Translations under genes and position numbers: made by a program
Source: a virus
Direction: 5' to 3' (one strand)
DNA: 64,000 nt
Virus record (IMG/VR): IMGVR_UViG_3300047560_000767
Span: 1 to 64,000 of that record
Notes under the pieces: model-generated
The model's database searches: none
What the model saw: only the letters and a program-made list of their open reading frames with translations
What the model was told of the DNA's origin: nothing
Shown: positions 1 through 64,000 of the stretch, piece after piece
Layout of the letters: each line of letters starts with the position of its first letter
Numbering within the stretch: the stretch's first letter is position 1

Positions 1-405
1 ATCTATAGACCCACCCATATATGATAATATTTGCATAGGTCCTAGATTATAATTTAGATCTAGCAATGATTGTTTTACATAGTATGGCCAATATTGTTCA
101 TCTGGTAAGGCTTCGCCAAATGTAACAGAACATCCAGCAAAAAGAACATTTGTTATTGATTTATTGCGGTTTTGAAAGTTTTCTGATCTATGCCCACAGT
201 TATTGGTCTTATAGTTAATCTCTTTTGCTTTTTGAACATTAAATGTTTTCAAGTCTTTTAAAACATTGTATTTTTGATCATACATATTCAACATAGAGTT
301 TGGCCCCAGTGTTTGAATTGATGGATCTAGTGGTACAACAAATTCACCTATTTGCCCAGATGCAATATCATCTGTAATAGACTTTATCAAACTATCAATA
401 TCCAC
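1..405 (-). CDS. SGNH-hydrolase-like protein, partial
   Basis: The reading frame is open from a GTG at 405 down to base 1 and continues beyond the window, so only the first 135 residues are seen. Residues around 95-110 read NVLFAGCSVTFGEALPDE, which resembles the block I GxSxTxG of SGNH/GDSL-type hydrolases with Cys before the Ser. The GTG lies 2 nt after the 3' end of tRNA-Thr, and the AAGG that could act as a Shine-Dalgarno lies inside the tRNA acceptor stem, so the exact start is uncertain; a downstream TTG is an alternative. Catalytic Asp and His would lie in the missing part. Family assignment rests on this single motif. Confidence 0.6.
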   Translation of the reverse strand, partial: MDIDSLIKSITDDIASGQIGEFVVPLDPSIQTLGPNSMLNMYDQKYNVLKDLKTFNVQKAKEINYKTNNCGHRSENFQNRNKSITNVLFAGCSVTFGEALPDEQYWPYYVKQSLLDLNYNLGPMQILSYMGGSID

Positions 406-406
406 G

Positions 407-478
407 AGCCTTCGGTCAGGATTGAACTGACGACCTTCCGATTACAAGTCGGATGCACTACCACTGTGCTACGAAGGC
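407..478 (-). tRNA. tRNA-Thr (anticodon UGU)
   Basis: The minus strand folds as a cloverleaf with acceptor GCCTTCG/CGAAGGC, D stem GCAC/GTGC, anticodon stem TCCGA/TCGGA with loop CTTGTAA, and T stem GTCAG/CTGAC with loop TTCAATC. Anticodon TGT reads ACA. No CCA is encoded. It is the last gene of the tRNA cluster and abuts the SGNH-like gene. Confidence 0.93.
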
Positions 479-508
479 GTTTCCTATTTCTATTATACAT
501 AAAAATAG

Positions 509-581
509 TGACCCCAACGGGATTCGAACCCGTGCTACCGCCGTGAAAGGGCGATGTCCTAGGCCTCTAGACGATGGGGCC
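509..581 (-). tRNA. tRNA-Glu (anticodon UUC)
   Basis: Acceptor GGCCCCA/TGGGGTC, anticodon TTC in loop CTTTCAC, T arm CGGGTTCGAATCCCG. The discriminator is A. No CCA is encoded. Only 3 nt separate it from tRNA-Leu. Confidence 0.93.
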
Positions 582-584
582 TTG

Positions 585-658
585 TGCTCCTCACAGGAAT
601 CGAACCTGTAACACCCAGATCCTAAATCTGGTGCCTCTACCAATTGGGCTAGAGAAGC
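585..658 (-). tRNA. tRNA with anticodon UAG (Leu), short variable loop
   Basis: Acceptor GCTTCTC/GAGGAGC, anticodon stem CCAGA/TCTGG with loop TTTAGGA, T arm ACAGGTTCGATTCCTGT, discriminator A. Anticodon TAG reads CUA, a leucine codon. The variable loop is only about 5 nt (GTGTT), whereas bacterial tRNA-Leu is normally class II with a long variable arm. The A73 discriminator suits LeuRS, but charging cannot be read from sequence. Confidence 0.85.
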
Positions 659-839
659 AATGTGAGCAGAATGTGACTAGCATCCCCTCACTGACTCTAT
701 ACTAGAAATCCTACGAGTAGTAGCAACCACATAGGTCTTTCTGCCTATATCTGTGAGGTTAGCACAGTCACGGACTTTCGGGCCAGTGCCTACATATCTT
801 ATTCACGATTGATATAACCGAGTGTTAGTCACTACACTG
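659..839 (-). other. Spacer in tRNA cluster with possible RNA structure
   Basis: This 181-nt spacer separates tRNA-Leu from tRNA-Trp. On the minus strand it can form a hairpin around ATAGG-CAGAAAGA-CCTAT, extended by CACA/TGTG. It also holds an open frame of about 40 codons ending in TAG near 677 without ATG, GTG or TTG at its beginning. I see no further tRNA. Confidence 0.4.
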
Positions 840-910
840 CACAGTCTCTAGGAGTCGAACCTAGGCTTACCGCTTTGGAGACGGTAGTGCTACCATAACA
901 CTTAGACTGC
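840..910 (-). tRNA. tRNA-Trp (anticodon CCA)
   Basis: Acceptor GCAGTCT/AGACTGT has a G-U first pair. The anticodon loop CTCCAAA gives CCA, the T arm is CCTAGGTTCGACTCCTAG, and the discriminator is G, as expected for Trp. Confidence 0.9.
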
Positions 911-1080
911 ATGTGCCAATCGTGCTCACCTTTTGGTTAAGGACATGTTGCCATTGGCTGTTATACCTAGCGAGTTAGCAGAGCAATCTCCATCAGCCTG
1001 AACGCCTTCGTATGATGCTCTCGCAAGGTAGGTTTCGGTATAACAATCTCCACATAGATTGTTCAGACCTATGCTTTGAG
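911..1080 (-). other. Spacer in tRNA cluster with open frame and inverted repeat
   Basis: A 170-nt spacer between tRNA-Trp and tRNA-Asp. On the minus strand GTTATACC and GGTATAAC form a long-range inverted repeat, and CAATCT-ATGTGG-AGATTG a local hairpin. One frame is open for more than 45 codons up to a TGA near 926, encodes two GDC tripeptides, and has no standard start codon. It could be a remnant or a structured RNA. Confidence 0.4.
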
Positions 1081-1154
1081 CGATCCCGAACGGACTTGAA
1101 CCGTCGACCTCTTCCGTGACAGGGAAGCGTTCTAACCAACTGAACTACGGGACC
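1081..1154 (-). tRNA. tRNA-Asp (anticodon GUC)
   Basis: Acceptor GGTCCCG/CGGGATC, anticodon stem CTTCC/GGAAG with loop CTGTCAC, T arm GACGGTTCAAGTCCGTT. Discriminator G is the Asp identity base. Confidence 0.93.
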
Positions 1155-1157
1155 ATG

Positions 1158-1228
1158 AGCGGATGATGAGAATCGAACTCACTCCTTCTGCTTGGAAGGC
1201 AGAGGCACTACCAGTATGCAACATCCGC
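1158..1228 (-). tRNA. tRNA-Gly (anticodon UCC)
   Basis: Acceptor GCGGATG/CATCCGC, anticodon stem TCTGC/GCAGA with loop CTTCCAA, T arm TGAGTTCGATTCTCA, discriminator T. Reads GGA. Confidence 0.93.
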
Positions 1229-1256
1229 TAAATATTTAGTTGTTATTAAGTTATGG

Positions 1257-1329
1257 CTGGGGCGGCAGGTCTCGATCCTGCGACATTTCGATTAACAGTC
1301 GAATGTTCTGCCAACTGAACTACGCCCCA
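1257..1329 (-). tRNA. tRNA-Asn (anticodon GUU)
   Basis: Acceptor TGGGGCG/CGCCCCA, anticodon stem TTCGA/TCGAA with loop CTGTTAA, T arm GCAGGATCGAGACCTGC, discriminator G. Its first 10 bases are also the last codons and TAG stop of the metallopeptidase gene. Confidence 0.92.
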
Positions 1330-2531
1330 TCGTTAGTACTTATTTTAGGCATATACCCATCAAAGTACTGTGAATAAAACCATCGTACATAATCTTGTGC
1401 TTCTGTGTAAAAATCATCTACACTTTCACCAAAATATGATTCAAATAGTGTTACCCAATCAGCGGAGAAACTTCTTGCTCCTGCTACAACCTTGTAGAAA
1501 TCTAGATACTTTGTAATACCAAATTTTTCTACAACAAATGCACTTACAATTGCACCCTGCTGATACTCTCCAACATCTCCACAAAATTGATTTCCATAAA
1601 CTCTGCTAGAGACACCTTCAAGTTTTCTAAAATCAAAACCAGTATCTGGCTTTGTTCCTAGTTGTGATACTATTATATCAAAAGAATTCTTGTCTGTCAA
1701 CTTATTTGCTAAAGAAAGTGCAATAAAGTTTGCACCACCTTCAACATACCAGCAAGGAAGATTTTCAGTTTCTTTTAGATTTAAATTATACTGCACTTGA
1801 TGAAATGTTTCGTGCATTGCAGTAATCATTAGGTGCAAATGTAATGGCAAGTTTGGATTTCCAGCATAAGTAATAATCAGATTATTGCCCTCAATTGTAG
1901 CCCAAGCACCACTTGTGTTTGGATTAGAGTCCCCGAGTGGAAAGAATCTATCAATTGGCTGTGCTTGTAAGAATGTATATGAAATTACTCCATTATTATA
2001 TAAATCTTTCCACGCAGTATTAGCATAAATATTGCTATATGCACCTATCACATAAATCTTTTTACCATCTGCAAAGGTATTTCCAAAAGCATTAATTGTA
2101 GCATTTGTGCCATTAGTTAACCAATCACGAAATTTTTGTGGCATTGCTGGATCAAAATTATACGATATTGGAACATTTTTATTACCCTGAATAGAAGAAA
2201 CACTGTTCATGGCATCATAGAATGCCTGCATTCTTGGATCTATTGTCGGTGTTGATACAACTACTGGGACTGGCTTTGGTGTAACAATAGGTTCCTGTGT
2301 ATTGGTAACAGGAGTTACAACTGGATTAACAGCATTTTGTACCGATACTGTAGATTTAGGTGCAGGTTGTGCTACCCAACGATATACAGTACCAACTTTT
2401 TTACATACCTGGCCATTCTTTACAAGATTAACTTGCTTACTTAAACAAGTTTTAGTAGGTGCTGCTTCTGCTGTAGGACTAACCCCTAGCATCAAAGAAG
2501 TTGCTATTGCCAAACCAAAAAATTTTTTCAT
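1320..2531 (-). CDS. Secreted zinc metallopeptidase-like protein
   Basis: The 403-residue protein begins with a typical signal peptide (MKKFFGLAIATSLMLG...AEA, cleavage near residue 24). A short two-Cys segment and a Pro/Thr/Val-rich linker follow to about residue 95. The C-terminal half carries H240-E-T-F-H244 and, 20 residues on, E264 in YVEGGA, the HExxH...E zinc layout of gluzincin-like peptidases. It should act outside the cell or on the cell wall. It may modify the host surface or be a moron. The gene ends inside tRNA-Asn. The start is the only one that preserves the signal peptide; the Shine-Dalgarno (AAAGGG) is very close to the ATG. Confidence 0.75.
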   Translation of the reverse strand: MKKFFGLAIATSLMLGVSPTAEAAPTKTCLSKQVNLVKNGQVCKKVGTVYRWVAQPAPKSTVSVQNAVNPVVTPVTNTQEPIVTPKPVPVVVSTPTIDPRMQAFYDAMNSVSSIQGNKNVPISYNFDPAMPQKFRDWLTNGTNATINAFGNTFADGKKIYVIGAYSNIYANTAWKDLYNNGVISYTFLQAQPIDRFFPLGDSNPNTSGAWATIEGNNLIITYAGNPNLPLHLHLMITAMHETFHQVQYNLNLKETENLPCWYVEGGANFIALSLANKLTDKNSFDIIVSQLGTKPDTGFDFRKLEGVSSRVYGNQFCGDVGEYQQGAIVSAFVVEKFGITKYLDFYKVVAGARSFSADWVTLFESYFGESVDDFYTEAQDYVRWFYSQYFDGYMPKISTNDGA

Positions 2532-2545
2532 ACCCTTTATTCCAA

Positions 2546-2767
2546 TTATTGTAGTAGTTTAATTACAGGGGCACATGGGTCTCCGCCATCTTCCCACTCT
2601 TGCTGTTCTTCTTCTGACATGTATGGATCACCATCATGTGTGTAGCAGAATGGTTCTGTTACCCACCCTTTATCAATACCGTGCTTGAGCCAGTCAAACA
2701 ATTCATCAAAATCTAAACCATTATCATTCATAATACAATCCCATCCGTAGGGGTTCCTATCTGTCAT
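2546..2767 (-). CDS. Small acidic protein of unknown function
   Basis: About 73 residues beginning MTDRNPYGWD, rich in Asp, Glu and Trp, with no family I recognise. The ATG at 2767 is chosen over an upstream TTG because a strong promoter ends 5 nt before it, which predicts a leaderless mRNA. The frame upstream of 2767 overlaps the end of the HslV-like gene. The middle, DFDELFDWLKHGIDKGW, looks helical. Confidence 0.65.
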   Translation of the reverse strand: MTDRNPYGWDCIMNDNGLDFDELFDWLKHGIDKGWVTEPFCYTHDGDPYMSEEEQQEWEDGGDPCAPVIKLLQ

Positions 2768-2772
2768 ACTTA

Positions 2773-2801
2773 AGTATAACATCAAGTCCCGACAATGTCA
2801 A
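2773..2801 (-). promoter_or_regulatory. Promoter TTGACA-17-TATACT, leaderless
   Basis: -35 TTGACA (2796-2801), 17-nt spacer, TGT then -10 TATACT (2773-2778). The ATG at 2767 begins 6 nt after the -10, so transcription should start at or next to the start codon. Confidence 0.8.
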
Positions 2802-3306
2802 CAGGACCTTGGCAAGAAGTTGAAAATTTTATGGCTGCACTTACAGCCTTTTGCACACGCTTCCTTGTATCTTTTAAACTTTCAGTTGCATGCATAGATC
2901 CATATGCATATTCAGCACCTGACCCCATAGCAATATAGTCATGCATATATTGGTTTAAAGACATATCCGCAGCATTGTGTTCATATATTTTTCCACGAAT
3001 ACAAATTAATAATCCAAAATCTGAATCATTAGAAACATCTACCCACCAGTTTTCATAAAATACACGTAATGCAATAAGAAAATCTGTATACATAAACTTA
3101 TCTAAGTCAGTTCCTTTTGGTGTAGGTGGCTTGAAATTATATTTCATTCTATCGCCATCCATGGAACCACAATATCCAAAAAGATATTCTCCACTTTTCC
3201 AAACCTTTGGGCTTGTTAGTGACATTATTAAATTATTTTCAGATGCTCCACGGTCACCAGCCATGTAGATCTTTTCACCCTGACGTGCAGCAACAATACA
3301 AGTCAC
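2782..3306 (-). CDS. HslV/proteasome-like Ntn-hydrolase peptidase
   Basis: 174 residues, the length of bacterial HslV. It starts GTG-ACT, so removal of Met exposes Thr1. Counting from that Thr, Asp17 (in MAGDRGAS) and Lys33 (in SPKVWKSG) fall exactly at the catalytic positions of the proteasome beta/HslV family. IAMGSGAEYAYGS corresponds to the conserved GSG segment. There is no propeptide, as in HslV. No HslU, Mpa/ARC or other AAA+ partner is visible in this window, so it may work alone, recruit a host unfoldase, or act in capsid or host-protein turnover. It has its own consensus promoter and a Shine-Dalgarno AGAAGGGG 6 nt before the GTG. Confidence 0.82.
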   Translation of the reverse strand: MTCIVAARQGEKIYMAGDRGASENNLIMSLTSPKVWKSGEYLFGYCGSMDGDRMKYNFKPPTPKGTDLDKFMYTDFLIALRVFYENWWVDVSNDSDFGLLICIRGKIYEHNAADMSLNQYMHDYIAMGSGAEYAYGSMHATESLKDTRKRVQKAVSAAIKFSTSCQGPVDIVGT

Positions 3307-3356
3307 AAAAAACCCCTTCTAGATAGATATCCATTATACCATTACCTAGAAGGGGT
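3307..3356 (-). terminator. Intrinsic terminator enclosing a promoter
   Basis: On the minus strand ACCCCTTCTAG (3356-3346) pairs perfectly with CTAGAAGGGGT (3322-3312), followed by T6. The 23-nt loop contains the -10 box of the next gene. The 3' arm is also that gene's Shine-Dalgarno. Confidence 0.8.
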
Positions 3357-3361
3357 GTCAA
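3333..3361 (-). promoter_or_regulatory. Consensus promoter TTGACA-17-TATAAT
   Basis: -35 TTGACA (3356-3361), 17-nt spacer ending in TGG, -10 TATAAT (3333-3338). The start should fall near 3326, so its mRNA contains only the 3' arm of the terminator stem. Drives the HslV-like gene. Confidence 0.88.
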
Positions 3362-3372
3362 GTTACATATTA

Positions 3373-3672
3373 TTATACTGCTTTTGACTTTGCTCTACGC
3401 TTTTCAACAACCATATCTTCTACAGTTACTGCATTTTTATCTGTTGTAGAGAAAGCAGAATTAATCTCATCTGCTGTCAATCTTCCATCATCCATAAATG
3501 CACGAGCCAACTTTTCAACAACTGCTGCCACTGCAGTTAGTCCTGCTACGGTTATAGCAGTTACTGTATCAATACCAGCGATTGCTCCAGCACCGATAAC
3601 TGCTAGGCCGTTTGCTGCAAAAACTGCAACAATACGCATGAGGATGTTCCAAATATTTTTTACACCGTTCAT
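3373..3672 (-). CDS. Putative holin
   Basis: 99 residues with a hydrophobic segment at about 10-33 and a second at about 36-53, then a charged C-terminal tail (KRRAKSKAV). The pattern (two helices, Gly/Ala-rich, followed by EKLARAFMDDGRLTADEI) is typical of holin-like proteins in actinobacteriophages. It should open the cytoplasmic membrane for endolysin release. It lies 2 nt downstream of a second small membrane protein and is followed by a strong terminator. No endolysin is adjacent; the nearest muralytic candidate in this window is the plus-strand gene at 62.4 kb. Confidence 0.6.
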   Translation of the reverse strand: MNGVKNIWNILMRIVAVFAANGLAVIGAGAIAGIDTVTAITVAGLTAVAAVVEKLARAFMDDGRLTADEINSAFSTTDKNAVTVEDMVVEKRRAKSKAV

Positions 3673-3674
3673 AT

Positions 3675-3857
3675 TTATTCCTCCCCTCTATGTCTGATTG
3701 GGCTAGTTAGTATCCAAATAATTGTTGTTGCTATGATTCCATAACCAACGACAACCTTTGCACTACCGTCCAAAACTACCCAGGCAATAAACATTCCAAG
3801 GAGAGTCCATGCCTGCTCAATTAGGTCATTTAATATATTCTTTATTAGTCTTACCAT
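3675..3857 (-). CDS. Small two-helix membrane protein, holin-like
   Basis: 60 residues with hydrophobic stretches at about 15-29 and 35-51, and a charged end (SPIRHRGEE). It overlaps the end of the PA14 gene by 7 nt and precedes the putative holin by 2 nt, so the two membrane proteins are probably translated together. It may be a second holin, an antiholin or a spanin-like partner. No lipobox or cysteine is visible. Confidence 0.5.
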   Translation of the reverse strand: MVRLIKNILNDLIEQAWTLLGMFIAWVVLDGSAKVVVGYGIIATTIIWILTSPIRHRGEE

Positions 3858-6475
3858 GTTTCATTTCTCCTTCTTGTGCCACCTGAGTTTGATCCACCAC
3901 TTGAACCACCAGATGATGGGGCACTAGGTGCTCCACCTCCAGTAGCCAAACCAACAGCATTCAATGCTGCTCCTGTTGCCACAACTGTTGCCACAACCAT
4001 ATGCGTGGCTTCTTTTCTTTCTCCTGGAGTCATGTCTGCTCCAATACTTCCAAGTGCTGCTAGTGCTGCTCCTGGATCTGTTAACGCTGCTTGTAATAAT
4101 GCACCTGGGTCTTGTACCAATTCAACATTTGCTGCGACTTCAGCAGTAATAACTAAAACTTCGCCAGATTCTGATGTTCTAACTGCTACAGGTGTTTCTG
4201 GTGGAAGATCAGAATAAGAAACTCCCGATGCTTTAATTTCTGATGCAGAGAGAGATTCTCCTGGCTTAAGATCTGCCACTAATGCGGTAACTACTGCTGC
4301 AACTTCTTCTTTAGATAATTCTTTACCTGCTTTTGCATCTGCTGCTATTTTATCTAACTTTGCCTCCGCTGCTGCTTTGGCATCCGCTTCGGCTTTAGCA
4401 GCATCTGCTTTTGCCTGAGCATCTTTAGCAGCCTGATCTTTTGCAGCCTTATCTGCAGCAGCCTTATCTGCATCTGCTTTAGCCTGAGCCTCAGCCTGTG
4501 CCTTAGCATCCGCTTCTGCTTTTGCTTGTGCCTCAGCCTGTGCCTTTGCTTCTGCTTCTGCTGCTAATCTGTCAGCCTCTGCTTTGGCTGCAGCATCTGC
4601 TTCTGCTTTGGCTTTAGCCTCTGCTTCTGCTGCTGCTTGTTCAGCAGCGATTCTATCTGCTTCGGCTTTGGCTGCTGCTTGCTCTGCTGCAATTCTATCT
4701 GCTTCTGCCTTTGCTGCAGCCTCCGCTGCTGCTTTGGCATCTGCTTCGGCTTTGGCCTGGGCTTCTGCTGCTGCTTTAGCCTGGGCTTCTGCAAGTGCTG
4801 CTGCTTCTGCTGCTGCCTGTGCTTGTGCCTGTGCTATTGCTGCTTGTCTTGCAGCCTCTGCAGCCAATGCAGCCTGTCTTGCTGCTTCTGCTTCAGCAGC
4901 CAATCTTTGTTGCTCTGCATAATAGTTAATTGTAATTTGAGTAGCATTTGTCATTGCAGTTACTGCTTCTTGAACCTGAACCGTAGTAGTATCAGCCAAA
5001 GCATTTGCTGTTTGCAAAGAAATTGTTAGGTTTTGATTTGCAGTTGTTAGGTTTTCTTGAGCAATTGTTAGGTTTTGATTTGCAGTTGTTAGGTTTTCAG
5101 AGGCAGTTTGAACTGCAGCACGAGTATCCCAAGCAGCCTGTTGAATCGGAGCCTGAATAGATTCTTGTACCATCATGTTTTGGTTTGCATCTACGTATGT
5201 TTGGTATGCTATATCAGCATTTGTTTGTGCGGTATTTAGTTCACTCTGAAGAGTATTTAAAATTTGTGTTTCATTATTTAATGTAGTAATGGCAGATTGA
5301 AGTGCTGCCTTTTGTTCTGGTGTAGCGGAAGATGTACTAAATTCTGATCCTGGAACAACTTGCCATCCACTATCTGTATATCTAAGTAATGCTACATTAG
5401 CACCTCCGCCATTTTCGTAATACCACATTTGGAATGTTTTACCAACTCCAGCAGTTGTTTGAACTGTGGCAGTTGATCCGCCACCGCCTTTATCATACCA
5501 ATCATTAATAACCAACTGTCCATCTAAATAAAGTTTTACCCCATCATCTGCTGGAGCAGTAATCCATTGGGTTCCTGTATATTGAGGTGTCCAAATTCCT
5601 TCCCACTTAACCTGAAAATCATCATTGGCTCCTGCAACTGGACCACCACTTCCCCATTGTTCATTAATACCATTTGTGTCAGTAGTTGTGGTCATTACAT
5701 ATCCAGCACCCAATGGTGGAGCATTGTTATATCCAGTATCTTTGTAAATAGTTTCTTTAAGACCAGGAGTAGTGTTTGCATCTACTACAGCCTGTGCAGC
5801 ATCTTTATTTGATTGTGCTGTTTCTACAACTGGAACCTGTGCATCAACCGCAGCCTGTGCTGGGGCAATTGCTGCTTGTGCTACATCATTTGCATCTCTT
5901 GCTGCATCGTTTGCTTCTTGTGCTGCAATAGTAATGGGTGTTTGTGTATTAAGATTGGTCTCTGCAACTTGATTATTTGATACCGCTGTATCATAGGCTG
6001 TTTGGGATGTAGATAATTCTGTAGTTCTTACATCAACAGTTGCAGTTGCTGAATCAACTATCTGCTGGTTTGCCTCAACAAGACTGATTGCATTTTGAGC
6101 ATTGGCTATAGCAGCATTAGCCTCTTGAATTTGTATCCCTGCATCTGATACCGCTGTAGATATAGGCTGTTGCGTGGTAGCAATAGATATTGCAGTTTGA
6201 GTATCAGTATTTGGCACATTAGCCTGTATAGACTCTATAATGGCCGTAGCCTGAGCCTGTGATTCTGTACTAAGGGTCGTAGTTGCTGAGTCTATCTTAG
6301 CCTGAATTGTCTCTACTGTGACTGCAGTAACTGTACTGGTATCAACTGTAGATGTTGGATCTGGACTAACTTGAACAGTAATTTCGTCAGCATTTGCTTG
6401 ATCCGTTGGGGAAAGGAAAAGCCACAAACCTACTAATAGGCCTAATGCTGCTAATCTTAAAGTTATTCTATAAAT
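3851..6475 (-). CDS. Exported PA14-domain protein with Ala-rich coiled coil
   Basis: About 874 residues if translation begins at an ATT at 6475. The conventional TTG at 6427 would cut a signal peptide in half: the segment upstream reads RITLRLAALGLLVGLW and is followed by a Gln-Ala-Asn-Ala cleavage-like site. A Shine-Dalgarno AGGAG lies 9 nt before the ATT. After an Ala/Thr-rich helical region, residues about 238-376 form a PA14 domain (WEGIWTPQYTGT, DDGVKLYLDGQLVINDW), a carbohydrate-binding fold. A long TolA-like Ala/Glu/Lys coiled coil spans about 516-716. The tail is Gly/Ser-rich and ends RRRNETW. It probably sits at the cell surface or on the virion. Host binding, wall anchoring or superinfection exclusion are all possible. 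Confidence 0.7.
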   Translation of the reverse strand: MYRITLRLAALGLLVGLWLFLSPTDQANADEITVQVSPDPTSTVDTSTVTAVTVETIQAKIDSATTTLSTESQAQATAIIESIQANVPNTDTQTAISIATTQQPISTAVSDAGIQIQEANAAIANAQNAISLVEANQQIVDSATATVDVRTTELSTSQTAYDTAVSNNQVAETNLNTQTPITIAAQEANDAARDANDVAQAAIAPAQAAVDAQVPVVETAQSNKDAAQAVVDANTTPGLKETIYKDTGYNNAPPLGAGYVMTTTTDTNGINEQWGSGGPVAGANDDFQVKWEGIWTPQYTGTQWITAPADDGVKLYLDGQLVINDWYDKGGGGSTATVQTTAGVGKTFQMWYYENGGGANVALLRYTDSGWQVVPGSEFSTSSATPEQKAALQSAITTLNNETQILNTLQSELNTAQTNADIAYQTYVDANQNMMVQESIQAPIQQAAWDTRAAVQTASENLTTANQNLTIAQENLTTANQNLTISLQTANALADTTTVQVQEAVTAMTNATQITINYYAEQQRLAAEAEAARQAALAAEAARQAAIAQAQAQAAAEAAALAEAQAKAAAEAQAKAEADAKAAAEAAAKAEADRIAAEQAAAKAEADRIAAEQAAAEAEAKAKAEADAAAKAEADRLAAEAEAKAQAEAQAKAEADAKAQAEAQAKADADKAAADKAAKDQAAKDAQAKADAAKAEADAKAAAEAKLDKIAADAKAGKELSKEEVAAVVTALVADLKPGESLSASEIKASGVSYSDLPPETPVAVRTSESGEVLVITAEVAANVELVQDPGALLQAALTDPGAALAALGSIGADMTPGERKEATHMVVATVVATGAALNAVGLATGGGAPSAPSSGGSSGGSNSGGTRRRNETW

Positions 6476-6513
6476 GGTCTCTTTCTCCTAAGCAAACACA
6501 GTTTGCTAAGACT

Positions 6514-6522
6514 ATTATATCA
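6514..6522 (-). promoter_or_regulatory. Extended -10 promoter TGATATAAT
   Basis: TGATATAAT lies 38 nt upstream of the ATT start of the PA14 gene, with no good -35. A small AGCAAAC-TGT-GTTTGCT hairpin lies between it and the AGGAG Shine-Dalgarno. Confidence 0.6.
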
Positions 6523-6544
6523 AATTATTAGATAAAAAACTTAA

Positions 6545-6583
6545 AAAAAGACAAAAAGAAAGGGAGCCAGTTTCCTGACTCCC
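6545..6583 (-). terminator. Rho-independent terminator after exported protein gene
   Basis: GGGAGTCAG-GAAA-CTGGCTCCC forms a 9-bp stem with a GAAA tetraloop (6583-6562), followed by TTTCTTTTTGTCTTTTTTT. It lies 18 nt after the stop at 6602. Confidence 0.9.
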
Positions 6584-6601
6584 AAACTTTTTAAGTTTTA
6601 A

Positions 6602-7645
6602 TTACTTAAGTGTTGCAACCTTAGCCTTTGGATGTGCCTTGTTCCACTTAGTAGCAAGTGCATTGAAAGCATCCTTTACAGCCTTAAGTGCTGCAGCATT
6701 ATCTGCGTTAGCCTTAGCAAGTGCAGCATTTGCAGTAGCAAGGTCTGCAGCAGCCTTTGTTGCAGCAGTTGCTGCATCTGCCTTTACCTTAGCAAGTTCT
6801 GCGTTTGCTGCAGCAAGTTGTGCTGAAACAGTAGCAAGTTCTGTGTTCTTTGCAGAAAGTTCTCCAGCAAGATCACGAACAGTTGCTGTCTTAACAATAA
6901 CACCTAGTGGTGCAGCAAGACCAGTTACAGCAGTAGCAACTGTTGCAGTAGCAACAAATGTTACAGAACCAGAAGCAGGAAGTGTTACATCCTGTGTCTT
7001 TGTACCAAGAGTTGCAGTTGCAGTATCAGTTGTTAGAGAGTAAGTTGTTGATGCAGATGGTGTAATGTACTGGAGGCTAATTGATGCTCCACCCTTTACG
7101 TTACCAAATACGTCATAACCAGTTACCTTTGGTGAAACAACAGTTCCTGCAGCACCAGATGTTGGAGCGTCAAGGGCGATTGTGTTAAGTGCACCAGCAG
7201 TACCATTAAAGTAATAAGTTGTAGTATTTCCACCAATTGTAACTGCTACAGTACCCTGTGCAGTTGTAGTAGTAAATACATAGAAGTCAGCAGTTGTACC
7301 TGTTCCAGTGCTAACTGATGCTGAAGATGTTCCAGCAGAAGCAGTTACTGGTGCAGAAACAGTAGCAAGTGCAGTTACGATCTTACCGTTAGTAACAACA
7401 GCAGAAACAGTTGTACCAGTATCAAGACCAGTTACTGCAATGCGAAGAGCATCAGCAGAATCTACAGAGTTGTCTGCAGGAACTGGCAATGCGATTGAAG
7501 ATGCTAGTGTAGTACCAGCAGTAGCAGGTGCCGAACCGCCTACAGTTAGTGTAGAAGCGACTGCAGCACTTGCAGGTGATGCAACAAGTGTGCCCAGGGT
7601 AATGGCTGCAACCATACCAAGAGCGATTTTCTTAAATGAATTCAT
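6602..7645 (-). CDS. Exported S-layer-like surface protein
   Basis: 347 residues with a textbook signal peptide (MNSFKKIALGMVAAITLG...SPASA, cut near 27). A Thr/Ala/Val/Gly-rich beta region to about residue 255 follows, with Ig-like character (VSPKVTGYDVFGNVKGGAS). An Ala/Lys/Asp coiled coil runs from about 256 to 325, and the end is basic (NKAHPKAKVATLK). Codon use is repetitive, as in strongly expressed genes. It has a Shine-Dalgarno GAGGA and a strong terminator, and is 15 nt downstream of the large terminase. Host-like surface protein, virion decoration or superinfection-exclusion factor are the options; sequence alone does not decide. Confidence 0.65.
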   Translation of the reverse strand: MNSFKKIALGMVAAITLGTLVASPASAAVASTLTVGGSAPATAGTTLASSIALPVPADNSVDSADALRIAVTGLDTGTTVSAVVTNGKIVTALATVSAPVTASAGTSSASVSTGTGTTADFYVFTTTTAQGTVAVTIGGNTTTYYFNGTAGALNTIALDAPTSGAAGTVVSPKVTGYDVFGNVKGGASISLQYITPSASTTYSLTTDTATATLGTKTQDVTLPASGSVTFVATATVATAVTGLAAPLGVIVKTATVRDLAGELSAKNTELATVSAQLAAANAELAKVKADAATAATKAAADLATANAALAKANADNAAALKAVKDAFNALATKWNKAHPKAKVATLK

Positions 7646-7660
7646 TCATTCCTCTTTTCG

Positions 7661-9442
7661 TTATATTAGATTAAATCTATCCAAATAATCTCGTACTTCA
7701 TCTGGCATAGGTTTATATTGTATCACATTAGCCTTGGCCTTGTCAAATTCAGACTCTTTTGGCCTATCTCTAAATGTGTGAACCTCAATCTCAAGGTTCA
7801 AATCTCGTGGGGTATGGCTGATGGCACCAAAAATAGCACCGCAAACAGCATCGGCAAGGTCCTTAGATTTTTTACGTGGGTGGTCTACCTTCTTGCCATT
7901 ATCTGTAATTTTAAGTTCTGTTAATTCTTCAAACAATAATTCAATTGCTGGTATTGCAAGTCTTTCTTCATATACTAGCATAGCCATGTCCTCATAGTGC
8001 TTCTTGGCAACAGATACGGTTTCAGTTCTCATACCCACCTGATTAAGTTCATTTTGGATATCAAATGACTGCCAACGGTCAAACGAAACCATTCCAATAT
8101 TAAATCCTTGTCTACGCAGATTTTGAATCCACTGTTTAACTTCAGATAGATTTACAGGGCCTTCAGTTCTTGGTTCCCACCAAGCAACAGCATCTACAAC
8201 TACGATAGGTGCAATTTGCTGATAATCTTTGATAACCTGAACATTTACCCACTTATCTACGTGAGCAATTGCAACGGCACACTTGTCATGCTTCTGTGCA
8301 AGGTCAGCATGAACATAGTAAATTTTGTCTGGATCTGGAGTAAATGATTCATCAAATCGTTTAAAGTTATCAATAGGATTTCTAACTGTCATGCAGGCAC
8401 GTACTTTTTCTTGCTGCTTAAAGAATGCATCGCTAGAAAATGTAGGAATACATACAAAACGCATAAGGGCATCACCCATATCAGTTAGGAATGCAATCTT
8501 AAAATCATCAATCTTTCTTGTTGGATTAACTACCCATGTTGGTCTCTTTAGTGCAAACACTCCTGGATACTTGTATGTTTTTATGTGGTCTTCTTGCCAC
8601 TCAATAGTAAAGGTATTATCCTTATCTGTTTCTGGTAGTAAAGGGTTAATAACAAAGGTATGTGTTTTATCAACAACATCTTTTTCAACAACTACCTCGT
8701 CATATCTACGTGAAATAAAGTCTCCTTGATATCTTGGGAATGATAGCAGTGCTACCTTTCCTAAATCTGGGAAACGGGAGTCAACAGATGCACGGAATGC
8801 CTTATAGATATTGTCAGCAGTCTTACCTTGATCATTTCCAGTTCCAATCTCAGTAGCAAAACCAGAAATTTCATCAAGTACTGCAAGGATAAGGTTAAGT
8901 CCCTCATGAGATTCACGTTCTGAGTGACCAGAATATACTGTTACAGCGTGATCAAATTCAATACTTTCAGCCTTTGCATTAAACTTTCCAGCAAACCATG
9001 GAGACTTTTCAATCTTTGTTTTAAAGCCTTTAAAGAAAACGTTCTTAGCCTGCTGGGCGTTAATAGCAACGTTAATAATATCAATAGCGTCTCCTGGTGG
9101 CTTTCCAAAATAACGAGCAGGCTCTTTAAGACATAACAGTTTATATACAATGTAAGCACATGCTACTGTGGAAGTGAAGTCTTTTCCAGACCCCTTGCCA
9201 AGTTGTAGGATAACTTCATTCTTTGTATATTTATTATAGTATTGTCGTCCCTCAGTTTCACCCATTAACTCAATAACATCTTCTAGTTTATAAATTTGAG
9301 ACATAGCCTCAACGATGTCATATTGAATAGGTGATAGCGGTGGCTGACCCAAATAGTCTTCACCCTCAACAAATGTCTTAGCATCTACTGGTCGTTCAGC
9401 AAATATATCAGACTTAAGGGCTTCTAAGAAATCATCGAACAC
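7661..9442 (-). CDS. terL: Terminase large subunit
   Basis: 593 residues. The ATPase has a Walker A-like GKGSGKD at residues 82-88 and a Walker B ILAVLDE with catalytic D190/E191. The RNase H-fold nuclease carries candidate metal-binding aspartates in YYVHADLAQ, VSFDRWQ and DLADAVCG. It packages DNA into proheads through the portal and cuts it. Its start overlaps the small-subunit gene by 11 nt. It is unusually far from the portal gene (about 36 kb), separated by the tail and replication genes. Confidence 0.93.
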   Translation of the reverse strand: MFDDFLEALKSDIFAERPVDAKTFVEGEDYLGQPPLSPIQYDIVEAMSQIYKLEDVIELMGETEGRQYYNKYTKNEVILQLGKGSGKDFTSTVACAYIVYKLLCLKEPARYFGKPPGDAIDIINVAINAQQAKNVFFKGFKTKIEKSPWFAGKFNAKAESIEFDHAVTVYSGHSERESHEGLNLILAVLDEISGFATEIGTGNDQGKTADNIYKAFRASVDSRFPDLGKVALLSFPRYQGDFISRRYDEVVVEKDVVDKTHTFVINPLLPETDKDNTFTIEWQEDHIKTYKYPGVFALKRPTWVVNPTRKIDDFKIAFLTDMGDALMRFVCIPTFSSDAFFKQQEKVRACMTVRNPIDNFKRFDESFTPDPDKIYYVHADLAQKHDKCAVAIAHVDKWVNVQVIKDYQQIAPIVVVDAVAWWEPRTEGPVNLSEVKQWIQNLRRQGFNIGMVSFDRWQSFDIQNELNQVGMRTETVSVAKKHYEDMAMLVYEERLAIPAIELLFEELTELKITDNGKKVDHPRKKSKDLADAVCGAIFGAISHTPRDLNLEIEVHTFRDRPKESEFDKAKANVIQYKPMPDEVRDYLDRFNLI

Positions 9443-9968
9443 TGTGAACTACCGTTACAACTTCTGTTTGTTTTGCAGCAAGAGAAAGTCTACGCATAAT
9501 GTCATCACGAATCTCTGGATATTCAGATGCAACATCTTTAAGAATTCCGACAAGAATTTCTTGCCTTCTTTCAATCTCAACCATTTCTTCTGCAAGTTCT
9601 TTGTTTTCTAACAATCCTGCTTTTTGCAGCATATCAATACGCTTAGACTCAATGTCCATTACAAGTTTAATTGCGGTAGTTTTTGCACTGAGATTATTGG
9701 TTAAGGTTGCTTCCTCAATAACTTCGTATGACTGAGAGATAAGTTTATTATAGTGGGCATCTGCTGAAGCCAGTGCTTCTTTTGCTCTTGCACGAATAGC
9801 ATCATTTGCAGAAGCCATTACCTTCCACTCATTAATTAAGGAGACTACACGTTGTCGTGGAATCGCTAGGTCTTTAGAAATCTTGGTTGGATCACTACCT
9901 TTTAGGTAATGCTCAACAACACGATTGACCTCGTCTAAATGTTCTACAATGTCATCTTCTGCTGACAC
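9432..9968 (-). CDS. Terminase small subunit-like DNA-binding protein
   Basis: 178 residues. An N-terminal helix-turn-helix (about 30-48, KISKDLAIPRQRVVSLINEW) is followed by long helices, the usual plan of phage small terminases that recognise the packaging site. It lies immediately upstream of terL with an 11-nt overlap. The assignment rests on position and architecture. Confidence 0.75.
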   Translation of the reverse strand: MSAEDDIVEHLDEVNRVVEHYLKGSDPTKISKDLAIPRQRVVSLINEWKVMASANDAIRARAKEALASADAHYNKLISQSYEVIEEATLTNNLSAKTTAIKLVMDIESKRIDMLQKAGLLENKELAEEMVEIERRQEILVGILKDVASEYPEIRDDIMRRLSLAAKQTEVVTVVHSVR

Positions 9969-10233
9969 GTTTCCTCCTCGTTGGAATTCTCTTTACTCTG
10001 CTCATTGTAAAAGATCTAAATCTAGAGACTATACCTTTTTCAAGTTCAAAGCAATCAATCCAAGTGTTTCCAGTTCTTGGATCAGTTACCACGGAATCAA
10101 ATTTAAATTTGACACCATGCTCACCATCTATCTTAATTATATCACCTCTGGATATTGTAAAGTTCCCAATATCAAAGGAATATACTCTGGTAAATGGACT
10201 AGTGCTGGCTGGCACCGCTTTCTTCCTGCCCAT
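9952..10233 (-). CDS. Small basic protein of unknown function
   Basis: 93 residues, beginning MGRKKAVPAS and ending RRKRVSRR. The middle looks like a small beta barrel (RGDIIKIDGEHGVKFKFDSV). The basic tails suggest nucleic-acid binding. It overlaps the small terminase gene by 17 nt and the DUF3310 gene by 35 nt, so it belongs to the same translated block. Confidence 0.65.
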   Translation of the reverse strand: MGRKKAVPASTSPFTRVYSFDIGNFTISRGDIIKIDGEHGVKFKFDSVVTDPRTGNTWIDCFELEKGIVSRFRSFTMSRVKRIPTRRKRVSRR

Positions 10234-10465
10234 GCTGTCCTTCTAAACGATTAATTTCATCCTGAATATAAAAAATAGCCTTTTGCAAATCTTCAATATG
10301 CTTCATATCATCCTTAAGACCTGCACGCCATAAGTACTTAAAGGCATTTCCTATATTAAAATTTCTATGCCGTGTAATTTGAATACACTCAACCCCAGAC
10401 GGATCTGATGTATAGTGGGTTGGATGGTTGACTTGATCTACCTTAATGTTAAATTTATCTGTCAT
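10199..10465 (-). CDS. DUF3310 family protein
   Basis: 88 residues matching the DUF3310 pattern: VNHPTHYTSDPSGVECI, then FNIGNAFKYLWRAGLKDD and a helix EDLQKAIFYIQDEI. The family is common in phages near nucleotide-metabolism genes and its biochemical role is not settled. It overlaps the HTH gene upstream by 4 nt. Confidence 0.85.
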   Translation of the reverse strand: MTDKFNIKVDQVNHPTHYTSDPSGVECIQITRHRNFNIGNAFKYLWRAGLKDDMKHIEDLQKAIFYIQDEINRLEGQHGQEESGASQH

Positions 10466-10617
10466 CGTTTACTCTTTCTTAATCCAAATTTTGCAAGGTA
10501 TACGTATATTGTTTCAACGCTAGTTCCACATTCTTTTGCAATATCTTGTGGTGACTTTTTATCCATAAGAAATCTCTTACGAAGCCAAGCCTCACTTGTA
10601 TATAGTTTAGCAGCCAT
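10462..10617 (-). CDS. Small helix-turn-helix protein
   Basis: 51 residues from the ATG at 10617 (MAAKLYTSEA). The protein is nearly all one HTH: SPQDIAKECGTSVETIYVYLAK, then basic GLRKSKR. The frame is open further upstream but only as a shadow of the RuvC-like gene. Probably a small transcription regulator or DNA-binding accessory factor. Confidence 0.7.
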   Translation of the reverse strand: MAAKLYTSEAWLRKRFLMDKKSPQDIAKECGTSVETIYVYLAKFGLRKSKR

Positions 10618-10621
10618 AGTA

Positions 10622-11194
10622 TTACTTGTCAACTCCAACTGCTTTATCCCAATTATGAATTGCCCAATGCCCAATACCACATGCATCTGCAACATCATTA
10701 TCTAAAACTTTTTTATCATATATCACATCTATAAGTCTCATGGTACGTTCTTTTCTAAAGTTACGCTCATAAGATTTATACCAAGAAACAGATTTACCAG
10801 GATGTTTAGCCCTGATAGCCAACTGTTCATCTTTGGTTAACTTCTTATTACCTATGTAATTTTGCCATGTAATAGGTGATACTTTTCCTATTACCTTTGT
10901 ACCCGCTTGACCTGCTGCTCCCAGGATTGCTCCCTGAACCAAAGCAAGATCTGCAGCAGTTTTGGGGCTATTCATAAACACAGTGTGCTCAATAATAATA
11001 GCCTCAAAACCACCATAGAAATCTAAAAATGCCTTAACTTTTTTACCAGCATCCATAACTTTTTCATAAACATCATTTCCTTCAAAGTTAATCTTGCCCA
11101 CTGTTCCAAGATTATCTCCAGCAAATAAAGCAAATGCAAGACTATTAGTGCTTGCATCTATAGCACAAATTGTATGTGGTTTATTATTTGTCAT
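10622..11194 (-). CDS. RuvC-like Holliday junction resolvase
   Basis: 190 residues with the RNase H-fold signature: ICAIDASTNSLAFALF with D13, IIIEHTVF with E69, and a C-terminal DNDVADACGIG with two aspartates near 165-170. This is the RuvC pattern for metal-dependent cutting of branched DNA. It should resolve recombination or replication junctions before packaging. It overlaps the zinc-finger gene upstream by 11 nt. Confidence 0.8.
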   Translation of the reverse strand: MTNNKPHTICAIDASTNSLAFALFAGDNLGTVGKINFEGNDVYEKVMDAGKKVKAFLDFYGGFEAIIIEHTVFMNSPKTAADLALVQGAILGAAGQAGTKVIGKVSPITWQNYIGNKKLTKDEQLAIRAKHPGKSVSWYKSYERNFRKERTMRLIDVIYDKKVLDNDVADACGIGHWAIHNWDKAVGVDK

Positions 11195-11465
11195 TGGATA
11201 ACCTACGGATATCTTTTAATGCTTTAGTAACTTCTGCTGGTATTATAGAGCACTTATTACATAAGACATCATCATTATAAATTGATAGTTGTTCACCACA
11301 AGATTTGCATAGCCTAACTTTGCCTTTACGCTTTTGACGTTTTGTTTGGTTATAGCGTAATGCAATTTTTTCTTTTGTGGCAGCAATTCTGCATTCCTCT
11401 CCGCAATATATCTGATAGGATACGTCTGGTTTAAATTCAGTATCGCACCAACTACAATTTTTCAT
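11184..11465 (-). CDS. Double zinc-ribbon protein
   Basis: 93 residues from the ATG at 11465; an in-frame TTG at 11471 is possible. Two clusters bind metal: C-x2-C with CGEEC, and CKSC with CNKC, separated by a basic linker (TKRQKRKGKVR). GGAG lies 10 nt before the ATG inside the Cas4-like gene. Likely a nucleic-acid-binding accessory protein of the replication block. Confidence 0.7.
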   Translation of the reverse strand: MKNCSWCDTEFKPDVSYQIYCGEECRIAATKEKIALRYNQTKRQKRKGKVRLCKSCGEQLSIYNDDVLCNKCSIIPAEVTKALKDIRRLSNDK

Positions 11466-12300
11466 TCTCAAGCAACTCCAGAGGTTTAATTTTAATTACC
11501 CCTGTCTCTGCTTCTGCACAGGCTGCCTGAATTGGACAAGACTTACAAATCTTTGAATTAGATCTGTATGTCTTTTGAGGAAGAGTTCTGTCTTCCCATG
11601 CTTTACGCACTTCTCTCATCCAATCAAATGCCTGGTCTACCCACCGACGGTAATGATCGTTTACTGCAACAGGAAGGATTAGCAACTCATGATTATTCTT
11701 ATTCTCATAAATTAGTGCACCCTTATCCCGCTTTAGGATTTTCATATACATAAGCAACTGCATCAAGTGACCAGTTTTTGGTTGCTTGCTTGCTTTCTTA
11801 TACTCAAATCCTTCACTTGGCATTGTCTTAATTTCTCCGACAATGACATCTCCATTGTATTCAAGCATAGCATCGCCATATCCAGAAATTGGAGGATCTT
11901 CATTCTTAATTCTAAACTCTAGTGCAGGATGCTTTTGCTTCTTATACTTGCTAGGTTCTGGATCAAACTCCATACCTTCATAAAGCAATCCGCCATCAAG
12001 AATAGCATCTTGAATTCTATCGTGACTTAATGTTCCACTAGTTCTATTAGCAACGCCATAGGCATCTGCATTATCATGATAAATAGCACCATCAAATGCC
12101 AGGTACCAATACCGTGCACATTCTCCAGCACCATAGGTTAAAGTAGATGGTGCAAATGTAGTTTTCTTTGAAAACTTTGGTTTTAACTTAGATGTATATC
12201 CTGCTTGAATTGCTTCTGCAAGACCATCTGTAAAGTTTAGTTCTTTAGATTCGGGCTTTGTTTCACGAATCATAACTTGCTTTAATAAATTTTTTGCCAT
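11452..12300 (-). CDS. Cas4/RecB-like PD-(D/E)xK exonuclease with Fe-S cysteines
   Basis: 282 residues. GAGECARYWY supplies an N-terminal cysteine, VIVGEIKTM is the E-x-K of the nuclease core, and QLLMYMKIL the following helix. CKSCPIQAAC near the end gives three more cysteines, the four-Cys layout that holds a 4Fe-4S cluster in Cas4/AddB-type nucleases. No CRISPR or cas gene is present, so a role in recombination or end processing beside the RecA-like and RuvC-like proteins is more likely. Confidence 0.82.
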   Translation of the reverse strand: MAKNLLKQVMIRETKPESKELNFTDGLAEAIQAGYTSKLKPKFSKKTTFAPSTLTYGAGECARYWYLAFDGAIYHDNADAYGVANRTSGTLSHDRIQDAILDGGLLYEGMEFDPEPSKYKKQKHPALEFRIKNEDPPISGYGDAMLEYNGDVIVGEIKTMPSEGFEYKKASKQPKTGHLMQLLMYMKILKRDKGALIYENKNNHELLILPVAVNDHYRRWVDQAFDWMREVRKAWEDRTLPQKTYRSNSKICKSCPIQAACAEAETGVIKIKPLELLENEKL

Positions 12301-12306
12301 AATGTT

Positions 12307-12606
12307 TTATCGGGTTATATACTTAAGTGCAGAAACCAAGTTGTTAATTGACTCTGCTGCCGTAAAGTATAAATTCTTTTTAGCCCTATCTCCCTTATCT
12401 ACGTTAGCCATCCAAGTTGCTTTAAAAGACATCTTTGCAGCAATAGCCTGAAGGCGTACTATTTCAATTGTTGCGACATTCAAAGGAATGTCTGGTTTAA
12501 TAATAATCTTGGCAATAAAACTTAGTGCCGTTGTCAACTCTTCATCTTGCATATAGTCTGCAATTTCTGCTAAACCATTTACCATATCTAAAGTTGTTTC
12601 TGTCAT
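12307..12606 (-). CDS. All-helical protein of unknown function
   Basis: 99 residues predicted to be mostly alpha-helical by composition (MVNGLAEIADYMQDEEL..., TAAESINNLVSALKYI). No motif recognised. It overlaps the 2OG-oxygenase gene by 4 nt and precedes the nuclease gene by 6 nt. Confidence 0.65.
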   Translation of the reverse strand: MTETTLDMVNGLAEIADYMQDEELTTALSFIAKIIIKPDIPLNVATIEIVRLQAIAAKMSFKATWMANVDKGDRAKKNLYFTAAESINNLVSALKYITR

Positions 12607-13199
12607 TTATCTAGTTCTACCGCTTCTCTTGAAATACCAACAATATCGTTCCAGTATTTTTCTTTTTCAATCATATGTTGCTTCCATTCATCTGATACTT
12701 CAACATCTTTTTGCAAATGACAGAAGAACATATCTAAGAATTCTCCATCTTCTAAAACCTTATCTTCACGCCAGTGAATCTGATCAGTTCCAGAAAAGAT
12801 TAATCCTTGATTATCCTCAAGAGTAAAAGACTTACCCTCAACAACAATTGGCCATACAGTATTTGATTCAATCTGTATGTCTAGTGTTAATTTATGACAC
12901 TTAAAAGCATCATCATAGTGCGGATATAGTTTTGGCTGATATCCATATTCGTTTGAATATCTAGCAAACTGAAACTCATTTAAGTACCAGTCGCTACCAA
13001 ATCTATCCTGGACAATCTTCTGTAGGTGCAATCTTAGGCTTTCATCAAACTGAGCAAACCATGCCCTATGACCCAACCTAGTTTGTACGGTACCCTTGTC
13101 CTCTGGTGTTGACTTAATTACACCATATATATATTCAATTTGTTCTTGTGAAAAAATATTATCAATAATAATATTCTCTATTTGTGGCATATTTTCCAT
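12603..13199 (-). CDS. 2-oxoglutarate/Fe(II) oxygenase-like protein
   Basis: About 198 residues beginning MENMPQIENI. H94-Y-D96 (LYPHYDDAF) and H142 (QIHWRE) fit the HxD...H iron triad. The jelly-roll is suggested by KLTLDIQI and GLIFSGTD. The ATG at 13199 is preferred to the one at 13217 because a -10 TATAAT ends 6 nt before it. Such phage enzymes may hydroxylate proteins or modify nucleic acids; the substrate is unknown. Confidence 0.75.
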   Translation of the reverse strand: MENMPQIENIIIDNIFSQEQIEYIYGVIKSTPEDKGTVQTRLGHRAWFAQFDESLRLHLQKIVQDRFGSDWYLNEFQFARYSNEYGYQPKLYPHYDDAFKCHKLTLDIQIESNTVWPIVVEGKSFTLEDNQGLIFSGTDQIHWREDKVLEDGEFLDMFFCHLQKDVEVSDEWKQHMIEKEKYWNDIVGISREAVELDK

Positions 13200-13205
13200 T
13201 ATTCT

Positions 13206-13233
13206 ATTATACACCATCTACCATTTGTTGCAA
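13206..13233 (-). promoter_or_regulatory. Promoter TTGCAA-16-TATAAT, leaderless
   Basis: -35 TTGCAA (13228-13233), -10 TATAAT (13206-13211), and the ATG starts 6 nt after the -10. It overlaps the end of the upstream nuclease gene. Confidence 0.65.
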
Positions 13234-13491
13234 TAGTTCTAACTCAATAATTGCTAAACGAGTCTTCTTATTTCCTTCTCCAAGAACAACAAAGATAGCA
13301 GGATCATTGCCATTTCGAATAGCGTCAGTAACAGCCTTTGCCCAGTTATCCTGATTTACTGTAAACCCTTTTGGATATTCCTTAAAGTCAACAGTAAAGT
13401 TTTGCCAAGTAGCGTCACCCTTTTTGGTATTTCTACCAGAGTTTTTGTGCTGTTTAGCACTAATACGCTTACTCTCGCTCTTCTCGCTCAT
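13207..13491 (-). CDS. Small PD-(D/E)xK-like nuclease
   Basis: 94 residues. SGRNTKKGDATW is followed by VDFKEYPKGF, an Asp then D-x-K arrangement like small phage resolvases and VSR-like endonucleases, and by an AIFVVLG/RLAIIE sheet. Basic N-terminus. It could act with the RecA-like and RuvC-like proteins. The assignment rests on the motif only. Confidence 0.55.
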   Translation of the reverse strand: MSEKSESKRISAKQHKNSGRNTKKGDATWQNFTVDFKEYPKGFTVNQDNWAKAVTDAIRNGNDPAIFVVLGEGNKKTRLAIIELELLQQMVDGV

Positions 13492-13654
13492 AATCCTCTT
13501 TTGTCTTTTTCTTATACAAGATTGTTTCGTTTAAATGTTTTTGTCTACACATCCAAGATACCTGAGTTGTAGCAGAGTAAAATCTCATTGTGTTAACAAT
13601 TTCTCCACAAGTTCTGCAGGGAAATTTTCCTTCTACAATAGAATACTTACTCAC
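13469..13654 (-). CDS. Single zinc-finger protein
   Basis: 61 residues with CRTC near residue 13 and a further Cys in WMCRQKH, then a charged tail (KKKTKEDYEREERE). A CxxC...CxxxH metal site is plausible. Overlaps the genes on both sides (8 and 23 nt). Confidence 0.65.
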   Translation of the reverse strand: MSKYSIVEGKFPCRTCGEIVNTMRFYSATTQVSWMCRQKHLNETILYKKKTKEDYEREERE

Positions 13655-14660
13655 TCAGTTTCTTCCTAATGCTGTCTTGCAAATCAAGATCTTCTCGGAC
13701 ACGATTAACAAATGCCTCTCTGCCTTGAACCTTTGTACCATCTGGAAGCAGATACCAGGCTCCTGTGCGTTCTACGATGCCAACCAATTCAGCAGTGTCA
13801 ACCAAATCACCGATAGAATCAATGCCCACAGAATCGCCTCTAAAATAGAAATCATATTCACCAGACTGAAAAGCAGGAGAAGTTTTTGAAAACTGGAGTT
13901 CCCATCTAACCTTTCTACCAACCTTTTCTTCAATAATCTTGTCATTAACATGAATTTTTCCCTTTATCGCTTGGTTATCTGATTCTGACGAAAATAGTTT
14001 AATAACCGTAGAGGAATAAAACTTAGTAGCCTGACCACCTGTAGGCTGCTGGCTAGTATACATAGCACTAATATTATTGCGAGACTGGCTAATAAGGACA
14101 AGGAGAGTAGGCTTAACTTTATTATTAGCATAGTTAAGCATCTTCCAAGCGTTACTAAAGTCTCTAGATTCCGCTCCAATTTGCTTGGTATTTTCAAGTG
14201 CCTTGAGTTCATCAGAATCCTTTTCAAAATAGATTGCTGGTAGCAATGAAGTAATTGAGTCAACTACAATTAGATCAACGCCAGCCTCCATCAATTGTAC
14301 ACCAACATCAACCATCTCATTGATAGTACGTGCCTGTGATACGATAAGTTTTGAAGTATCAACGCCTAGGCGTTCTGCCCAAGACTTGTCGTATGACATC
14401 TCAGCATCAATCCATGCACAGATTTTATCTTCCTTCTGTGCTTCTGCAATCATCTGCAAGCAAAGTGATGACTTGGCAGAAGACTTGGATCCCCAAATTA
14501 AAACCTGACGACCATATGGCAAACCACCGTTTAAGGCTCTATTGAGACCAAAACTGGGCGTTGCTGCATATTCTGTAGCAGGAACTGAGTCTCCAACTAA
14601 AATGCTTTTTCTTAACTTAGGATTAAGTTGTGCAAGAACATCCTCAACAGTTACAGCCAT
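13647..14660 (-). CDS. RecA/UvsX-like recombinase
   Basis: 337 residues. The Walker A is GSKSSAKSS at 57-65 in place of GPESSGKTT, closer to T4 UvsX. Walker B is LIVVDSITSLLP. QQPTGGQATKFYSS matches DNA-contact loop 2 of the RecA fold. It should catalyse strand exchange in recombination-dependent replication and repair. It lies between NrdH and nuclease genes in a tightly overlapping block. Confidence 0.9.
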   Translation of the reverse strand: MAVTVEDVLAQLNPKLRKSILVGDSVPATEYAATPSFGLNRALNGGLPYGRQVLIWGSKSSAKSSLCLQMIAEAQKEDKICAWIDAEMSYDKSWAERLGVDTSKLIVSQARTINEMVDVGVQLMEAGVDLIVVDSITSLLPAIYFEKDSDELKALENTKQIGAESRDFSNAWKMLNYANNKVKPTLLVLISQSRNNISAMYTSQQPTGGQATKFYSSTVIKLFSSESDNQAIKGKIHVNDKIIEEKVGRKVRWELQFSKTSPAFQSGEYDFYFRGDSVGIDSIGDLVDTAELVGIVERTGAWYLLPDGTKVQGREAFVNRVREDLDLQDSIRKKLSE

Positions 14661-14893
14661 TACTCATTCTCCGCAACTAATGCTTTAAGTTCTTCAAGTT
14701 TGAAGCCAGACCAAATCTTATCTTCAGTTTGTACAATTGGGGCTGATCTAAATCCCATATCCAAAAACTTTCTAGTTTCTTCTGGATTATCCATAAGACT
14801 CAAAGTTTCATACTCAAGATTGTTATCGTCTAAAAACTTTTTGGTTCTTTCGCATTGAACACAGTTTTCATTTGTGTAGACTTTAATTGTCAT
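14660..14893 (-). CDS. nrdH: NrdH-like glutaredoxin
   Basis: 77 residues with the redox motif C11-VQC14 at the end of the first strand and the cis-Pro region SAPIV. Small NrdH redoxins reduce ribonucleotide reductase. The phage reductase lies about 37 kb away at 51.7 kb. Its ATG overlaps the RecA-like gene by one base and the Cys-rich gene upstream by 11 nt. Confidence 0.88.
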   Translation of the reverse strand: MTIKVYTNENCVQCERTKKFLDDNNLEYETLSLMDNPEETRKFLDMGFRSAPIVQTEDKIWSGFKLEELKALVAENE

Positions 14894-15089
14894 TTATTTC
14901 TCCTCTTGCTATTGCAGCATCTTCTTCATGTGTACAATCATTATAGCAGCATGGCGAAGTATTGTCTTCTGGCGTATGCCAATTAAGAATTTTTTCTGCT
15001 ATATCTGCTCTTAGTTTTCGTACTGCTTTATGAGTGCCGTTGCACTCTCCAGACTTATCTGTTGTAAAACCACAAGTACATTGTCCCAT
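14883..15089 (-). CDS. Cysteine-rich protein, CDGSH-like motif
   Basis: 68 residues. The N-terminus CTCGFTTDKSGECNGTHK resembles the CDGSH iron-sulfur motif (CxC...C-D-G-S/T-H), with one extra spacer residue and Asn in place of Asp. A second group, CCYNDC, follows at about 47-52. It lies between MazG and NrdH genes, so a redox or nucleotide-metabolism role would fit. It could equally be a plain zinc protein. Confidence 0.55.
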   Translation of the reverse strand: MGQCTCGFTTDKSGECNGTHKAVRKLRADIAEKILNWHTPEDNTSPCCYNDCTHEEDAAIARGEINDN

Positions 15090-15406
15090 TAGAAGCGGAC
15101 TCCATGCTTTTCTGGACGAGTCTTATTAAACTGAGTCTTCTGATCCATTGCATAATCAAGCGATACCTTTGTATAACCTTCTTTTGCTAAACCTGCATAT
15201 AAATCCAAAGTTCTAATAATGATGTCTGCAGTTTCAAGAGCAATTTCATCTTCACCCTTGTCCTTGCGAATTGCTTCCATCAACTCTGTAACTTCTGATA
15301 CAATCATCATACATTGCTTTGCAATGAAAATGTCATCAACATCTTCAGGCCAAAACCCTTTTGATACCGCTGTCTCGTGTAACTGTTCTGCTAAATCATC
15401 AAGCAT
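15089..15406 (-). CDS. MazG-like NTP pyrophosphohydrolase
   Basis: 105 residues. The all-alpha NTP-PPase metal site is visible as EVTELMEAIR and ETADIIIRTLDL (ExxE...ExxD). The enzyme removes pyrophosphate from dNTPs or from alarmone-type nucleotides. It overlaps dnaE by 8 nt and the CDGSH-like gene by one base. Confidence 0.85.
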   Translation of the reverse strand: MLDDLAEQLHETAVSKGFWPEDVDDIFIAKQCMMIVSEVTELMEAIRKDKGEDEIALETADIIIRTLDLYAGLAKEGYTKVSLDYAMDQKTQFNKTRPEKHGVRF

Positions 15407-18400
15407 TTATATCCTCCAATATAGTTGTTCCATCTTTTGTTTTTCCAAAAGTAAAATTATATGCGTGTCCTTCTTCAATCTTCATGTATGCTTTGGCAAA
15501 TGCTGTTGGAAATACTGTAACTGAATGTAGGTCACGAGACGTATCTGCAAGCGTTAATGTGCCCATCTTTTTACCAGCCTTTGTAATACGTGGCTTAAAA
15601 GATACAACAAACATTTCTTCATCTTTATATGGCAGCATTCTATAGTTTAAGAATTTAATCAGTGCATTGTCTGAGTTCTTAAGTTCGTCAGATGGAATTG
15701 CAGATACAATACGATTATCACTAGCAAGCAAAATATATGTTTTGCCTGGCTCAATGGCAGTCTGCTCTTCATCAAAGATACCGATGCTACCAGTTTTATC
15801 CAAGACCTCAACACGAGACCAACCAGTGCCTCTCTTAATCCCCTTAATCATTCCCATAAGAATGAACGATCCCTTTTCCTCAAACTCTTCAACATCGTTG
15901 ATAAAAGCATGATAATGAGACGGAACGACTGTATTAAACTCTGGCAAACCAAGATACTCATAAAGATTCTCACGAATTTCATCATCATTACGTGGGTTAT
16001 CTGGGAATGTAGCAGCACCCACGACACGAAGAGCCTGAAGTGCACGACTATTTACACCATTACCCTTACCAAAAGTAAACTCTTCTAATTCCTTGTAAGA
16101 GTTAAAAGGTCTTGCAGCCATATACTTTGATGCAATTTTATCTGAAATATACTTGATTGCACTTAGACCAAATCGGATACCCTTACCTTCAATCTTAAAA
16201 TCAATATCTGAGTCATTGATGTGTGGAAGTTTAATAGAGATACCCATACGCTTTGCTTCAATTAGATACTCTGTTCTTGCATCCTTATCTTTTTCATTCT
16301 TTAGAAGAGAATACATAAACTCAATTGGGTAGTGGTACTTTAACCATGCTGTCCAGTATGATAGTGTTGAGTATGCTACAGCGTGTGACTTGTTAAATGA
16401 GTACCCTGCGTGAGCCTCAAAGTCATGCCAAAGGTCTCTTGCAAGATTAGGGGAAATAAATCTGGAAGCACCTGCAACGAACTGATCCTTGAACTGATCA
16501 AACTCCTTAGCGTCCTTCTTCTTACCAATAATCTTACGAACCTTGTCTGCCTCAGCCATTGTCATACCGCCAAGTTCCACACAGGCCTGCATAACTTGCT
16601 CCTGATACAAGATACAGCCATATGTTTCTTCTGTAAATGCTTTTAGAACTTGGTGTGTATAGCCAATATTTTGACGACCATGCTTGCGTTCAATGTAATC
16701 CTTACCGATTGTATTGGCAGCACCTGGACGAACTAGAGCATTAGATGCAGCAAGTTCTGCAAGATTCTTAACACCCATCTTAATTAGCAAATTTGTATAT
16801 GGAGTTGCTTCACATTGGAACACACCCTTGGTATATCCATCAGAAAGCATCTGATAAACATTCTTATCATCCATATCAATTTTTAGAAGATCTATCTTCT
16901 TTCCATCACGCTCTTCAATAATGTTGAGAGTATCTTTAAGGACACTAAGAGTCTTTAGGCCAAGTGCGTCAATCTTAATTAGACCGATGCGTTCTGCTTC
17001 TTCCATATCTACCGCTACAACAGGGATACGATCATCGCTTCCTGGAGAGGTTCGTGTTTCCATAGGTGCATATTTAAAGATAGGCTGCTTAGAGGTAACA
17101 ACGCCAGCAGCGTGAATACCAGTACCACGGATACGACCACGAAGAAGTTCTCCATATTGTTCAACCTCTGGATACTTCTCACGGAACCAAACAGTAGTTC
17201 TAGAAGAACAATATTCGTCCCAAGTATCTACAGTCTTTAAGACTTTATTTACATCAGATAGTGGGATGTTCAATACACGTGCAATGTCACGAACGACTCC
17301 CTTATCTTTAAAAGATAGGAATGTAGCAATAGATGCAACGTGCTTATACTGACGAACTAGATAATCCTTAACCTCTTCACGTCTTGAGTCCTGAATATCA
17401 GTATCAATATCTGGGAAGTCATTACGCTCTGGATTAATAAATCGGAAGAACAAAAGTCCATGCTTGATGGGATCAATATCCGTAATGCCTAGGGCATAGC
17501 AAAGTAATGAACCTGCTGCAGATCCACGACCAGGCCCTACCATGATGCCTTCCTTCTTTGCCCATGCAATCATAGAGCGTACTACAAGGAAGTAAGGACC
17601 AAAGTTCTTGTCGCCAATAACCTTTAACTCTTCTTCAAGACGATCAAAATATTCTTGTGTCTCAAGACCTCTGTCTTTCAAACCAGCAAGAGCAAGTTCA
17701 CGCAACTCTTTATCTGGATCTTGATATTGTACTGGCAGTAGATCTAGATGATCTTTAATCTTATAGTCTTCAACCTTTTCGGCAATCTCTAAAGTATTAG
17801 AGTAGATATCTTCTCTATCGATACCCTGCTTTTCCATAGCAGACTTCATCTGCTCATATGACAAAAGGTGAATATCAAATTTATTAAATGACATTTGACG
17901 GTCTGCACCATATAGGTAGTCTAGACGATCCATCATATTTTTATGCTTTAGAGATTTTTCATAAGTTGCATCCTTTACAGTCTTATTACTGTAAGTGTTC
18001 ATAATCAACTTTAACTCTTGAATTTCTTTTTGAGATTCATCAACATGGTGGCAGTCTGGTGTAACAACAGCCTTAATCTTGAATTCATCTGCAAGTTCAA
18101 GCAAAGTTTTATTTATCTCTGCCGAGTTATGTGGCATAACCTCTACATAGTAATCATCAGCAAATACTCTCTTAAACCATTCTAGGTGCTTCTTTGCTGT
18201 TGCAAGTTCTCCGTGCTCAATCGCCTTAGCGAGAACACCGCTTGGACAGGCAGAAGTGACAATAAGTCCCTCAGAATACTTCTCAAGTACCTCAAAGTCA
18301 ATTCTGGGCTTCTTAAAGAAGCCTTCTGTCCAAGCGATCTCGTTTAACTTGTTAAGGTTCTCCAGACCTTTTTTGTTCTTGGCAAGGATAATAATGTGGT

Positions 18401-18671
18401 TATAAACCATATCAAGTGGTTCAGTTCTATCGTTTTTATCACGCCTGTCAAAACGATCATCACACATATATCCTTCAATGCCAAGAATAGGCTTAATACC
18501 CTTTGATCGTGCCTCACGATACATTTCACGATGCCCTGAAAGGGAACCATGATCTGTAATCGCTATTGCTGGCATCCCAAGTGAAAGTGCACGATCTACA
18601 TACTCCTGTGGAGTCGCTATGCCATCGTATAATGAGTAGTGGGTATGGACGTGTAGGCCTACGTAATTCAT
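15399..18671 (-). CDS. dnaE: DNA polymerase III alpha subunit (DnaE-type)
   Basis: 1090 residues, close to the size of bacterial DnaE. The N-terminal PHP domain has its metal ligands (HVHTHYSLYDG, ITDHGSLSG, IEGY). The polymerase core has GPGRGSAAGS near residue 378 and the catalytic PDIDTD near residue 420. It should replicate the phage genome with the DnaB-like helicase and primase in the same block. It has its ATG 3 nt after the ssDNA-binding gene and is not followed by clamp or clamp-loader genes here, so these may be host proteins. Confidence 0.95.
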   Translation of the reverse strand: MNYVGLHVHTHYSLYDGIATPQEYVDRALSLGMPAIAITDHGSLSGHREMYREARSKGIKPILGIEGYMCDDRFDRRDKNDRTEPLDMVYNHIIILAKNKKGLENLNKLNEIAWTEGFFKKPRIDFEVLEKYSEGLIVTSACPSGVLAKAIEHGELATAKKHLEWFKRVFADDYYVEVMPHNSAEINKTLLELADEFKIKAVVTPDCHHVDESQKEIQELKLIMNTYSNKTVKDATYEKSLKHKNMMDRLDYLYGADRQMSFNKFDIHLLSYEQMKSAMEKQGIDREDIYSNTLEIAEKVEDYKIKDHLDLLPVQYQDPDKELRELALAGLKDRGLETQEYFDRLEEELKVIGDKNFGPYFLVVRSMIAWAKKEGIMVGPGRGSAAGSLLCYALGITDIDPIKHGLLFFRFINPERNDFPDIDTDIQDSRREEVKDYLVRQYKHVASIATFLSFKDKGVVRDIARVLNIPLSDVNKVLKTVDTWDEYCSSRTTVWFREKYPEVEQYGELLRGRIRGTGIHAAGVVTSKQPIFKYAPMETRTSPGSDDRIPVVAVDMEEAERIGLIKIDALGLKTLSVLKDTLNIIEERDGKKIDLLKIDMDDKNVYQMLSDGYTKGVFQCEATPYTNLLIKMGVKNLAELAASNALVRPGAANTIGKDYIERKHGRQNIGYTHQVLKAFTEETYGCILYQEQVMQACVELGGMTMAEADKVRKIIGKKKDAKEFDQFKDQFVAGASRFISPNLARDLWHDFEAHAGYSFNKSHAVAYSTLSYWTAWLKYHYPIEFMYSLLKNEKDKDARTEYLIEAKRMGISIKLPHINDSDIDFKIEGKGIRFGLSAIKYISDKIASKYMAARPFNSYKELEEFTFGKGNGVNSRALQALRVVGAATFPDNPRNDDEIRENLYEYLGLPEFNTVVPSHYHAFINDVEEFEEKGSFILMGMIKGIKRGTGWSRVEVLDKTGSIGIFDEEQTAIEPGKTYILLASDNRIVSAIPSDELKNSDNALIKFLNYRMLPYKDEEMFVVSFKPRITKAGKKMGTLTLADTSRDLHSVTVFPTAFAKAYMKIEEGHAYNFTFGKTKDGTTILEDINA

Positions 18672-18674
18672 CTA

Positions 18675-19331
18675 TTACCAGTCGATATTCGTACTAGTAA
18701 CGGACGGAGTATCGAATCCAAAGTAGAATGCTTCCTGCTCTGGATATGGAACTTCACGAACAACCTTTTCTAGGTTGTGGAATTCATGCTCTCCCCACTT
18801 AAATGGCTCTGAGTCTGGCTTGGTAGGAAGAAGGGTGTAGTTGGTTTCAGTTCCCTGACCATTACGCTTCAACTTCCACTCAAGATTAGAGATGGAACCA
18901 GTTTCAAGTGCGTATTCACGAATTGTGTTAAATGCAGACTGCTTAGAAATACCCTGAGACCATACGGCTACATATGGCTGGTCTTCAAGACCATCGTCTG
19001 CCAAAACATTGCAGTAGAAGCGAAGTCGTGCTCTCCAGCCAGACTTTGGCTCCTTCTTAGCCATTTCACAACCAAAGCAACGACCCTCTGATTCAATAGT
19101 ACAAGCAGCCTTACGCTTGTAATCCTTTGGGTTAGTGTGCTCTGATACAACAACAGAGAGACCACGAGATTCATCATAGTGTGCTGAATCTTGATCTAGT
19201 TCCTCTATAAAACGAATTTTTGCAGACTGACCATCTGCCAACTTAAGCCAACGTACCTTTTGTGCATTTGAATCAAACTTTGGCTTGTCCATCAATGCGT
19301 TGATGTCTTTAAGACCTTTAATTACGCTCAT
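18675..19331 (-). CDS. Single-stranded DNA-binding protein, gp32-like
   Basis: 218 residues. A putative zinc site, CTIESEGRCFGC at about 86-97, precedes an aromatic and basic core (RARLRFYCNV, VAVWSQG). The C-terminus FDTPSVTSTNIDW is a short tail. The layout is like T4 gp32-type phage SSBs. It has its own promoter and an AAAGGAG Shine-Dalgarno, and sits between primase and polymerase. Confidence 0.75.
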   Translation of the reverse strand: MSVIKGLKDINALMDKPKFDSNAQKVRWLKLADGQSAKIRFIEELDQDSAHYDESRGLSVVVSEHTNPKDYKRKAACTIESEGRCFGCEMAKKEPKSGWRARLRFYCNVLADDGLEDQPYVAVWSQGISKQSAFNTIREYALETGSISNLEWKLKRNGQGTETNYTLLPTKPDSEPFKWGEHEFHNLEKVVREVPYPEQEAFYFGFDTPSVTSTNIDW

Positions 19332-19346
19332 TTTTTCTCCTTTAGT

Positions 19347-20291
19347 TTATTGTAGCATAGACAATATTGACTTGTCAAACCGATATTCAAGGTTTTTTAT
19401 TGACGTGTCATCCATGTCGCCTATATCTTTGTACTGCTTTTCAATTGTAATCACGCTAACACGAGATCCAAGTTTCTCTAGAATCCGTTCTCTCATGTTA
19501 CCGCCTGCTTCATCATTATCCGCAATAACTATTATATCATTGAAGTATTTTTGAAGCAAGTCTATTTGTTGTCCAGATACGTTTGCACCTAGTGTTGCTA
19601 CCGCTGCAAAGCCAACCTGGTCCAGTCTAATTGCATCGAAGGATGATTCAACCACATATACCTTGCTAGATGCCTTAACTCTGTGTAGATTAAATAAAGT
19701 TTTAGATTTTGGAAGCCCTGGAGTATTTTTAAATTCTTTTCCTTCTACTGAGCGACCAACAAATCCAACACACATTCCATCTGGAGAGTGAACTGGAATT
19801 GTAACCATATCTTGTTTTTCAGAATAACCAAGTTGAAACTTATCTATAGAACTATCTGAAATATGTCTTTTATGAAAATATCCAGTTGCACGTTGTGATG
19901 ACTTTGACTGGTTATATAAATTTAAAATAAGGTTTTTGTCAAACTCCACAAAGTCTGGCTTTTTATAAAGTTGTTTATTAACATCTTTTTCAATATCAGA
20001 TTCAGTTGCTTTGCTATGAATATATCTAACAGCCTCAAAATATTTTCTTGATGACATATGCATTACCAATTCAATAAGGTCACATACCTTATGACAAGAA
20101 AAGCAAAAAAATGTACCGTTATTTTTGTCTACTTCACCTGCTGGAGTTCGGTTATTATTATGGAATGGGCAAAAGATAATATAGTCAGAATCTACTTCAT
20201 TCTCAACAGTTACGCCTGCACCTGTGAGGACTCTTTTGATCTGTGTGGCTGTGTAGATATTGCCACTGTTCCGTCTATTCCTGTTATCCAT
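19347..20291 (-). CDS. DnaG-type DNA primase
   Basis: 314 residues, shorter than cellular DnaG. The CHC2 zinc finger is C41-PFH44 ... C63-FSC66. The TOPRIM domain has E215 in VYVVESSFDAI and the D-x-D in IVIADNDEAGG (258-260). It makes RNA primers for the phage replisome. It lacks the C-terminal helicase-binding domain of long primases. Its 5' end overlaps the preceding gene by 82 nt. Confidence 0.9.
   Translation of the reverse strand: MDNRNRRNSGNIYTATQIKRVLTGAGVTVENEVDSDYIIFCPFHNNNRTPAGEVDKNNGTFFCFSCHKVCDLIELVMHMSSRKYFEAVRYIHSKATESDIEKDVNKQLYKKPDFVEFDKNLILNLYNQSKSSQRATGYFHKRHISDSSIDKFQLGYSEKQDMVTIPVHSPDGMCVGFVGRSVEGKEFKNTPGLPKSKTLFNLHRVKASSKVYVVESSFDAIRLDQVGFAAVATLGANVSGQQIDLLQKYFNDIIVIADNDEAGGNMRERILEKLGSRVSVITIEKQYKDIGDMDDTSIKNLEYRFDKSILSMLQ
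19349..19378 (-). promoter_or_regulatory. Promoter TTGACA-18-TACAAT for SSB gene
   Basis: -35 TTGACA (19373-19378), spacer ending TGC, -10 TACAAT (19349-19354), 17 nt before the ATG at 19331 with a Shine-Dalgarno AAAGGAG. It lies at the end of the primase gene. Confidence 0.75.
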
Positions 20292-20536
20292 TTGCTCTGT
20301 TTTCTTCCTACGTATACTCCATGTAATGTTAATTCAAATTCAAATAATTGTTTGTGTGGGTTATAGTCTAGCGTAAAGTCTGGGTCTATGTCAAGTCTAG
20401 GCACATATCCAGCAATACGCATCTCAGTCTTAAGTAATCTAATATACTCCTCACGAAGGCGACCAATGGCTGATTCATCGTGGATTGTTCCACTTAAATT
20501 GAATCTTTTGATTGGTCTGTGATGAAAGTGCTTCAT
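20210..20536 (-). CDS. Protein of unknown function upstream of primase
   Basis: 108 residues beginning MKHFHHRPIKRF; no motif recognised. The central LRIDP/FELTLHGVYVG part looks like an alpha-beta fold. It ends 82 nt inside the primase gene in another frame. TATAAT lies 7 nt before its ATG, so it probably has a leaderless mRNA. Confidence 0.6.
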   Translation of the reverse strand: MKHFHHRPIKRFNLSGTIHDESAIGRLREEYIRLLKTEMRIAGYVPRLDIDPDFTLDYNPHKQLFEFELTLHGVYVGRKQSKWITGIDGTVAISTQPHRSKESSQVQA

Positions 20537-20543
20537 ACAGACT

Positions 20544-20549
20544 ATTATA
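20544..20549 (-). promoter_or_regulatory. -10 TATAAT, leaderless
   Basis: TATAAT ends 7 nt before the ATG at 20536. No clear -35 and no extended TG, and no Shine-Dalgarno before the start. Confidence 0.5.
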
Positions 20550-20556
20550 CTGTCTA

Positions 20557-21783
20557 TTATGCACTTTGATCCTCATAGTCCTTATACTTGTACCAACCCT
20601 TATCAAAGTCTGCTTGTACTAAAAACTCTCCCATAAAACCATTACGGTTCTTACGGAATACGCATTCAATGATATCTGAATTTGTACCACGACCTAAAGC
20701 GAGTACCCAGTCAGCATCATATGCGATCTGACGAGACCATGCAGTCTGTCCCAATGTAGGAACAGTATCCAACTTAGTAACATCATCTGGAGTAGCAGAA
20801 GAGATAGCAATAATCGGAACCTCTTCACCAATAGCCATGAGTTTAAGTTCTCGTGAAAGGTTCTTCATACGAACCGTTTCGTTATCTGACTTTTGATTTG
20901 GAGACATCAACTGCAAGTAGTCAACAATAACAAAGTCTGGCTTATATTGATCAATCTTTCCACGCAATACAGATGGGGTAATATCTCCACCAGTATCATT
21001 AGAGATAATGTGGAACTCTGGCTTACCAGCAAGGTTCTTTTGATGCCACGACTTCAATGTATCAATTTCAACCTGTCCAGAAGACAATTTACGGTGTGAC
21101 CAAAGACCTTCACCCATAATAGTAAATACACGGTTACGAACTTCTGTCTCACTCATCTCAAGGGAGATTACTAGTGGTGACTTTCCCTGCTTCCAAGCCT
21201 GTACCGCAAAGTATAGAGATAGCCATGACTTACCAATACCTGGATAGGCTAGGAATACACCAAGTTGTCCTGGCATAATTCCAGCAGGAAGATAGTTATC
21301 AAATCCTGGAAGACCAGTTTTGATACCAGCAATGCCTAGTTCTGCCTGCTTCTTTACATTTTCATAATAGGCTACAGCAGATTCAATATCCGTAACATCG
21401 ATATCACGGATCACCGCTGTATTCTTTTTAAGTTCAGATGTCTTGGCAATAAGTTGTTCTAGGGCATCTATCCCCTTATCTGCCTGAACATCTGCTGCTG
21501 CAGTACGAATAATATCCTTAAGGCTATCAGTCAGATACTCAGCCTGCAATTCTTCAAGGTGATGCTTAGTAGAGCCAACACCACTTGCAATGTTGAAGTC
21601 TCTAAACTTTTCCATAACAAGTGATGCTGGTGGTACAACAGAGTTTGCCTCAAAATACCTGCGGATAAAAGCCCAGATATCATTATGAGTTCTTAGAATG
21701 TTATCTACGTTAGCCTGAAGCAGTACATGGATTTGCTTATCTTCTAAAACAGCAGAGATTAATTTCTCTTCAATACTATTCAC
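20557..21783 (-). CDS. DnaB-like replicative helicase
   Basis: 408 residues starting at a GTG. An N-terminal helical domain is followed by the RecA-like ATPase: Walker A YPGIGKSWL at 181-189, H1a VISLEMSE, Walker B FVIVDYLQLMSP near 285, and an arginine-finger region GRGTNSDI. It unwinds DNA at the replication fork and works with the primase and DnaE downstream. Its start overlaps the preceding gene by 8 nt. Confidence 0.92.
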   Translation of the reverse strand: MNSIEEKLISAVLEDKQIHVLLQANVDNILRTHNDIWAFIRRYFEANSVVPPASLVMEKFRDFNIASGVGSTKHHLEELQAEYLTDSLKDIIRTAAADVQADKGIDALEQLIAKTSELKKNTAVIRDIDVTDIESAVAYYENVKKQAELGIAGIKTGLPGFDNYLPAGIMPGQLGVFLAYPGIGKSWLSLYFAVQAWKQGKSPLVISLEMSETEVRNRVFTIMGEGLWSHRKLSSGQVEIDTLKSWHQKNLAGKPEFHIISNDTGGDITPSVLRGKIDQYKPDFVIVDYLQLMSPNQKSDNETVRMKNLSRELKLMAIGEEVPIIAISSATPDDVTKLDTVPTLGQTAWSRQIAYDADWVLALGRGTNSDIIECVFRKNRNGFMGEFLVQADFDKGWYKYKDYEDQSA

Positions 21784-22084
21784 TTAACCATTTCCTCGCT
21801 AACTTTCGTCTCTCTAGTCTCTCTTGTGCATCATCTTCTAATAGTGTTCTCTTATTAATTATATCATCTGCGTAATTAGCAAAATATTTCCATGATGGAT
21901 TTTGTGCCACACTAAAATAATAATCTAATAAATCGTAGCATTTTGGCAAAGAGTAGGACTCAACCAAAGCGTCTGCAGCCCATTGCTCAACATTTAGGTT
22001 AAGCATTGGCTTTTGCTCATATCTTTGCGTATGTAACTTGCTATAACGACTAAGCAAAGCCATACGGTCTTTGCGTTCAGCCAT
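21776..22084 (-). CDS. Protein of unknown function before the helicase gene
   Basis: 102 residues, helical and charged (MAERKDRMALLSRYSK ... ERLERRKLARKWLSE). Position directly upstream of and overlapping the helicase gene makes a helicase loader conceivable, but no motif shows it. Confidence 0.6.
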   Translation of the reverse strand: MAERKDRMALLSRYSKLHTQRYEQKPMLNLNVEQWAADALVESYSLPKCYDLLDYYFSVAQNPSWKYFANYADDIINKRTLLEDDAQERLERRKLARKWLSE

Positions 22085-22085
22085 T

Positions 22086-22289
22086 TTATTCCTCGTTTAG
22101 TTCAGACTTGGCTTCTGCAATTTTTGCAGACAACTTATCTTCAACGAACTTGTATACACGCTCAAAAGCCTGATCGGTGTTCTCTCCGTCACGCTTAGAG
22201 TCTACGACACCAAGGTCTAGACGTAGCGACTGGAAATTTCCCAAATTTAGCGTGTAGCCAAGTGTAACTGATACCTTTGTATCTTCCAT
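22086..22289 (-). CDS. Small protein of unknown function
   Basis: 67 residues: a beta-like N-terminus (VSVTLGYTLNLGNFQSLRLDLGV) and a Lys/Glu-rich helix. Small proteins with this layout recur in phage replication blocks; function unknown. Two nt upstream of the next gene. Confidence 0.6.
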   Translation of the reverse strand: MEDTKVSVTLGYTLNLGNFQSLRLDLGVVDSKRDGENTDQAFERVYKFVEDKLSAKIAEAKSELNEE

Positions 22290-22304
22290 TTCATACCCTA
22301 TCTA

Positions 22305-22847
22305 TTAAATTGACTCCGACCAAACGGGAACAAACCGTCCGTCTTCAGTCCTTACATATGTAAGTATACCATCACCCATACGTCTTGTCAACTCTGCCTG
22401 GGTGGGAGTTATATCATTTGTTATTAATTTATCTTTACGTGGTCTACCAATATGGTAGGTAGCCAGTATATCACGAATCTCTCTAACTTGCGACTCTGAA
22501 TAATAACTTCTTACCTGCCAACCTCTAGCACCACCCTTTTGCGATCCAGTTGGAAAGGGGATTACACCACGCTTCATTAACGATGGCATATATTTTTTAT
22601 GTCTATTAATTAATTCTGCGGTCTCTCCAACAGTATATGCACGCTCACGTTTCTTTTTAAAATCAGAAATCAAACAACTTTCTATCTGATCTTTTGTAAT
22701 ATTATAAACTGACATAATGCCATTAGATCTATTTATATGATGTACCCTAACTAGGTCACCGTTTAAAAACCAAACTTTTTTATTTCCAGATATTACAGGG
22801 GCGTGATTGTAGCCTTCGACCTCTGGATTTCCTTTTTTAGCAGCCAT
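22305..22847 (-). CDS. MerR-like DNA-binding protein
   Basis: 180 residues. About residues 70-130 resemble a MerR/Xis winged helix: AYTVGETAELINRHKKYMPS, then a wing with GWQVRSYYSESQVREIRDIL. The N-terminal part (VWFLNGDLVRVHHINRS) is a small beta unit. Probably a phage transcription regulator. It overlaps the upstream zinc-ribbon gene by 55 nt. Confidence 0.6.
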   Translation of the reverse strand: MAAKKGNPEVEGYNHAPVISGNKKVWFLNGDLVRVHHINRSNGIMSVYNITKDQIESCLISDFKKKRERAYTVGETAELINRHKKYMPSLMKRGVIPFPTGSQKGGARGWQVRSYYSESQVREIRDILATYHIGRPRKDKLITNDITPTQAELTRRMGDGILTYVRTEDGRFVPVWSESI

Positions 22848-22984
22848 AGCCCCTCATTCGATTCTTGTGGTGGATGAAAAAATTTTCTAGAACCACAAGT
22901 CATACAATAAATCTCAAGATGACCAACAGAGTTGTATTGTCTATCAACAAACATTCTATTGGCACATTTTTTGCATTTTAGCAC
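22793..22984 (-). CDS. Zinc-ribbon protein
   Basis: 63 residues with C-x2-C (CKKC) and CMTC about 20 residues later, a four-Cys ribbon. It begins at the last base of the preceding structural gene and overlaps the MerR-like gene by 55 nt. It marks the change from tail genes to the replication block. Confidence 0.65.
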   Translation of the reverse strand: MLKCKKCANRMFVDRQYNSVGHLEIYCMTCGSRKFFHPPQESNEGLWLLKKEIQRSKATITPL

Positions 22985-23427
22985 TACTGCGGAATACCGA
23001 CAATAACAAAGTTGACAGCGGTTGAAACACTTCCAGTAGCATTAAATGTTACAGTAAAATCTACCTTAGAAGTAGTGATTGCTGTCAAAACAACGGATAC
23101 ATTTTTTCCAGCATTTGATCCGCCAATATTAATAGGAGATGCTGTAACAACTGGAACATACTTAAAGTCAGTGCCAAACTCATATGTTCTGCTTACCTGA
23201 TCTCCATTATTATATGTTGCATTATTTGCAACTACTTGATACCCGCCAATAATTCTTGCCTCTGAAGCCTTAACGCTTTGCTTTCCAAGGTTTGGGGTAT
23301 CAATAGTGACATATTTATTAATTGAAGGGGAAACCTGAGTAGACAAATCGTTAACTGCGTTAGCAAGTTCGTATAGGTAGGCCACATCTAGTGGTTGGCC
23401 TCGTTCTGGTAATGGTATTTTAGACAT
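22984..23427 (-). CDS. Virion-associated beta-rich protein
   Basis: 147 residues. A short helical N-terminus (AYLYELANAVNDLSTQV) is followed by a beta domain with FKYVPVVTASPINIG, similar in style to H-type-lectin-like tips of phage fibres. It follows the fibronectin-like gene and has an AGGAGG Shine-Dalgarno. Confidence 0.55.
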   Translation of the reverse strand: MSKIPLPERGQPLDVAYLYELANAVNDLSTQVSPSINKYVTIDTPNLGKQSVKASEARIIGGYQVVANNATYNNGDQVSRTYEFGTDFKYVPVVTASPINIGGSNAGKNVSVVLTAITTSKVDFTVTFNATGSVSTAVNFVIVGIPQ

Positions 23428-23441
23428 AATTCCTCCTATAT

Positions 23442-23450
23442 ATTATACCA
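23442..23450 (-). promoter_or_regulatory. Extended -10 TGGTATAAT
   Basis: TGGTATAAT lies 14 nt before the ATG at 23427; the expected start site leaves a leader of only about 8 nt containing AGGAGG. Confidence 0.6.
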
Positions 23451-23880
23451 CTAAGTCGATGGTATCTGTAACAAAAATGTTTGAATTATCATATTGCTGC
23501 CTTGGAAAAGAAGAAACCTGAACGGAAAATTTTACAGATGTTTTCCCAGCCTTTTTCATTGTAACCAAAGAGTTAGTACTGGTTGTTGTTAAAAATTCCC
23601 AGGCTCCAGAGTCCCAAGAAACAAAAACATCATAACTAGAAATATGATCCAAAAGATTCCAGACCAAAGTTATGACATTTTTATCTGGTGACGTTGAAGC
23701 AGAATATTGAACCTGAGTAATTGCATTAGAAGATATTTCATGTTGTGGTGACCAGTGAGATGTTCTATTTTTATCATCAGATATAAATCTATATCTAATA
23801 ATATAAGAAGAGTTTGGACCAAACAATGATGGCAGACTTGCCTTGGGAATTGTTATTTTCTTAATTCCTACATCTGCCAC
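23443..23880 (-). CDS. Fibronectin-III-like virion protein
   Basis: 145 residues. YIIRYRFISDDKNRTSHWSP and VITLVWNLLDHISSYDVFVS resemble paired FnIII-type sandwiches. Likely a tail-tip accessory protein. One-base overlap with the fibre gene upstream. Confidence 0.55.
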   Translation of the reverse strand: MADVGIKKITIPKASLPSLFGPNSSYIIRYRFISDDKNRTSHWSPQHEISSNAITQVQYSASTSPDKNVITLVWNLLDHISSYDVFVSWDSGAWEFLTTTSTNSLVTMKKAGKTSVKFSVQVSSFPRQQYDNSNIFVTDTIDLVV

Positions 23881-25214
23881 TATAACACATCCATAGCAAA
23901 TCTAAACTCAATAAAGTTTGTAGTATTTGATGCTTTAACAATTGTTTCTGCACCTTGCGTTTTAACAACAGTGTATCCAGTCAAACCATAAACAGGGCTT
24001 ACTGATCCAATGTTCTCAAATCTAATTGCATCAAGACCTACATAAAAATCTGATGATGGTGAACTTTCTCCATCAAATACTGATGCATAAATTGTAATAA
24101 CATCGACGTTGTTCCAAGTAAAACCAGTGCTTTTATACAGTTCTTGCAACTGTTTTGAAGAAACTATGTATCTATTGTTAGCAAGATCATGATCTTCTGC
24201 TGTGGCAATGACCTCAAATCTTGCCCACTCTCCTTGATTATGAATATCACTAGAAGAAAATTCAACCAAAATTCTTACTTCTTCTGGAACATAAGAACTA
24301 CTATAATGTTTATTAATTACAGAAAAAGCAATTTTCATTTCATCAATTGGTGAATTTTTATTAAAGTCAAGATTAATTCCAGTGAAGTGAATGTGATCCG
24401 AACCAGAACCAACTGTTAATCTTCCATCTTGGTCTTTTTGTAAATTAGAAGTATCTCCACGCATCATTACAATATTATTGAAAAATCTTGCACGTTCATA
24501 TCTACCAATTCTATACTGGTTTGTAAATAATCTGTTATCTGAGTTTGTCTGAAAAACTTTGCCATCTTGTGCAATGATATTATCATTATTTGCACCATCT
24601 AATGGAGCATAGGTAATTGGGATTGCTACAGAAGATGTATTAGAGTGATATTCCCAGTTCTCTTCGGTTGTAAAAGCAAACAGCGTACGACTATCATATG
24701 CTCCTGCGATTGGATTAGATCCACCAGAATAGACCCCAACCTCCGAAATTTCATATCTTTCATTTGTTGGCAATTCAGCAGTAAAAACTAATTTAGAAGA
24801 TGTGCCATCATTAACGAATCCTTTAGATGTAATGGGAACACGGAACATCTCAAAATCAAGAGCAGTCTGACTTGAATAATCGTAGTATGCTAACCCATTC
24901 GGAGTCACTGCAGTTGTGTTAAATGTATCACCAGAATATACAATAGATACCTTATCGCCATCTACAGACATAACCGTATGTTTACCATTAAAACGCTTAT
25001 CTACATCTTTAAAATATATTGCCTGGCCCGCAGTAAAATTATGCCCTGGAATAGTCAATTGAGCCATTGAGCCAGTTGACTTTTTATTAGTGACACTAAA
25101 ATGTAATGATGATAGGGGCTTTGGGCCACACCCAATAGCAATATATGAGGCATATGATGGTGCCTGACCAATTAGGTACTTTGCTAAAATTTCTTTACCA
25201 GTATTTGTAATCAT
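23880..25214 (-). CDS. Tail fibre or minor tail protein
   Basis: 444 residues. MITNTGKEILAKYLIGQA and SYIAIGCGPKPL resemble the N-terminal attachment segment of phage tail-fibre proteins (NxGk..l...). RYEISEVGVYSG is the typical fibre link. The later part is beta-rich. It overlaps the genes on either side by 4 and 1 nt, within the tail-tip operon. Confidence 0.65.
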   Translation of the reverse strand: MITNTGKEILAKYLIGQAPSYASYIAIGCGPKPLSSLHFSVTNKKSTGSMAQLTIPGHNFTAGQAIYFKDVDKRFNGKHTVMSVDGDKVSIVYSGDTFNTTAVTPNGLAYYDYSSQTALDFEMFRVPITSKGFVNDGTSSKLVFTAELPTNERYEISEVGVYSGGSNPIAGAYDSRTLFAFTTEENWEYHSNTSSVAIPITYAPLDGANNDNIIAQDGKVFQTNSDNRLFTNQYRIGRYERARFFNNIVMMRGDTSNLQKDQDGRLTVGSGSDHIHFTGINLDFNKNSPIDEMKIAFSVINKHYSSSYVPEEVRILVEFSSSDIHNQGEWARFEVIATAEDHDLANNRYIVSSKQLQELYKSTGFTWNNVDVITIYASVFDGESSPSSDFYVGLDAIRFENIGSVSPVYGLTGYTVVKTQGAETIVKASNTTNFIEFRFAMDVL

Positions 25215-25759
25215 GTATTCTCCACTCCATATATTGTATCATTATTAATGGTTCCAGATGTTAGGATTTGAACCTCTACCTGCTCATCTGAGGCAGTATT
25301 AATAACATTGATAATAAGGTCTCCAGTTTCTGGATCAATATAAACTATCTTGCAGTTTGGTATATCTGTGTAGTCAAACTTGTCTATTGCATAATTTGGT
25401 CCGTATGTTCTAGAATACCCAGTTCCACAGACTGGAACACGATGATTAAATGAAATAGGGAATTGTTTAAAATATGATTCATCAGTCTCTTGTAATTTTA
25501 AGATATTCTGTGGGCTATATTGAAAATCTAAATATGTAAGATTTTTGATTGGTTGATAAATTACAGTTTGTCCATTGACAGTATCGTGTCTTGCTATGTT
25601 AATTAGTTCTTGACCACCAATGTTTTCAAAGACAAGATCTGACATTAATTCAATAGGAACAGCATCTTCGTTAAATAAGATTATATCCTTTTTAGCAATT
25701 AATACATCATTGGCAGTTGTATTAGTTGTTGATGGAGTAGATGGGGTTGCATCAGCCAT
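25211..25759 (-). CDS. Structural protein of unknown function
   Basis: 182 residues with a Thr/Ser/Pro-rich N-terminus and beta-rich rest (KNLTYLDFQYSPQNILKL). Tail-tip gene by position; overlaps the neighbours by 4 and 8 nt. Confidence 0.6.
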   Translation of the reverse strand: MADATPSTPSTTNTTANDVLIAKKDIILFNEDAVPIELMSDLVFENIGGQELINIARHDTVNGQTVIYQPIKNLTYLDFQYSPQNILKLQETDESYFKQFPISFNHRVPVCGTGYSRTYGPNYAIDKFDYTDIPNCKIVYIDPETGDLIINVINTASDEQVEVQILTSGTINNDTIYGVENT

Positions 25760-28700
25760 TTGATACCTCGCTTAAGTGAACCGTCATGCTTGGTCCAGAT
25801 GAATTTTTAGAATAATCAATATTATAAATTACATATTCTGTTTGTGGTGAAGAGACAATTCCTACGCCATCAGCATTGACATAATCAATCGTAACTATGT
25901 CACCAAGTTGTAGCATTGGATTAGCAAAAATTTCTAAGCCAATAGATTTTCTTGGCTTTGTAACTTTTGAAACTAGCCAAGACATCAGCCCCTTAGCCTC
26001 ATCGGCAGTTTGAATATATGGTGCTGTTATAGAAAAATCATGCTTTCCATATGTCATTCGGCTAACTTTAATATCTTCATATTTTTGATTTTCTTTTAAT
26101 GGAGAAACTGCAAGTTGTCCAGAAGAATTAAATGAAGGATTAGAAAAATCACTATTCTTATCGAAGAAGTTATCAACAGTTAATTCATTATTGGATTGCT
26201 GAGTAAAAGTAATTCCCTGTATACGTACATAGTTTCCACTTGTTTCATCAAGATTGATTGTTGTGTCTGTTGAATTAAATAACAAAAATTCTGCCCCATA
26301 TGATCCAGCCTTAAAGCCAGACACCGTATATCCTTTTATTTTATTAAATGTAGGAGATAGTTGTGCATATAATGCTGGATAGGCTTTATCATATCTAATC
26401 TTTAAGAATGATGCCTCACGCATAATGGTTCCAAATTCCTCAAAATAAATATTATATTTTGGTGACTGCCCTGTAGAAATGCCAGTTAAATAAGTAGCCT
26501 GGATAACACCACTCATAGCATACTTTCTAAATGATTCATTTGCGTCTACCTCAGAATCTCCAAATGCAGATGCTATTGGAGTATTTAATGAATAAACTGT
26601 ATTTTGACTATAGTTATTACCAAGAGCATAGATATTTTCAAACATGCATCTAGTTGAACCACGAACAAATGGAGCAATGTAGTTATACTTTGGCAAAGGA
26701 CTAGCGTCATCTACAGTTGCAATAATTTTGTTATTAATATATAAATAGAAACGTCTAATTGTTCCTATGTCCTCATACTCAACTGCCATATCAAACACGG
26801 TTGGTGTATCTTCATTGGCCATTCTATATTGACCAGTAAACTTACCATCATCTACAATGATATTTCCAAGTCCGCCCCAAAGTTTAACAGGGATTGCATT
26901 TCCGCTACCGTCAGCCATGACTTTATAAAAAATCAGATTGTCTAGGTTGTCTGCAGTACCATTTGCATAAGAAGAAACATTTGTTGCTGTTAAAGCAATT
27001 AGTTCAAAATAGTATCCTACGTTTGTAGATGGATTTACCATTACCGCTAATCCACCAGAACCACCGCTGATGTTGACTTGCTGGCTTGGGTCTGATCCAG
27101 TAACTACGTAATAAGTATTAACTCCAATTGGTGTTTGTCCACGTGTTTCACTTGTATCAATTTTTCCAATAATTCTCATGCGTGTACCAAAATGCTTAAA
27201 TGAGTCTGGAAGTTCTTTATATTGATATGAAATAAAGTCTGATGGTCTTTCTGTTACAGAAAAACTAGGACCATTCATAACAAGAGCAGAAGACTGTACT
27301 GTTCCACTTTGCGTGCTTTTTAGATCATTAATTCCTGTTTCAGTCAAAAATGAAGTAGATAAGAAGTTTTTAATGACACCATTTCTAGTTGTTTTTTGTG
27401 CAAGAGTATTATTTTGCCCTGCTGCAGCATTAGTAAGTCCAAGTGCTGAAACCATTGCCTCGGGAGATGCATAAGAATTATTTAACGCAAATATTTTATC
27501 GGATTGCATCATACATCCACGAACGTATGTATTGTCTGACCAATATGGATCTAGCCCAGAGTTATGAGAAACAACGGATGTACCAAACTGTCCACGACCA
27601 TGTTTTGCTACTGCACCATTCTTCAATTGAGTTGTACCAGCAACAACTTCATAATCTGGCTCTGCATAAATACGAACAATGCCAGTAGGGTACATTTTGC
27701 CGTTAAATGGAAGTTTTGCAAAATATGACTGATAGTCCTGAGTACTAGTAATCCATACGTTGCCAGCACCGCTTATTGCATACTGGACTGCATCGTATTT
27801 GATGACTTCACCATTAGAATAAAAATATCCATTATAACGAGAAAGCCAATAAACACCTTCACCCATATCAATGACGTTATTAATAATTTTATTGCCAGAT
27901 ACTGTTGGTACCGCTGCGGATAGGGTGCTATTTAATGGTATGGCAGCAAGAGTATATGCAGACTGATTGCCAGAATCATCATTTATAGGTCTTACGGATT
28001 GCTCTCCAGAAATTTCCCATAGCAGAACTGGCTTATATATCCAAGACTTTGCTTCATTTGCATTATCAATAAGGCTTGCCTGCCTAATGGTTCCATATGT
28101 TTTTTGAATATATCTAGTTTGATATGTAATCTTTCCATCATTATAAACAGAATTATCTTTACTTGCTATTTGAATAATATTTGATAATTTTCTATTTGTT
28201 GTGCTATTCTTGATTGCACCATTTTCAATAAAGTCGTTAGTTCCTCGCAAAACAAAATCAACCTGACGTGCACCAGAATCTGGAAGAATATAATCTTTGG
28301 ACATCATCACAAGATTATTATATTCATCAAAGAACATTGCGGTTTGAGTGGAAACAGCCAAATCATTTAAAACTTGTGCAACAGTTTTGTCTGGCCCAAT
28401 AAAGAAAAATGGGATAATTGGTTCTTTTGTTTTGTCAATTCTTTTAAAGGTGTAGTTTGAATAGCCAACAGAATCTAAAAGAAGTGAGATAGCATAACTC
28501 AAAGATACGTCTCTTACTAAAATCTCTGGAGCAGTCAATGTTTCAAAATAAAAGAACATATCTCTCAAACTCAATGACACTCTTCGGTCTTGAACATTAA
28601 GTTTTGGAAAACCATCGATGTACATGGTCTTTAGTGGAACATAGTAGTCATACCCATTAACATCTACAATAATTTCATATAGTTTAACCTGAATATTTTT

Positions 28701-30083
28701 TGCTAAATATCCAGATATTATACTATCCATATTGGTTTCGTTAAATGCTTGATCATAATCAAATACTTCTAGTGTACCAATTGATGCAAGTAGTTGGCCT
28801 ACTGGAAGTCCAGTATTTCCCAAATCTGATGCAATCTTAGAAATATTAAATGATGTAATCTTGCTTGATAGGTCAACAGATAGTCTTGGTGAAATTTCAA
28901 TGAGATCAAACCTTGAGTTTATGCAATTCATGGTTTCAGCAACAACTCTAATTCCAGAAATAAATTCAAACTCTCTATATGATGTCACATTATTAACTGG
29001 GTCAAGGAATGTTGCTGGAGATGTTAAGTCTGTGACAAAGTTAGTTAGTCTATCTACAGTCTCTTCTTGTAAATACCAACCATATGTTGGTGTAAAGGTT
29101 TCGTATTTACCATCATTCCAAATATAGTAGGTTCCAAGTTCTGAGTCACTAGTTTTAATTAAATATGCATATCCTACTACAGACTCTTCTGGAAGCATGA
29201 CTGTGCTTGAATACTCTTCTGCTTTGATAAAGATTTCTCTATATCTCTCTGGTACGATTAATCCATAGGCTAACTCAACATACCCGTCGCTTTTAATAAT
29301 TGATGTACCATCTCTACGAACCGAGGCTGGATTAAATGACATCGCATCTATCCACGTGTTATTCTGTAATGTTTGAATCTTCCATTTAACTGGAGTTGTT
29401 TTATTACTGTCGCCATATAAAGGATCTGCAAATGATCCTGCTGGACTAGAAAATGGTCCTAGATCAACATTTCCAACATTTGTTTGCATCTTAACAACTA
29501 TTCTGTTTGTTGGAACTTTATTTTCATATACAACAAAAGGTGCAGCATCATCTATATAGTATTGGCCGTTTGTTTGTTTGGTGGCAATTCCTCGCTCTAC
29601 CCCAGATTCAGTTCTAAAAGATGACCAGTATTTAAATCCATCATTCTTATCGGCCATATAATATCTTGGACGATTAAACATTTCCATATTTGAATGATGC
29701 AAAAATGTTTTTGTAAAATAAGATGCTTTATTGATACCAGATCTAGGTCTAAATTTCTTAAAGCAGTCTTCTAAAGAATAAAGCGTTGTTACTTTTTGCT
29801 TGTTAGATTGAAAAAGAATAGGTTCATTATTATCGTCATATCCACCATCTACAGTAATATCAGCATCTGTTGCTCCAGTATAAAACTTTCCCTGATCATT
29901 TTCATCAAAGGAATTCATCAATGTGCGATAAATAGAATTAGTTTCTTGTGGTCTGTACCGATAATTTCCAATTGCTTTAATATTTTCAGCAATGTTCATA
30001 TTCCATTCAGCAACAATTGCAGACTGACTTCTAACAGTAGAAGATTCTTCCAAGTGCTTTTTTAATTCATCACTTTGAAACAT
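25752..30083 (-). CDS. Large minor tail protein
   Basis: 1443 residues. The middle has a hub-like region (PTVSGNK..., VAQVLNDLAVSTQTAMFFDEYNNLVMM), and about 1050-1170 reads like a lectin/LamG sandwich (MAVEYEDIGTIRRFYLYINN). The C-terminus (KSIGLEIFANPMLQLGDIVTIDY) resembles tail-tip hub proteins in siphoviruses. It is the second largest tail gene, just after the distal-tail-like gene. It likely forms part of the tail tip that contacts the host. Confidence 0.65.
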   Translation of the reverse strand: MFQSDELKKHLEESSTVRSQSAIVAEWNMNIAENIKAIGNYRYRPQETNSIYRTLMNSFDENDQGKFYTGATDADITVDGGYDDNNEPILFQSNKQKVTTLYSLEDCFKKFRPRSGINKASYFTKTFLHHSNMEMFNRPRYYMADKNDGFKYWSSFRTESGVERGIATKQTNGQYYIDDAAPFVVYENKVPTNRIVVKMQTNVGNVDLGPFSSPAGSFADPLYGDSNKTTPVKWKIQTLQNNTWIDAMSFNPASVRRDGTSIIKSDGYVELAYGLIVPERYREIFIKAEEYSSTVMLPEESVVGYAYLIKTSDSELGTYYIWNDGKYETFTPTYGWYLQEETVDRLTNFVTDLTSPATFLDPVNNVTSYREFEFISGIRVVAETMNCINSRFDLIEISPRLSVDLSSKITSFNISKIASDLGNTGLPVGQLLASIGTLEVFDYDQAFNETNMDSIISGYLAKNIQVKLYEIIVDVNGYDYYVPLKTMYIDGFPKLNVQDRRVSLSLRDMFFYFETLTAPEILVRDVSLSYAISLLLDSVGYSNYTFKRIDKTKEPIIPFFFIGPDKTVAQVLNDLAVSTQTAMFFDEYNNLVMMSKDYILPDSGARQVDFVLRGTNDFIENGAIKNSTTNRKLSNIIQIASKDNSVYNDGKITYQTRYIQKTYGTIRQASLIDNANEAKSWIYKPVLLWEISGEQSVRPINDDSGNQSAYTLAAIPLNSTLSAAVPTVSGNKIINNVIDMGEGVYWLSRYNGYFYSNGEVIKYDAVQYAISGAGNVWITSTQDYQSYFAKLPFNGKMYPTGIVRIYAEPDYEVVAGTTQLKNGAVAKHGRGQFGTSVVSHNSGLDPYWSDNTYVRGCMMQSDKIFALNNSYASPEAMVSALGLTNAAAGQNNTLAQKTTRNGVIKNFLSTSFLTETGINDLKSTQSGTVQSSALVMNGPSFSVTERPSDFISYQYKELPDSFKHFGTRMRIIGKIDTSETRGQTPIGVNTYYVVTGSDPSQQVNISGGSGGLAVMVNPSTNVGYYFELIALTATNVSSYANGTADNLDNLIFYKVMADGSGNAIPVKLWGGLGNIIVDDGKFTGQYRMANEDTPTVFDMAVEYEDIGTIRRFYLYINNKIIATVDDASPLPKYNYIAPFVRGSTRCMFENIYALGNNYSQNTVYSLNTPIASAFGDSEVDANESFRKYAMSGVIQATYLTGISTGQSPKYNIYFEEFGTIMREASFLKIRYDKAYPALYAQLSPTFNKIKGYTVSGFKAGSYGAEFLLFNSTDTTINLDETSGNYVRIQGITFTQQSNNELTVDNFFDKNSDFSNPSFNSSGQLAVSPLKENQKYEDIKVSRMTYGKHDFSITAPYIQTADEAKGLMSWLVSKVTKPRKSIGLEIFANPMLQLGDIVTIDYVNADGVGIVSSPQTEYVIYNIDYSKNSSGPSMTVHLSEVSNG

Positions 30084-30743
30084 TTAAACCTCTTCCAGAG
30101 TTATATTTATATTCCAAAGGTCAAAGTTACTTCCACCACGCTTAATAACATTATATGAAAAATCAGAGATATACATTTCTATTAATTGATTGTATTGTGG
30201 TAAGTGGGCATATGCAGCATCATCTTTTCCAAATACAGAATATTTATCATATGCTAAAAATACCCAAAACGGTCCCTTATGATTTTCATACCAATCCAAA
30301 ATCTCTACTCCACCAGCACCGCCATCTGATGTATATTCTGTATCTGTAGAATTGGGAACTCCACGCCCCCCAGCATATTCAGACTTTCCTGTAGTAGCAT
30401 TAAATAATGGCTGTGCATAATAGGATCTAGATGGCAAAAGTTCCCAGCCTGTTGTAAGAGAAAGTTTATCAGCAATGTGATACGAACGCATACGACCATT
30501 AATCATACGTTCACGTTTTTCAATTCTTATTGGTTTAAAGTCTAGAGGTTGTCTATTGTCATCTGATAAAATCAAAAACTGATTCAACATTAAAGGATCT
30601 GTCTCTGTTCCAGGATCTCCATTTACTTCTATCCCATTTGGAACATACAAACCATCTACTAAAGTTCCAGAGTTTTCAGACCATAGCATTGCCTGTGGTC
30701 TTGCGTACTTTTTTCTACCGCTCATATATGATGCTGAAGTCAT
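30084..30743 (-). CDS. Distal-tail or minor tail protein
   Basis: 219 residues, following the tape measure as Dit proteins do. The C-terminus SNFDLWNINITLEEV is a beta-strand end typical of tail proteins. The evidence is position plus composition. Its start overlaps the tape-measure stop by one base. Confidence 0.6.
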   Translation of the reverse strand: MTSASYMSGRKKYARPQAMLWSENSGTLVDGLYVPNGIEVNGDPGTETDPLMLNQFLILSDDNRQPLDFKPIRIEKRERMINGRMRSYHIADKLSLTTGWELLPSRSYYAQPLFNATTGKSEYAGGRGVPNSTDTEYTSDGGAGGVEILDWYENHKGPFWVFLAYDKYSVFGKDDAAYAHLPQYNQLIEMYISDFSYNVIKRGGSNFDLWNINITLEEV

Positions 30744-33700
30744 TAGTTGTTAACACCTCTTATTTTTTTAGAGTCAATGTACTTAATCTGTGTCATTACA
30801 GCACGAGCAATTTCATCTGGATTTGCATCAGATTTGACATTTACGCTTAGGTTATAATTATACACTGATTCGCCACTATATGTGCCACTATTGATGCTCT
30901 TGAGTCTATCAACACCAAAATTTTCAACTGCGTATTTCTTTACAACAAATTCTCCTGGTGTTAGCATTGCTGGTACAGTATCAGTTCCAATAGCAAACCC
31001 ACCAGTACCAAAATACTTAGGAACAATACCTCCTGTAGCAAATGTTGGCATTGCTTGTGCTGCTGCAAGTGCAGCATTTGCTGCAGATAATTCATTGGCT
31101 GCATCTTTTTGCATTGCATCTGAAACACGTTGTCCCACAGCAAAGGCAAGTCGTTGTGCGGTAGCCATGTGATCATTTGCTAATGCAATTGCTTTATTTG
31201 CTGCTGTTATTGCTGCATCACGTGCTGCAACCTTTGCTGGATCTACCGTAACTTTCTTTTCATCTGCAGTGACTTGAGGACTTCCTTGAGTACTAGATCC
31301 AACATGCTGTTCAACAATATTAAGATATACAGTCTTATCTTTAAGATTAGTCCAGTTTGTGTAAATTGCCTTAATTGCAGTTAGTGCATTGTTCATAGCG
31401 GTTGTATAGGCATCTCCCGCAGTCTTAGCAAGATCTGAGGCATTTTTAATATTGCCCCACTCATCTTTAGACAAACCCTGTACACGAAGATTTTCTTTTG
31501 CACTCTTAATTGTTTCATTTAATGTATCAAGTGCATCTTGTGCTGGCTTAAGTTCATTTTGTTCAATATCATAGATATCGTTTTTAAGATTTTTGATTCT
31601 TGCCTCAATTTGTGCACGTGTCTCTCCCTGTGCATTGACTAAAGAGTTAATAGCAATTGTTCTAGCATCTTCAAGTGCCTTAGTCATTCTAGACTGGGCA
31701 TCACTTGCATTTTGTGCACGCATTTCTTGTGCTGCATTTGCTGCTGCTGCGATATCTCCAGATGTAAGTGCTCCAGCAAGTGTTAGTTGTTGCTGTTGCT
31801 GACGCATAGCCTGTTCATTGATAGTCTTAATCTCATCTAGGGCCTGAAGTCTTGCATCGTATGCCTTATTGATAGATGTTTCTTTTTCTGACATTACATC
31901 TAGATCATGGTTAGCAGTTCCTATTAAGTCATTCTTACCTTTAATCTTTTTATTAGCAGCATCAATATTTGCTGTTTGCTTTTTAATAGAATCGGCATAC
32001 TTGTAGTCAATCGCTTGTTCTAATGCAGAGAATCTTTCCATAGCCTTTGCATATCCATCGTCAACTAGGCTAGTTTGTCCTTCGAGAGTAGAGAGGGCTT
32101 CCTTGAGATTAATTCCTTTACTTGTTTCTTTAATCTTTGCAAGTAGGTCTCCCATTTGCTTTAACTTAGTTGGGTCAATTGATCCCGTTGCAATTGCTGC
32201 AGCAAGTCCTTGATCTTTAACCATCTCAAGTGCCTGAGCACTGCCAACTCCAGCCTTTTGCAATATATCAAAAGCATTGCCTTCTCCTTGTACCTGAGTG
32301 AGAACTTTTTGATTATCGCTTTGGAATTTTCCAAGATTAATTGATGCAATCAAAGAATTGATTTCTTGTGCAGACTGTCTTAGTCCTGTAATATTTCCCT
32401 TAGCATCAAAATTAAATAGATTCTTTTTACGTTTTTCAAAATCTGCTGGGTCCATTCCAGTAATTAAGGAAATAAAATCTTCGCCAACAAATTGTCCCTT
32501 AAGGTTTCTTAGATCTTGCTCAATACCGCTAAATGGGCTTTGTACGCTCTTTGTACCAATCTTCTTATACATGCTATCCAAGAACTTCATAGAAGCATCC
32601 CAACCAGTAGGAAGATTCTTCAGTGTATTATTCTGAAGATCTTGGTATTGCTTAATAAAAGTATCTAATGGAGATGCAGTAGGCTTTGTTGGTGTAGTAG
32701 TGCTACCACCACCACCGCCACCAGTACCCGTATCTGGATTATACTTTTTCATATACCATGCTGAAGCCTCTGCTTGTCCTGCAGCAGAATTTTTCCATGC
32801 ATTAAATTGTGCCTGTGCTGTTCTTCCCTTACCAAAATCAGAAACCTTTTTGCCACCAGCAGCAATGTATTGATCCATGTAGTTGGCATTTTGTCCAGCG
32901 ACAAAGTCTAAGATAATGGAATGTTTAGCAGTTGTAGACTTTCCAAAAATAGCATCCCAATTTGCAAACACTTGCTCCATGAGTGCTTTTTGATTTGGAT
33001 CTTTGGAGTTCATTGCATATTCGTGAACCATCTTTTTAGTCAGTGGATCTGGTAAATCCTTAATAGCAGTAACAGCGGTAGCAACTTCTGCAATTTCTTT
33101 AGCACCTTTTTGCTTCCAGTCAAATGTAACTCCGTATTTTGATTTCATTCCATTAATAACTTTAAGGGCATCCATATTACTTTGGAAGTTTTTAGGATCT
33201 TTATTTATGAAATCCATATAAACTGGAATTTGTGCTTGCTCAATTCCTGATCCAGAAAGTAGTTGTAACACAAGTGCAGCATCTGCATCAGACCCAGCGG
33301 TTGTTACCAATAAATTATATTTACTTTCAATGTTTGGATTTGCTTTAAACATATTAATAAGACTTAAAATAGTAACAGGATCGATGTTACCAGATGCAAA
33401 CTGAAATTCCAGTGTTGTCTTGAACTTACTATCGCTCATACCACTAAGTTCTGAGATAGCCTTATCAGAGAATACTTTCATTGGACCCTCTTTATAAAGG
33501 CTTTGTGCTTGTGCTTCCATTGCTGTCTTAAATACATCTGAACCCATAGCATTTGCCTGCTTTAACAAATAATCTAACTGCTCTTTATTTTTAGCAGTAA
33601 TTTGATCAATAGCAGTCTTGCGTTCAGCCTCTTTTTGGTTTATCTGATCTTGTAGTTGTGCCTGTCTAGCCTTATCAGTAGTTGCTGCTTTTTGTGCTGT

Positions 33701-36700
33701 AAGGGTTTTAATTTGTGTATCATATTGTTTGTTTAAAGAGTCAACTAATCCCTGGTTTTGAGCAACCTGATTAATTCCCATTTGTAATGCTGCTGCTGCA
33801 AGTTCATTATTTTGTTGTTGCTTTTGATTCATTGATGTTGCACCTTGATATGCACTTGCTGCACCTGCTGCAGCCAATCCCACACCAGCAACAGAAGCCC
33901 CAGTACTTACTCCAGCACTAAATGGTGCTGCTGCTAACCCAGCAGTTGCAATAAGCCCACCAATAACTGCAGAGCCAACTCCTCCAACAATTTTACCCAC
34001 ATCAACAAAGTTAACAACATCTACAGAATTTTTAATAGCGTTTTCAAAGCCAGACTGAACATTATCAAATGATTGCTGTTGAACCTGTAGTGCTATTTGT
34101 AGTGGGCTTTGAAGTAGGTTCTCTCCATTTGGTCCAAATAGATTTGTAAGATTTCCACTTACCTGCAAAGGAATTTCATAACTACCAAGTTTATCTCCTA
34201 ATGCTGCAACAATACCCCTTGCCTGATCTGTTGTTAGGATTCCCTGCATAATAGCATTAGACATCTGGTTAGTTAGCGTAGCAACAGCCATCTGCTTACC
34301 ACCAGACTTTGCAGCATTTGCCATGTCCGCCATCAGAGATTTGCCATAATCTGACTCAACAACGTTTTGACCAAACTTTCTAGTAGCATCCGTTGTATTT
34401 GGAATAAGCGAATCTGACCTTGTTCTTTGGGCAAGTTCTGTGGCACTAACAGTGCCTGTAAGTTTGGAAAGTTCTACAAGTTTATTGTTAGTCATAAACA
34501 TTGAGTTTGCTAGTTCAATACCACGCTTTCTAGCCTGATTAATGCTATCATTCCACTTCCAAATTGAAAAACCAATTGCAGCAACTGCTGCTACAGCAGC
34601 AACCCATGGATTAGCCATAAGTGGCAAAACGGTTGCGATTCCCTGAACAGCAAAAGCAAGAGGCATAACCTGACCTGCTACCTCTGCAAGTTTTCCTCCT
34701 GCCATAGAAGCAGCAATGCTGACACCAGCAATTGCACCTGCACCAATTGCAACCTTACCAGAATATGCAGAAAGTCTTTGCTTAAGTGGGGCAGTCTCTT
34801 TATTAACTTCTTGCATAGCCTTATTTTGTGCTAAAGCAAGTTTGTTTTCTTCCTCTAATGCCTTTGCTTTCTTTTCTTCTAACTTAGCAAGAACTGCTTC
34901 TCTCTCTGCCATCTTACGACGTGCACGCATTTCAGGAGTGATATCTCCAGTTGTTCCATAAGTTACTACACGATTTTGTAGTGGATTTGTTGGATCATAT
35001 CCGTCTGCACGACCAGGAATCATTCCTCTATTAAGAGCAGCAACTCCGCCCATTGCCTTTGCAGTCTGAACGCCTTTACGACTTAAAATTGCTTCATTTT
35101 GTGCATCAATTAATGCAAGGCTTGTGTCATTAGCATTTCCGCCTTGTCTAATTCTTGATATTGCAGACTTTGATGCAATCTGTGCTAGATCAACTACAGT
35201 TGCTGCCTTGGCACCCTTATTAAATGTTCCAACATATTCGTCAACGATTTGTCCGAGGATTCCTGCCTGTGCAAGCGATGAAAGTTTTCCAGGTTCATTC
35301 TGACCAACTGCCGATTCAAATGCAGCAATTTCTCTAAGCATTCCATAGTGCTCTGATGTTGTTGGGTGAATATTCTTTAATGCTGCAAATGACTTTTTGA
35401 GCGATGCAATCTTTCCTGCATTTAGTCCTAGTTTTTTAGCAAGCAATGGATTTGATTCTGCTTCTGCAAGAACCTGTAGCAGTTTAGGATTTCCACCCTG
35501 AACTCTATACTGTAAGTATTTATTGACCAATCCTGTATCTGCTACAACCTGACCCTCTGACCACTTTTGATCTCCACCACCAGCATGTGCCAAGTGTGAC
35601 ATATCTAGTTTGTTATAATTTGCAATAGTCTTTGCATCAGTGATTCCAGCCTTTTTAAAACGATCTGTAATCCAATTTCTTTCAGTCTGAAGTTTAGCCT
35701 TTTCTTCTTCTGGCAAAGACTCCATAACAGACTTTCTAACGCCAGCAGATGCACCTGTAGGTGGTTTGGTTGGCATTCTTGACATAAACCTTGAAGTGCT
35801 AAATCCAACCTTGCTAATGTGTCCTTCTGGGTCTTTTCGTGATCCAGTAATATATCCAAAATGTTGAGCAAATGTCTCTTCAGACATAAGGCTCCAAGTT
35901 TTACCATCTTTTCCAATAACAGCAATGCGACCATCTGGGTGATACATAACCTTACCTGGATTAGACATAACCTCAGATACTGAATCTTTATTTCTTAAAT
36001 ACGAAGACTTAAGTTTTTGCATTATGGCTTGTTCGTCAGGACTTGCCTTAAAGTAATCTTCGTCAAATTTAGTTCTTGAACCAATAGGGTTTCCAAGATA
36101 GTATTCATCTGATTCTTTAAATCTTGATTCTAAAATTGAACTTGGCACCTTAATAAAGCCACTAGGTAATTTGGAGACGTTAGTTCTAGAGGCTACTTTT
36201 CCTGGCTGTGTTACTTCTTCTGTACCCTCGTTGTATCCACGTAACTTTCTTCCCTGTACAAGTGCTGCAACGATTGGCTTATTATCAGGATGTTGTGCTG
36301 CTCCCGCTGGAATAACTGCTTCACCTGGAGTAAGCATTGAAAAGACTGTATCTTGGTTGCCACTTCCTGGAACTCTTGTTGTACCAGAATTATACCTTTG
36401 TCCTGGCTTATAGCCTGGAATCATTGAACGTGGATTTGTCATAGCAAAATCACGTTGTGCTTGTGTTGCTGCTCTTAATGATGAGATAAGATTTCTGAGT
36501 GCAGAAGCCTCACCGCTATAAGCCTGTGTAAGGTTTGAGTGAACCTGTTCCAGTGATGCAGCAACAGTAGCATTTTTAATTTGTTCACTTGTCATGTACT
36601 CGGTATTCATACCCAGAGTTTGTGATTGACCAGTTAACTTCTGGAATCCGCCACGAACAGTGCTAAATAGTTTCATTATGTTTGCAAGTCCGTTAGCAAA

Positions 36701-38392
36701 CAGACCAAATGTCATAAGTAATACTGGACCAACTGCACCTACTGCAGCAACGATAATTGCAACAATCTTCTTTGTTCCATCGCTTAAACCATTAAACTTA
36801 TCAAGAATTTTTGATACAAACTGAACAACAGGAGTTGCTGCTTCAAGAAATGCTTTTCCTAATGGCATAAGTTCTGTTTTTAACTTTTCTAAAGACGCTG
36901 TAAACTTTGTACCCACAGAATCTGAAATCTTATTCATTTCTCGTTCAGATAGGATAGCCATTTCTGTTGCGGATCTTCCAGCAAGACCAAGAACGGTGGA
37001 AGCCTGAGATCCATCTTTAATAACATTTTGGAACAGTGTGGACATACGAGCAAATTGAAACTTACCAAATAACTGTTCAATAGCACGTGCACGATTGAGT
37101 GGATCTAATGTATCTAATGCTCTTGCAAAATCAACTACGGTTTGTCTTAGGTTACCCTTGTCATTTTCAACAATTCCCGTAATATTAATTCCAAATCCAG
37201 CAAGCATATCAGATGCTTTTTTAGTTGGATTGATAAGTGATGCAAGACCAGACTTGATAGCGTTAGCACCTTCTGATGCATTAACTCCACCTTCCTTCAT
37301 TGCTGTTAGGAAGAAGGCTAAGTCTTTAACATCTCCACCAAGTTGTTTGATAACTGGTGCTGCTTTTGGAATTGCAATTGTCAAATCTTCAATAGATGTT
37401 ACAGTTTGGTTTTCAACTGCATTAAGGAAGTTAATAGAGTCTGCTAAATCTTTAGAAGATAGTCCAAATGCATTTTGTAATGAAATAGTTGTCTGAAGTG
37501 CTTGTTGTTGATCAATTTGTCCAAGTACTGCAAGTTTTGATGCTGCTTCTGTTTGTCGCATAAGATCTGCACCTTGGAAACCAGCCTGTGCAGCCTGTGC
37601 AGCAAGAGCCATTGTATCTTTAGCAGCAACACCAAACTTAATATATGCTTGAGCAAGTGTTTGAACCTGCTGAACCATTTTATCTGCTTGGTCGTTTGAT
37701 GTGAACATATCACCATAAACACGTGTAAAGTTAACTACTTCCTTCTGCATGTCCATAAAGGTACGTGCTGCTACGCTACCAAGCATAGATAAAGGAATAG
37801 TAAAACCAACCATCAACTGGCGACCAGCCCACTGAGTATTCTTACCAAAGTTTAGAAGTTGTGTTGATCCTTGGTGAAGAATCTGATTAAACATTGCCTG
37901 CTTTTGAGCAGCCATCATTGACTTAGTTGTATAGTCATTCATGTCAAGAATAAGCGGTCTAATCGCAATAGACTTCATTGCACCGCTGGCATCTCTGCCT
38001 AACTTAACATAACGAGTTTGAAGGTCTTTTACTCTTTCACGAGAGACCTTGTCAATGGTATCAAATTCTGCCTGAAAGGCTTTACCAAAAGTTTTTGTAG
38101 ATGCAACACCATACTTAAAATATTCACCAAGTGTTAGTTTGTTGGCTTCTAATGACTTTGTGAATGATTCTACAGATGTAGAAATAGTTCTCATTTCGGC
38201 TGAGAACTTGCCAGTTGCTGAAACATTTCGCATCAAATCGATTGCGATGTCTCTTTGCTTGGTTAATGCTTGAGTATTAGACTTTACAATAGAGGCATTG
38301 AAAGCACTAAATTCTCTTTGAAGTTGTTGAAGTTGTGCAAGGGCAGCAGACGTCTCAATATTGACGCCTATGTTTGCATTTACATCTGCCAC
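30743..38392 (-). CDS. Tail tape measure protein
   Basis: 2549 residues, the longest gene here. The N-terminal region holds the TP901-type pattern (DMQKEVVNFTRVYGDMF, FLTAMKEGGVNASEGANAI, GLASLINPTKKASDMLAGFG). Hydrophobic stretches occur near 540-580 and 1200-1260. MLTPGEAVIPAGAA and, near the C-terminus, MLTPGEFVVKKYAVENFG are the LTPGE motifs common in long tape measures. It sets tail length and is ejected with the DNA. Using about 0.15 nm per residue, the tail would be roughly 380 nm. Confidence 0.93.
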   Translation of the reverse strand: MADVNANIGVNIETSAALAQLQQLQREFSAFNASIVKSNTQALTKQRDIAIDLMRNVSATGKFSAEMRTISTSVESFTKSLEANKLTLGEYFKYGVASTKTFGKAFQAEFDTIDKVSRERVKDLQTRYVKLGRDASGAMKSIAIRPLILDMNDYTTKSMMAAQKQAMFNQILHQGSTQLLNFGKNTQWAGRQLMVGFTIPLSMLGSVAARTFMDMQKEVVNFTRVYGDMFTSNDQADKMVQQVQTLAQAYIKFGVAAKDTMALAAQAAQAGFQGADLMRQTEAASKLAVLGQIDQQQALQTTISLQNAFGLSSKDLADSINFLNAVENQTVTSIEDLTIAIPKAAPVIKQLGGDVKDLAFFLTAMKEGGVNASEGANAIKSGLASLINPTKKASDMLAGFGINITGIVENDKGNLRQTVVDFARALDTLDPLNRARAIEQLFGKFQFARMSTLFQNVIKDGSQASTVLGLAGRSATEMAILSEREMNKISDSVGTKFTASLEKLKTELMPLGKAFLEAATPVVQFVSKILDKFNGLSDGTKKIVAIIVAAVGAVGPVLLMTFGLFANGLANIMKLFSTVRGGFQKLTGQSQTLGMNTEYMTSEQIKNATVAASLEQVHSNLTQAYSGEASALRNLISSLRAATQAQRDFAMTNPRSMIPGYKPGQRYNSGTTRVPGSGNQDTVFSMLTPGEAVIPAGAAQHPDNKPIVAALVQGRKLRGYNEGTEEVTQPGKVASRTNVSKLPSGFIKVPSSILESRFKESDEYYLGNPIGSRTKFDEDYFKASPDEQAIMQKLKSSYLRNKDSVSEVMSNPGKVMYHPDGRIAVIGKDGKTWSLMSEETFAQHFGYITGSRKDPEGHISKVGFSTSRFMSRMPTKPPTGASAGVRKSVMESLPEEEKAKLQTERNWITDRFKKAGITDAKTIANYNKLDMSHLAHAGGGDQKWSEGQVVADTGLVNKYLQYRVQGGNPKLLQVLAEAESNPLLAKKLGLNAGKIASLKKSFAALKNIHPTTSEHYGMLREIAAFESAVGQNEPGKLSSLAQAGILGQIVDEYVGTFNKGAKAATVVDLAQIASKSAISRIRQGGNANDTSLALIDAQNEAILSRKGVQTAKAMGGVAALNRGMIPGRADGYDPTNPLQNRVVTYGTTGDITPEMRARRKMAEREAVLAKLEEKKAKALEEENKLALAQNKAMQEVNKETAPLKQRLSAYSGKVAIGAGAIAGVSIAASMAGGKLAEVAGQVMPLAFAVQGIATVLPLMANPWVAAVAAVAAIGFSIWKWNDSINQARKRGIELANSMFMTNNKLVELSKLTGTVSATELAQRTRSDSLIPNTTDATRKFGQNVVESDYGKSLMADMANAAKSGGKQMAVATLTNQMSNAIMQGILTTDQARGIVAALGDKLGSYEIPLQVSGNLTNLFGPNGENLLQSPLQIALQVQQQSFDNVQSGFENAIKNSVDVVNFVDVGKIVGGVGSAVIGGLIATAGLAAAPFSAGVSTGASVAGVGLAAAGAASAYQGATSMNQKQQQNNELAAAALQMGINQVAQNQGLVDSLNKQYDTQIKTLTAQKAATTDKARQAQLQDQINQKEAERKTAIDQITAKNKEQLDYLLKQANAMGSDVFKTAMEAQAQSLYKEGPMKVFSDKAISELSGMSDSKFKTTLEFQFASGNIDPVTILSLINMFKANPNIESKYNLLVTTAGSDADAALVLQLLSGSGIEQAQIPVYMDFINKDPKNFQSNMDALKVINGMKSKYGVTFDWKQKGAKEIAEVATAVTAIKDLPDPLTKKMVHEYAMNSKDPNQKALMEQVFANWDAIFGKSTTAKHSIILDFVAGQNANYMDQYIAAGGKKVSDFGKGRTAQAQFNAWKNSAAGQAEASAWYMKKYNPDTGTGGGGGGSTTTPTKPTASPLDTFIKQYQDLQNNTLKNLPTGWDASMKFLDSMYKKIGTKSVQSPFSGIEQDLRNLKGQFVGEDFISLITGMDPADFEKRKKNLFNFDAKGNITGLRQSAQEINSLIASINLGKFQSDNQKVLTQVQGEGNAFDILQKAGVGSAQALEMVKDQGLAAAIATGSIDPTKLKQMGDLLAKIKETSKGINLKEALSTLEGQTSLVDDGYAKAMERFSALEQAIDYKYADSIKKQTANIDAANKKIKGKNDLIGTANHDLDVMSEKETSINKAYDARLQALDEIKTINEQAMRQQQQQLTLAGALTSGDIAAAANAAQEMRAQNASDAQSRMTKALEDARTIAINSLVNAQGETRAQIEARIKNLKNDIYDIEQNELKPAQDALDTLNETIKSAKENLRVQGLSKDEWGNIKNASDLAKTAGDAYTTAMNNALTAIKAIYTNWTNLKDKTVYLNIVEQHVGSSTQGSPQVTADEKKVTVDPAKVAARDAAITAANKAIALANDHMATAQRLAFAVGQRVSDAMQKDAANELSAANAALAAAQAMPTFATGGIVPKYFGTGGFAIGTDTVPAMLTPGEFVVKKYAVENFGVDRLKSINSGTYSGESVYNYNLSVNVKSDANPDEIARAVMTQIKYIDSKKIRGVNN

Positions 38393-38416
38393 CCTTTGCT
38401 ACACCTCATCTTTTAT

Positions 38417-38749
38417 TTATTTTGTTGCTTGTACTGCTGTAAGCAGTGCTGTTGGATCTGTCAAATTAATTCCAGATGCAACTTCGATTACCTTGTAGAT
38501 TGTTGGTAGATCGATTAAATCTTCTAATGCCTTACGATCTTCTGCGAGTTCTGGCTTATACTGTTGAAGTGCAATCTGTACACAATCAAGCAAAACATCC
38601 ATTGACTTTTCATTATCGTTTTGAACATCTTGAATTCCATTAAATGCTCTCATAAAAGGCTTTAAAAGTGAAATCTTTAAAGGCCTTGTTTCAAGTTTAG
38701 TTCCATCCATTAACTCAATTACGGATGCTTCGTGAACTGTGGTTGCCAT
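38417..38749 (-). CDS. Tail assembly chaperone, short form
   Basis: 110 residues, directly upstream of the tape measure. It is clearly paralogous to the N-terminal half of the next gene upstream: both share GTKL/NTVL, PLKI and an identical DLPTIYK. It has its own extended -10 and an AGGAGG Shine-Dalgarno. It corresponds to the G-type chaperone that is usually made together with a frameshifted GT form. Confidence 0.8.
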   Translation of the reverse strand: MATTVHEASVIELMDGTKLETRPLKISLLKPFMRAFNGIQDVQNDNEKSMDVLLDCVQIALQQYKPELAEDRKALEDLIDLPTIYKVIEVASGINLTDPTALLTAVQATK

Positions 38750-38775
38750 ATATTTCCTCCTGTTAGATTAGATTA

Positions 38776-38784
38776 ATTATATCA
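38776..38784 (-). promoter_or_regulatory. Extended -10 TGATATAAT
   Basis: TGATATAAT 26 nt before the ATG at 38749. A TTGACA occurs upstream but with a 21-nt spacer. Confidence 0.55.
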
Positions 38785-38793
38785 TAGATACGC

Positions 38794-39480
38794 TTATTTT
38801 TTTGTCAAATCTTCGTATTGTAATCCCATACCAATACCAAATCCTGCCTCTTGTGCTTTTGGTCCTTGATATGACAATATGTCGTTTGAATCTGTTGCCT
38901 TACCGCCACTGAAAACTCTTGCCTTCATCTCTTCCCAAGGATCTTGTTTTCCAGTTTCTTTATCTAGGTCAACACCTTGAATTGCTGCAAAGAACTTTCG
39001 ATCATTATAATCTGATTCTCTTTTTGCTTCTAGCGTTGCTAATAATTCTGGCATTGAAAAATGCGATTCAAGTTCAGCGTATTCTTTCCATATGCCTAGC
39101 AAAAACACTTCTGATTCTAATTTTGCAAGATCCAGATCATCCCAACTTGAACCACTTTCAGATGCCTGTTTCTTTACTGGTTCATCGGACTTACTGTCTA
39201 CCTTAATTCCTGCAGCAATATCTATAATCTTATAAATTGTAGGCAAATCAACGCTGTCTTCCAACTCCTCAACAGTTGTTATAGACGGATAATACTGTCT
39301 CATTGCTATTACTGCACATCTAGATAAGGCTGTTATTGCATCCTCATCACCTACCGCTTTTTTAACATTTTTAAATTCTTCTAAAAAATCTTTTAAAAAT
39401 ATTATCTTAAGAGGCCCGATGTTCAGTACAGTATTATCTATAAGAGTAATCGTTGCAGATTCATAAATGTTACTAGCCAT
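38794..39480 (-). CDS. Tail assembly chaperone, long form
   Basis: 228 residues. The first ~95 repeat the short chaperone; the rest adds a charged domain (LAKLESEVFLLGIWKEYAELE, GKQDPWEEMKARVF), as the T extension does in GT proteins. It is a separate, intact gene between the tail tube and the short form, so no frameshift is needed. A TGCTATAAT -10 ends 8 nt before the ATG. Confidence 0.8.
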   Translation of the reverse strand: MASNIYESATITLIDNTVLNIGPLKIIFLKDFLEEFKNVKKAVGDEDAITALSRCAVIAMRQYYPSITTVEELEDSVDLPTIYKIIDIAAGIKVDSKSDEPVKKQASESGSSWDDLDLAKLESEVFLLGIWKEYAELESHFSMPELLATLEAKRESDYNDRKFFAAIQGVDLDKETGKQDPWEEMKARVFSGGKATDSNDILSYQGPKAQEAGFGIGMGLQYEDLTKK

Positions 39481-39488
39481 ATATATCT

Positions 39489-39497
39489 ATTATAGCA
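39489..39497 (-). promoter_or_regulatory. Extended -10 TGCTATAAT, leaderless
   Basis: TGCTATAAT, 8 nt before the ATG at 39480, merges with the T-tail of the preceding terminator. No Shine-Dalgarno before the ATG. Confidence 0.7.
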
Positions 39498-39529
39498 AAA
39501 AGAAAGGCCCAACCTCGTAAGGTTGAGCC
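39497..39529 (-). terminator. Terminator after tail tube gene
   Basis: GGCTCAACCT-TACG-AGGTTGGGCC (39529-39506) is a 10-bp stem with one G-U pair, followed by TTTCTTTTT. It separates the tail tube from the chaperone genes. Confidence 0.88.
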
Positions 39530-39546
39530 TCTCATATTAAGTTATA

Positions 39547-40170
39547 TTAGTTTGCTGGGATTGTACGATCAACGATCTTACCGTATGATGCAGAGTCGTT
39601 TGGAAGCAAACGGAACGAAACTTCGAACTCGGTTGCTGCGTCACGCTTTGCTGCAACGTTTACGCTTTCAATCGAAAGTGCACGGTATGCTACGTAGACA
39701 CGCTCAATCTGATCAGATGCTGCACAGTCACCTGTTCCTGGACCAACTGCAATCAAACCACGCTCTACTGGACATTCGCCAATGTTACCTGCGGAAAGAT
39801 TAAGAGTAGGATTACCAGAAACTGTAGTTAGATTACCATCTGCTCCTGCTAATGCAAAGAGAAGGTTCTCTAATGTAGATTCAGCGAAAGTAGTCTTCAT
39901 GTTCACCTTCATGCCTTGTTTAAACAACTTAGCAACGTCAAGAACCTGGTCAACTTTAACTTCACCAAAATCTGGTTGGAACTGAAGTTCCAGACCATTG
40001 CTGGTGTAACCAACGTTACGGAAATCGGAATCACTTGAAAGAGTATCTTTAAATGATGTTCCGTCTACGTATGCTGGCATGTCAGCGTCTGTAAGTGGAC
40101 CGCTCTCATATGTGAAGAGAGCAGCAGCACCAACGATAATGTTGGTGTTAGAACCACGTGTATATGCCAT
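39547..40170 (-). CDS. Major tail tube protein
   Basis: 207 residues beginning MAYTRGSNTNIIVGAAALF, a pattern of actinophage major tail proteins (GSNTNiivGAA). Beta-rich with a central helix (LFKQGMKVN). It has a GAGGTG Shine-Dalgarno and a terminator behind it, consistent with high expression. It lies between the neck proteins and the chaperones. Confidence 0.78.
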   Translation of the reverse strand: MAYTRGSNTNIIVGAAALFTYESGPLTDADMPAYVDGTSFKDTLSSDSDFRNVGYTSNGLELQFQPDFGEVKVDQVLDVAKLFKQGMKVNMKTTFAESTLENLLFALAGADGNLTTVSGNPTLNLSAGNIGECPVERGLIAVGPGTGDCAASDQIERVYVAYRALSIESVNVAAKRDAATEFEVSFRLLPNDSASYGKIVDRTIPAN

Positions 40171-40243
40171 ATTTTCACCTCTTTTTTTCTATAGAAATAA
40201 AAGGCAGTGTTTCCTCAAGATTAAGTATACACCCCTTTTTTAT

Positions 40244-40816
40244 TTATAGGTTTGTGTCATTATATTGTGTATTTCCTGTATTGTAGCCTTTAGCATGATA
40301 GTCATAATCGATAATTATCTTATTTCCTGCATAGGTTCTTGCTGTACCAAAATCAATAATGTCTCTGGTTTCTTGTAATTGGTATATTTTAAAGTTGTGG
40401 AAAAAGACTGGCAACAATTGCTTTTCCTGTGGAGTTCCAGGAGATGCAACATATAAGCCATCCGCATTTAACTTTGATCTAATCCAAGAATTTACCTCTT
40501 GTGCAGATTCATCCTCACGATCAAGCAGGTCGTAGACTCTCTGAGTAACCTCAATTAGTTGCTCTGGGGTATTGGCAGTTTTGTAGAAATAGTACAAAAG
40601 TTGTTCACACTTAATATGTGGAAATGCTTTTCTTCGCATTCTGAACATGCGGTCATAGACTCCAAAAACATTATTAGTTGCATCTGGAAATCCTTCTGTT
40701 AAATCTTCAATGGCTGTAGGACTTGAAGGAAAGATGGGGAAGGTAAAACCAAATTCAGTGCCAATTTTCTCAATTAGGTAATCGTTAATTAATTTTGGTG
40801 GATAAGCAATAGCCAT
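40244..40816 (-). CDS. Tail terminator or tail completion protein
   Basis: 190 residues from the ATG at 40816 that overlaps the TAA of the preceding gene (TAATG). Contains an LIEVTQRVYDLLDRED-type helix and beta strands; the position between the HK97 gp10-like gene and the tail tube is that of tail terminators. Confidence 0.6.
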   Translation of the reverse strand: MAIAYPPKLINDYLIEKIGTEFGFTFPIFPSSPTAIEDLTEGFPDATNNVFGVYDRMFRMRRKAFPHIKCEQLLYYFYKTANTPEQLIEVTQRVYDLLDREDESAQEVNSWIRSKLNADGLYVASPGTPQEKQLLPVFFHNFKIYQLQETRDIIDFGTARTYAGNKIIIDYDYHAKGYNTGNTQYNDTNL

Positions 40817-41481
40817 TAGATACCAGCCCCCGCAATCCATTTATATCCAGCACTATGACCCGAAGACTTTGTGCCTTTCCCAACCCTAAGTCCATTTTTG
40901 AAAACTTCTGGACTTTCTAGATAATCACGAATTCCACTTGAGGTCAAAAAGGCCTGTGTAAAATACTGATTAAAAAAAGAATTAAAAACATCTGCGTATT
41001 GTCCCTTTGTTTGACCTCCAGGATTTTGCACAGTTACATCATTTTTAGTAAATACATCTTGACCATCTACAGTAAATGCTAAGGCTTTTGCCTTAACTGG
41101 TTTAATTGTAACTGGTGTTCCATTTTCCATAATAGTTGCCTTATCATAAAATGGCACCTTAGATCCATTTTTAATTGTCGTAGATTGCTTAAATGTTGAA
41201 TTAATAGACAAACCTGTTCCCCTCATTGAGTAAGAAATGTCAAACAGTCTTGCACTTGGGCTACCCGTATTATTCCATTCATAAACGTGATGTAATAGTT
41301 GTGGGTTTATTCTTGCATTTGAATCAATATATTGTTTTAATGTTTCAATAATATCCACACCAAAATTTTCTAAGAACTGAGTGCGTCCACTCTGAACACC
41401 ATCCAAAAACCCAATAGAATAATCAATAACACCTTGTAACTTTGTTTGAAATGCTGATATGTCAAAACTTGCATTAATCAT
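40816..41481 (-). CDS. Head-tail connector, HK97 gp10-like
   Basis: 221 residues. The helix FLDGVQSGRTQFLENFGVDIIETLKQYID is the kind found in HK97 gp10-like proteins. Part of the connector order adaptor, stopper, gp10-like, terminator. Overlaps the stopper gene by 4 nt. Confidence 0.6.
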   Translation of the reverse strand: MINASFDISAFQTKLQGVIDYSIGFLDGVQSGRTQFLENFGVDIIETLKQYIDSNARINPQLLHHVYEWNNTGSPSARLFDISYSMRGTGLSINSTFKQSTTIKNGSKVPFYDKATIMENGTPVTIKPVKAKALAFTVDGQDVFTKNDVTVQNPGGQTKGQYADVFNSFFNQYFTQAFLTSSGIRDYLESPEVFKNGLRVGKGTKSSGHSAGYKWIAGAGI

Positions 41482-41924
41482 ACTTCAGTCCCCTGGTTCT
41501 GAGATCTACGAATAATTAACTTATAATAATCTACACTGCCAAAAGGACCAGCAAAAGGTTCGTTTGTTGCAATTTCAAATAGCGTAGATTTTCCAGCACG
41601 TGGACCAGATGTCTCAATATAGATTGGATTGCAGTTTTTATCTTTGATATTTGTAATGATAACATTTGTAACAGCAGATGCATTATCAGTACTAGAAATA
41701 CGCACATCTGTTTTAGATCTTCCAATTAAAATTTTATCTTGTGTAATATTAATATTAGGAGTTACTTCTTCACGAAATGCTGTACCAGCAGGCGTAAAGG
41801 AGCATGCAATGGTTCTATCTAAAACCCATCGCTTTATGACGTTTCCGTATGCTCCCTGATCTACAATTGGATAGTAGATATCTGCTTGCATAGGAAACAT
41901 GAAATCTGGTTCCTCGCAAATCAT
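41478..41924 (-). CDS. Head completion or stopper protein
   Basis: 148 residues, beta-rich (MQADIYYPIVDQGAYG, ISSTDNASAVTNVIITNI). The position after the adaptor and the ~150-residue size fit head-closure stoppers. An AGGAG lies before the ATG. Confidence 0.55.
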   Translation of the reverse strand: MICEEPDFMFPMQADIYYPIVDQGAYGNVIKRWVLDRTIACSFTPAGTAFREEVTPNINITQDKILIGRSKTDVRISSTDNASAVTNVIITNIKDKNCNPIYIETSGPRAGKSTLFEIATNEPFAGPFGSVDYYKLIIRRSQNQGTEV

Positions 41925-41925
41925 A

Positions 41926-42846
41926 TTATAAAACTCCTGGCTTTGTAACTAATTTTACATATTTATCTAAGATTCTATCAACCATCATATTTCCAGTTCC
42001 ACTCAGCATTCCCTTATCAAATTGGATTCTGAATTGATCTGTATTGTAGGTAGTAACATATCTTTGATAGTAGTCAAGTTTTCCACACTTAATATCTTCA
42101 ATTAACATTCTTGTGGCAGCAACGACATCTGGCGGAATTGCACGATATCCTACGTCTAAAATAAAGGTATAGTCAAAACCTTTTGGAAAATCTCCAATGC
42201 GGTATCCAACAAACCCTAAATCTCCAGAGCCACCAACAATTTTAGTAGGATTATATTCCATTCTGTTATATTCATCAGAAGCAGAAGCAGTTTCTACTCT
42301 GTAAATTGCAGAGTTATCCAATAGTATCTTATATTCATATGGATAAATTGTTGGATTTTCTACATCATATACCAACACATTATTTTCGTATACCTTTAAC
42401 ACCTTATTAGAATCATGCCATAAAGGAAAATAGTCTGAGCCTTGTCCAGTTGAGTTAATAATTAATTTGTGGTTATAGAATCCATCTCCAACATATGTAT
42501 CAATAATAGAACGTGCAATAAGTTCATAAGTTTTATATTGTGCCACTTCGGATGCTACCTCGGAATATTCCGAAGGATCTACGTATGGACGAATAATTGA
42601 TAGGTTATCTTCATATAAGATATGTTCGTGTTCGGTATCATAAAAACGAATAAGGAAGTCTCTATCGAATTGAACCTTTGATAATGGCAGTTCATAAACA
42701 ACTATGCCATTGGCATCTGAAAAAACATGTACTTCTTCAACTGAGTGATCCACCAAATCCTCAATATACTGGATATACTCATAATTAGGTATGGGTAAAT
42801 TCCAAGTAGTAGTTAGAGGATATGGTGGAACTCTCAATACTTCCAT
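41926..42846 (-). CDS. Head-tail adaptor-like protein
   Basis: 306 residues. The C-terminal part (PPDVVAATRMLIEDIKCGKLDYYQRYV) is the helical connector signature of gp6/gp15-like adaptors, preceded by a long beta-rich insert that makes it larger than usual. It follows the capsid-associated gene with TAACATG. Confidence 0.65.
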   Translation of the reverse strand: MEVLRVPPYPLTTTWNLPIPNYEYIQYIEDLVDHSVEEVHVFSDANGIVVYELPLSKVQFDRDFLIRFYDTEHEHILYEDNLSIIRPYVDPSEYSEVASEVAQYKTYELIARSIIDTYVGDGFYNHKLIINSTGQGSDYFPLWHDSNKVLKVYENNVLVYDVENPTIYPYEYKILLDNSAIYRVETASASDEYNRMEYNPTKIVGGSGDLGFVGYRIGDFPKGFDYTFILDVGYRAIPPDVVAATRMLIEDIKCGKLDYYQRYVTTYNTDQFRIQFDKGMLSGTGNMMVDRILDKYVKLVTKPGVL

Positions 42847-42847
42847 G

Positions 42848-43300
42848 TTACTTGCCGAACTCCTTAGCGACTTCTTCTGGAGTTGCTGGACGGCAGTGGC
42901 TACGTGTTAACCATTGTTCTGCAGCGTCCTTAGATACGATATTGTATCCAATATAAACCTTTCCTACGCCATTCCAAGTTACGTTACGTGTTGAATGAAT
43001 TGCAACCGTATCTTCCTTTTTTGGCTTTGCAGGTGCTGACTTCTTTTCTTTTGGAGCAGCAGGTTTGGCTGAAACACCAATAATTCCATTAGCAACATCA
43101 CCTAGGGCTTGTTCCTTTGGTTCTGCTGATTTAGCAAAATCTGCAGTAGTAATTGCTGTTGGCTTAGGTGCCTCTGGTTCTGTAAGATCAGGAAGATCTA
43201 AAACTGGCTCTTCGGCCTTCTCTACTGGATTTTCTACAGTCTTCTCTACAACCTCTGGTGTTGTGTCAGAAACTGCATTATCCTTAATTTCATCTGACAT
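42848..43300 (-). CDS. Capsid-associated Pro/Glu/Lys-rich protein
   Basis: 150 residues. About the first 95 are disordered (TPEVVEKTVENPVEKAEEP, AAPKEKKSAPAKPKKED). A small C-terminal domain follows (RNVTWNGVGKVYIGYNIV, HCRPATPEEV). Position right after the capsid gene suggests a head decoration or connector-binding protein. Confidence 0.6.
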   Translation of the reverse strand: MSDEIKDNAVSDTTPEVVEKTVENPVEKAEEPVLDLPDLTEPEAPKPTAITTADFAKSAEPKEQALGDVANGIIGVSAKPAAPKEKKSAPAKPKKEDTVAIHSTRNVTWNGVGKVYIGYNIVSKDAAEQWLTRSHCRPATPEEVAKEFGK

Positions 43301-43319
43301 ATAATACCTCCTTCTGACA

Positions 43320-43328
43320 ATTATAACA
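43320..43328 (-). promoter_or_regulatory. Extended -10 TGTTATAAT
   Basis: TGTTATAAT 19 nt before the ATG at 43300 with AAGGAGG between. It follows the capsid terminator. Confidence 0.65.
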
Positions 43329-43339
43329 GATTATATGTT

Positions 43340-43384
43340 TTTTAAAGATTAAGAGGGGGAGGAGATTTCGCCCCTGCCCCCTCT
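43340..43384 (-). terminator. Terminator after major capsid gene
   Basis: AGAGGGGG (43384-43377) pairs with CCCCCTCT (43359-43352), with an inner AGG/CCT pairing, followed by a T/A-rich tail. GC-rich against an AT-rich background. Confidence 0.7.
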
Positions 43385-43404
43385 CAAAAGGTACTGTTTA
43401 CAGA

Positions 43405-44547
43405 TTAGTTATCTGAAGCAGCATCTGCCCACGCAATAGCGTCTTCTTCTTCCCATTGGATACCGAAGCGGACGAACACAGTGTATTCAATTGTGTCCTT
43501 CTTCGCCTTGTATTCACGGTTGACGACGATATCACGCTGGAAGCCCCAAACACGGTTCTGTGGGAATGTCAAATCGACATATCCTGCAGGGTAGTAAGGA
43601 ACTTCTTGTACATCGATTCCGAGAACACGAGTTGTACGTGCTCCACCGAATGTCTGAGCAGATCCATCAAGGTATGCCTGACGGTTCTGTGATGTACCAG
43701 CGACACGGTTACCCATTGCTTCAGCAATAGCGTCAGCAAGTGTACCGTTGTGCTTCACGATGCCTGCGAATGCGTCTGTACCAGCGTAGAACTTAAGATT
43801 ATTCTTAAGTGCACGGTACTTACGTGGCATTGCAAGGACAATGTTCTGCATAACTTCTGGTGTCCATGCATTGTCAGCAACAGTTACAACAGACTCGTGT
43901 GAGTTTCCGTTGTCCTTGTGCTTCTTGATGAAACCAGGCATGATTGAAAGGAAGTTGCCTGTTGAACCATCACCATTGATTGCGAGATCTTCGATATCGT
44001 TAGCAAAAGCGTTTGTCATAAGACGAACGAGATGGTCTTCAAGTGCACCTCCTTCAATATTATCTTCTAGTGCTTCAGCAGAAACTTCCCAGTCAAGACG
44101 AATCTTTTTGGTTGTAAGTTCTACCTTTGTGAATGAAGCACCTGCGTTGACGTAGTCACCAACACCTTGAGCAGCAGCACGGATTACACGCTCACCAACA
44201 TTAACTTTTTCAAGTTCCATGGTGTTTGCTCTCATTGTGACACGGCGACCATCTTGGGCGAGAACAGTAGCATCCCATACATAATCGATGAAACGCTGTG
44301 CTTGTTCAGGACGAAGGATACCGCTTCCAGCCTCACCCGAAGGATTCACTGCATTTGGTCCCGATGTTAACCCAAGATTTGCATTTGGAATGTTGCCAAG
44401 GGCACCACCAGTAGCATAGTTTCCAGGAATGTTAGATCCCGCTTCAGATCCTGAAGCAAAAGAACCTTGTGACTGGTAAAGACCTGGTGTTGTACCACCG
44501 AGTTCTCCAGACTCTCCTGGCTGATTTTTAATTAACTCTTCCGACAT
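43405..44547 (-). CDS. Major capsid protein, HK97 fold
   Basis: 380 residues. The first ~80 are Gly/Ser/Asn-rich and probably removed by the protease (GESGELGGTTPGLYQSQGSF). The N-arm/E-loop region has LEKVNVGERVIRAAAQGVGD; LTTKKIRLDWEVSAEALED and LAINGDGSTGNFLSIMPGF are usual for the HK97 family. GGAGG precedes the ATG and a terminator follows the gene. Confidence 0.9.
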   Translation of the reverse strand: MSEELIKNQPGESGELGGTTPGLYQSQGSFASGSEAGSNIPGNYATGGALGNIPNANLGLTSGPNAVNPSGEAGSGILRPEQAQRFIDYVWDATVLAQDGRRVTMRANTMELEKVNVGERVIRAAAQGVGDYVNAGASFTKVELTTKKIRLDWEVSAEALEDNIEGGALEDHLVRLMTNAFANDIEDLAINGDGSTGNFLSIMPGFIKKHKDNGNSHESVVTVADNAWTPEVMQNIVLAMPRKYRALKNNLKFYAGTDAFAGIVKHNGTLADAIAEAMGNRVAGTSQNRQAYLDGSAQTFGGARTTRVLGIDVQEVPYYPAGYVDLTFPQNRVWGFQRDIVVNREYKAKKDTIEYTVFVRFGIQWEEEDAIAWADAASDN

Positions 44548-44577
44548 ATTGTCACCTCCAAGTTTTTCTTATCTTTA

Positions 44578-45936
44578 TTATTTAAATAAGTCGGCTGTTT
44601 TGAGGAAACGTCCGCCCCATAAGGATTTTTCAATCATTTCTGATTGATCCTGCACGATCTCGCCTAGATCGCCAGACTTTCGGAAAGCCGTATCTGCTTC
44701 TACTGCATCTACACGCTTACCAAACTTTTGAACTGCATCTCTTGTAGAAGAAATATCTTTGGCAACTTCTTCAAGAGACTGTCTTACTGTATCAGCAGTA
44801 ACCGCTGAAGACTTCAGTACTTCTACCTCTGCCTGCAATGATTTAACTGTTGATAAGAGATCGCTAAAGGCTGATGTGATTGTATTATTTAGTTCAGCAA
44901 TTGACTGAGCAACTACATCATCTGACTTTTTTGCTTTCATCTCTTCTTCTTCAGCATTTGGATTTCCTGCTTCTGACTCTTGGTCAGCAGCATCTTCCTT
45001 ATCTGGATTTGCAGCCTTTTCAGTTTCTTCAGCATCTTTGGTTTTTTCAGAATCTTCTGAATCCATTGTTGCTGCTTTCTCTGTTTCGACTGCTGGAGTT
45101 TCAGCAACAGCCTCTGGAGCGATTTCTTCTGACGCCTGAACATCTGTTGTTTCTTCAACAACTGTTGTATCTTCTGTCATCGGATCTACCTCCTTAATAG
45201 TCTTAGCATCAATGCCTTTAGCACTATCAACTAAGATTTTGACTATATCCATTTTTTCGTTGTCGTTTTTTTCAACGAAACCTATATTTTTCATCTCTGT
45301 GCCATTTACTGGACTTACTACAGATTCTTCATCTGATAACATGATGATTCCTGATTGTTCATCATAAAAAACATTTTCAAGGTCTACATCTACGTTAACG
45401 CTCTTAACTACGTCAACACCATCTACCTTTTCTACAGACATGATATTTGCAAATTGATTTGCTGGTGAGTCAACTAATGACAATTCTACCAAATCATAAT
45501 CCTTAATAATTCTAATTGTTGAGTCTGACTTTTCATCATATCCGTCATCCCACTTATTCATTCTACCACCAATTGAAAAACCAGTGTAGGTATTATCTAA
45601 AACTTTTTCCCAGCAATCCTGAGCACCCTTTGAAATATATGCAGATACAAAAACTCCATTATAGAACTTTTTGCTTTCTGGATCAAAGTACTTATCTTGT
45701 TTGAATGCCACCATTTTGCCAACTGCAGATGGTTGATGCATTTCACGAATGTTACCTCTAAAAGCAGAAAAAGCCTTTAGAGATGCTTCTGCAGTAACGA
45801 TGTCGCCCTGCTTATCAACGTTGTCAAGGGATGCGAAACCAGAGACGATACGTCTCTCCTTATCAACCTTCGCAAATGGAAGGGAAAGCCTAACTGAATC
45901 CCCATCGGTATTCCAATGAGCCTTTGATATAGTCAT
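44578..45936 (-). CDS. Prohead protease fused to a scaffold-like domain
   Basis: 452 residues. Residues 1-~170 are the protease: GFASLDNVDKQGDIV, His in REMHQPSAVGK, Ser in TGFSIGGRMN, and DLVELSLVDSPANQ. The remainder is Glu/Ala/Lys/Ser-rich coiled coil (around 250-450), like a delta/scaffold domain. It would shape the prohead and then cleave itself and the capsid N-arm. The ATG is preceded by -10 boxes, with no Shine-Dalgarno. Confidence 0.87.
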   Translation of the reverse strand: MTISKAHWNTDGDSVRLSLPFAKVDKERRIVSGFASLDNVDKQGDIVTAEASLKAFSAFRGNIREMHQPSAVGKMVAFKQDKYFDPESKKFYNGVFVSAYISKGAQDCWEKVLDNTYTGFSIGGRMNKWDDGYDEKSDSTIRIIKDYDLVELSLVDSPANQFANIMSVEKVDGVDVVKSVNVDVDLENVFYDEQSGIIMLSDEESVVSPVNGTEMKNIGFVEKNDNEKMDIVKILVDSAKGIDAKTIKEVDPMTEDTTVVEETTDVQASEEIAPEAVAETPAVETEKAATMDSEDSEKTKDAEETEKAANPDKEDAADQESEAGNPNAEEEEMKAKKSDDVVAQSIAELNNTITSAFSDLLSTVKSLQAEVEVLKSSAVTADTVRQSLEEVAKDISSTRDAVQKFGKRVDAVEADTAFRKSGDLGEIVQDQSEMIEKSLWGGRFLKTADLFK

Positions 45937-45940
45937 ACTA

Positions 45941-45951
45941 AGTATATTATA
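45941..45951 (-). promoter_or_regulatory. Overlapping -10 boxes, probable leaderless start
   Basis: TATAAT (45946-45951, 9 nt before the ATG) overlaps TATACT (45941-45946, 4 nt before). Either would leave almost no leader for the protease mRNA. Confidence 0.5.
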
Positions 45952-45974
45952 TACCCTTTTTTACTAGTTCTCAT

Positions 45975-47579
45975 TTATTGAGATGCCCTGCCTTGACCTT
46001 TTGGATTTCTACCACTAATTGTGGCAGCACCATCAGATTGGTTGTTCATTCTATCAGAGTTTCTTTGTCTATCAGCAGTTGCATTTGCTGCATCCTGTGG
46101 CTTAAGGTCTAGAGGTTCATCTCCGCCCTTACGCTGTGGAAGACCAAGAACTTCTCTTGCTTCATTAGGAAGCATGACCTGAGTCTTAACATATCTTTCA
46201 AGAATTTGAGATTGAGCGATTTCATCAGTAAGTGTAAGTTCCTTAAACTTAAGAACCAGTACATCAGTTCTTTCCTTAACAACCTTAGACAAAACCTTTT
46301 CTAATTCTTTTTGTGCTGGTCTTGCAACCTGCTCCTTAAAAGTACGATCTTGTGCAAGTGCAGCAGCAATTGCAGCAGAGTCTCCTCCACCAATCTTAGA
46401 GAGAGGAACCTGATGTGCTACCAAAATGTCATCACGATTTTGTCTTCTGTATTCCTTAAATGAACCTTCTTGCACACCATTTTCAATTGGTTCCATTTTG
46501 AACTCAACCTTATTGGTATCTGAATCTCCAGGAAGAGGAATATAAAGTGTTCTGTGAGACTGCCCCTTTAGATTTGTCTGAAGGAATCTAAACATTTTAT
46601 CTTCGGCATCAGATGATAACTTTGCACCCTTAAGAGTTACAACATATCGTGGGACTGCCTTATTGCTGAAATAATCGATGTTATATTGTGATGCAAGTTG
46701 ATCACCATATAAAGAATTAATTGCAGACATAATATCTGGTACACCATAGAATGTATTTAATGGTGAATATGACTTAAAGTGAATAATTTCATTTGGACGT
46801 GGATCCGATCCAATTGGATTTGGATTTGTAGCACCAAAGTTTCTAAAGTAAACAACCTTTTGTCCAATTACTTGAACATATCCATCACGAAGGCGACGAA
46901 CTCTCATTGTTGTTGCAGGAATATGACCAATATAACCAATCTCACCGCTAGTAGTTCTACCTACTTCAAGATACCCGTTTCCAATTGCTTGGACATCGGT
47001 AAAAACTTTCATCATTGTAGTTGTAAATGAATCATCATTATTTAAAGATTCAAGCCAATCACGCATTTCAATCTTTGCACGCTCAATGCGATTTCTTGCT
47101 CTATCTACCTGGGCAGAGTCAGCATTAGATTCTAGACGCAACATAGTTGTTGGTGAAATTTCAAAATCGTAACCTAGTCCAACAATGTTTGATACCTTTG
47201 CATCGATGGCTGCGTGATTAGCGAAAGATGTATCGTAAAAACTTGCAAGTTCGTAAACATTCCATGGTGGAGTAATTACATCAAATAGTCCGTATGCATT
47301 TCGATATACGGTGCCTGGATTAATTTCTTTAGACTTTGCATCATCTCTACCAGTTTGAACAGTAAGTGCACTGTCCATGTATCGTTGATTATTGTCTGGA
47401 GCAAGAGACTTTTCAACAAGTCTTCCTGTTCTTCTTTTAAAATTATTATCAAGTCCAGCATATGTCTTAAGTTCATTCCAAGACTTATTGAATGGATCTT
47501 CTTGCTTAAACTGATCTAAATTATCAGTAGCGTTGCCTAGTCGTGCACCAATGATGTATTCGTTCTCTTCATCACTCAT
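45975..47579 (-). CDS. Portal protein
   Basis: 534 residues of the SPP1/HK97-like portal type: PWNVYELASFYDTSFANHAAIDAKVSNIVGLG region at about 99-130, GNGYLEVGR, IIHFKSYSPLNTFYGVPDI, then a helical C-terminal part. It forms the DNA gate at the capsid vertex. Start ATG overlaps the stop of the preceding gene (TAATG). Confidence 0.9.
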   Translation of the reverse strand: MSDEENEYIIGARLGNATDNLDQFKQEDPFNKSWNELKTYAGLDNNFKRRTGRLVEKSLAPDNNQRYMDSALTVQTGRDDAKSKEINPGTVYRNAYGLFDVITPPWNVYELASFYDTSFANHAAIDAKVSNIVGLGYDFEISPTTMLRLESNADSAQVDRARNRIERAKIEMRDWLESLNNDDSFTTTMMKVFTDVQAIGNGYLEVGRTTSGEIGYIGHIPATTMRVRRLRDGYVQVIGQKVVYFRNFGATNPNPIGSDPRPNEIIHFKSYSPLNTFYGVPDIMSAINSLYGDQLASQYNIDYFSNKAVPRYVVTLKGAKLSSDAEDKMFRFLQTNLKGQSHRTLYIPLPGDSDTNKVEFKMEPIENGVQEGSFKEYRRQNRDDILVAHQVPLSKIGGGDSAAIAAALAQDRTFKEQVARPAQKELEKVLSKVVKERTDVLVLKFKELTLTDEIAQSQILERYVKTQVMLPNEAREVLGLPQRKGGDEPLDLKPQDAANATADRQRNSDRMNNQSDGAATISGRNPKGQGRASQ

Positions 47580-47983
47580 TAGTCATCCGCTCCATACTTT
47601 GCGATTGTATCCTTTGCAGCCTGAACTGCACCAAGGTCATTAAGATTAGGAATGAGACCATTTTTCATACGCTCTACCTGCTCTTCATATCCTTCATCAT
47701 CAATTCTAGCAACACCAGCAAAGAAGTATGGCTCACCCTCTGGTTCTCCATAGTATGCTGCTGCTTGTTTGAGTTCTGCAATCTTAGAAAGATCGCCCTT
47801 CATTGCAGGAATGTTAAGGATGTTTCCCTGACCATCAGTAAACCATTTGCCATTAGATTTCTTCCAAACATAGACGCCCCAGTCATACTGTTTTTCAATC
47901 ATTGTGACTTTGGTTTCGCCAATTTGACCTGGCATTCTTGGTTTGCCGTCTTTACCGATTAATGGACCATTCTCATACTTCAT
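47579..47983 (-). CDS. Head-region protein of unknown function
   Basis: 135 residues from MKYENGPLIG. Trp/Tyr-rich middle (YDWGVYVWKKSNGKWF). The ATG at 47983 is preferred to one at 47989 because TGGTATACT ends 7 nt before it. It overlaps the portal gene by one base. Confidence 0.6.
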   Translation of the reverse strand: MKYENGPLIGKDGKPRMPGQIGETKVTMIEKQYDWGVYVWKKSNGKWFTDGQGNILNIPAMKGDLSKIAELKQAAAYYGEPEGEPYFFAGVARIDDEGYEEQVERMKNGLIPNLNDLGAVQAAKDTIAKYGADD

Positions 47984-47990
47984 AACCATA

Positions 47991-47999
47991 AGTATACCA
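47991..47999 (-). promoter_or_regulatory. Extended -10 TGGTATACT, leaderless
   Basis: TGGTATACT, 7 nt before the ATG at 47983, at the head of the portal-capsid gene group. Confidence 0.7.
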
Positions 48000-48001
48000 T
48001 A

Positions 48002-51000
48002 CTATACTGGATTCTGTATCTGTGATTGCCAAGTTATATCTTGATATGCTGCATATTGATATCCACCAAACTGGAAAACAGAGTCATCTTCAATAATAAT
48101 CTTGTTAGTTCCAGTAAATGCTTTATAGATATCAGACGGATTTACTCCATAGTAGGATGTTGAGGATATGACCAACATGCCTCTCCATAGGTATGCTTCA
48201 GCCCAGTAGTTCCAGTCTAACTCTAATTGTCCAGAATACTGAACTCTAAACCATGGTCTACTGGTTACCTTTTGAACTTCCTGTAGGTTTGTAGATTGAT
48301 AATATGATACATTATTAAATAATATTGGACCATTTATCCTGATAGATCCCGCAAAATTAACAAAATTCAAAACATTAGAAAAAGAAATTCCTAGTAGTCC
48401 CCATTCACGAATTGTCATAATTGGTTCTTTTACCAACTGACCATTCCAGTAGAAGGTTATACCATCTTCAATTTGTCCAGTTTGAGCATTAATAGCATAG
48501 ATTCTGGCTCTATTTCCAGTATCGCTGTTTGCTTCCATAAAGAATTTTATAATTCCACTCTTACTTTCAATTTCAAAAATCTCAACTGGAAGTGCTTCAA
48601 AACTATTTTGGTTATATCTTAAATACATCTGCATTGCCATAACCTTATATCCATCAGCCTGGTTTTGATTAATTGGAATTAAGATACCACGATTAATTAG
48701 TGGGTCATAGTCTCCACGTAATTCTATGCCAGAGTCTCTTGTCAAGTAGAGGTGTGGGGAACTTCCCTTATAAATGCTATATGGGTTTTCGGATTTATAA
48801 TCAAAATAAATACCGCTCTTTTTATATGGATAAATTGGAACACCAAAACGTGTTCCTATCTTATTATCTCCACCAGCATTTAGTGTTTGTGATGCATACT
48901 GTAAAGATCTAATTGTGATTGGATTAGAAACTACGTCATCAACTGATACATGTATATGTGTTACAAGTGCAAGAGTCTTTAAATCTATACCTCTTGGTGG
49001 ATAAATAATTGCATTGTCAACAACTTCATACATTGTAGTCATCCACTCTGCCCCTGGTCTTACAATGCCATTGTTTGATAAAGGAACTATGTCTATAAAA
49101 GCAGACTCTGGACTGTTGGCACCAGTTGATAGATATTGAAAGGTTACATAGGTTTTAACTTTTGACTTTGTTGTGTCGTATGAATATCTAGTCGTTAAAT
49201 TATTTGATAAATCTTCATAATCGGCATATCCAGTAAAAAGTTGATTATCTAGCGAATCGTACTGTCTTTGTATTGGTGAAGAATATTTCTGATTCAATTC
49301 TTGGTATGTCCAAGATGATCTTTCAACTGTCTTCATAAATAAAGAAGGTGCTGGATAGTCAATATTGAACTGAATAAAATCTAAATCATATTTTTGCGTT
49401 CCATCAATATCGGTGACGTACTTTGCAAAATATGTTAACGGAATGTGGTCTTCCCAATATCCATCAATAGAGACTCCAAATTTCTTTTTGCCGAATCTAG
49501 AAGTAATTGACAGTTTGTAACTTGGTACGTGTTGTGATAAAAACTGAGGTAAAAATGTAGAAACAATTCCACCGCTAATATAATATGTCCAGAATGATGG
49601 ACTTACTTTAACAAAAACATCATTCGCATCATAATATCCACCACTAGCAAAAGGATTGGCATCTGCATCAATTTCTACATATTCAGGATATGTTTCAAAG
49701 ATATTCAAATAATCCATAGGTAGACCTCTGGCATCAAAGAAACCTACGGCACCACGGAAGTTCCTGCTTGAACATAAAGCAAAAGTATAAATTTTTCCCG
49801 TAAAGGTATTTGTGAATTCTTTAGTTCCACCAACATAAACTGAGAGGGCTGATCTATTACCAAAAAATGCTGCAACACTGCCACCAAAATAAGAAACAAA
49901 GTCTGAAACCTTAAGACCAACTGCAAACTTTTCGTTAATTGCCGTAGGGTATGCTGTATAAATTGCTTGTCCAGATAAAGAGTAAACAATGGAGTTATCA
50001 ACAATGTCGATGGAGAAGTGTTCTCCAGTTAAACTATTTTCAATTCTAATTAATGTCTGAGTTGATGATTCATGTTCAACTCTTTTAAAAATTCCGTAAA
50101 TACAATCTGTATCTCTATTAAGAAGATTAAATTTTTCAATAAAAATATTTCCGTTTACAGAGTTCCAAGTTGAATTTGGTCTAAAGGTAAAAGGAAGATC
50201 TTCCCCCTCAATAAGATTGATTAGTTCTTCTGCTGTCTTATCGGATAGATTAATTACTGGTTCTATATAGTCACCCAGAGAAAGGGCTGACTTCTTTACC
50301 GCAAGATTATCTAAAAATCCCTGCGACCATTTCCCTAAGTCTGGATATGTATAATTATTTGAATATTCTGCAAATGGATAATCTATGTACATAGAAGTTC
50401 CGCTATATGCAGTATTAATGTTTTCTGGGAACTCTACTCCCTGACCATAGACAAAACGTCTTTTAGCAACAACAGAAGGAACCTGATACGGATAAATAGC
50501 AACACAGTCAACCTCTAATTGTGGAACATCTTCATAGGCATAAAATCCAAGCCAGTCTTGACTTTTCCCATTTACATATTCTAGTGGTAACGACAATTCA
50601 TTTGTCATAAAGGTTAATTCTATGACCTGTTCTCCGTTTATCATTAAACTTGCAGTATTATGACCAATTCTTAAATCAACGAGCATTGGTCTTTCCCATT
50701 TACCAACATAATGAGATCCAATATGGTCATTAATTTTAAGAACCATAAATGGACCATTGACGTAAATTCCATCATCAGAATTTATTGGTCCGAATATTTT
50801 TCTATCTATAGTTGTATTAGAATGTACGCTAATCCAAAACTCTACTGTTTGCTCTTTATGCTGTCCGACACTATTTAAAATTCCACACCCAGGAAGGACT
50901 AAAGATGGCTTTCCATCGTTAGCAAGAACCTTTGTAATATTTGTAGAGCCAAAAACTAATGGAATTCCAACGTTTTGAGCCATTAAAGCATTGTCTTTAA

Positions 51001-51715
51001 CTAGGTAATAGGCATTGCTTTCTGATAAACCGTATGTTTTAGCAGGTACTGCAAGGTCCTGCTCTAAATTAATATCCGATGGGAATGCACTAGGAACTAT
51101 GCCAAGAGAAGATGTATGAAAGTTTTCTGCCCATTGACCTAAAGAAAAACCATTTTGATAAAATTTGTGATGACTAATATCTGTATTTGGAACTACCACA
51201 TATCCAATTTTAATAAATGGAACTACGCTATCTGTAATATGTGATAATGTTGGAGCATCAAATGTTTCTGAAATGAAAAACCAATTATCATTTAGATTAG
51301 TTTCATACTTCTTTTCTACAGTTGCATATGTTTCTTTTGCATGATCATAATATCTATATCCAATTGTTGCACTTTCAATATATGGCGTATCGGAATAGAT
51401 ATACGTGCCCATTGAAAAAGTAGACAATGTTTTGTTTAATGTATTTGGATTTATACTTATGTTTCCATATAGTGTTACCTCAGAATATCCTTCGGAAGGC
51501 AGCGTTGGATTGATAAGAGTTACAGAAGAGTTTTCAAAAGGTGAATTTGGAAAATTTACTGCTGCCTCTGCCGTACCACCGCTGACTTCCCAAGAAAAAA
51601 TATCATGGTTTCCACCAGTTAAATCAATATAATCAGCATTATCATCTAAAGACCAAAGTCTTAGTGGATGCTCTGCAAATACCTTTTCTGCATATAGATT
51701 TGATGGATTAAACAT
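48002..51715 (-). CDS. Large lectin-like virion protein
   Basis: 1237 residues, almost wholly beta-rich. Segments such as MLVDLRIGHNTASLMINGEQVIELTF and IENSLTGEHFSIDIVDN are typical of LamG/concanavalin-type sandwiches, and several such units seem to repeat. The N-terminus LWSLDDNADYIDLTGGNHDI resembles a LamG start. It is probably a fibre or adhesin. Location between the ribonucleotide reductase and the portal is unusual for a tail protein, so a head-attached fibre is possible. Confidence 0.65.
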   Translation of the reverse strand: MFNPSNLYAEKVFAEHPLRLWSLDDNADYIDLTGGNHDIFSWEVSGGTAEAAVNFPNSPFENSSVTLINPTLPSEGYSEVTLYGNISINPNTLNKTLSTFSMGTYIYSDTPYIESATIGYRYYDHAKETYATVEKKYETNLNDNWFFISETFDAPTLSHITDSVVPFIKIGYVVVPNTDISHHKFYQNGFSLGQWAENFHTSSLGIVPSAFPSDINLEQDLAVPAKTYGLSESNAYYLVKDNALMAQNVGIPLVFGSTNITKVLANDGKPSLVLPGCGILNSVGQHKEQTVEFWISVHSNTTIDRKIFGPINSDDGIYVNGPFMVLKINDHIGSHYVGKWERPMLVDLRIGHNTASLMINGEQVIELTFMTNELSLPLEYVNGKSQDWLGFYAYEDVPQLEVDCVAIYPYQVPSVVAKRRFVYGQGVEFPENINTAYSGTSMYIDYPFAEYSNNYTYPDLGKWSQGFLDNLAVKKSALSLGDYIEPVINLSDKTAEELINLIEGEDLPFTFRPNSTWNSVNGNIFIEKFNLLNRDTDCIYGIFKRVEHESSTQTLIRIENSLTGEHFSIDIVDNSIVYSLSGQAIYTAYPTAINEKFAVGLKVSDFVSYFGGSVAAFFGNRSALSVYVGGTKEFTNTFTGKIYTFALCSSRNFRGAVGFFDARGLPMDYLNIFETYPEYVEIDADANPFASGGYYDANDVFVKVSPSFWTYYISGGIVSTFLPQFLSQHVPSYKLSITSRFGKKKFGVSIDGYWEDHIPLTYFAKYVTDIDGTQKYDLDFIQFNIDYPAPSLFMKTVERSSWTYQELNQKYSSPIQRQYDSLDNQLFTGYADYEDLSNNLTTRYSYDTTKSKVKTYVTFQYLSTGANSPESAFIDIVPLSNNGIVRPGAEWMTTMYEVVDNAIIYPPRGIDLKTLALVTHIHVSVDDVVSNPITIRSLQYASQTLNAGGDNKIGTRFGVPIYPYKKSGIYFDYKSENPYSIYKGSSPHLYLTRDSGIELRGDYDPLINRGILIPINQNQADGYKVMAMQMYLRYNQNSFEALPVEIFEIESKSGIIKFFMEANSDTGNRARIYAINAQTGQIEDGITFYWNGQLVKEPIMTIREWGLLGISFSNVLNFVNFAGSIRINGPILFNNVSYYQSTNLQEVQKVTSRPWFRVQYSGQLELDWNYWAEAYLWRGMLVISSTSYYGVNPSDIYKAFTGTNKIIIEDDSVFQFGGYQYAAYQDITWQSQIQNPV

Positions 51716-51735
51716 TATAGGTATATTTTATCATA

Positions 51736-53766
51736 CTATGGCAACTTTATTTCACAAGCATCCGTAGTACAATATGCTTCACCTTGAGCCTCAAGGTTAT
51801 CAACACCATCATAAATAGCAGAAAAATCAATCTTTTTAATTTGACCAATATATTCATTATATTCGTCTTCTGTAATTTGAGTATATGGTTGTTGTGGATA
51901 AACAGTATTTCCCATTGGAAGGAATGATACTGCCTTCAACTGCCCCTCATACATATGAAGTGCTGGAGCAACATGCTTAGATTCTGTTTCCTTGTCAAAG
52001 GACAGGGTTACAGAAACTCCATTATCTGACCAATACTTTTGTGCAGTTGCTGCAAGAGCAATCTTTTCAAATAATGTTACATCTTTTTCAGAACGAGGAT
52101 GCCCAGACTTTACAGGGAAATACACTACTGAAGTATTTGCTGATACTAGATCTTTTTCAATCTTGTATCCCGCTGCTTTAAAGAGATGCATCATTGGATC
52201 AGTCTCTCCAAAACGAATTGCACGAAGGAAATAATTTCCTCCAGGACCCCAGTGAACACCAGGTGTTGCACCAGAAAGAATTGATACAGAGCCAGAAGGC
52301 TTAACTGTAGTTACACGAATTGATTCACGAACACAGAGCCATTCTGAATATTGACGATCATACTTACGAATTGTATTGTAACCTTCGTCCATCCATTCAC
52401 GAACAACTGGAAGACCTTTCTGATCAGCAAATGATGCAATGCCAGTTAATGATGTACCAATACGGCGGTTACGTTGCATAATACCGTTTGTCTGCTGCCA
52501 GTGAGTTGGAAGTAACGTAACAGTCTTACCATAAAGGTAAGCAAACTTCAATGTCTTGAGGAAGTCCTCCTTGGATTCATGTCGATTTAGATGAACTTCT
52601 ACAAGAGTACAAAGTTCGTACGACTCCAATGGTTGCTCCGCACAAGGATTGAAGCCCATAACACGATAGTCTTTACCATCTGCAGGATCTGCAAGGCGAC
52701 CATAGTTACGAGCAACATCAAGCCAGATAAAACCTGGCTCTCCGTTATCAACAATACGATCAACATATTGTTCATAGTTCATTCCAACTGTCGCTGAAAT
52801 AGAATTATTTGACATCCAGGCCCATCCTGGATTTTCTGGATCATATGAGTTACGCTCAGGGAATGCTTCTGCATTCTTGAGATTAAGGAAGTCTGCATCA
52901 CCATCTGCACCAAGTGCAAGGGTAGCAGAACGACGAACGTTACCTGCAACTACACATGTACCAATAAGATTAATGATATCTACAATAGCACGTGAATCTA
53001 GTGCTTCTCCAGTTCTAGAGCCTACAGCCTTACGTATGCGGTTATGTAGGTCAATAAGTGGTTGTGGGCCTGATGCAGTACCTCCAAAGCCCTTAATAGG
53101 TGCTCCCAGAGGTCTAATAAGGCTATAGTCAAACTCTTGGATATTTTGATTTGGTCTTAAGAATGAGTTAATTAATAATCTAATTGATTCTACCCATCCC
53201 TCACGAGTGTCTGGGATTTCATAAGTCACTATAGGCTCAGTAGGGGCATAGATTTGGAATTTCTTATCCTGTCCTACTGTATCAAAGCCAACACCAATGC
53301 CAAGCATAAGTGCGTCCATTACCCAAGCAAATAATGCTCCTGGATCATTCTTGTCAAGATCTTTAGTGGATACCATTGCACAGTTTTGAAGAGCAGCAGA
53401 GTTACGCTTTTCCATTGTCATTGCTGTTCCAAATGTCCACATACCACGTCCTGGTGGTGTCCACTTTAGGTTGAACATTCTATCAAATGCCTCTTGTGCT
53501 GACTTCTGTGCTTTGTAGTCATTCCATGGAAGACGATTTTCTTTAGCGTGATTCTTTTGTACTGAGTACATACCCTCAATTACACGGCGACATACTTCGT
53601 GCCAACGTTCTTTAGTTCCATCCTCCTTGATACGAGAATAGGTTCTGATGAATGTGATTTCACCTAATGAGTTGCTACCAGCATCAACGAATCCAAATGG
53701 TGCACTCTTTGCACTATATTCAGTGATAAAATCATCTGGTAAACGAAAACTAAAAAAATCTGACAT
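51736..53766 (-). CDS. nrdJ: Class II (adenosylcobalamin-dependent) ribonucleotide reductase
   Basis: 676 residues, similar to monomeric RTPR-type enzymes. Active-site elements are Cys in LQNCAMVSTKD, NPCAEQPLESYELC (Cys and Glu, then second Cys), and a C-terminal redox pair CTTDAC. It makes deoxynucleotides from ribonucleotides using B12, and NrdH at 14.7 kb could reduce it. It lies between virion genes, with an AAAGGAG Shine-Dalgarno and its own TGCTATAAT. Confidence 0.9.
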   Translation of the reverse strand: MSDFFSFRLPDDFITEYSAKSAPFGFVDAGSNSLGEITFIRTYSRIKEDGTKERWHEVCRRVIEGMYSVQKNHAKENRLPWNDYKAQKSAQEAFDRMFNLKWTPPGRGMWTFGTAMTMEKRNSAALQNCAMVSTKDLDKNDPGALFAWVMDALMLGIGVGFDTVGQDKKFQIYAPTEPIVTYEIPDTREGWVESIRLLINSFLRPNQNIQEFDYSLIRPLGAPIKGFGGTASGPQPLIDLHNRIRKAVGSRTGEALDSRAIVDIINLIGTCVVAGNVRRSATLALGADGDADFLNLKNAEAFPERNSYDPENPGWAWMSNNSISATVGMNYEQYVDRIVDNGEPGFIWLDVARNYGRLADPADGKDYRVMGFNPCAEQPLESYELCTLVEVHLNRHESKEDFLKTLKFAYLYGKTVTLLPTHWQQTNGIMQRNRRIGTSLTGIASFADQKGLPVVREWMDEGYNTIRKYDRQYSEWLCVRESIRVTTVKPSGSVSILSGATPGVHWGPGGNYFLRAIRFGETDPMMHLFKAAGYKIEKDLVSANTSVVYFPVKSGHPRSEKDVTLFEKIALAATAQKYWSDNGVSVTLSFDKETESKHVAPALHMYEGQLKAVSFLPMGNTVYPQQPYTQITEDEYNEYIGQIKKIDFSAIYDGVDNLEAQGEAYCTTDACEIKLP

Positions 53767-53803
53767 GATAGAGTTTCTCCTTTATAAAAACTGTAATAAA
53801 CCA

Positions 53804-53812
53804 ATTATAGCA
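53804..53812 (-). promoter_or_regulatory. Extended -10 TGCTATAAT for the reductase
   Basis: TGCTATAATTGG; the same 12 bases occur before the tail fibre gene at 58.0 kb. An AGAGTTTT/AAAACTCT hairpin (53836-53812) lies immediately before. Confidence 0.7.
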
Positions 53813-53854
53813 GAGTTTTATAAAAATGAAAACTCTCAACTAACACTTTAAAGA

Positions 53855-54595
53855 TTACTGATAATTTTTCTTTTGCCAAAACTTCATGCGATATCCGTTA
53901 GCAAAATTAGATCTTACAATTCGTCTTTGAAGATTTGTTTTTTCAGGATCAAAATCTTTTACAACTTCAGATTCCCAATCATCTCTTTTAAATGGAATAA
54001 CCTGAACCATTGGCGTTCCTTGCTTTAGAATTCCTCTAAAGTTTTTCTTTACAAAAAATGAAAGATGTCCATCTGACCAGAACTTATCAGTGTCAATAAT
54101 TGCCTCTACTGCAGTTAAAGGTGTTGGTGGTTGATGCATTGGATTAATAAATAATGTACTATAACCTTCTGGAGTTTTAACCATCCATGTTGGGTGTAGC
54201 CTCAATACAGCATTAACATAAATTCCAGTATCCAATGGCAAATGAGAGACTTGTTCTGTTGAGTGATTAGCCATTAATTCATTTCTAAATCTTTCCATTT
54301 CACCTGGCAACTGTACCTCAAACTTACCGTCTGTAGTATCAATATAAATATCACATGGTAATTTTAGGATATACCCGCCTGCCATTGCATCGAAAAATGC
54401 TTGACATTTCTTTACAGTGAGTTTAAGGCTGCCATGCTCAACACCCAGTTGATCATCTCCAATAATAGAAGGTTGCTTCTTATACCAATCTGGAACATTT
54501 CTGCTTGCAGGTTCTGGCAATGGAAATACATCTGCCAAATGTGGATAGGCCTGTAGGAACTGAACGAGTTTACTTGTTGATTGTTTATTTTTCAT
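53855..54595 (-). CDS. Phage protein of unknown function
   Basis: 246 residues beginning MKNKQSTSKL. Segments such as PASRNVPDWYKKQP and KQGTPMVQVIPFKRDDW recur in proteins of large tailed phages, but I cannot name a function. No signal peptide. -10 TGATATACT ends 6 nt before the ATG. Confidence 0.65.
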   Translation of the reverse strand: MKNKQSTSKLVQFLQAYPHLADVFPLPEPASRNVPDWYKKQPSIIGDDQLGVEHGSLKLTVKKCQAFFDAMAGGYILKLPCDIYIDTTDGKFEVQLPGEMERFRNELMANHSTEQVSHLPLDTGIYVNAVLRLHPTWMVKTPEGYSTLFINPMHQPPTPLTAVEAIIDTDKFWSDGHLSFFVKKNFRGILKQGTPMVQVIPFKRDDWESEVVKDFDPEKTNLQRRIVRSNFANGYRMKFWQKKNYQ

Positions 54596-54601
54596 ACAAC
54601 A

Positions 54602-54610
54602 AGTATATCA
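54602..54610 (-). promoter_or_regulatory. Extended -10 TGATATACT, leaderless
   Basis: TGATATACT, 6 nt before the ATG at 54595; no Shine-Dalgarno. Confidence 0.75.
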
Positions 54611-54612
54611 TA

Positions 54613-55926
54613 TTAGACTTTACCGTTGTGTACGATAATTCCACCAGCAATTAATGTATCTACTGGAGAAACGTTAAACTTATAAACTGTTCTAGCCTGA
54701 TCAATAACCTCAATGCTGGTTACAGCAATTCCTGCTACTTCAACTTCATTAGCATGGAATACTCTATCTCCAACCTTAAGATCTTGTATTTCTACAAATG
54801 ATACTACGTCTCCAACTTGAGTAAGAACCTTTTCTCCCATTGTAAATCTCATGTCAAGGTTATCATTTAAAATAACGGTGCTTGACTTAGAAGATTCTTC
54901 AATAGCAATAACAGATGTCTTAACTCTTTGGTGCGAGTCTAAAGATTTATATGATATTTTTGCAAGTGGGTCAATTAGTTCATCAACCATTCCATCCCAT
55001 GTAATTGACCAAACGTTGTCTCCTACACGAATATCACTTGCTGGCTTATAACCAATCATACCATCTTCGCTAACTACCGCAACTGGTGTGTCTTGGTCAA
55101 TGCAGTATCTCAAAGGTGTGAATGAGTATGCAGTTGGTGTGAACGAATATGGCGTAAAAGAGTATGGTGTAAAAGAGTACGGTACAAATGAGTAAGGCAC
55201 AAATGAGTAAGGCACAAATGAGTACGGTACGAATGAGTACGGGGTAAATGAATAAGGAACAAAAGAATACGGCGTAAATGAATACGGTGTAAACGAAAAT
55301 GGAGTAAATGAGAATGGGGTAAATGAGAACGTAGTGACGTTTGCTGAGTTTTGAGAAGGGTCACTATTTCCATTATCATTTGTTGCATAAACGTTATATG
55401 TCTGTGCTGTTCCTGCTTCTTGTCCAACAGTTACAGATGTAGATGTCGTATCTCCAGACTTTCCATCAGATGATGTCCAGTGATAGTTTGTAATTGGCTT
55501 GCCACCATTATTGGGAGCAGACCAAGTGACAGTATCTTGTGCTGTATTGGCAACAGTTGCTGCGGTTGGTGCAGATGGCTGTGCTGGTTTGGTTGTTGCA
55601 GTTACTGTACCAGATGTGGTACCTGCAGATGATCCAGAAGCATTTTTAGCAACTACGGTTACTGTATACTGTCCACTAGATGCTAAACCAGTTAAAGTTG
55701 CTGATGTAGTGGTAACATTAACTGTTGTAGTAGCAGGGTTAGTTGTTACATCATAACTTGTCGCTGCAGGAGAGTTTGCTGGCAATGTCCAAGAAACGGT
55801 AAAAGAACCATCATTGTATGCTCTGCCTACACCAACATCTGTTACAGTTAATCCCGTAACATCTAGTGGTGATAAAAAGTTATCCTGTGCGGATGACTTA
55901 ATTCCTATTCGCTTGCTTGTAGCCAT
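54613..55926 (-). CDS. FnIII-repeat-Hint domain fusion protein
   Basis: 437 residues. Two fibronectin III domains (about 20-110 and 112-198) are followed by fourteen [FY]SF[TV]P units (200-271) and a Hint domain (275-434). The Hint starts CIDQDTPV and ends IIVHNGKV. The His-Asn end is intact, but the following residue is Gly, not Cys/Ser/Thr. The block-B motif is T362-M-G-E365, Glu replacing the usual His. C-terminal cleavage is therefore more plausible than full splicing. Likely virion- or surface-associated. It follows the fibre gene by 21 nt. A related Hint gene lies at the right window edge. Confidence 0.82.
   Translation of the reverse strand: MATSKRIGIKSSAQDNFLSPLDVTGLTVTDVGVGRAYNDGSFTVSWTLPANSPAATSYDVTTNPATTTVNVTTTSATLTGLASSGQYTVTVVAKNASGSSAGTTSGTVTATTKPAQPSAPTAATVANTAQDTVTWSAPNNGGKPITNYHWTSSDGKSGDTTSTSVTVGQEAGTAQTYNVYATNDNGNSDPSQNSANVTTFSFTPFSFTPFSFTPYSFTPYSFVPYSFTPYSFVPYSFVPYSFVPYSFVPYSFTPYSFTPYSFTPTAYSFTPLRYCIDQDTPVAVVSEDGMIGYKPASDIRVGDNVWSITWDGMVDELIDPLAKISYKSLDSHQRVKTSVIAIEESSKSSTVILNDNLDMRFTMGEKVLTQVGDVVSFVEIQDLKVGDRVFHANEVEVAGIAVTSIEVIDQARTVYKFNVSPVDTLIAGGIIVHNGKV
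55112..55329 (-). repeat. Pentapeptide-coding tandem repeat
   Basis: Fourteen 15-bp units encode FSFTP (3), YSFTP, YSFVP, YSFTP, YSFVP (4), YSFTP (3), then TA and YSFTP. Third positions vary, so selection is on protein sequence. Confidence 0.9.
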
Positions 55927-55947
55927 TTATTTCTCCTTTAAGTTTTA

Positions 55948-58035
55948 TTATGCTGAGAGGTCGCCCATTACTACCCATGTGTCTGTTGCACGCTTGAATA
56001 GTGTTGCGGATGACCACTGTGTACGCAATTTCAATCCTGGTGTTCCATTAACTGTCACACCTGCTGCACCTGCGATTGTTACCTGACCTGTTGAAGTCTG
56101 AAGGATATCAATTGATGTTCCTACAGGGAATGCTGCTGTAGCATTTGTTGGAATTGTAACTGTTGTTGCTGATGCATTGCTTACTTCAACCAAAGAGTCT
56201 CTATCTGTAAGAACTACAGTATAAGATGCTGTTTGCTGGTTGATTGGTGTACGAGATGGTACACCTTGCTTTGTTTGAGTTCCATCTGAGAATGCTACAC
56301 CAGATGCTGTTGCAGTTACTAGGCCAGATGCTGTAATTGCTGCAGCATTAACTGTTCCAGTAAATGTAGGGTCTGCCTTTGGTGCCTTTGCATCAATCTG
56401 TGTCTGAATTGCTGAAGTTACACCATCAAGATATTGGAGTTCTGTATTTGATACATTTCCAATAGTTGCTGATGTTGCTTCAAGTGCTCCCAGAACTAAA
56501 GTATCATAGTTAACGCTAGTTAAATCAATGACATTTGAGGTAGGTTCTGCACCATTTGAAATAAGTTTCCACTTACCAGAATCTGATGCATCACGGAAAA
56601 GACCTGTGTGCTTATGTCCTACACCAGAACCTGGATAGTATGCTCCGTACACACCAATATCAAGTGCATCTGATGACGTATTTTGATCTGCTAGATAAAT
56701 AAGTGAGTCATCAACAACAAGGTTATTTGCAGAAACTGTAGTTGTTGTTCCAGATACTGTAAGGTTTCCAGAAATTACCACGTCTGCAGCATTTAATGTG
56801 CCTGTAAATGTTGGTGCTGCTTTTGGAGCCTTAAGGTCAAGTGCTGTTTGTGTAGCACTTGAGATTGGCTTATTCGCATCTGAAGTATTGTCAACGTTTC
56901 CGAGGCCAACATCTGCCTTTACAAGGCCTGAAGGCGAAGTAATTGTCTTATTTGTAAGAGTCTGTGTTCCATCTGTTGTTACCAACTTAGATGTGTCTGT
57001 AATACCGTGAACAGATGTTGTATCTGCTTCGTGAGTAGAAACTGCAGAATTAACATATGTCTTAGTTGCTAGGGCAGATGTATCGGCAATCCCGTGTACG
57101 TTTGTAGTATCTGCTTCGTGAGTAGAAACTGCAGAATCTGCATATGCCTTAGTAGCCAATGCTGATGTATCAGAGATACCGTGAACATTTGTAGTATCGT
57201 TTGCGTGTGCATCTAGTTCTGAGTGAATAACTAAGTCTGCTGTGTCAGCAATACCATGAATGTTTGTAGTATCTGAACTGTGAGTACTTACTGCTGCATC
57301 TGCATAGTCTTCTGCACCAGTGATATCTGACTGATATGCAAGATTTGCTGTATCAGCAATACCGTGAACATTTGTAGTGTCTAATGAGTGTGTTCCAACA
57401 GCACCTGTTGCAAACTGTTCAGCATTTGATTGAGCAGATGAAACTTCTGACTTTAGAGCAAGTAGAGAAGTATCTGCAATGCCATGTACGTTTGTGCTGT
57501 CTGCTAAGTGTGTTGATAAAATTCCATCTGCGTATGTTGTTGCCTGACTTTTAGCATTTTCAACATATGCTTCTGTTGCTAAGAGAGATGTGTCTGCGAT
57601 ACCGTGTACATTTGTAGTATCAGAATTGTGGGTGCTTACTGCACTGCCAATATTAGATGCAATTGTAGTTGTTATAAGTTCATCTGAATGTTGGTTTGCA
57701 AGACTAACGGCAAAGGCAACGTTTTCATCTAGAGTAGTTGAGAGATTTGCAAAGAATTCTGGGTCATCATTGATTGCTGCTGCTAATTCGTTCATTGTGT
57801 TTAGCAGGTCTGGTGCACCATCAACAAGGTTAGAAATGGCTGCATTGATTGCATCTTGAACGCCTGCTGCAGATGCATCTAAGAAGTATGACAAATCTGC
57901 CCAATGGTTAGTTCCATCACCAATCTTAAATTTACCTGTATCGGATTCAAAACCGATTTCTGCTGCTGCTAAAATTGGGTTAGCAGTTGTCCATTGTGTC
58001 GCAGTACCTCTGCGTTGTTGCATTCTTGTTGCCAT
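55948..58035 (-). CDS. Tail fibre with tandem repeats
   Basis: 695 residues. The N-terminal 50 (RMQQRRGTATQWTTANPILA, EIGFESDTGKFKIGDG) match the attachment domain seen in major-tropism-determinant-like fibres. Seven copies of a TH-x2-DTTNVHGIADTS-x-LA unit follow (135-352). Then an LTNKTITSPSG segment and a beta domain ending TWVVMGDLSA. It should bind host receptors as a trimer. It shares the NELAAAI module with the fibre at 58.6 kb. Confidence 0.82.
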   Translation of the reverse strand: MATRMQQRRGTATQWTTANPILAAAEIGFESDTGKFKIGDGTNHWADLSYFLDASAAGVQDAINAAISNLVDGAPDLLNTMNELAAAINDDPEFFANLSTTLDENVAFAVSLANQHSDELITTTIASNIGSAVSTHNSDTTNVHGIADTSLLATEAYVENAKSQATTYADGILSTHLADSTNVHGIADTSLLALKSEVSSAQSNAEQFATGAVGTHSLDTTNVHGIADTANLAYQSDITGAEDYADAAVSTHSSDTTNIHGIADTADLVIHSELDAHANDTTNVHGISDTSALATKAYADSAVSTHEADTTNVHGIADTSALATKTYVNSAVSTHEADTTSVHGITDTSKLVTTDGTQTLTNKTITSPSGLVKADVGLGNVDNTSDANKPISSATQTALDLKAPKAAPTFTGTLNAADVVISGNLTVSGTTTTVSANNLVVDDSLIYLADQNTSSDALDIGVYGAYYPGSGVGHKHTGLFRDASDSGKWKLISNGAEPTSNVIDLTSVNYDTLVLGALEATSATIGNVSNTELQYLDGVTSAIQTQIDAKAPKADPTFTGTVNAAAITASGLVTATASGVAFSDGTQTKQGVPSRTPINQQTASYTVVLTDRDSLVEVSNASATTVTIPTNATAAFPVGTSIDILQTSTGQVTIAGAAGVTVNGTPGLKLRTQWSSATLFKRATDTWVVMGDLSA
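56980..57633 (-). repeat. Tail-fibre tandem repeat (7 copies)
   Basis: Seven imperfect units with the core DTTNVHGIADTS, spaced 26-40 residues. Repeats of this kind form beta-helical or stalk regions in fibres. Confidence 0.85.
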
Positions 58036-58076
58036 AGTCTTTTACTCTCCTTTTTTGGGTTTTACCCATTATGCCA

Positions 58077-58085
58077 ATTATAGCA
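58077..58085 (-). promoter_or_regulatory. Extended -10 TGCTATAAT for the tail fibre
   Basis: TGCTATAATTGG upstream of the fibre gene, followed by a short GGGT/ACCC hairpin and an AAGGAGA Shine-Dalgarno. Confidence 0.65.
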
Positions 58086-58092
58086 TTATTTA

Positions 58093-58551
58093 TTAATTAA
58101 AATTGTCTACTGCAATTCCGCCATCCCAAAATGCATTCCATGATGTAACATCATAAGTGCCTGCATCTTGTAGAACTCCAGCAGAGTTATAGAATCCAGC
58201 CTCCACTAAAATACTTGCAATTAATCCATTTCCGTCAATTGAAGTATCGTGAATGTGGTCCTGTAAAGTTTCTGCATCAGCAAGATTCGCTTGTGGAATC
58301 CATACTGAATTATAAAATACATAAACTCTCTCTGTTAATGTATCTAGCCATTGCTGACCATTTGTTGGTGAAGAGGGAGCGGTAGACCCAACAGTCATAG
58401 AAGAACTGCCTAGTGCATCATCAACATATTGCTTTGTAGCAGCATGATCACTTAGTGTAGGAGAGCCTACAACTACTGCACCTCCAAAACTACCGCCGTT
58501 TGCGACCTGTAGTCCATTCTTTACTTTAAAATCTTTGTCTACTGTAGCCAA
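58093..58551 (-). CDS. Fibre-associated protein with shared N-terminus
   Basis: 152 residues from a TTG (TTGGCTACAGTAGAC) with GGGAG 9 nt upstream. Its first residues MATVDKDFKVKNGL are nearly the same as those of the next fibre gene. HAATKQYVDDAL and SPTNGQQWLDT are common fibre phrases. Probably attaches to the same baseplate site. Confidence 0.65.
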   Translation of the reverse strand: MATVDKDFKVKNGLQVANGGSFGGAVVVGSPTLSDHAATKQYVDDALGSSSMTVGSTAPSSPTNGQQWLDTLTERVYVFYNSVWIPQANLADAETLQDHIHDTSIDGNGLIASILVEAGFYNSAGVLQDAGTYDVTSWNAFWDGGIAVDNFN

Positions 58552-58578
58552 GATTTACCACTCCCTCTTAATTTTTTA

Positions 58579-60153
58579 TTATGCAAGTAATGTTCCGACA
58601 ACAGTAACTTCTGAGTTATTGTTAGCGGTTGTTACCTGTAGTTCAACATTGCTTCCAGACATTCCTGCTGAAATTGATGATGCTGAACCATTTGTTCCAA
58701 CGATTGCATATTCTGTAATAGCAATGTTATCTGAAGTATCAAGGGTAAGCATTACCTTTGAAATTTCTGTGTGTGTGCCATAAGCAACCTTTACCAAGAA
58801 TTCTGCTGAACGATAATCTCCAGAGTCGAATGCATATGCTGTCTGAATTCCAGCAACTGGTGCTGAAAGGCTAGAAGCAACTTGCTTTGCAACTGAGTTA
58901 AGATCAATCTCAACAAAGTTTGGTGTTACTGCTTCAAGTGCAGATACTGCACGAGAGTCTGTGAAGTATAGGTTTGTTGAACCTTCTTCTAGGTCATCAG
59001 TTGTAGAATCTGCTACACCGTTTTCAGCAGTAATAGTAAGTCCTGAACCTGTACCTGTAATTGTAATGTTTGTAAGATTTGCAGTAGTCAAAAGATCTGC
59101 TGCTGAACTTCTTGCACGAGAATCTGTAAAGTATTGGTTTGATCCCTCTTCAATATCAGATGTTGAAAGTGCATTGATTGCATTATCTGTGTATGTTGCT
59201 GCAGCATTTTGTGCATTTGTAGCAGCACCTAGAGCATCATATGTATTAGATAGGTCTAGGTTAATAATTGCATTGTCAGTGTAAAGATTAGCAGCATCTT
59301 CTGCATTTCCAGCAGCATTATCTGCATAGGTCTGTGCATTTGTTTGTGCCGAATCTGCATAACCTTGTGCAAGACCATTGTAGTATGAGTCTTGATTATC
59401 TACATAGGTTGTATCAGCCTTAGTTCCAACAAGGTTGGCAACATCTGATGCATAGTTTGGATTATCAGCAATTGCTGCAGCCAATTCATTGAGTGTGTCA
59501 AGAAGTGCTGGTGCTGAATCTACAAGTGCTGCAACTTCTTGATCTGTATAAGCCTTTGCATCATTGAGGGCAGTTGTTGCTGCACCAAGTGCATCATATG
59601 TACCAGATAGGTTAAGATTTGAAATTGACTGATCTGTGTATGAGTTAGCATCTGCAACTGCATTATCATAAGCACCCTGTGCAGAACCTACTGGATCATA
59701 GTTAGATGCAAGTGAGTCTGCATAGTTTTCTGCCTGCTGAACTGCAGAACTAATTTCACCATTGGTGTAGTTATTTGCAGAATTTAAAGCATCTTGTGCA
59801 GAACCTGCCTCATCCCAAAGTCCAACGTTAGCATCTACTGCTCTTTGATCTGTAAAATACTTGTTTGTACCCTCTGAAATTTCTGTTGTTGAGTGACCTG
59901 ATAGGCTGTCAACATATGCTGCTGTACCATCAAGATCTGCTGTAATTGTGCCTGCTGCAAAATTACCATTTTGATCACGCTTTACTACTGTCTCTGGTGT
60001 ATTCGCAGATGTTGCTGTTCCACCAATAAGATTGACGATATAGTCTAAATCGCCCTGCTTCTTTGTAAGAATGTCTTGTCCATTGATTGTACCTGTTGTA
60101 CCTTCAACTACAAGCCCATGCTTTACCTTAAAGTCTTTATTTACTGTTGCCAT
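58579..60153 (-). CDS. Tail fibre with repeated helical stalk
   Basis: 524 residues. N-terminus MATVNKDFKVKHGLVVEG. The stalk consists of repeats of Y-x2-LGAA...A-x-YTD and TDSRA units (about 70-400). The C-terminal beta domain (KVMLTLDTSDNIAITEY) is similar in plan to the whole C-terminal half of the next protein. Confidence 0.75.
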   Translation of the reverse strand: MATVNKDFKVKHGLVVEGTTGTINGQDILTKKQGDLDYIVNLIGGTATSANTPETVVKRDQNGNFAAGTITADLDGTAAYVDSLSGHSTTEISEGTNKYFTDQRAVDANVGLWDEAGSAQDALNSANNYTNGEISSAVQQAENYADSLASNYDPVGSAQGAYDNAVADANSYTDQSISNLNLSGTYDALGAATTALNDAKAYTDQEVAALVDSAPALLDTLNELAAAIADNPNYASDVANLVGTKADTTYVDNQDSYYNGLAQGYADSAQTNAQTYADNAAGNAEDAANLYTDNAIINLDLSNTYDALGAATNAQNAAATYTDNAINALSTSDIEEGSNQYFTDSRARSSAADLLTTANLTNITITGTGSGLTITAENGVADSTTDDLEEGSTNLYFTDSRAVSALEAVTPNFVEIDLNSVAKQVASSLSAPVAGIQTAYAFDSGDYRSAEFLVKVAYGTHTEISKVMLTLDTSDNIAITEYAIVGTNGSASSISAGMSGSNVELQVTTANNNSEVTVVGTLLA

Positions 60154-60170
60154 TTTTTATCTCCTTTTAT

Positions 60171-60617
60171 TTATGCCTTAAGTCCAATTCGTGCATAACG
60201 AACTGTGACTGGCTTAATTGCAGGATCTGGAGTGACTGTTAAAGCCACGGTATTTCCAGTCCGTGAGACATCAATGGTGCCAATATTCCCATCATTGTCT
60301 ATTGTTCCATACTCAGAAACAGAGATATTCTCTCCGTCTACAAGGATAGTTAACTCTGTTGCATAAAATTTATTGTCTCCTGCAGATGTTTTTGCAATAG
60401 AAACAATATACTTAACCATTCGCCATACAGTTGCATCAAAGTTATCAACTACTGTAATGTTCTCAATTCCAGTAATTGTATTTTCGTTGTTTCCGTATGA
60501 ACCTAAATCTGTCGATTGGGCCGAAGCGGTATCAATGAGGTCTTCATAATCTTCTTGAGATGGTCTATCTCCAGTTTGAAACTTAGACTTTACCGCAGCC
60601 AAGGATACTTTTGTCAT
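60171..60617 (-). CDS. Small fibre-tip-like protein
   Basis: 148 residues. RPSQEDYEDLIDTASAQ is an N-terminal helix often seen in short fibre or baseplate proteins. The C-terminal beta domain (FYATELTILVDGENISVSEY) matches that of the fibre at 58.6 kb. TATAAT ends 6 nt before the ATG. Confidence 0.65.
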   Translation of the reverse strand: MTKVSLAAVKSKFQTGDRPSQEDYEDLIDTASAQSTDLGSYGNNENTITGIENITVVDNFDATVWRMVKYIVSIAKTSAGDNKFYATELTILVDGENISVSEYGTIDNDGNIGTIDVSRTGNTVALTVTPDPAIKPVTVRYARIGLKA

Positions 60618-60623
60618 GGTCTA

Positions 60624-60629
60624 ATTATA
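60624..60629 (-). promoter_or_regulatory. -10 TATAAT, leaderless
   Basis: TATAAT 6 nt before the ATG at 60617. AGGAG lies 13 nt before the ATG, too far for normal use. Confidence 0.55.
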
Positions 60630-60651
60630 ACTCCTTTTTTTATTTTATATT

Positions 60652-60876
60652 TTAAAGGATATAGTTACTATATCCAATCACCTGGAGTGGGATTGGGGGA
60701 ACGTTGTTTGGTCCATAACCCTCTACAACTATGCTGGTGAATTTTATTCTAAATGGCAAAACATCATTTATTATTGTTGTTCTGGTTAAATCTTTTAGAT
60801 TAGATACGTAGTAATTATCGTTCTTTACAAACTTAGTTGTATGATTTGGTTTATTTATAACTGTTGATGATGCCAT
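60652..60876 (-). CDS. Small structural protein
   Basis: 74 residues, beta-rich, ending VPPIPLQVIGYSNYIL. Overlaps the stop of the previous gene by one base (TGATG), so translational coupling is likely. Confidence 0.6.
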   Translation of the reverse strand: MASSTVINKPNHTTKFVKNDNYYVSNLKDLTRTTIINDVLPFRIKFTSIVVEGYGPNNVPPIPLQVIGYSNYIL

Positions 60877-61280
60877 CAGTCTGTTACATCTTCAATAACA
60901 GCAATACTTCCTTGAGCCACAGTCCAAACACGTGTTGGATCTGATAACTGAATATCAAAGATGTCTCCCGTCTGAAGAATTACAGATTGTGTAGATGATA
61001 GATTTACAGTAAACTCTCCAGGAAGGTCGTTGTCATCTGCTGCTGGAAATAACTCTAAAACAATTGCAGCATCGTCAGTAATTACTCCAGCATTTTTTGG
61101 GTCATTTGGTCTCTTAATTTTCATATTAATAGTCCAATCTGGAATGTGCAATGGACTCTTACTATCGTCTGTTACATAAACTTTAAAAGCAGAAGTATCT
61201 CCACGGACTACCGTCCATAAAACCTGTGGTGGAATATTTCCAACACTATAATTACCAGAAGAACCTCTTAATTGTGCCAT
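60876..61280 (-). CDS. Baseplate upper protein-like
   Basis: 134 residues. VVRGDTSAFKVYVTD and WTINMKIKRP resemble the N-terminal domain of BppU-type proteins. TGGTATAAT ends 6 nt before the ATG, with T6 between. Confidence 0.65.
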   Translation of the reverse strand: MAQLRGSSGNYSVGNIPPQVLWTVVRGDTSAFKVYVTDDSKSPLHIPDWTINMKIKRPNDPKNAGVITDDAAIVLELFPAADDNDLPGEFTVNLSSTQSVILQTGDIFDIQLSDPTRVWTVAQGSIAVIEDVTD

Positions 61281-61286
61281 AAAAAA

Positions 61287-61295
61287 ATTATACCA
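61287..61295 (-). promoter_or_regulatory. Extended -10 TGGTATAAT, leaderless
   Basis: TGGTATAAT, T6, ATG at 61280. The spacer leaves no room for a Shine-Dalgarno. Confidence 0.75.
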
Positions 61296-61297
61296 TA

Positions 61298-61813
61298 TTA
61301 TGCAAGTCCATCACGGAGTGAACCCCATGTGCCATTGCCTTTTGCCTCTACAATAATAACTCCAACAGTTGCATCGGATTTTGCCACAATTCCTACTGCT
61401 GCTGCTCCACCTGCTGGTCTAGTACTTGTTAGTGATCCAGAATCATTTACATAAAGGGTTGATCCTGCAGTCCAAGATGATGTATTAACATTTGATAAAA
61501 CTCCAGCAACTACAGCAACACCTGTAGCACCTGATGCAATATCAGTTTTTAATAAACCAAAAATTGGATAGTTTTCTCTTGTGGCTTTATCAACCACAGT
61601 GTATCCGTCAAAGCCTGTGACATAAACAGGGGTAGTGGCAATTAGATTTGTCCCACTACCATTTTTTACTTTAACCTGAATAATTGATGTATCAATGCTG
61701 GCTAGGGCATCACGAACATCCTCTGCTAATACCTTAATGTCACCATGAACATTTACATTGTCTGTTGACTCAGGATATTGAAGATTAAATTGCCCAGATG
61801 TTTGACCAGCCAT
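61298..61813 (-). CDS. Virion structural protein
   Basis: 171 residues. After a helix (IKVLAEDVRDALASIDTSI), a beta region (KNGSGTNLIATTPVYVTG, GGAAAVGIVAKSDATVGVI) is typical of phage capsid-fibre or DUF2190-like domains. Likely a virion accessory. Confidence 0.6.
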   Translation of the reverse strand: MAGQTSGQFNLQYPESTDNVNVHGDIKVLAEDVRDALASIDTSIIQVKVKNGSGTNLIATTPVYVTGFDGYTVVDKATRENYPIFGLLKTDIASGATGVAVVAGVLSNVNTSSWTAGSTLYVNDSGSLTSTRPAGGAAAVGIVAKSDATVGVIIVEAKGNGTWGSLRDGLA

Positions 61814-61821
61814 AATAGTTA

Positions 61822-61830
61822 ATTATATCA
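61822..61830 (-). promoter_or_regulatory. Extended -10 TGATATAAT, leaderless
   Basis: TGATATAAT, 8 nt before the ATG at 61813. Confidence 0.7.
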
Positions 61831-61833
61831 TAA

Positions 61834-62307
61834 TTAATTGTTTTTAAAGGAATTTAAGAACTGTACCGTTTTTTCTCTAAGTTCAGAATATGTTCCAGTT
61901 TCAAACTCAGAGTCTGGTCTTTCTCTCATATGTGTGCAATACACTCGTGTTTGTCTCATACATTCAAGATGGAGGGGGTGAGTATCAGAAATCATTCTCG
62001 GACCTTGTTCATCATTAGGCACATGTTTTGATCCATCCCCCATCCATCTTATACAAATCTCATCATCTGAGAATTTAACAGAACAGTATCCACACAATCC
62101 TTCTGGTAAAACACGTTTTTCGTTATCTTCTATGACATAAAAAATATTTCCTTTTTCATTAAAAATTGGTGTGGATTGCCATGGAACAGGATTATTTTTA
62201 TGTAAGCCATGGCTAAAATTATTTAAAAAATAGTCATCTAAACGTACCATTGGTCTTGGTAAGCCTTGTTTTTTACCCTTTTTAAAGATTTTAAAATAAC
62301 TAGTCAT
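61834..62307 (-). CDS. Putative zinc-binding protein
   Basis: 158 residues from MTSYFKIFKK. CGYC near residue 73 and HLEC with CTHM further on could form a treble-clef-like zinc site. The frame is open 25 codons upstream, but TGATATAAT ends 7 nt before the ATG at 62307 and sets the start. Confidence 0.6.
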   Translation of the reverse strand: MTSYFKIFKKGKKQGLPRPMVRLDDYFLNNFSHGLHKNNPVPWQSTPIFNEKGNIFYVIEDNEKRVLPEGLCGYCSVKFSDDEICIRWMGDGSKHVPNDEQGPRMISDTHPLHLECMRQTRVYCTHMRERPDSEFETGTYSELREKTVQFLNSFKNN

Positions 62308-62314
62308 ATTAATA

Positions 62315-62323
62315 ATTATATCA
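62315..62323 (-). promoter_or_regulatory. Extended -10 TGATATAAT, leaderless
   Basis: TGATATAAT, 7 nt before the ATG at 62307. Lies back-to-back with the plus-strand lysozyme promoter. Confidence 0.7.
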
Positions 62324-62340
62324 AACAAAATGCTCAATAC

Positions 62341-62370
62341 TTGACTTTGGGTGTCAAAAGATGTTATACT
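62341..62370 (+). promoter_or_regulatory. Plus-strand promoter TTGACT-18-TATACT
   Basis: -35 TTGACT (62341-62346), spacer ending TGT, -10 TATACT (62365-62370). TTGAC-N7-GTCAA is an inverted repeat over the -35. The leader contains a CACC..GGTG hairpin and then AGGAGG. Confidence 0.82.
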
Positions 62371-62420
62371 TAGTCTTAGCACCCTTAAGCAAGGTGTTAT
62401 TTGTTTCTTAAGGAGGAACT

Positions 62421-63041
62421 ATGATGAATTTTATGAATAATAAAAAACAAATCATTGGCATACTCGCTGCCTGGCTAGTTTTTGGCATTACGGCTAACGC
62501 TGCAAATGCTTTGACTGTGCAGACAGAACCAACTGTTACATTTTTATCCAGCAACCCGACTAGTAGTCCCGTTGCAAATTTAAAGGTCATGCCAGCCACC
62601 GACAAGGTGGCTTTAAACCTTTCTATGGGTAAAATTGCATATTTTAAAGCAACAAACTTAACGCTTAAAAAATATGAAAATGTTCACAGCCTTACTAACA
62701 AACAGTTAAAAGAACTTTTGGCTGCTGTTGGTTTTAAGGGTCGTGGGCTAAAGTCTGCTTGGGCAATCGCAAAACGAGAGTCTAGTGGACAGCCATATCG
62801 TTTCAATGGCAACGCAAAGACTGGGGATAGTTCTTATGGACTATTTCAAATTAATATGATTGGATCTCTTGGTCCAATTCGCAGAGATACTTTTAATCTC
62901 AAAACAAATGCGGAATTATTTAATCCAGTCACGAATGCAAAAATAGCATTCTTCATGTCAAAGAGTGGTACAGATTGGTCAGCATGGAAGGGACTAACCC
63001 CTAGAGCGAAGGCTCTTATGGCATCATATCCAAAGAAGTGA
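62421..63041 (+). CDS. Secreted lysozyme/lytic transglycosylase-like protein
   Basis: 206 residues, the only confident plus-strand gene. A signal peptide (KKQIIGILAAWLVFGITANAANA) is followed by a linker and an SLT/G-type lysozyme core: catalytic E120 in AIAKRESSG, then TGDSSYGLFQINM. It should cleave peptidoglycan outside the membrane. AGGAGG (62411-62416) precedes two ATGs (62421 and 62424), and the second has better spacing. It may be the endolysin or a tail-independent wall hydrolase. Confidence 0.85.
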   Translation: MMNFMNNKKQIIGILAAWLVFGITANAANALTVQTEPTVTFLSSNPTSSPVANLKVMPATDKVALNLSMGKIAYFKATNLTLKKYENVHSLTNKQLKELLAAVGFKGRGLKSAWAIAKRESSGQPYRFNGNAKTGDSSYGLFQINMIGSLGPIRRDTFNLKTNAELFNPVTNAKIAFFMSKSGTDWSAWKGLTPRAKALMASYPKK

Positions 63042-63052
63042 TTACCACTTCT
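63034..63052. terminator. Convergent hairpin between two gene ends
   Basis: AGAAGTG-ATTAC-CACTTCT spans both stop codons of the convergent genes. No T-tail, so its termination strength is uncertain. Confidence 0.45.
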
Positions 63053-63281
63053 CTAATGGGCATGCTGCTTTAGCAAGGGTTGTCTTAACCTTCATGATAC
63101 ATCCGCACTTTTTACATTGTGTGGTTGGTTTAAAGTAAAATGGACAGGCCTGGCAGATAGACAAACGTTTATCTGCTAGGTCTGTTTTTACATATTCAGT
63201 AGAAGATTTTAATAAATCCCATGGGCGTGTTTCGCCTAGATTTTCTTTGTATCGTTCCCAGGCTGATTTGCTATCTGACAT
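63042..63281 (-). CDS. Small cysteine-rich phage protein
   Basis: 79 residues. CQACPFYFKPTTQCKKCGC, then KTTLAKAACPLEKW, a Cys pattern found in small zinc proteins of many phages. Function unknown. Confidence 0.75.
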   Translation of the reverse strand: MSDSKSAWERYKENLGETRPWDLLKSSTEYVKTDLADKRLSICQACPFYFKPTTQCKKCGCIMKVKTTLAKAACPLEKW

Positions 63282-63283
63282 TA

Positions 63284-63496
63284 TTATGCAGGTGGGTTAA
63301 AGTTTGTACCATCATATGTCCAGCCGAAATCAATATCGTGATTGATATCTGTTGTCTGAATGATAGTTGGATTTGAGGCAAGGGCAGCAATCATTCTATC
63401 CGTTGCATCTCCACCATCTGATGGGATAACGATTCGAACAGCAACGTCATTGCCTACTACTGCAACAAAATATGAATTAGGATGTGTATTTGACAT
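63284..63496 (-). CDS. Small fibre-associated protein
   Basis: 70 residues ending GWTYDGTNFNPPA, a common C-terminal phrase of small phage structural proteins. TGATATACT ends 6 nt before the ATG. Confidence 0.65.
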   Translation of the reverse strand: MSNTHPNSYFVAVVGNDVAVRIVIPSDGGDATDRMIAALASNPTIIQTTDINHDIDFGWTYDGTNFNPPA

Positions 63497-63502
63497 ATGA
63501 TT

Positions 63503-63511
63503 AGTATATCA
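63503..63511 (-). promoter_or_regulatory. Extended -10 TGATATACT, leaderless
   Basis: TGATATACT, 6 nt before the ATG at 63496. The TGA of the -10 is also the stop codon of the upstream Hint gene. Confidence 0.78.
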
Positions 63512-64000
63512 TGACTTTGAGTTGTGAACTACCATATTACCCGCAATAATGGTATCTGTAGGACTTGCATTAAACTTATAAACAGTTCGTGCTTGATCAA
63601 TGGCTTCTACAGAGTCTACTCTAACGACAGTCATAAGCCCATCAATAATCTCATAGATGGAATCTTCCTGTGTAAGATTTTGAACTTGATCAAACATGTG
63701 GTTATCGTTACGCTTAATAAATATCATTTCTTCGGCAGTAAATCTTTTATCATAATCGCCATTAATAATAAATGTATGAGATTTTGAAGAAGGTTCAATT
63801 GAAATAATCTGCGAGATTACTAAGTCTTCACCCGTCATTTCTCCATAATGCTGCATAGCATATGGATCATAATTTTCATCAATAAACTGATCCCAGGTTG
63901 CAGACCAAATATAATCTCCTACACGAATATCTTCTGCTTTTTTATAAGCAATAGAATCATTATTTCCTACAACCATAATAGGGGTATCCTGATCTATACA
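63509..64000 (-). CDS. Hint-domain protein, partial
   Basis: 163 residues visible; the gene enters from beyond the right edge. The window happens to begin at the Hint Cys1: CIDQDTPIMV. The domain runs to VVHN and is followed by Ser-Lys-Ser. The block-B motif is FTAEE, again with Glu at the usual His position. It is clearly paralogous to the Hint at 54.6 kb (IRVGD, EAIDQARTVYKFN), but has Ser at +1, where the other has Gly. Confidence 0.8.
   Translation of the reverse strand, partial: CIDQDTPIMVVGNNDSIAYKKAEDIRVGDYIWSATWDQFIDENYDPYAMQHYGEMTGEDLVISQIISIEPSSKSHTFIINGDYDKRFTAEEMIFIKRNDNHMFDQVQNLTQEDSIYEIIDGLMTVVRVDSVEAIDQARTVYKFNASPTDTIIAGNMVVHNSKS

Follow-up and report, generated by a model that had tools for sequence, protein, structure and literature searches.

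A phage-borne group I proteasome-like peptidase gene with a promoter wrapped in an inverted repeat

Two lines of earlier work bear on the locus described here. Proteasome homologs were surveyed by Fuchs, Alva and Lupas in 2021 (PMC8665760), whose group I includes the phage-borne PPH and AAH; the group I homologs share the Thr1-Asp17-Lys33 triad, are made without a propeptide and have no AAA+ partner that genomic context could reveal. The survey found no AAH in phages of Actinobacteria, and its Table 1 has no mark for HslV in that phylum. This was the sole relevant paper that we found in the literature on phage HslV function, and its naming of the phage homologs came without a function, a partner or a telling context. 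The second line concerns gene expression in phage T4, where the ribosome sites of genes e, soc, 49 and I-TevI are hidden in long early transcripts; at gene e the RNA from a nearby late promoter lacks the 5' part of the structure and is well translated, and the hiding lowers lysozyme synthesis 100-fold (PMC3014915). The protein studied here is of a kind already described, being one of the group I proteasome homologs carried by phages; the novelty lies upstream of its gene, in a promoter wrapped in an inverted repeat.

The sequence analyzed, hereafter the window, comprises positions 1-64,000 of the IMG/VR record IMGVR_UViG_3300047560_000767, which is 70,355 bases long in full. A preliminary description had placed an HslV-like peptidase gene at 2782-3306. 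The open reading frame is real, and its strand needed correcting to minus: it reads from 3306 down to 2782, begins with GTG and encodes 174 amino acids, or 173 once the methionine is removed, the mature N-terminus being TCIVAARQGEKIYMAGD17RGASENNLIMSLTSPK33. In mature numbering the residues of interest are Thr1, Asp17, Lys33, G127-S128-G129 and Asp169. The exact T1-D17-K33 geometry claimed earlier is thus present, as are the G-S-G motif and the likeness in length to HslV, whose chains have 174-175 residues. Among the 828 in-frame starts in the window that each open at least 60 amino acids, the T/S1-D17-K33 spacing is unique to this reading frame.

Comparison with relatives indicates which of these residues matter most. 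Thr1 and Lys33 are invariant in 118 of 118 distinct family members, and the loss of these two residues, named beforehand as the observation that would speak against the assignment, was not seen. The G-S-G motif at 127-129 and Asp169 are likewise invariant in the 118. Position 17 varies, with Asp in 92 of the 118 and Glu in the other 26; an exact Asp17 is not obligatory across the family. The presence of Glu at this position takes at least seven changes on the protein tree, which is unusual for a catalytic residue. Against seven relatives the gene has dN/dS values of 0.02-0.11, and is under strong purifying selection.

The AlphaFold model of the peptidase (pLDDT 92, pTM 0.88) has helices at 50-57, 68-87, 131-140 and 147-161 and a final strand at 169-173. 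It displays the Ntn sandwich core with two helix pairs and lacks the C-terminal S12/H5 elements, an arrangement that, together with an N-terminal Thr or Ser1, Asp17 and Lys33 (exact in the window protein), defines group I. BPH ranks first in Foldseek with a TM score of 0.79, while VIA-align gives Z scores of 19.1 to the HslV of S. aureus, 18.5 to BPH and 17-19 over the HslV chains, and aligns residue 2 of the model (Thr1) with residue 1 of BPH and of several HslV chains. These matches to BPH and HslV extend over the full length of the model and bear out the proposed Ntn-hydrolase fold. Profile searches against the Ntn-hydrolase families agree: the PHROG 1040 'peptidase HslV family' profile matches residues 1-172 with an E value of 6.4e-22, and a profile built from 17 family members matches BPH (5ovu) along its whole length (2-184), ahead of HslV and proteasome beta chains. 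The window protein falls slightly below the cut-off of the Pfam Proteasome model (20.1 against 22.4 bits), which one relative (L043) exceeds with 30.6 bits. The fold and the catalytic residues are, we consider, almost certainly as assigned, and sequence and model together give good support to placing the protein in the N-terminal-threonine type of the proteasome-like family, in group I on the BPH/HslV side, without a propeptide. That the product is an active threonine peptidase is probable, and its assembly as a double ring is a reasonable expectation held with somewhat less assurance.

Within group I, BPH of Thiobacillus and Cupriavidus (5ovs, 5ovu; PMC5777263) is the best match by Foldseek and by profile; it has the same catalytic set, and no partner unfoldase is known for it either. 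It is, however, a bacterial gene product only about 19-20% identical to the window peptidase, and has an acidic inner cavity and a tetradecameric assembly of its own, our comparison being one of sequence and of a monomer model. With PHROG 1040/AAH, CPH and PPH the window peptidase shares the Thr1-Asp17-Lys33 set, an Ntn core without a C-terminal extension, the lack of a propeptide, and encoding by tailed phages with no AAA+ partner adjacent; the window family differs in belonging to actinophages and in being 25-32% identical to members outside its own group. Relatives at roughly 25-33% identity occur in annotated phages of Salmonella, Escherichia, Vibrio, Aeromonas and others, with one Actinomycetia phage also among the carriers, and rhizobial and Streptomyces plasmid relatives came up at 26-30% identity. 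PPH has about 140 residues and lacks the second helix; since the window peptidase has 174 residues and, in the model, retains this helix (68-87), membership in PPH was ruled out. When genome contigs were scanned with the family profile, a single weak and partial match came up but no close bacterial copy, and the DNA of the locus had no match among annotated phages. Two of the annotated carriers have arrangements of their own: Aeromonas phage 2L372X (L255:3001-3963) carries two genes in tandem with the annotation 'peptidase HslV family', and in the Actinomycetia phage DSL-LC01 (L128:6001-6954) a WhiB gene directly follows the HslV-like gene.

Three other identities for the protein were weighed. 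The preliminary description treated it as a stand-alone phage HslV that could recruit a host ATPase; in its strict form this would be a true HslV that docks on host HslU and degrades host regulators. The likeness in fold, length and catalytic residues, with the Z scores given above, is what one would expect of such a protein, but it scores 22.6 bits against a cut-off of 157.75 and 22.9 against 137 with the two HslV equivalog models (TIGR03692 and PRK05456), the profile search puts BPH closest to it among solved structures, and HslV proper was rejected. As had been claimed, no unfoldase accompanies the gene: PF07724, PF00004 and the HslU model TIGR00390 gave no match across the 70,355-base record, which may itself be a fragment. 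The large terminase of the phage is 54% identical to those of Streptomyces phages, and WhiB was detected in nine of the ten related records tried (not in the window's own record), matching among 14 control genomes only in Corynebacterium; from these two observations the host is very probably an actinobacterium. Since HslV is unmarked in that phylum, recruitment of host HslU is unlikely, and we regard a true HslV acting in this way as improbable.

Maturation of the virion, also suggested earlier, has in its favor that phages often need a processing enzyme and that the gene has late genes around it, with the lysis genes to one side and the tRNAs to the other. The phage, however, encodes a dedicated prohead protease within its head module (44578-45936; phrog_9427, E 3e-115), which makes this role unlikely for the peptidase, and the peptidase gene has its own host-type promoter and is not expected to be expressed from upstream transcripts; a head maturation protease or other virion-processing enzyme is accordingly the least probable of the three identities. 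Connectase, a ligase, is counted among the proteasome homologs (PMC8665760), and one could envisage the window protein as a specific ligase or amidase of this style that does not degrade proteins. The two-helix insertion that marks connectase is not seen in the model, though, and the residues of the classical mechanism are retained in the 118 family members, so that a ligase or amidase also seems unlikely, if marginally less so than a true HslV. Our best guess remains a peptidase whose substrates are host factors or unfolded proteins.

The near-perfect promoter noted in the preliminary description is confirmed as a strong sigma-70-type promoter with a 12/12 match (TTGACA-17-TATAAT, with an extended TG) at 3361-3333 on the minus strand. 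It is enclosed by a hairpin, the arms of which flank the -10 element and include perfect 11-base repeats. The 5' arm, ACCCCTTCTAGGTA (3343-3356, minus), lies within the spacer between -35 and -10; the 3' arm, TATCTAGAAGGGGT (3312-3325, minus), contains the Shine-Dalgarno sequence AAGGGG (3318-3313), and a run of six T (3307-3312, minus) immediately precedes the start codon, giving the hairpin what reads as a terminator-like character for upstream transcripts. The RNA start is predicted near 3326, on the assumption that it lies 7 bases past the -10. As the 5' arm sits in the promoter spacer, RNA from this promoter would lack it, and folding leaves its Shine-Dalgarno sequence free; read-through RNA folds at -29.8 kcal/mol (z -4.9), and none of 200 shuffles was as good. 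Upstream on the same strand is a holin-like gene (3373-3672, minus; phrog_26427, E 1e-24; phrog_443 holin, E 1.5e-4), and the hairpin starts about 17 bases past its stop codon. Such a promoter hairpin occurs once in the window, at the peptidase gene, and Rfam finds nothing at this site.

Across relatives, a promoter comparable to that of the window is present in 127 of 132 distinct upstream regions, and the hairpin in 82 of the 132, with 58 different stem sequences. The latter rate is biased, because 80 loci were fetched by a pattern that demanded the promoter and GGGG; the set obtained without this pattern gives a fairer rate, with 28 regions bearing the hairpin and 25 the promoter only. The stem is absent while the promoter is kept in 45 of the 132 regions, from which it follows that the hairpin is not essential. 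On the protein tree its distribution is clustered and needs about 12 changes, at least six of them forced by supported branches, and the element has therefore been gained and lost repeatedly within the family. It is nevertheless closely tied to this gene: of 203 distinct promoters in the sampled loci, 31 bear such a hairpin, and all but one of these (in L081) stand before the peptidase gene.

Where the hairpin is present, both sides of the stem change while pairing is kept, and sliding the register lowers pairing from 99% to 33-67%; pairs were counted by script from the fold register, as MAFFT misaligned the hairpin arms. In 79 of the 82 hairpin regions the sense strand gives a better fold than the antisense, and the stems hold 109 G-U pairs against 2 A-C, a contrast that is partly an artifact, for the fold that sets the register disallows A-C pairs; the antisense folding test is free of this flaw. 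The better folding of the sense strand and the abundance of G-U pairs suggest that the selected form of the inverted repeat is likely to be RNA rather than a DNA operator. Judged by folding only, the 82 regions behave as T4-type leaders do, with the Shine-Dalgarno sequence unpaired at 0.02 in read-through RNA versus 0.59 in own-promoter RNA; the corresponding values in regions without the hairpin are 0.53 and 0.75. The promoters of the relatives are of the class TTGACA-17-TATAAT/TATACT, not of the T4 late type.

These data bear on what the inverted repeat is for. A DNA operator, at which a repressor would cover the promoter, accords with arms that flank the -10 and with the perfect 11-base repeats of the window, but a protein site would keep its letters and not merely their pairing, and with 58 different stems, many G-U pairs and the bias toward the sense strand we consider an operator very improbable. 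A far more serious contender is that the repeat is simply the intrinsic terminator of the lysis operon, overlapping the next promoter, with no separate role for the hiding of the Shine-Dalgarno sequence. The GC-rich stem followed by T6 in the window and the start of the repeat so soon after the upstream stop codon would suit this, as would the 7 bases that follow the final G run, which include at least four T in 59 of 81 relatives; yet in 17 of the 81 these bases are devoid of T, and in nearly all regions the 3' arm includes the Shine-Dalgarno region and stops a few bases short of the start codon. We therefore give the terminator-only explanation appreciable weight, though well short of an even chance. 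Termination and Shine-Dalgarno hiding are inseparable by sequence and either would shut the gene off from upstream transcripts; that the hairpin does so, by one route, the other or both, is quite likely.

We propose, as a likely overall reading of sequence and model, a group I threonine peptidase expressed through a promoter-in-hairpin switch. A polymerase arriving from the lysis genes would produce RNA in which the promoter spacer pairs with the Shine-Dalgarno region, followed by U6, and this read-through RNA would terminate or stay untranslated; RNA begun at the gene's own promoter, with the 5' arm missing, would be freely translated. The peptidase would be made when the host-type promoter fires, probably early, and would be off during late lysis read-through. 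Expression from early infection is an even call, however, as a near-consensus promoter also precedes a tail gene (38808), and a host-type promoter is thus not proof of early timing. Host methionine aminopeptidase would then strip the methionine and expose Thr1, and the subunits would assemble into two stacked rings that enclose the active sites, like those of BPH and HslV. Such an enzyme could act without a dedicated unfoldase on unfolded or small proteins or peptides, or alternatively with help from a host ATPase other than HslU.

The proposed switch resembles the leaders of T4 e, soc, 49 and I-TevI in that a hairpin conceals the ribosome site of transcripts from upstream and a promoter in or beside the 5' arm yields RNA without that arm. 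It differs from them in its housekeeping-type host promoter, where T4 uses a phage late type, in the U-run after the stem, and in the gene served, a peptidase directly after lysis genes; here, moreover, the letters vary while the pairing is kept. The SAS/ESAS elements of Cluster K mycobacteriophages (PMC3203893) are likewise inverted repeats tied to gene starts in actinophages. ESAS, in contrast, has conserved letters, lies upstream of SAS and occurs at many genes, whereas the present element has the Shine-Dalgarno sequence within one arm, varies in its letters and stands at one gene. The design amounts to a compact, reusable insulation of a gene from read-through.

Immediately downstream of the peptidase gene is a gene for a small acidic protein of 73 amino acids (2546-2767, minus) with the pattern PFCxTHDGDPYM[ST]EEExxEWxxGGDPC. 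Its promoter, TTGACA-17-TATACT (2773-2801, minus), has its -35 inside the Val-Asp-Ile codons of the peptidase, and Asp169 is consequently constrained at both the protein and the DNA level. The -10 ends 5 bases before the ATG in the window; among 75 distinct downstream regions with the small gene and its promoter, the ATG lies 6 bases past the -10 in 69 and 5 bases in 3, and the spacer is 17 bases in 74. An ATG so close to the -10 makes a leaderless mRNA probable. Of 80 loci found through the small gene alone, 57 have the peptidase gene directly adjacent, 12 have it within 1.2 kb, and 11 lack it within 3 kb. This Cys/His protein is a candidate partner of the peptidase, non-obligate and put forward tentatively; it belongs to no PHROG or Pfam family, has no tblastn match in the phage collection, and its predicted model is of low confidence (pLDDT 68). 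In some relatives (L001:8541-9392 and L002) the two genes are separated by an additional segment that carries another gene.

The survey of 2021 can thus be complemented by hundreds of phage copies with a fixed site after the lysis genes, a usual neighbor and a tight expression switch, and with place, neighbor and switch in hand the timing and role of the enzyme become testable. We suggest, more speculatively still than the partnership itself, that the locus may be a portable two-gene cassette for host takeover in actinophages, in which a peptidase that needs no unfoldase of its own and a small Cys/His partner with a nested leaderless promoter are insulated from late lysis transcripts by a hairpin element of varying letters. 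Should the protein prove to be an AAH, it would close a gap noted in the survey, which knew of no AAH gene in phages of actinobacteria (PMC8665760).

The surroundings of the peptidase gene contain other features. On the minus strand, seven tRNA genes (Thr, Glu, Leu, Trp, Asp, Gly and Asn; 406-1329) lie just downstream of the peptidase region, and a tail-fiber-like protein encoded at 3851-6427 combines a PA14 domain with long repeats rich in Ala, Glu and Lys. At 1320-2531 (minus) is the gene for a 403-residue protein that has a signal peptide and, as HETFH, the HExxH motif, and that may be a secreted metallopeptidase; this gene overlaps the end of tRNA-Asn and has a 12/12 promoter match inside it, at 1700.
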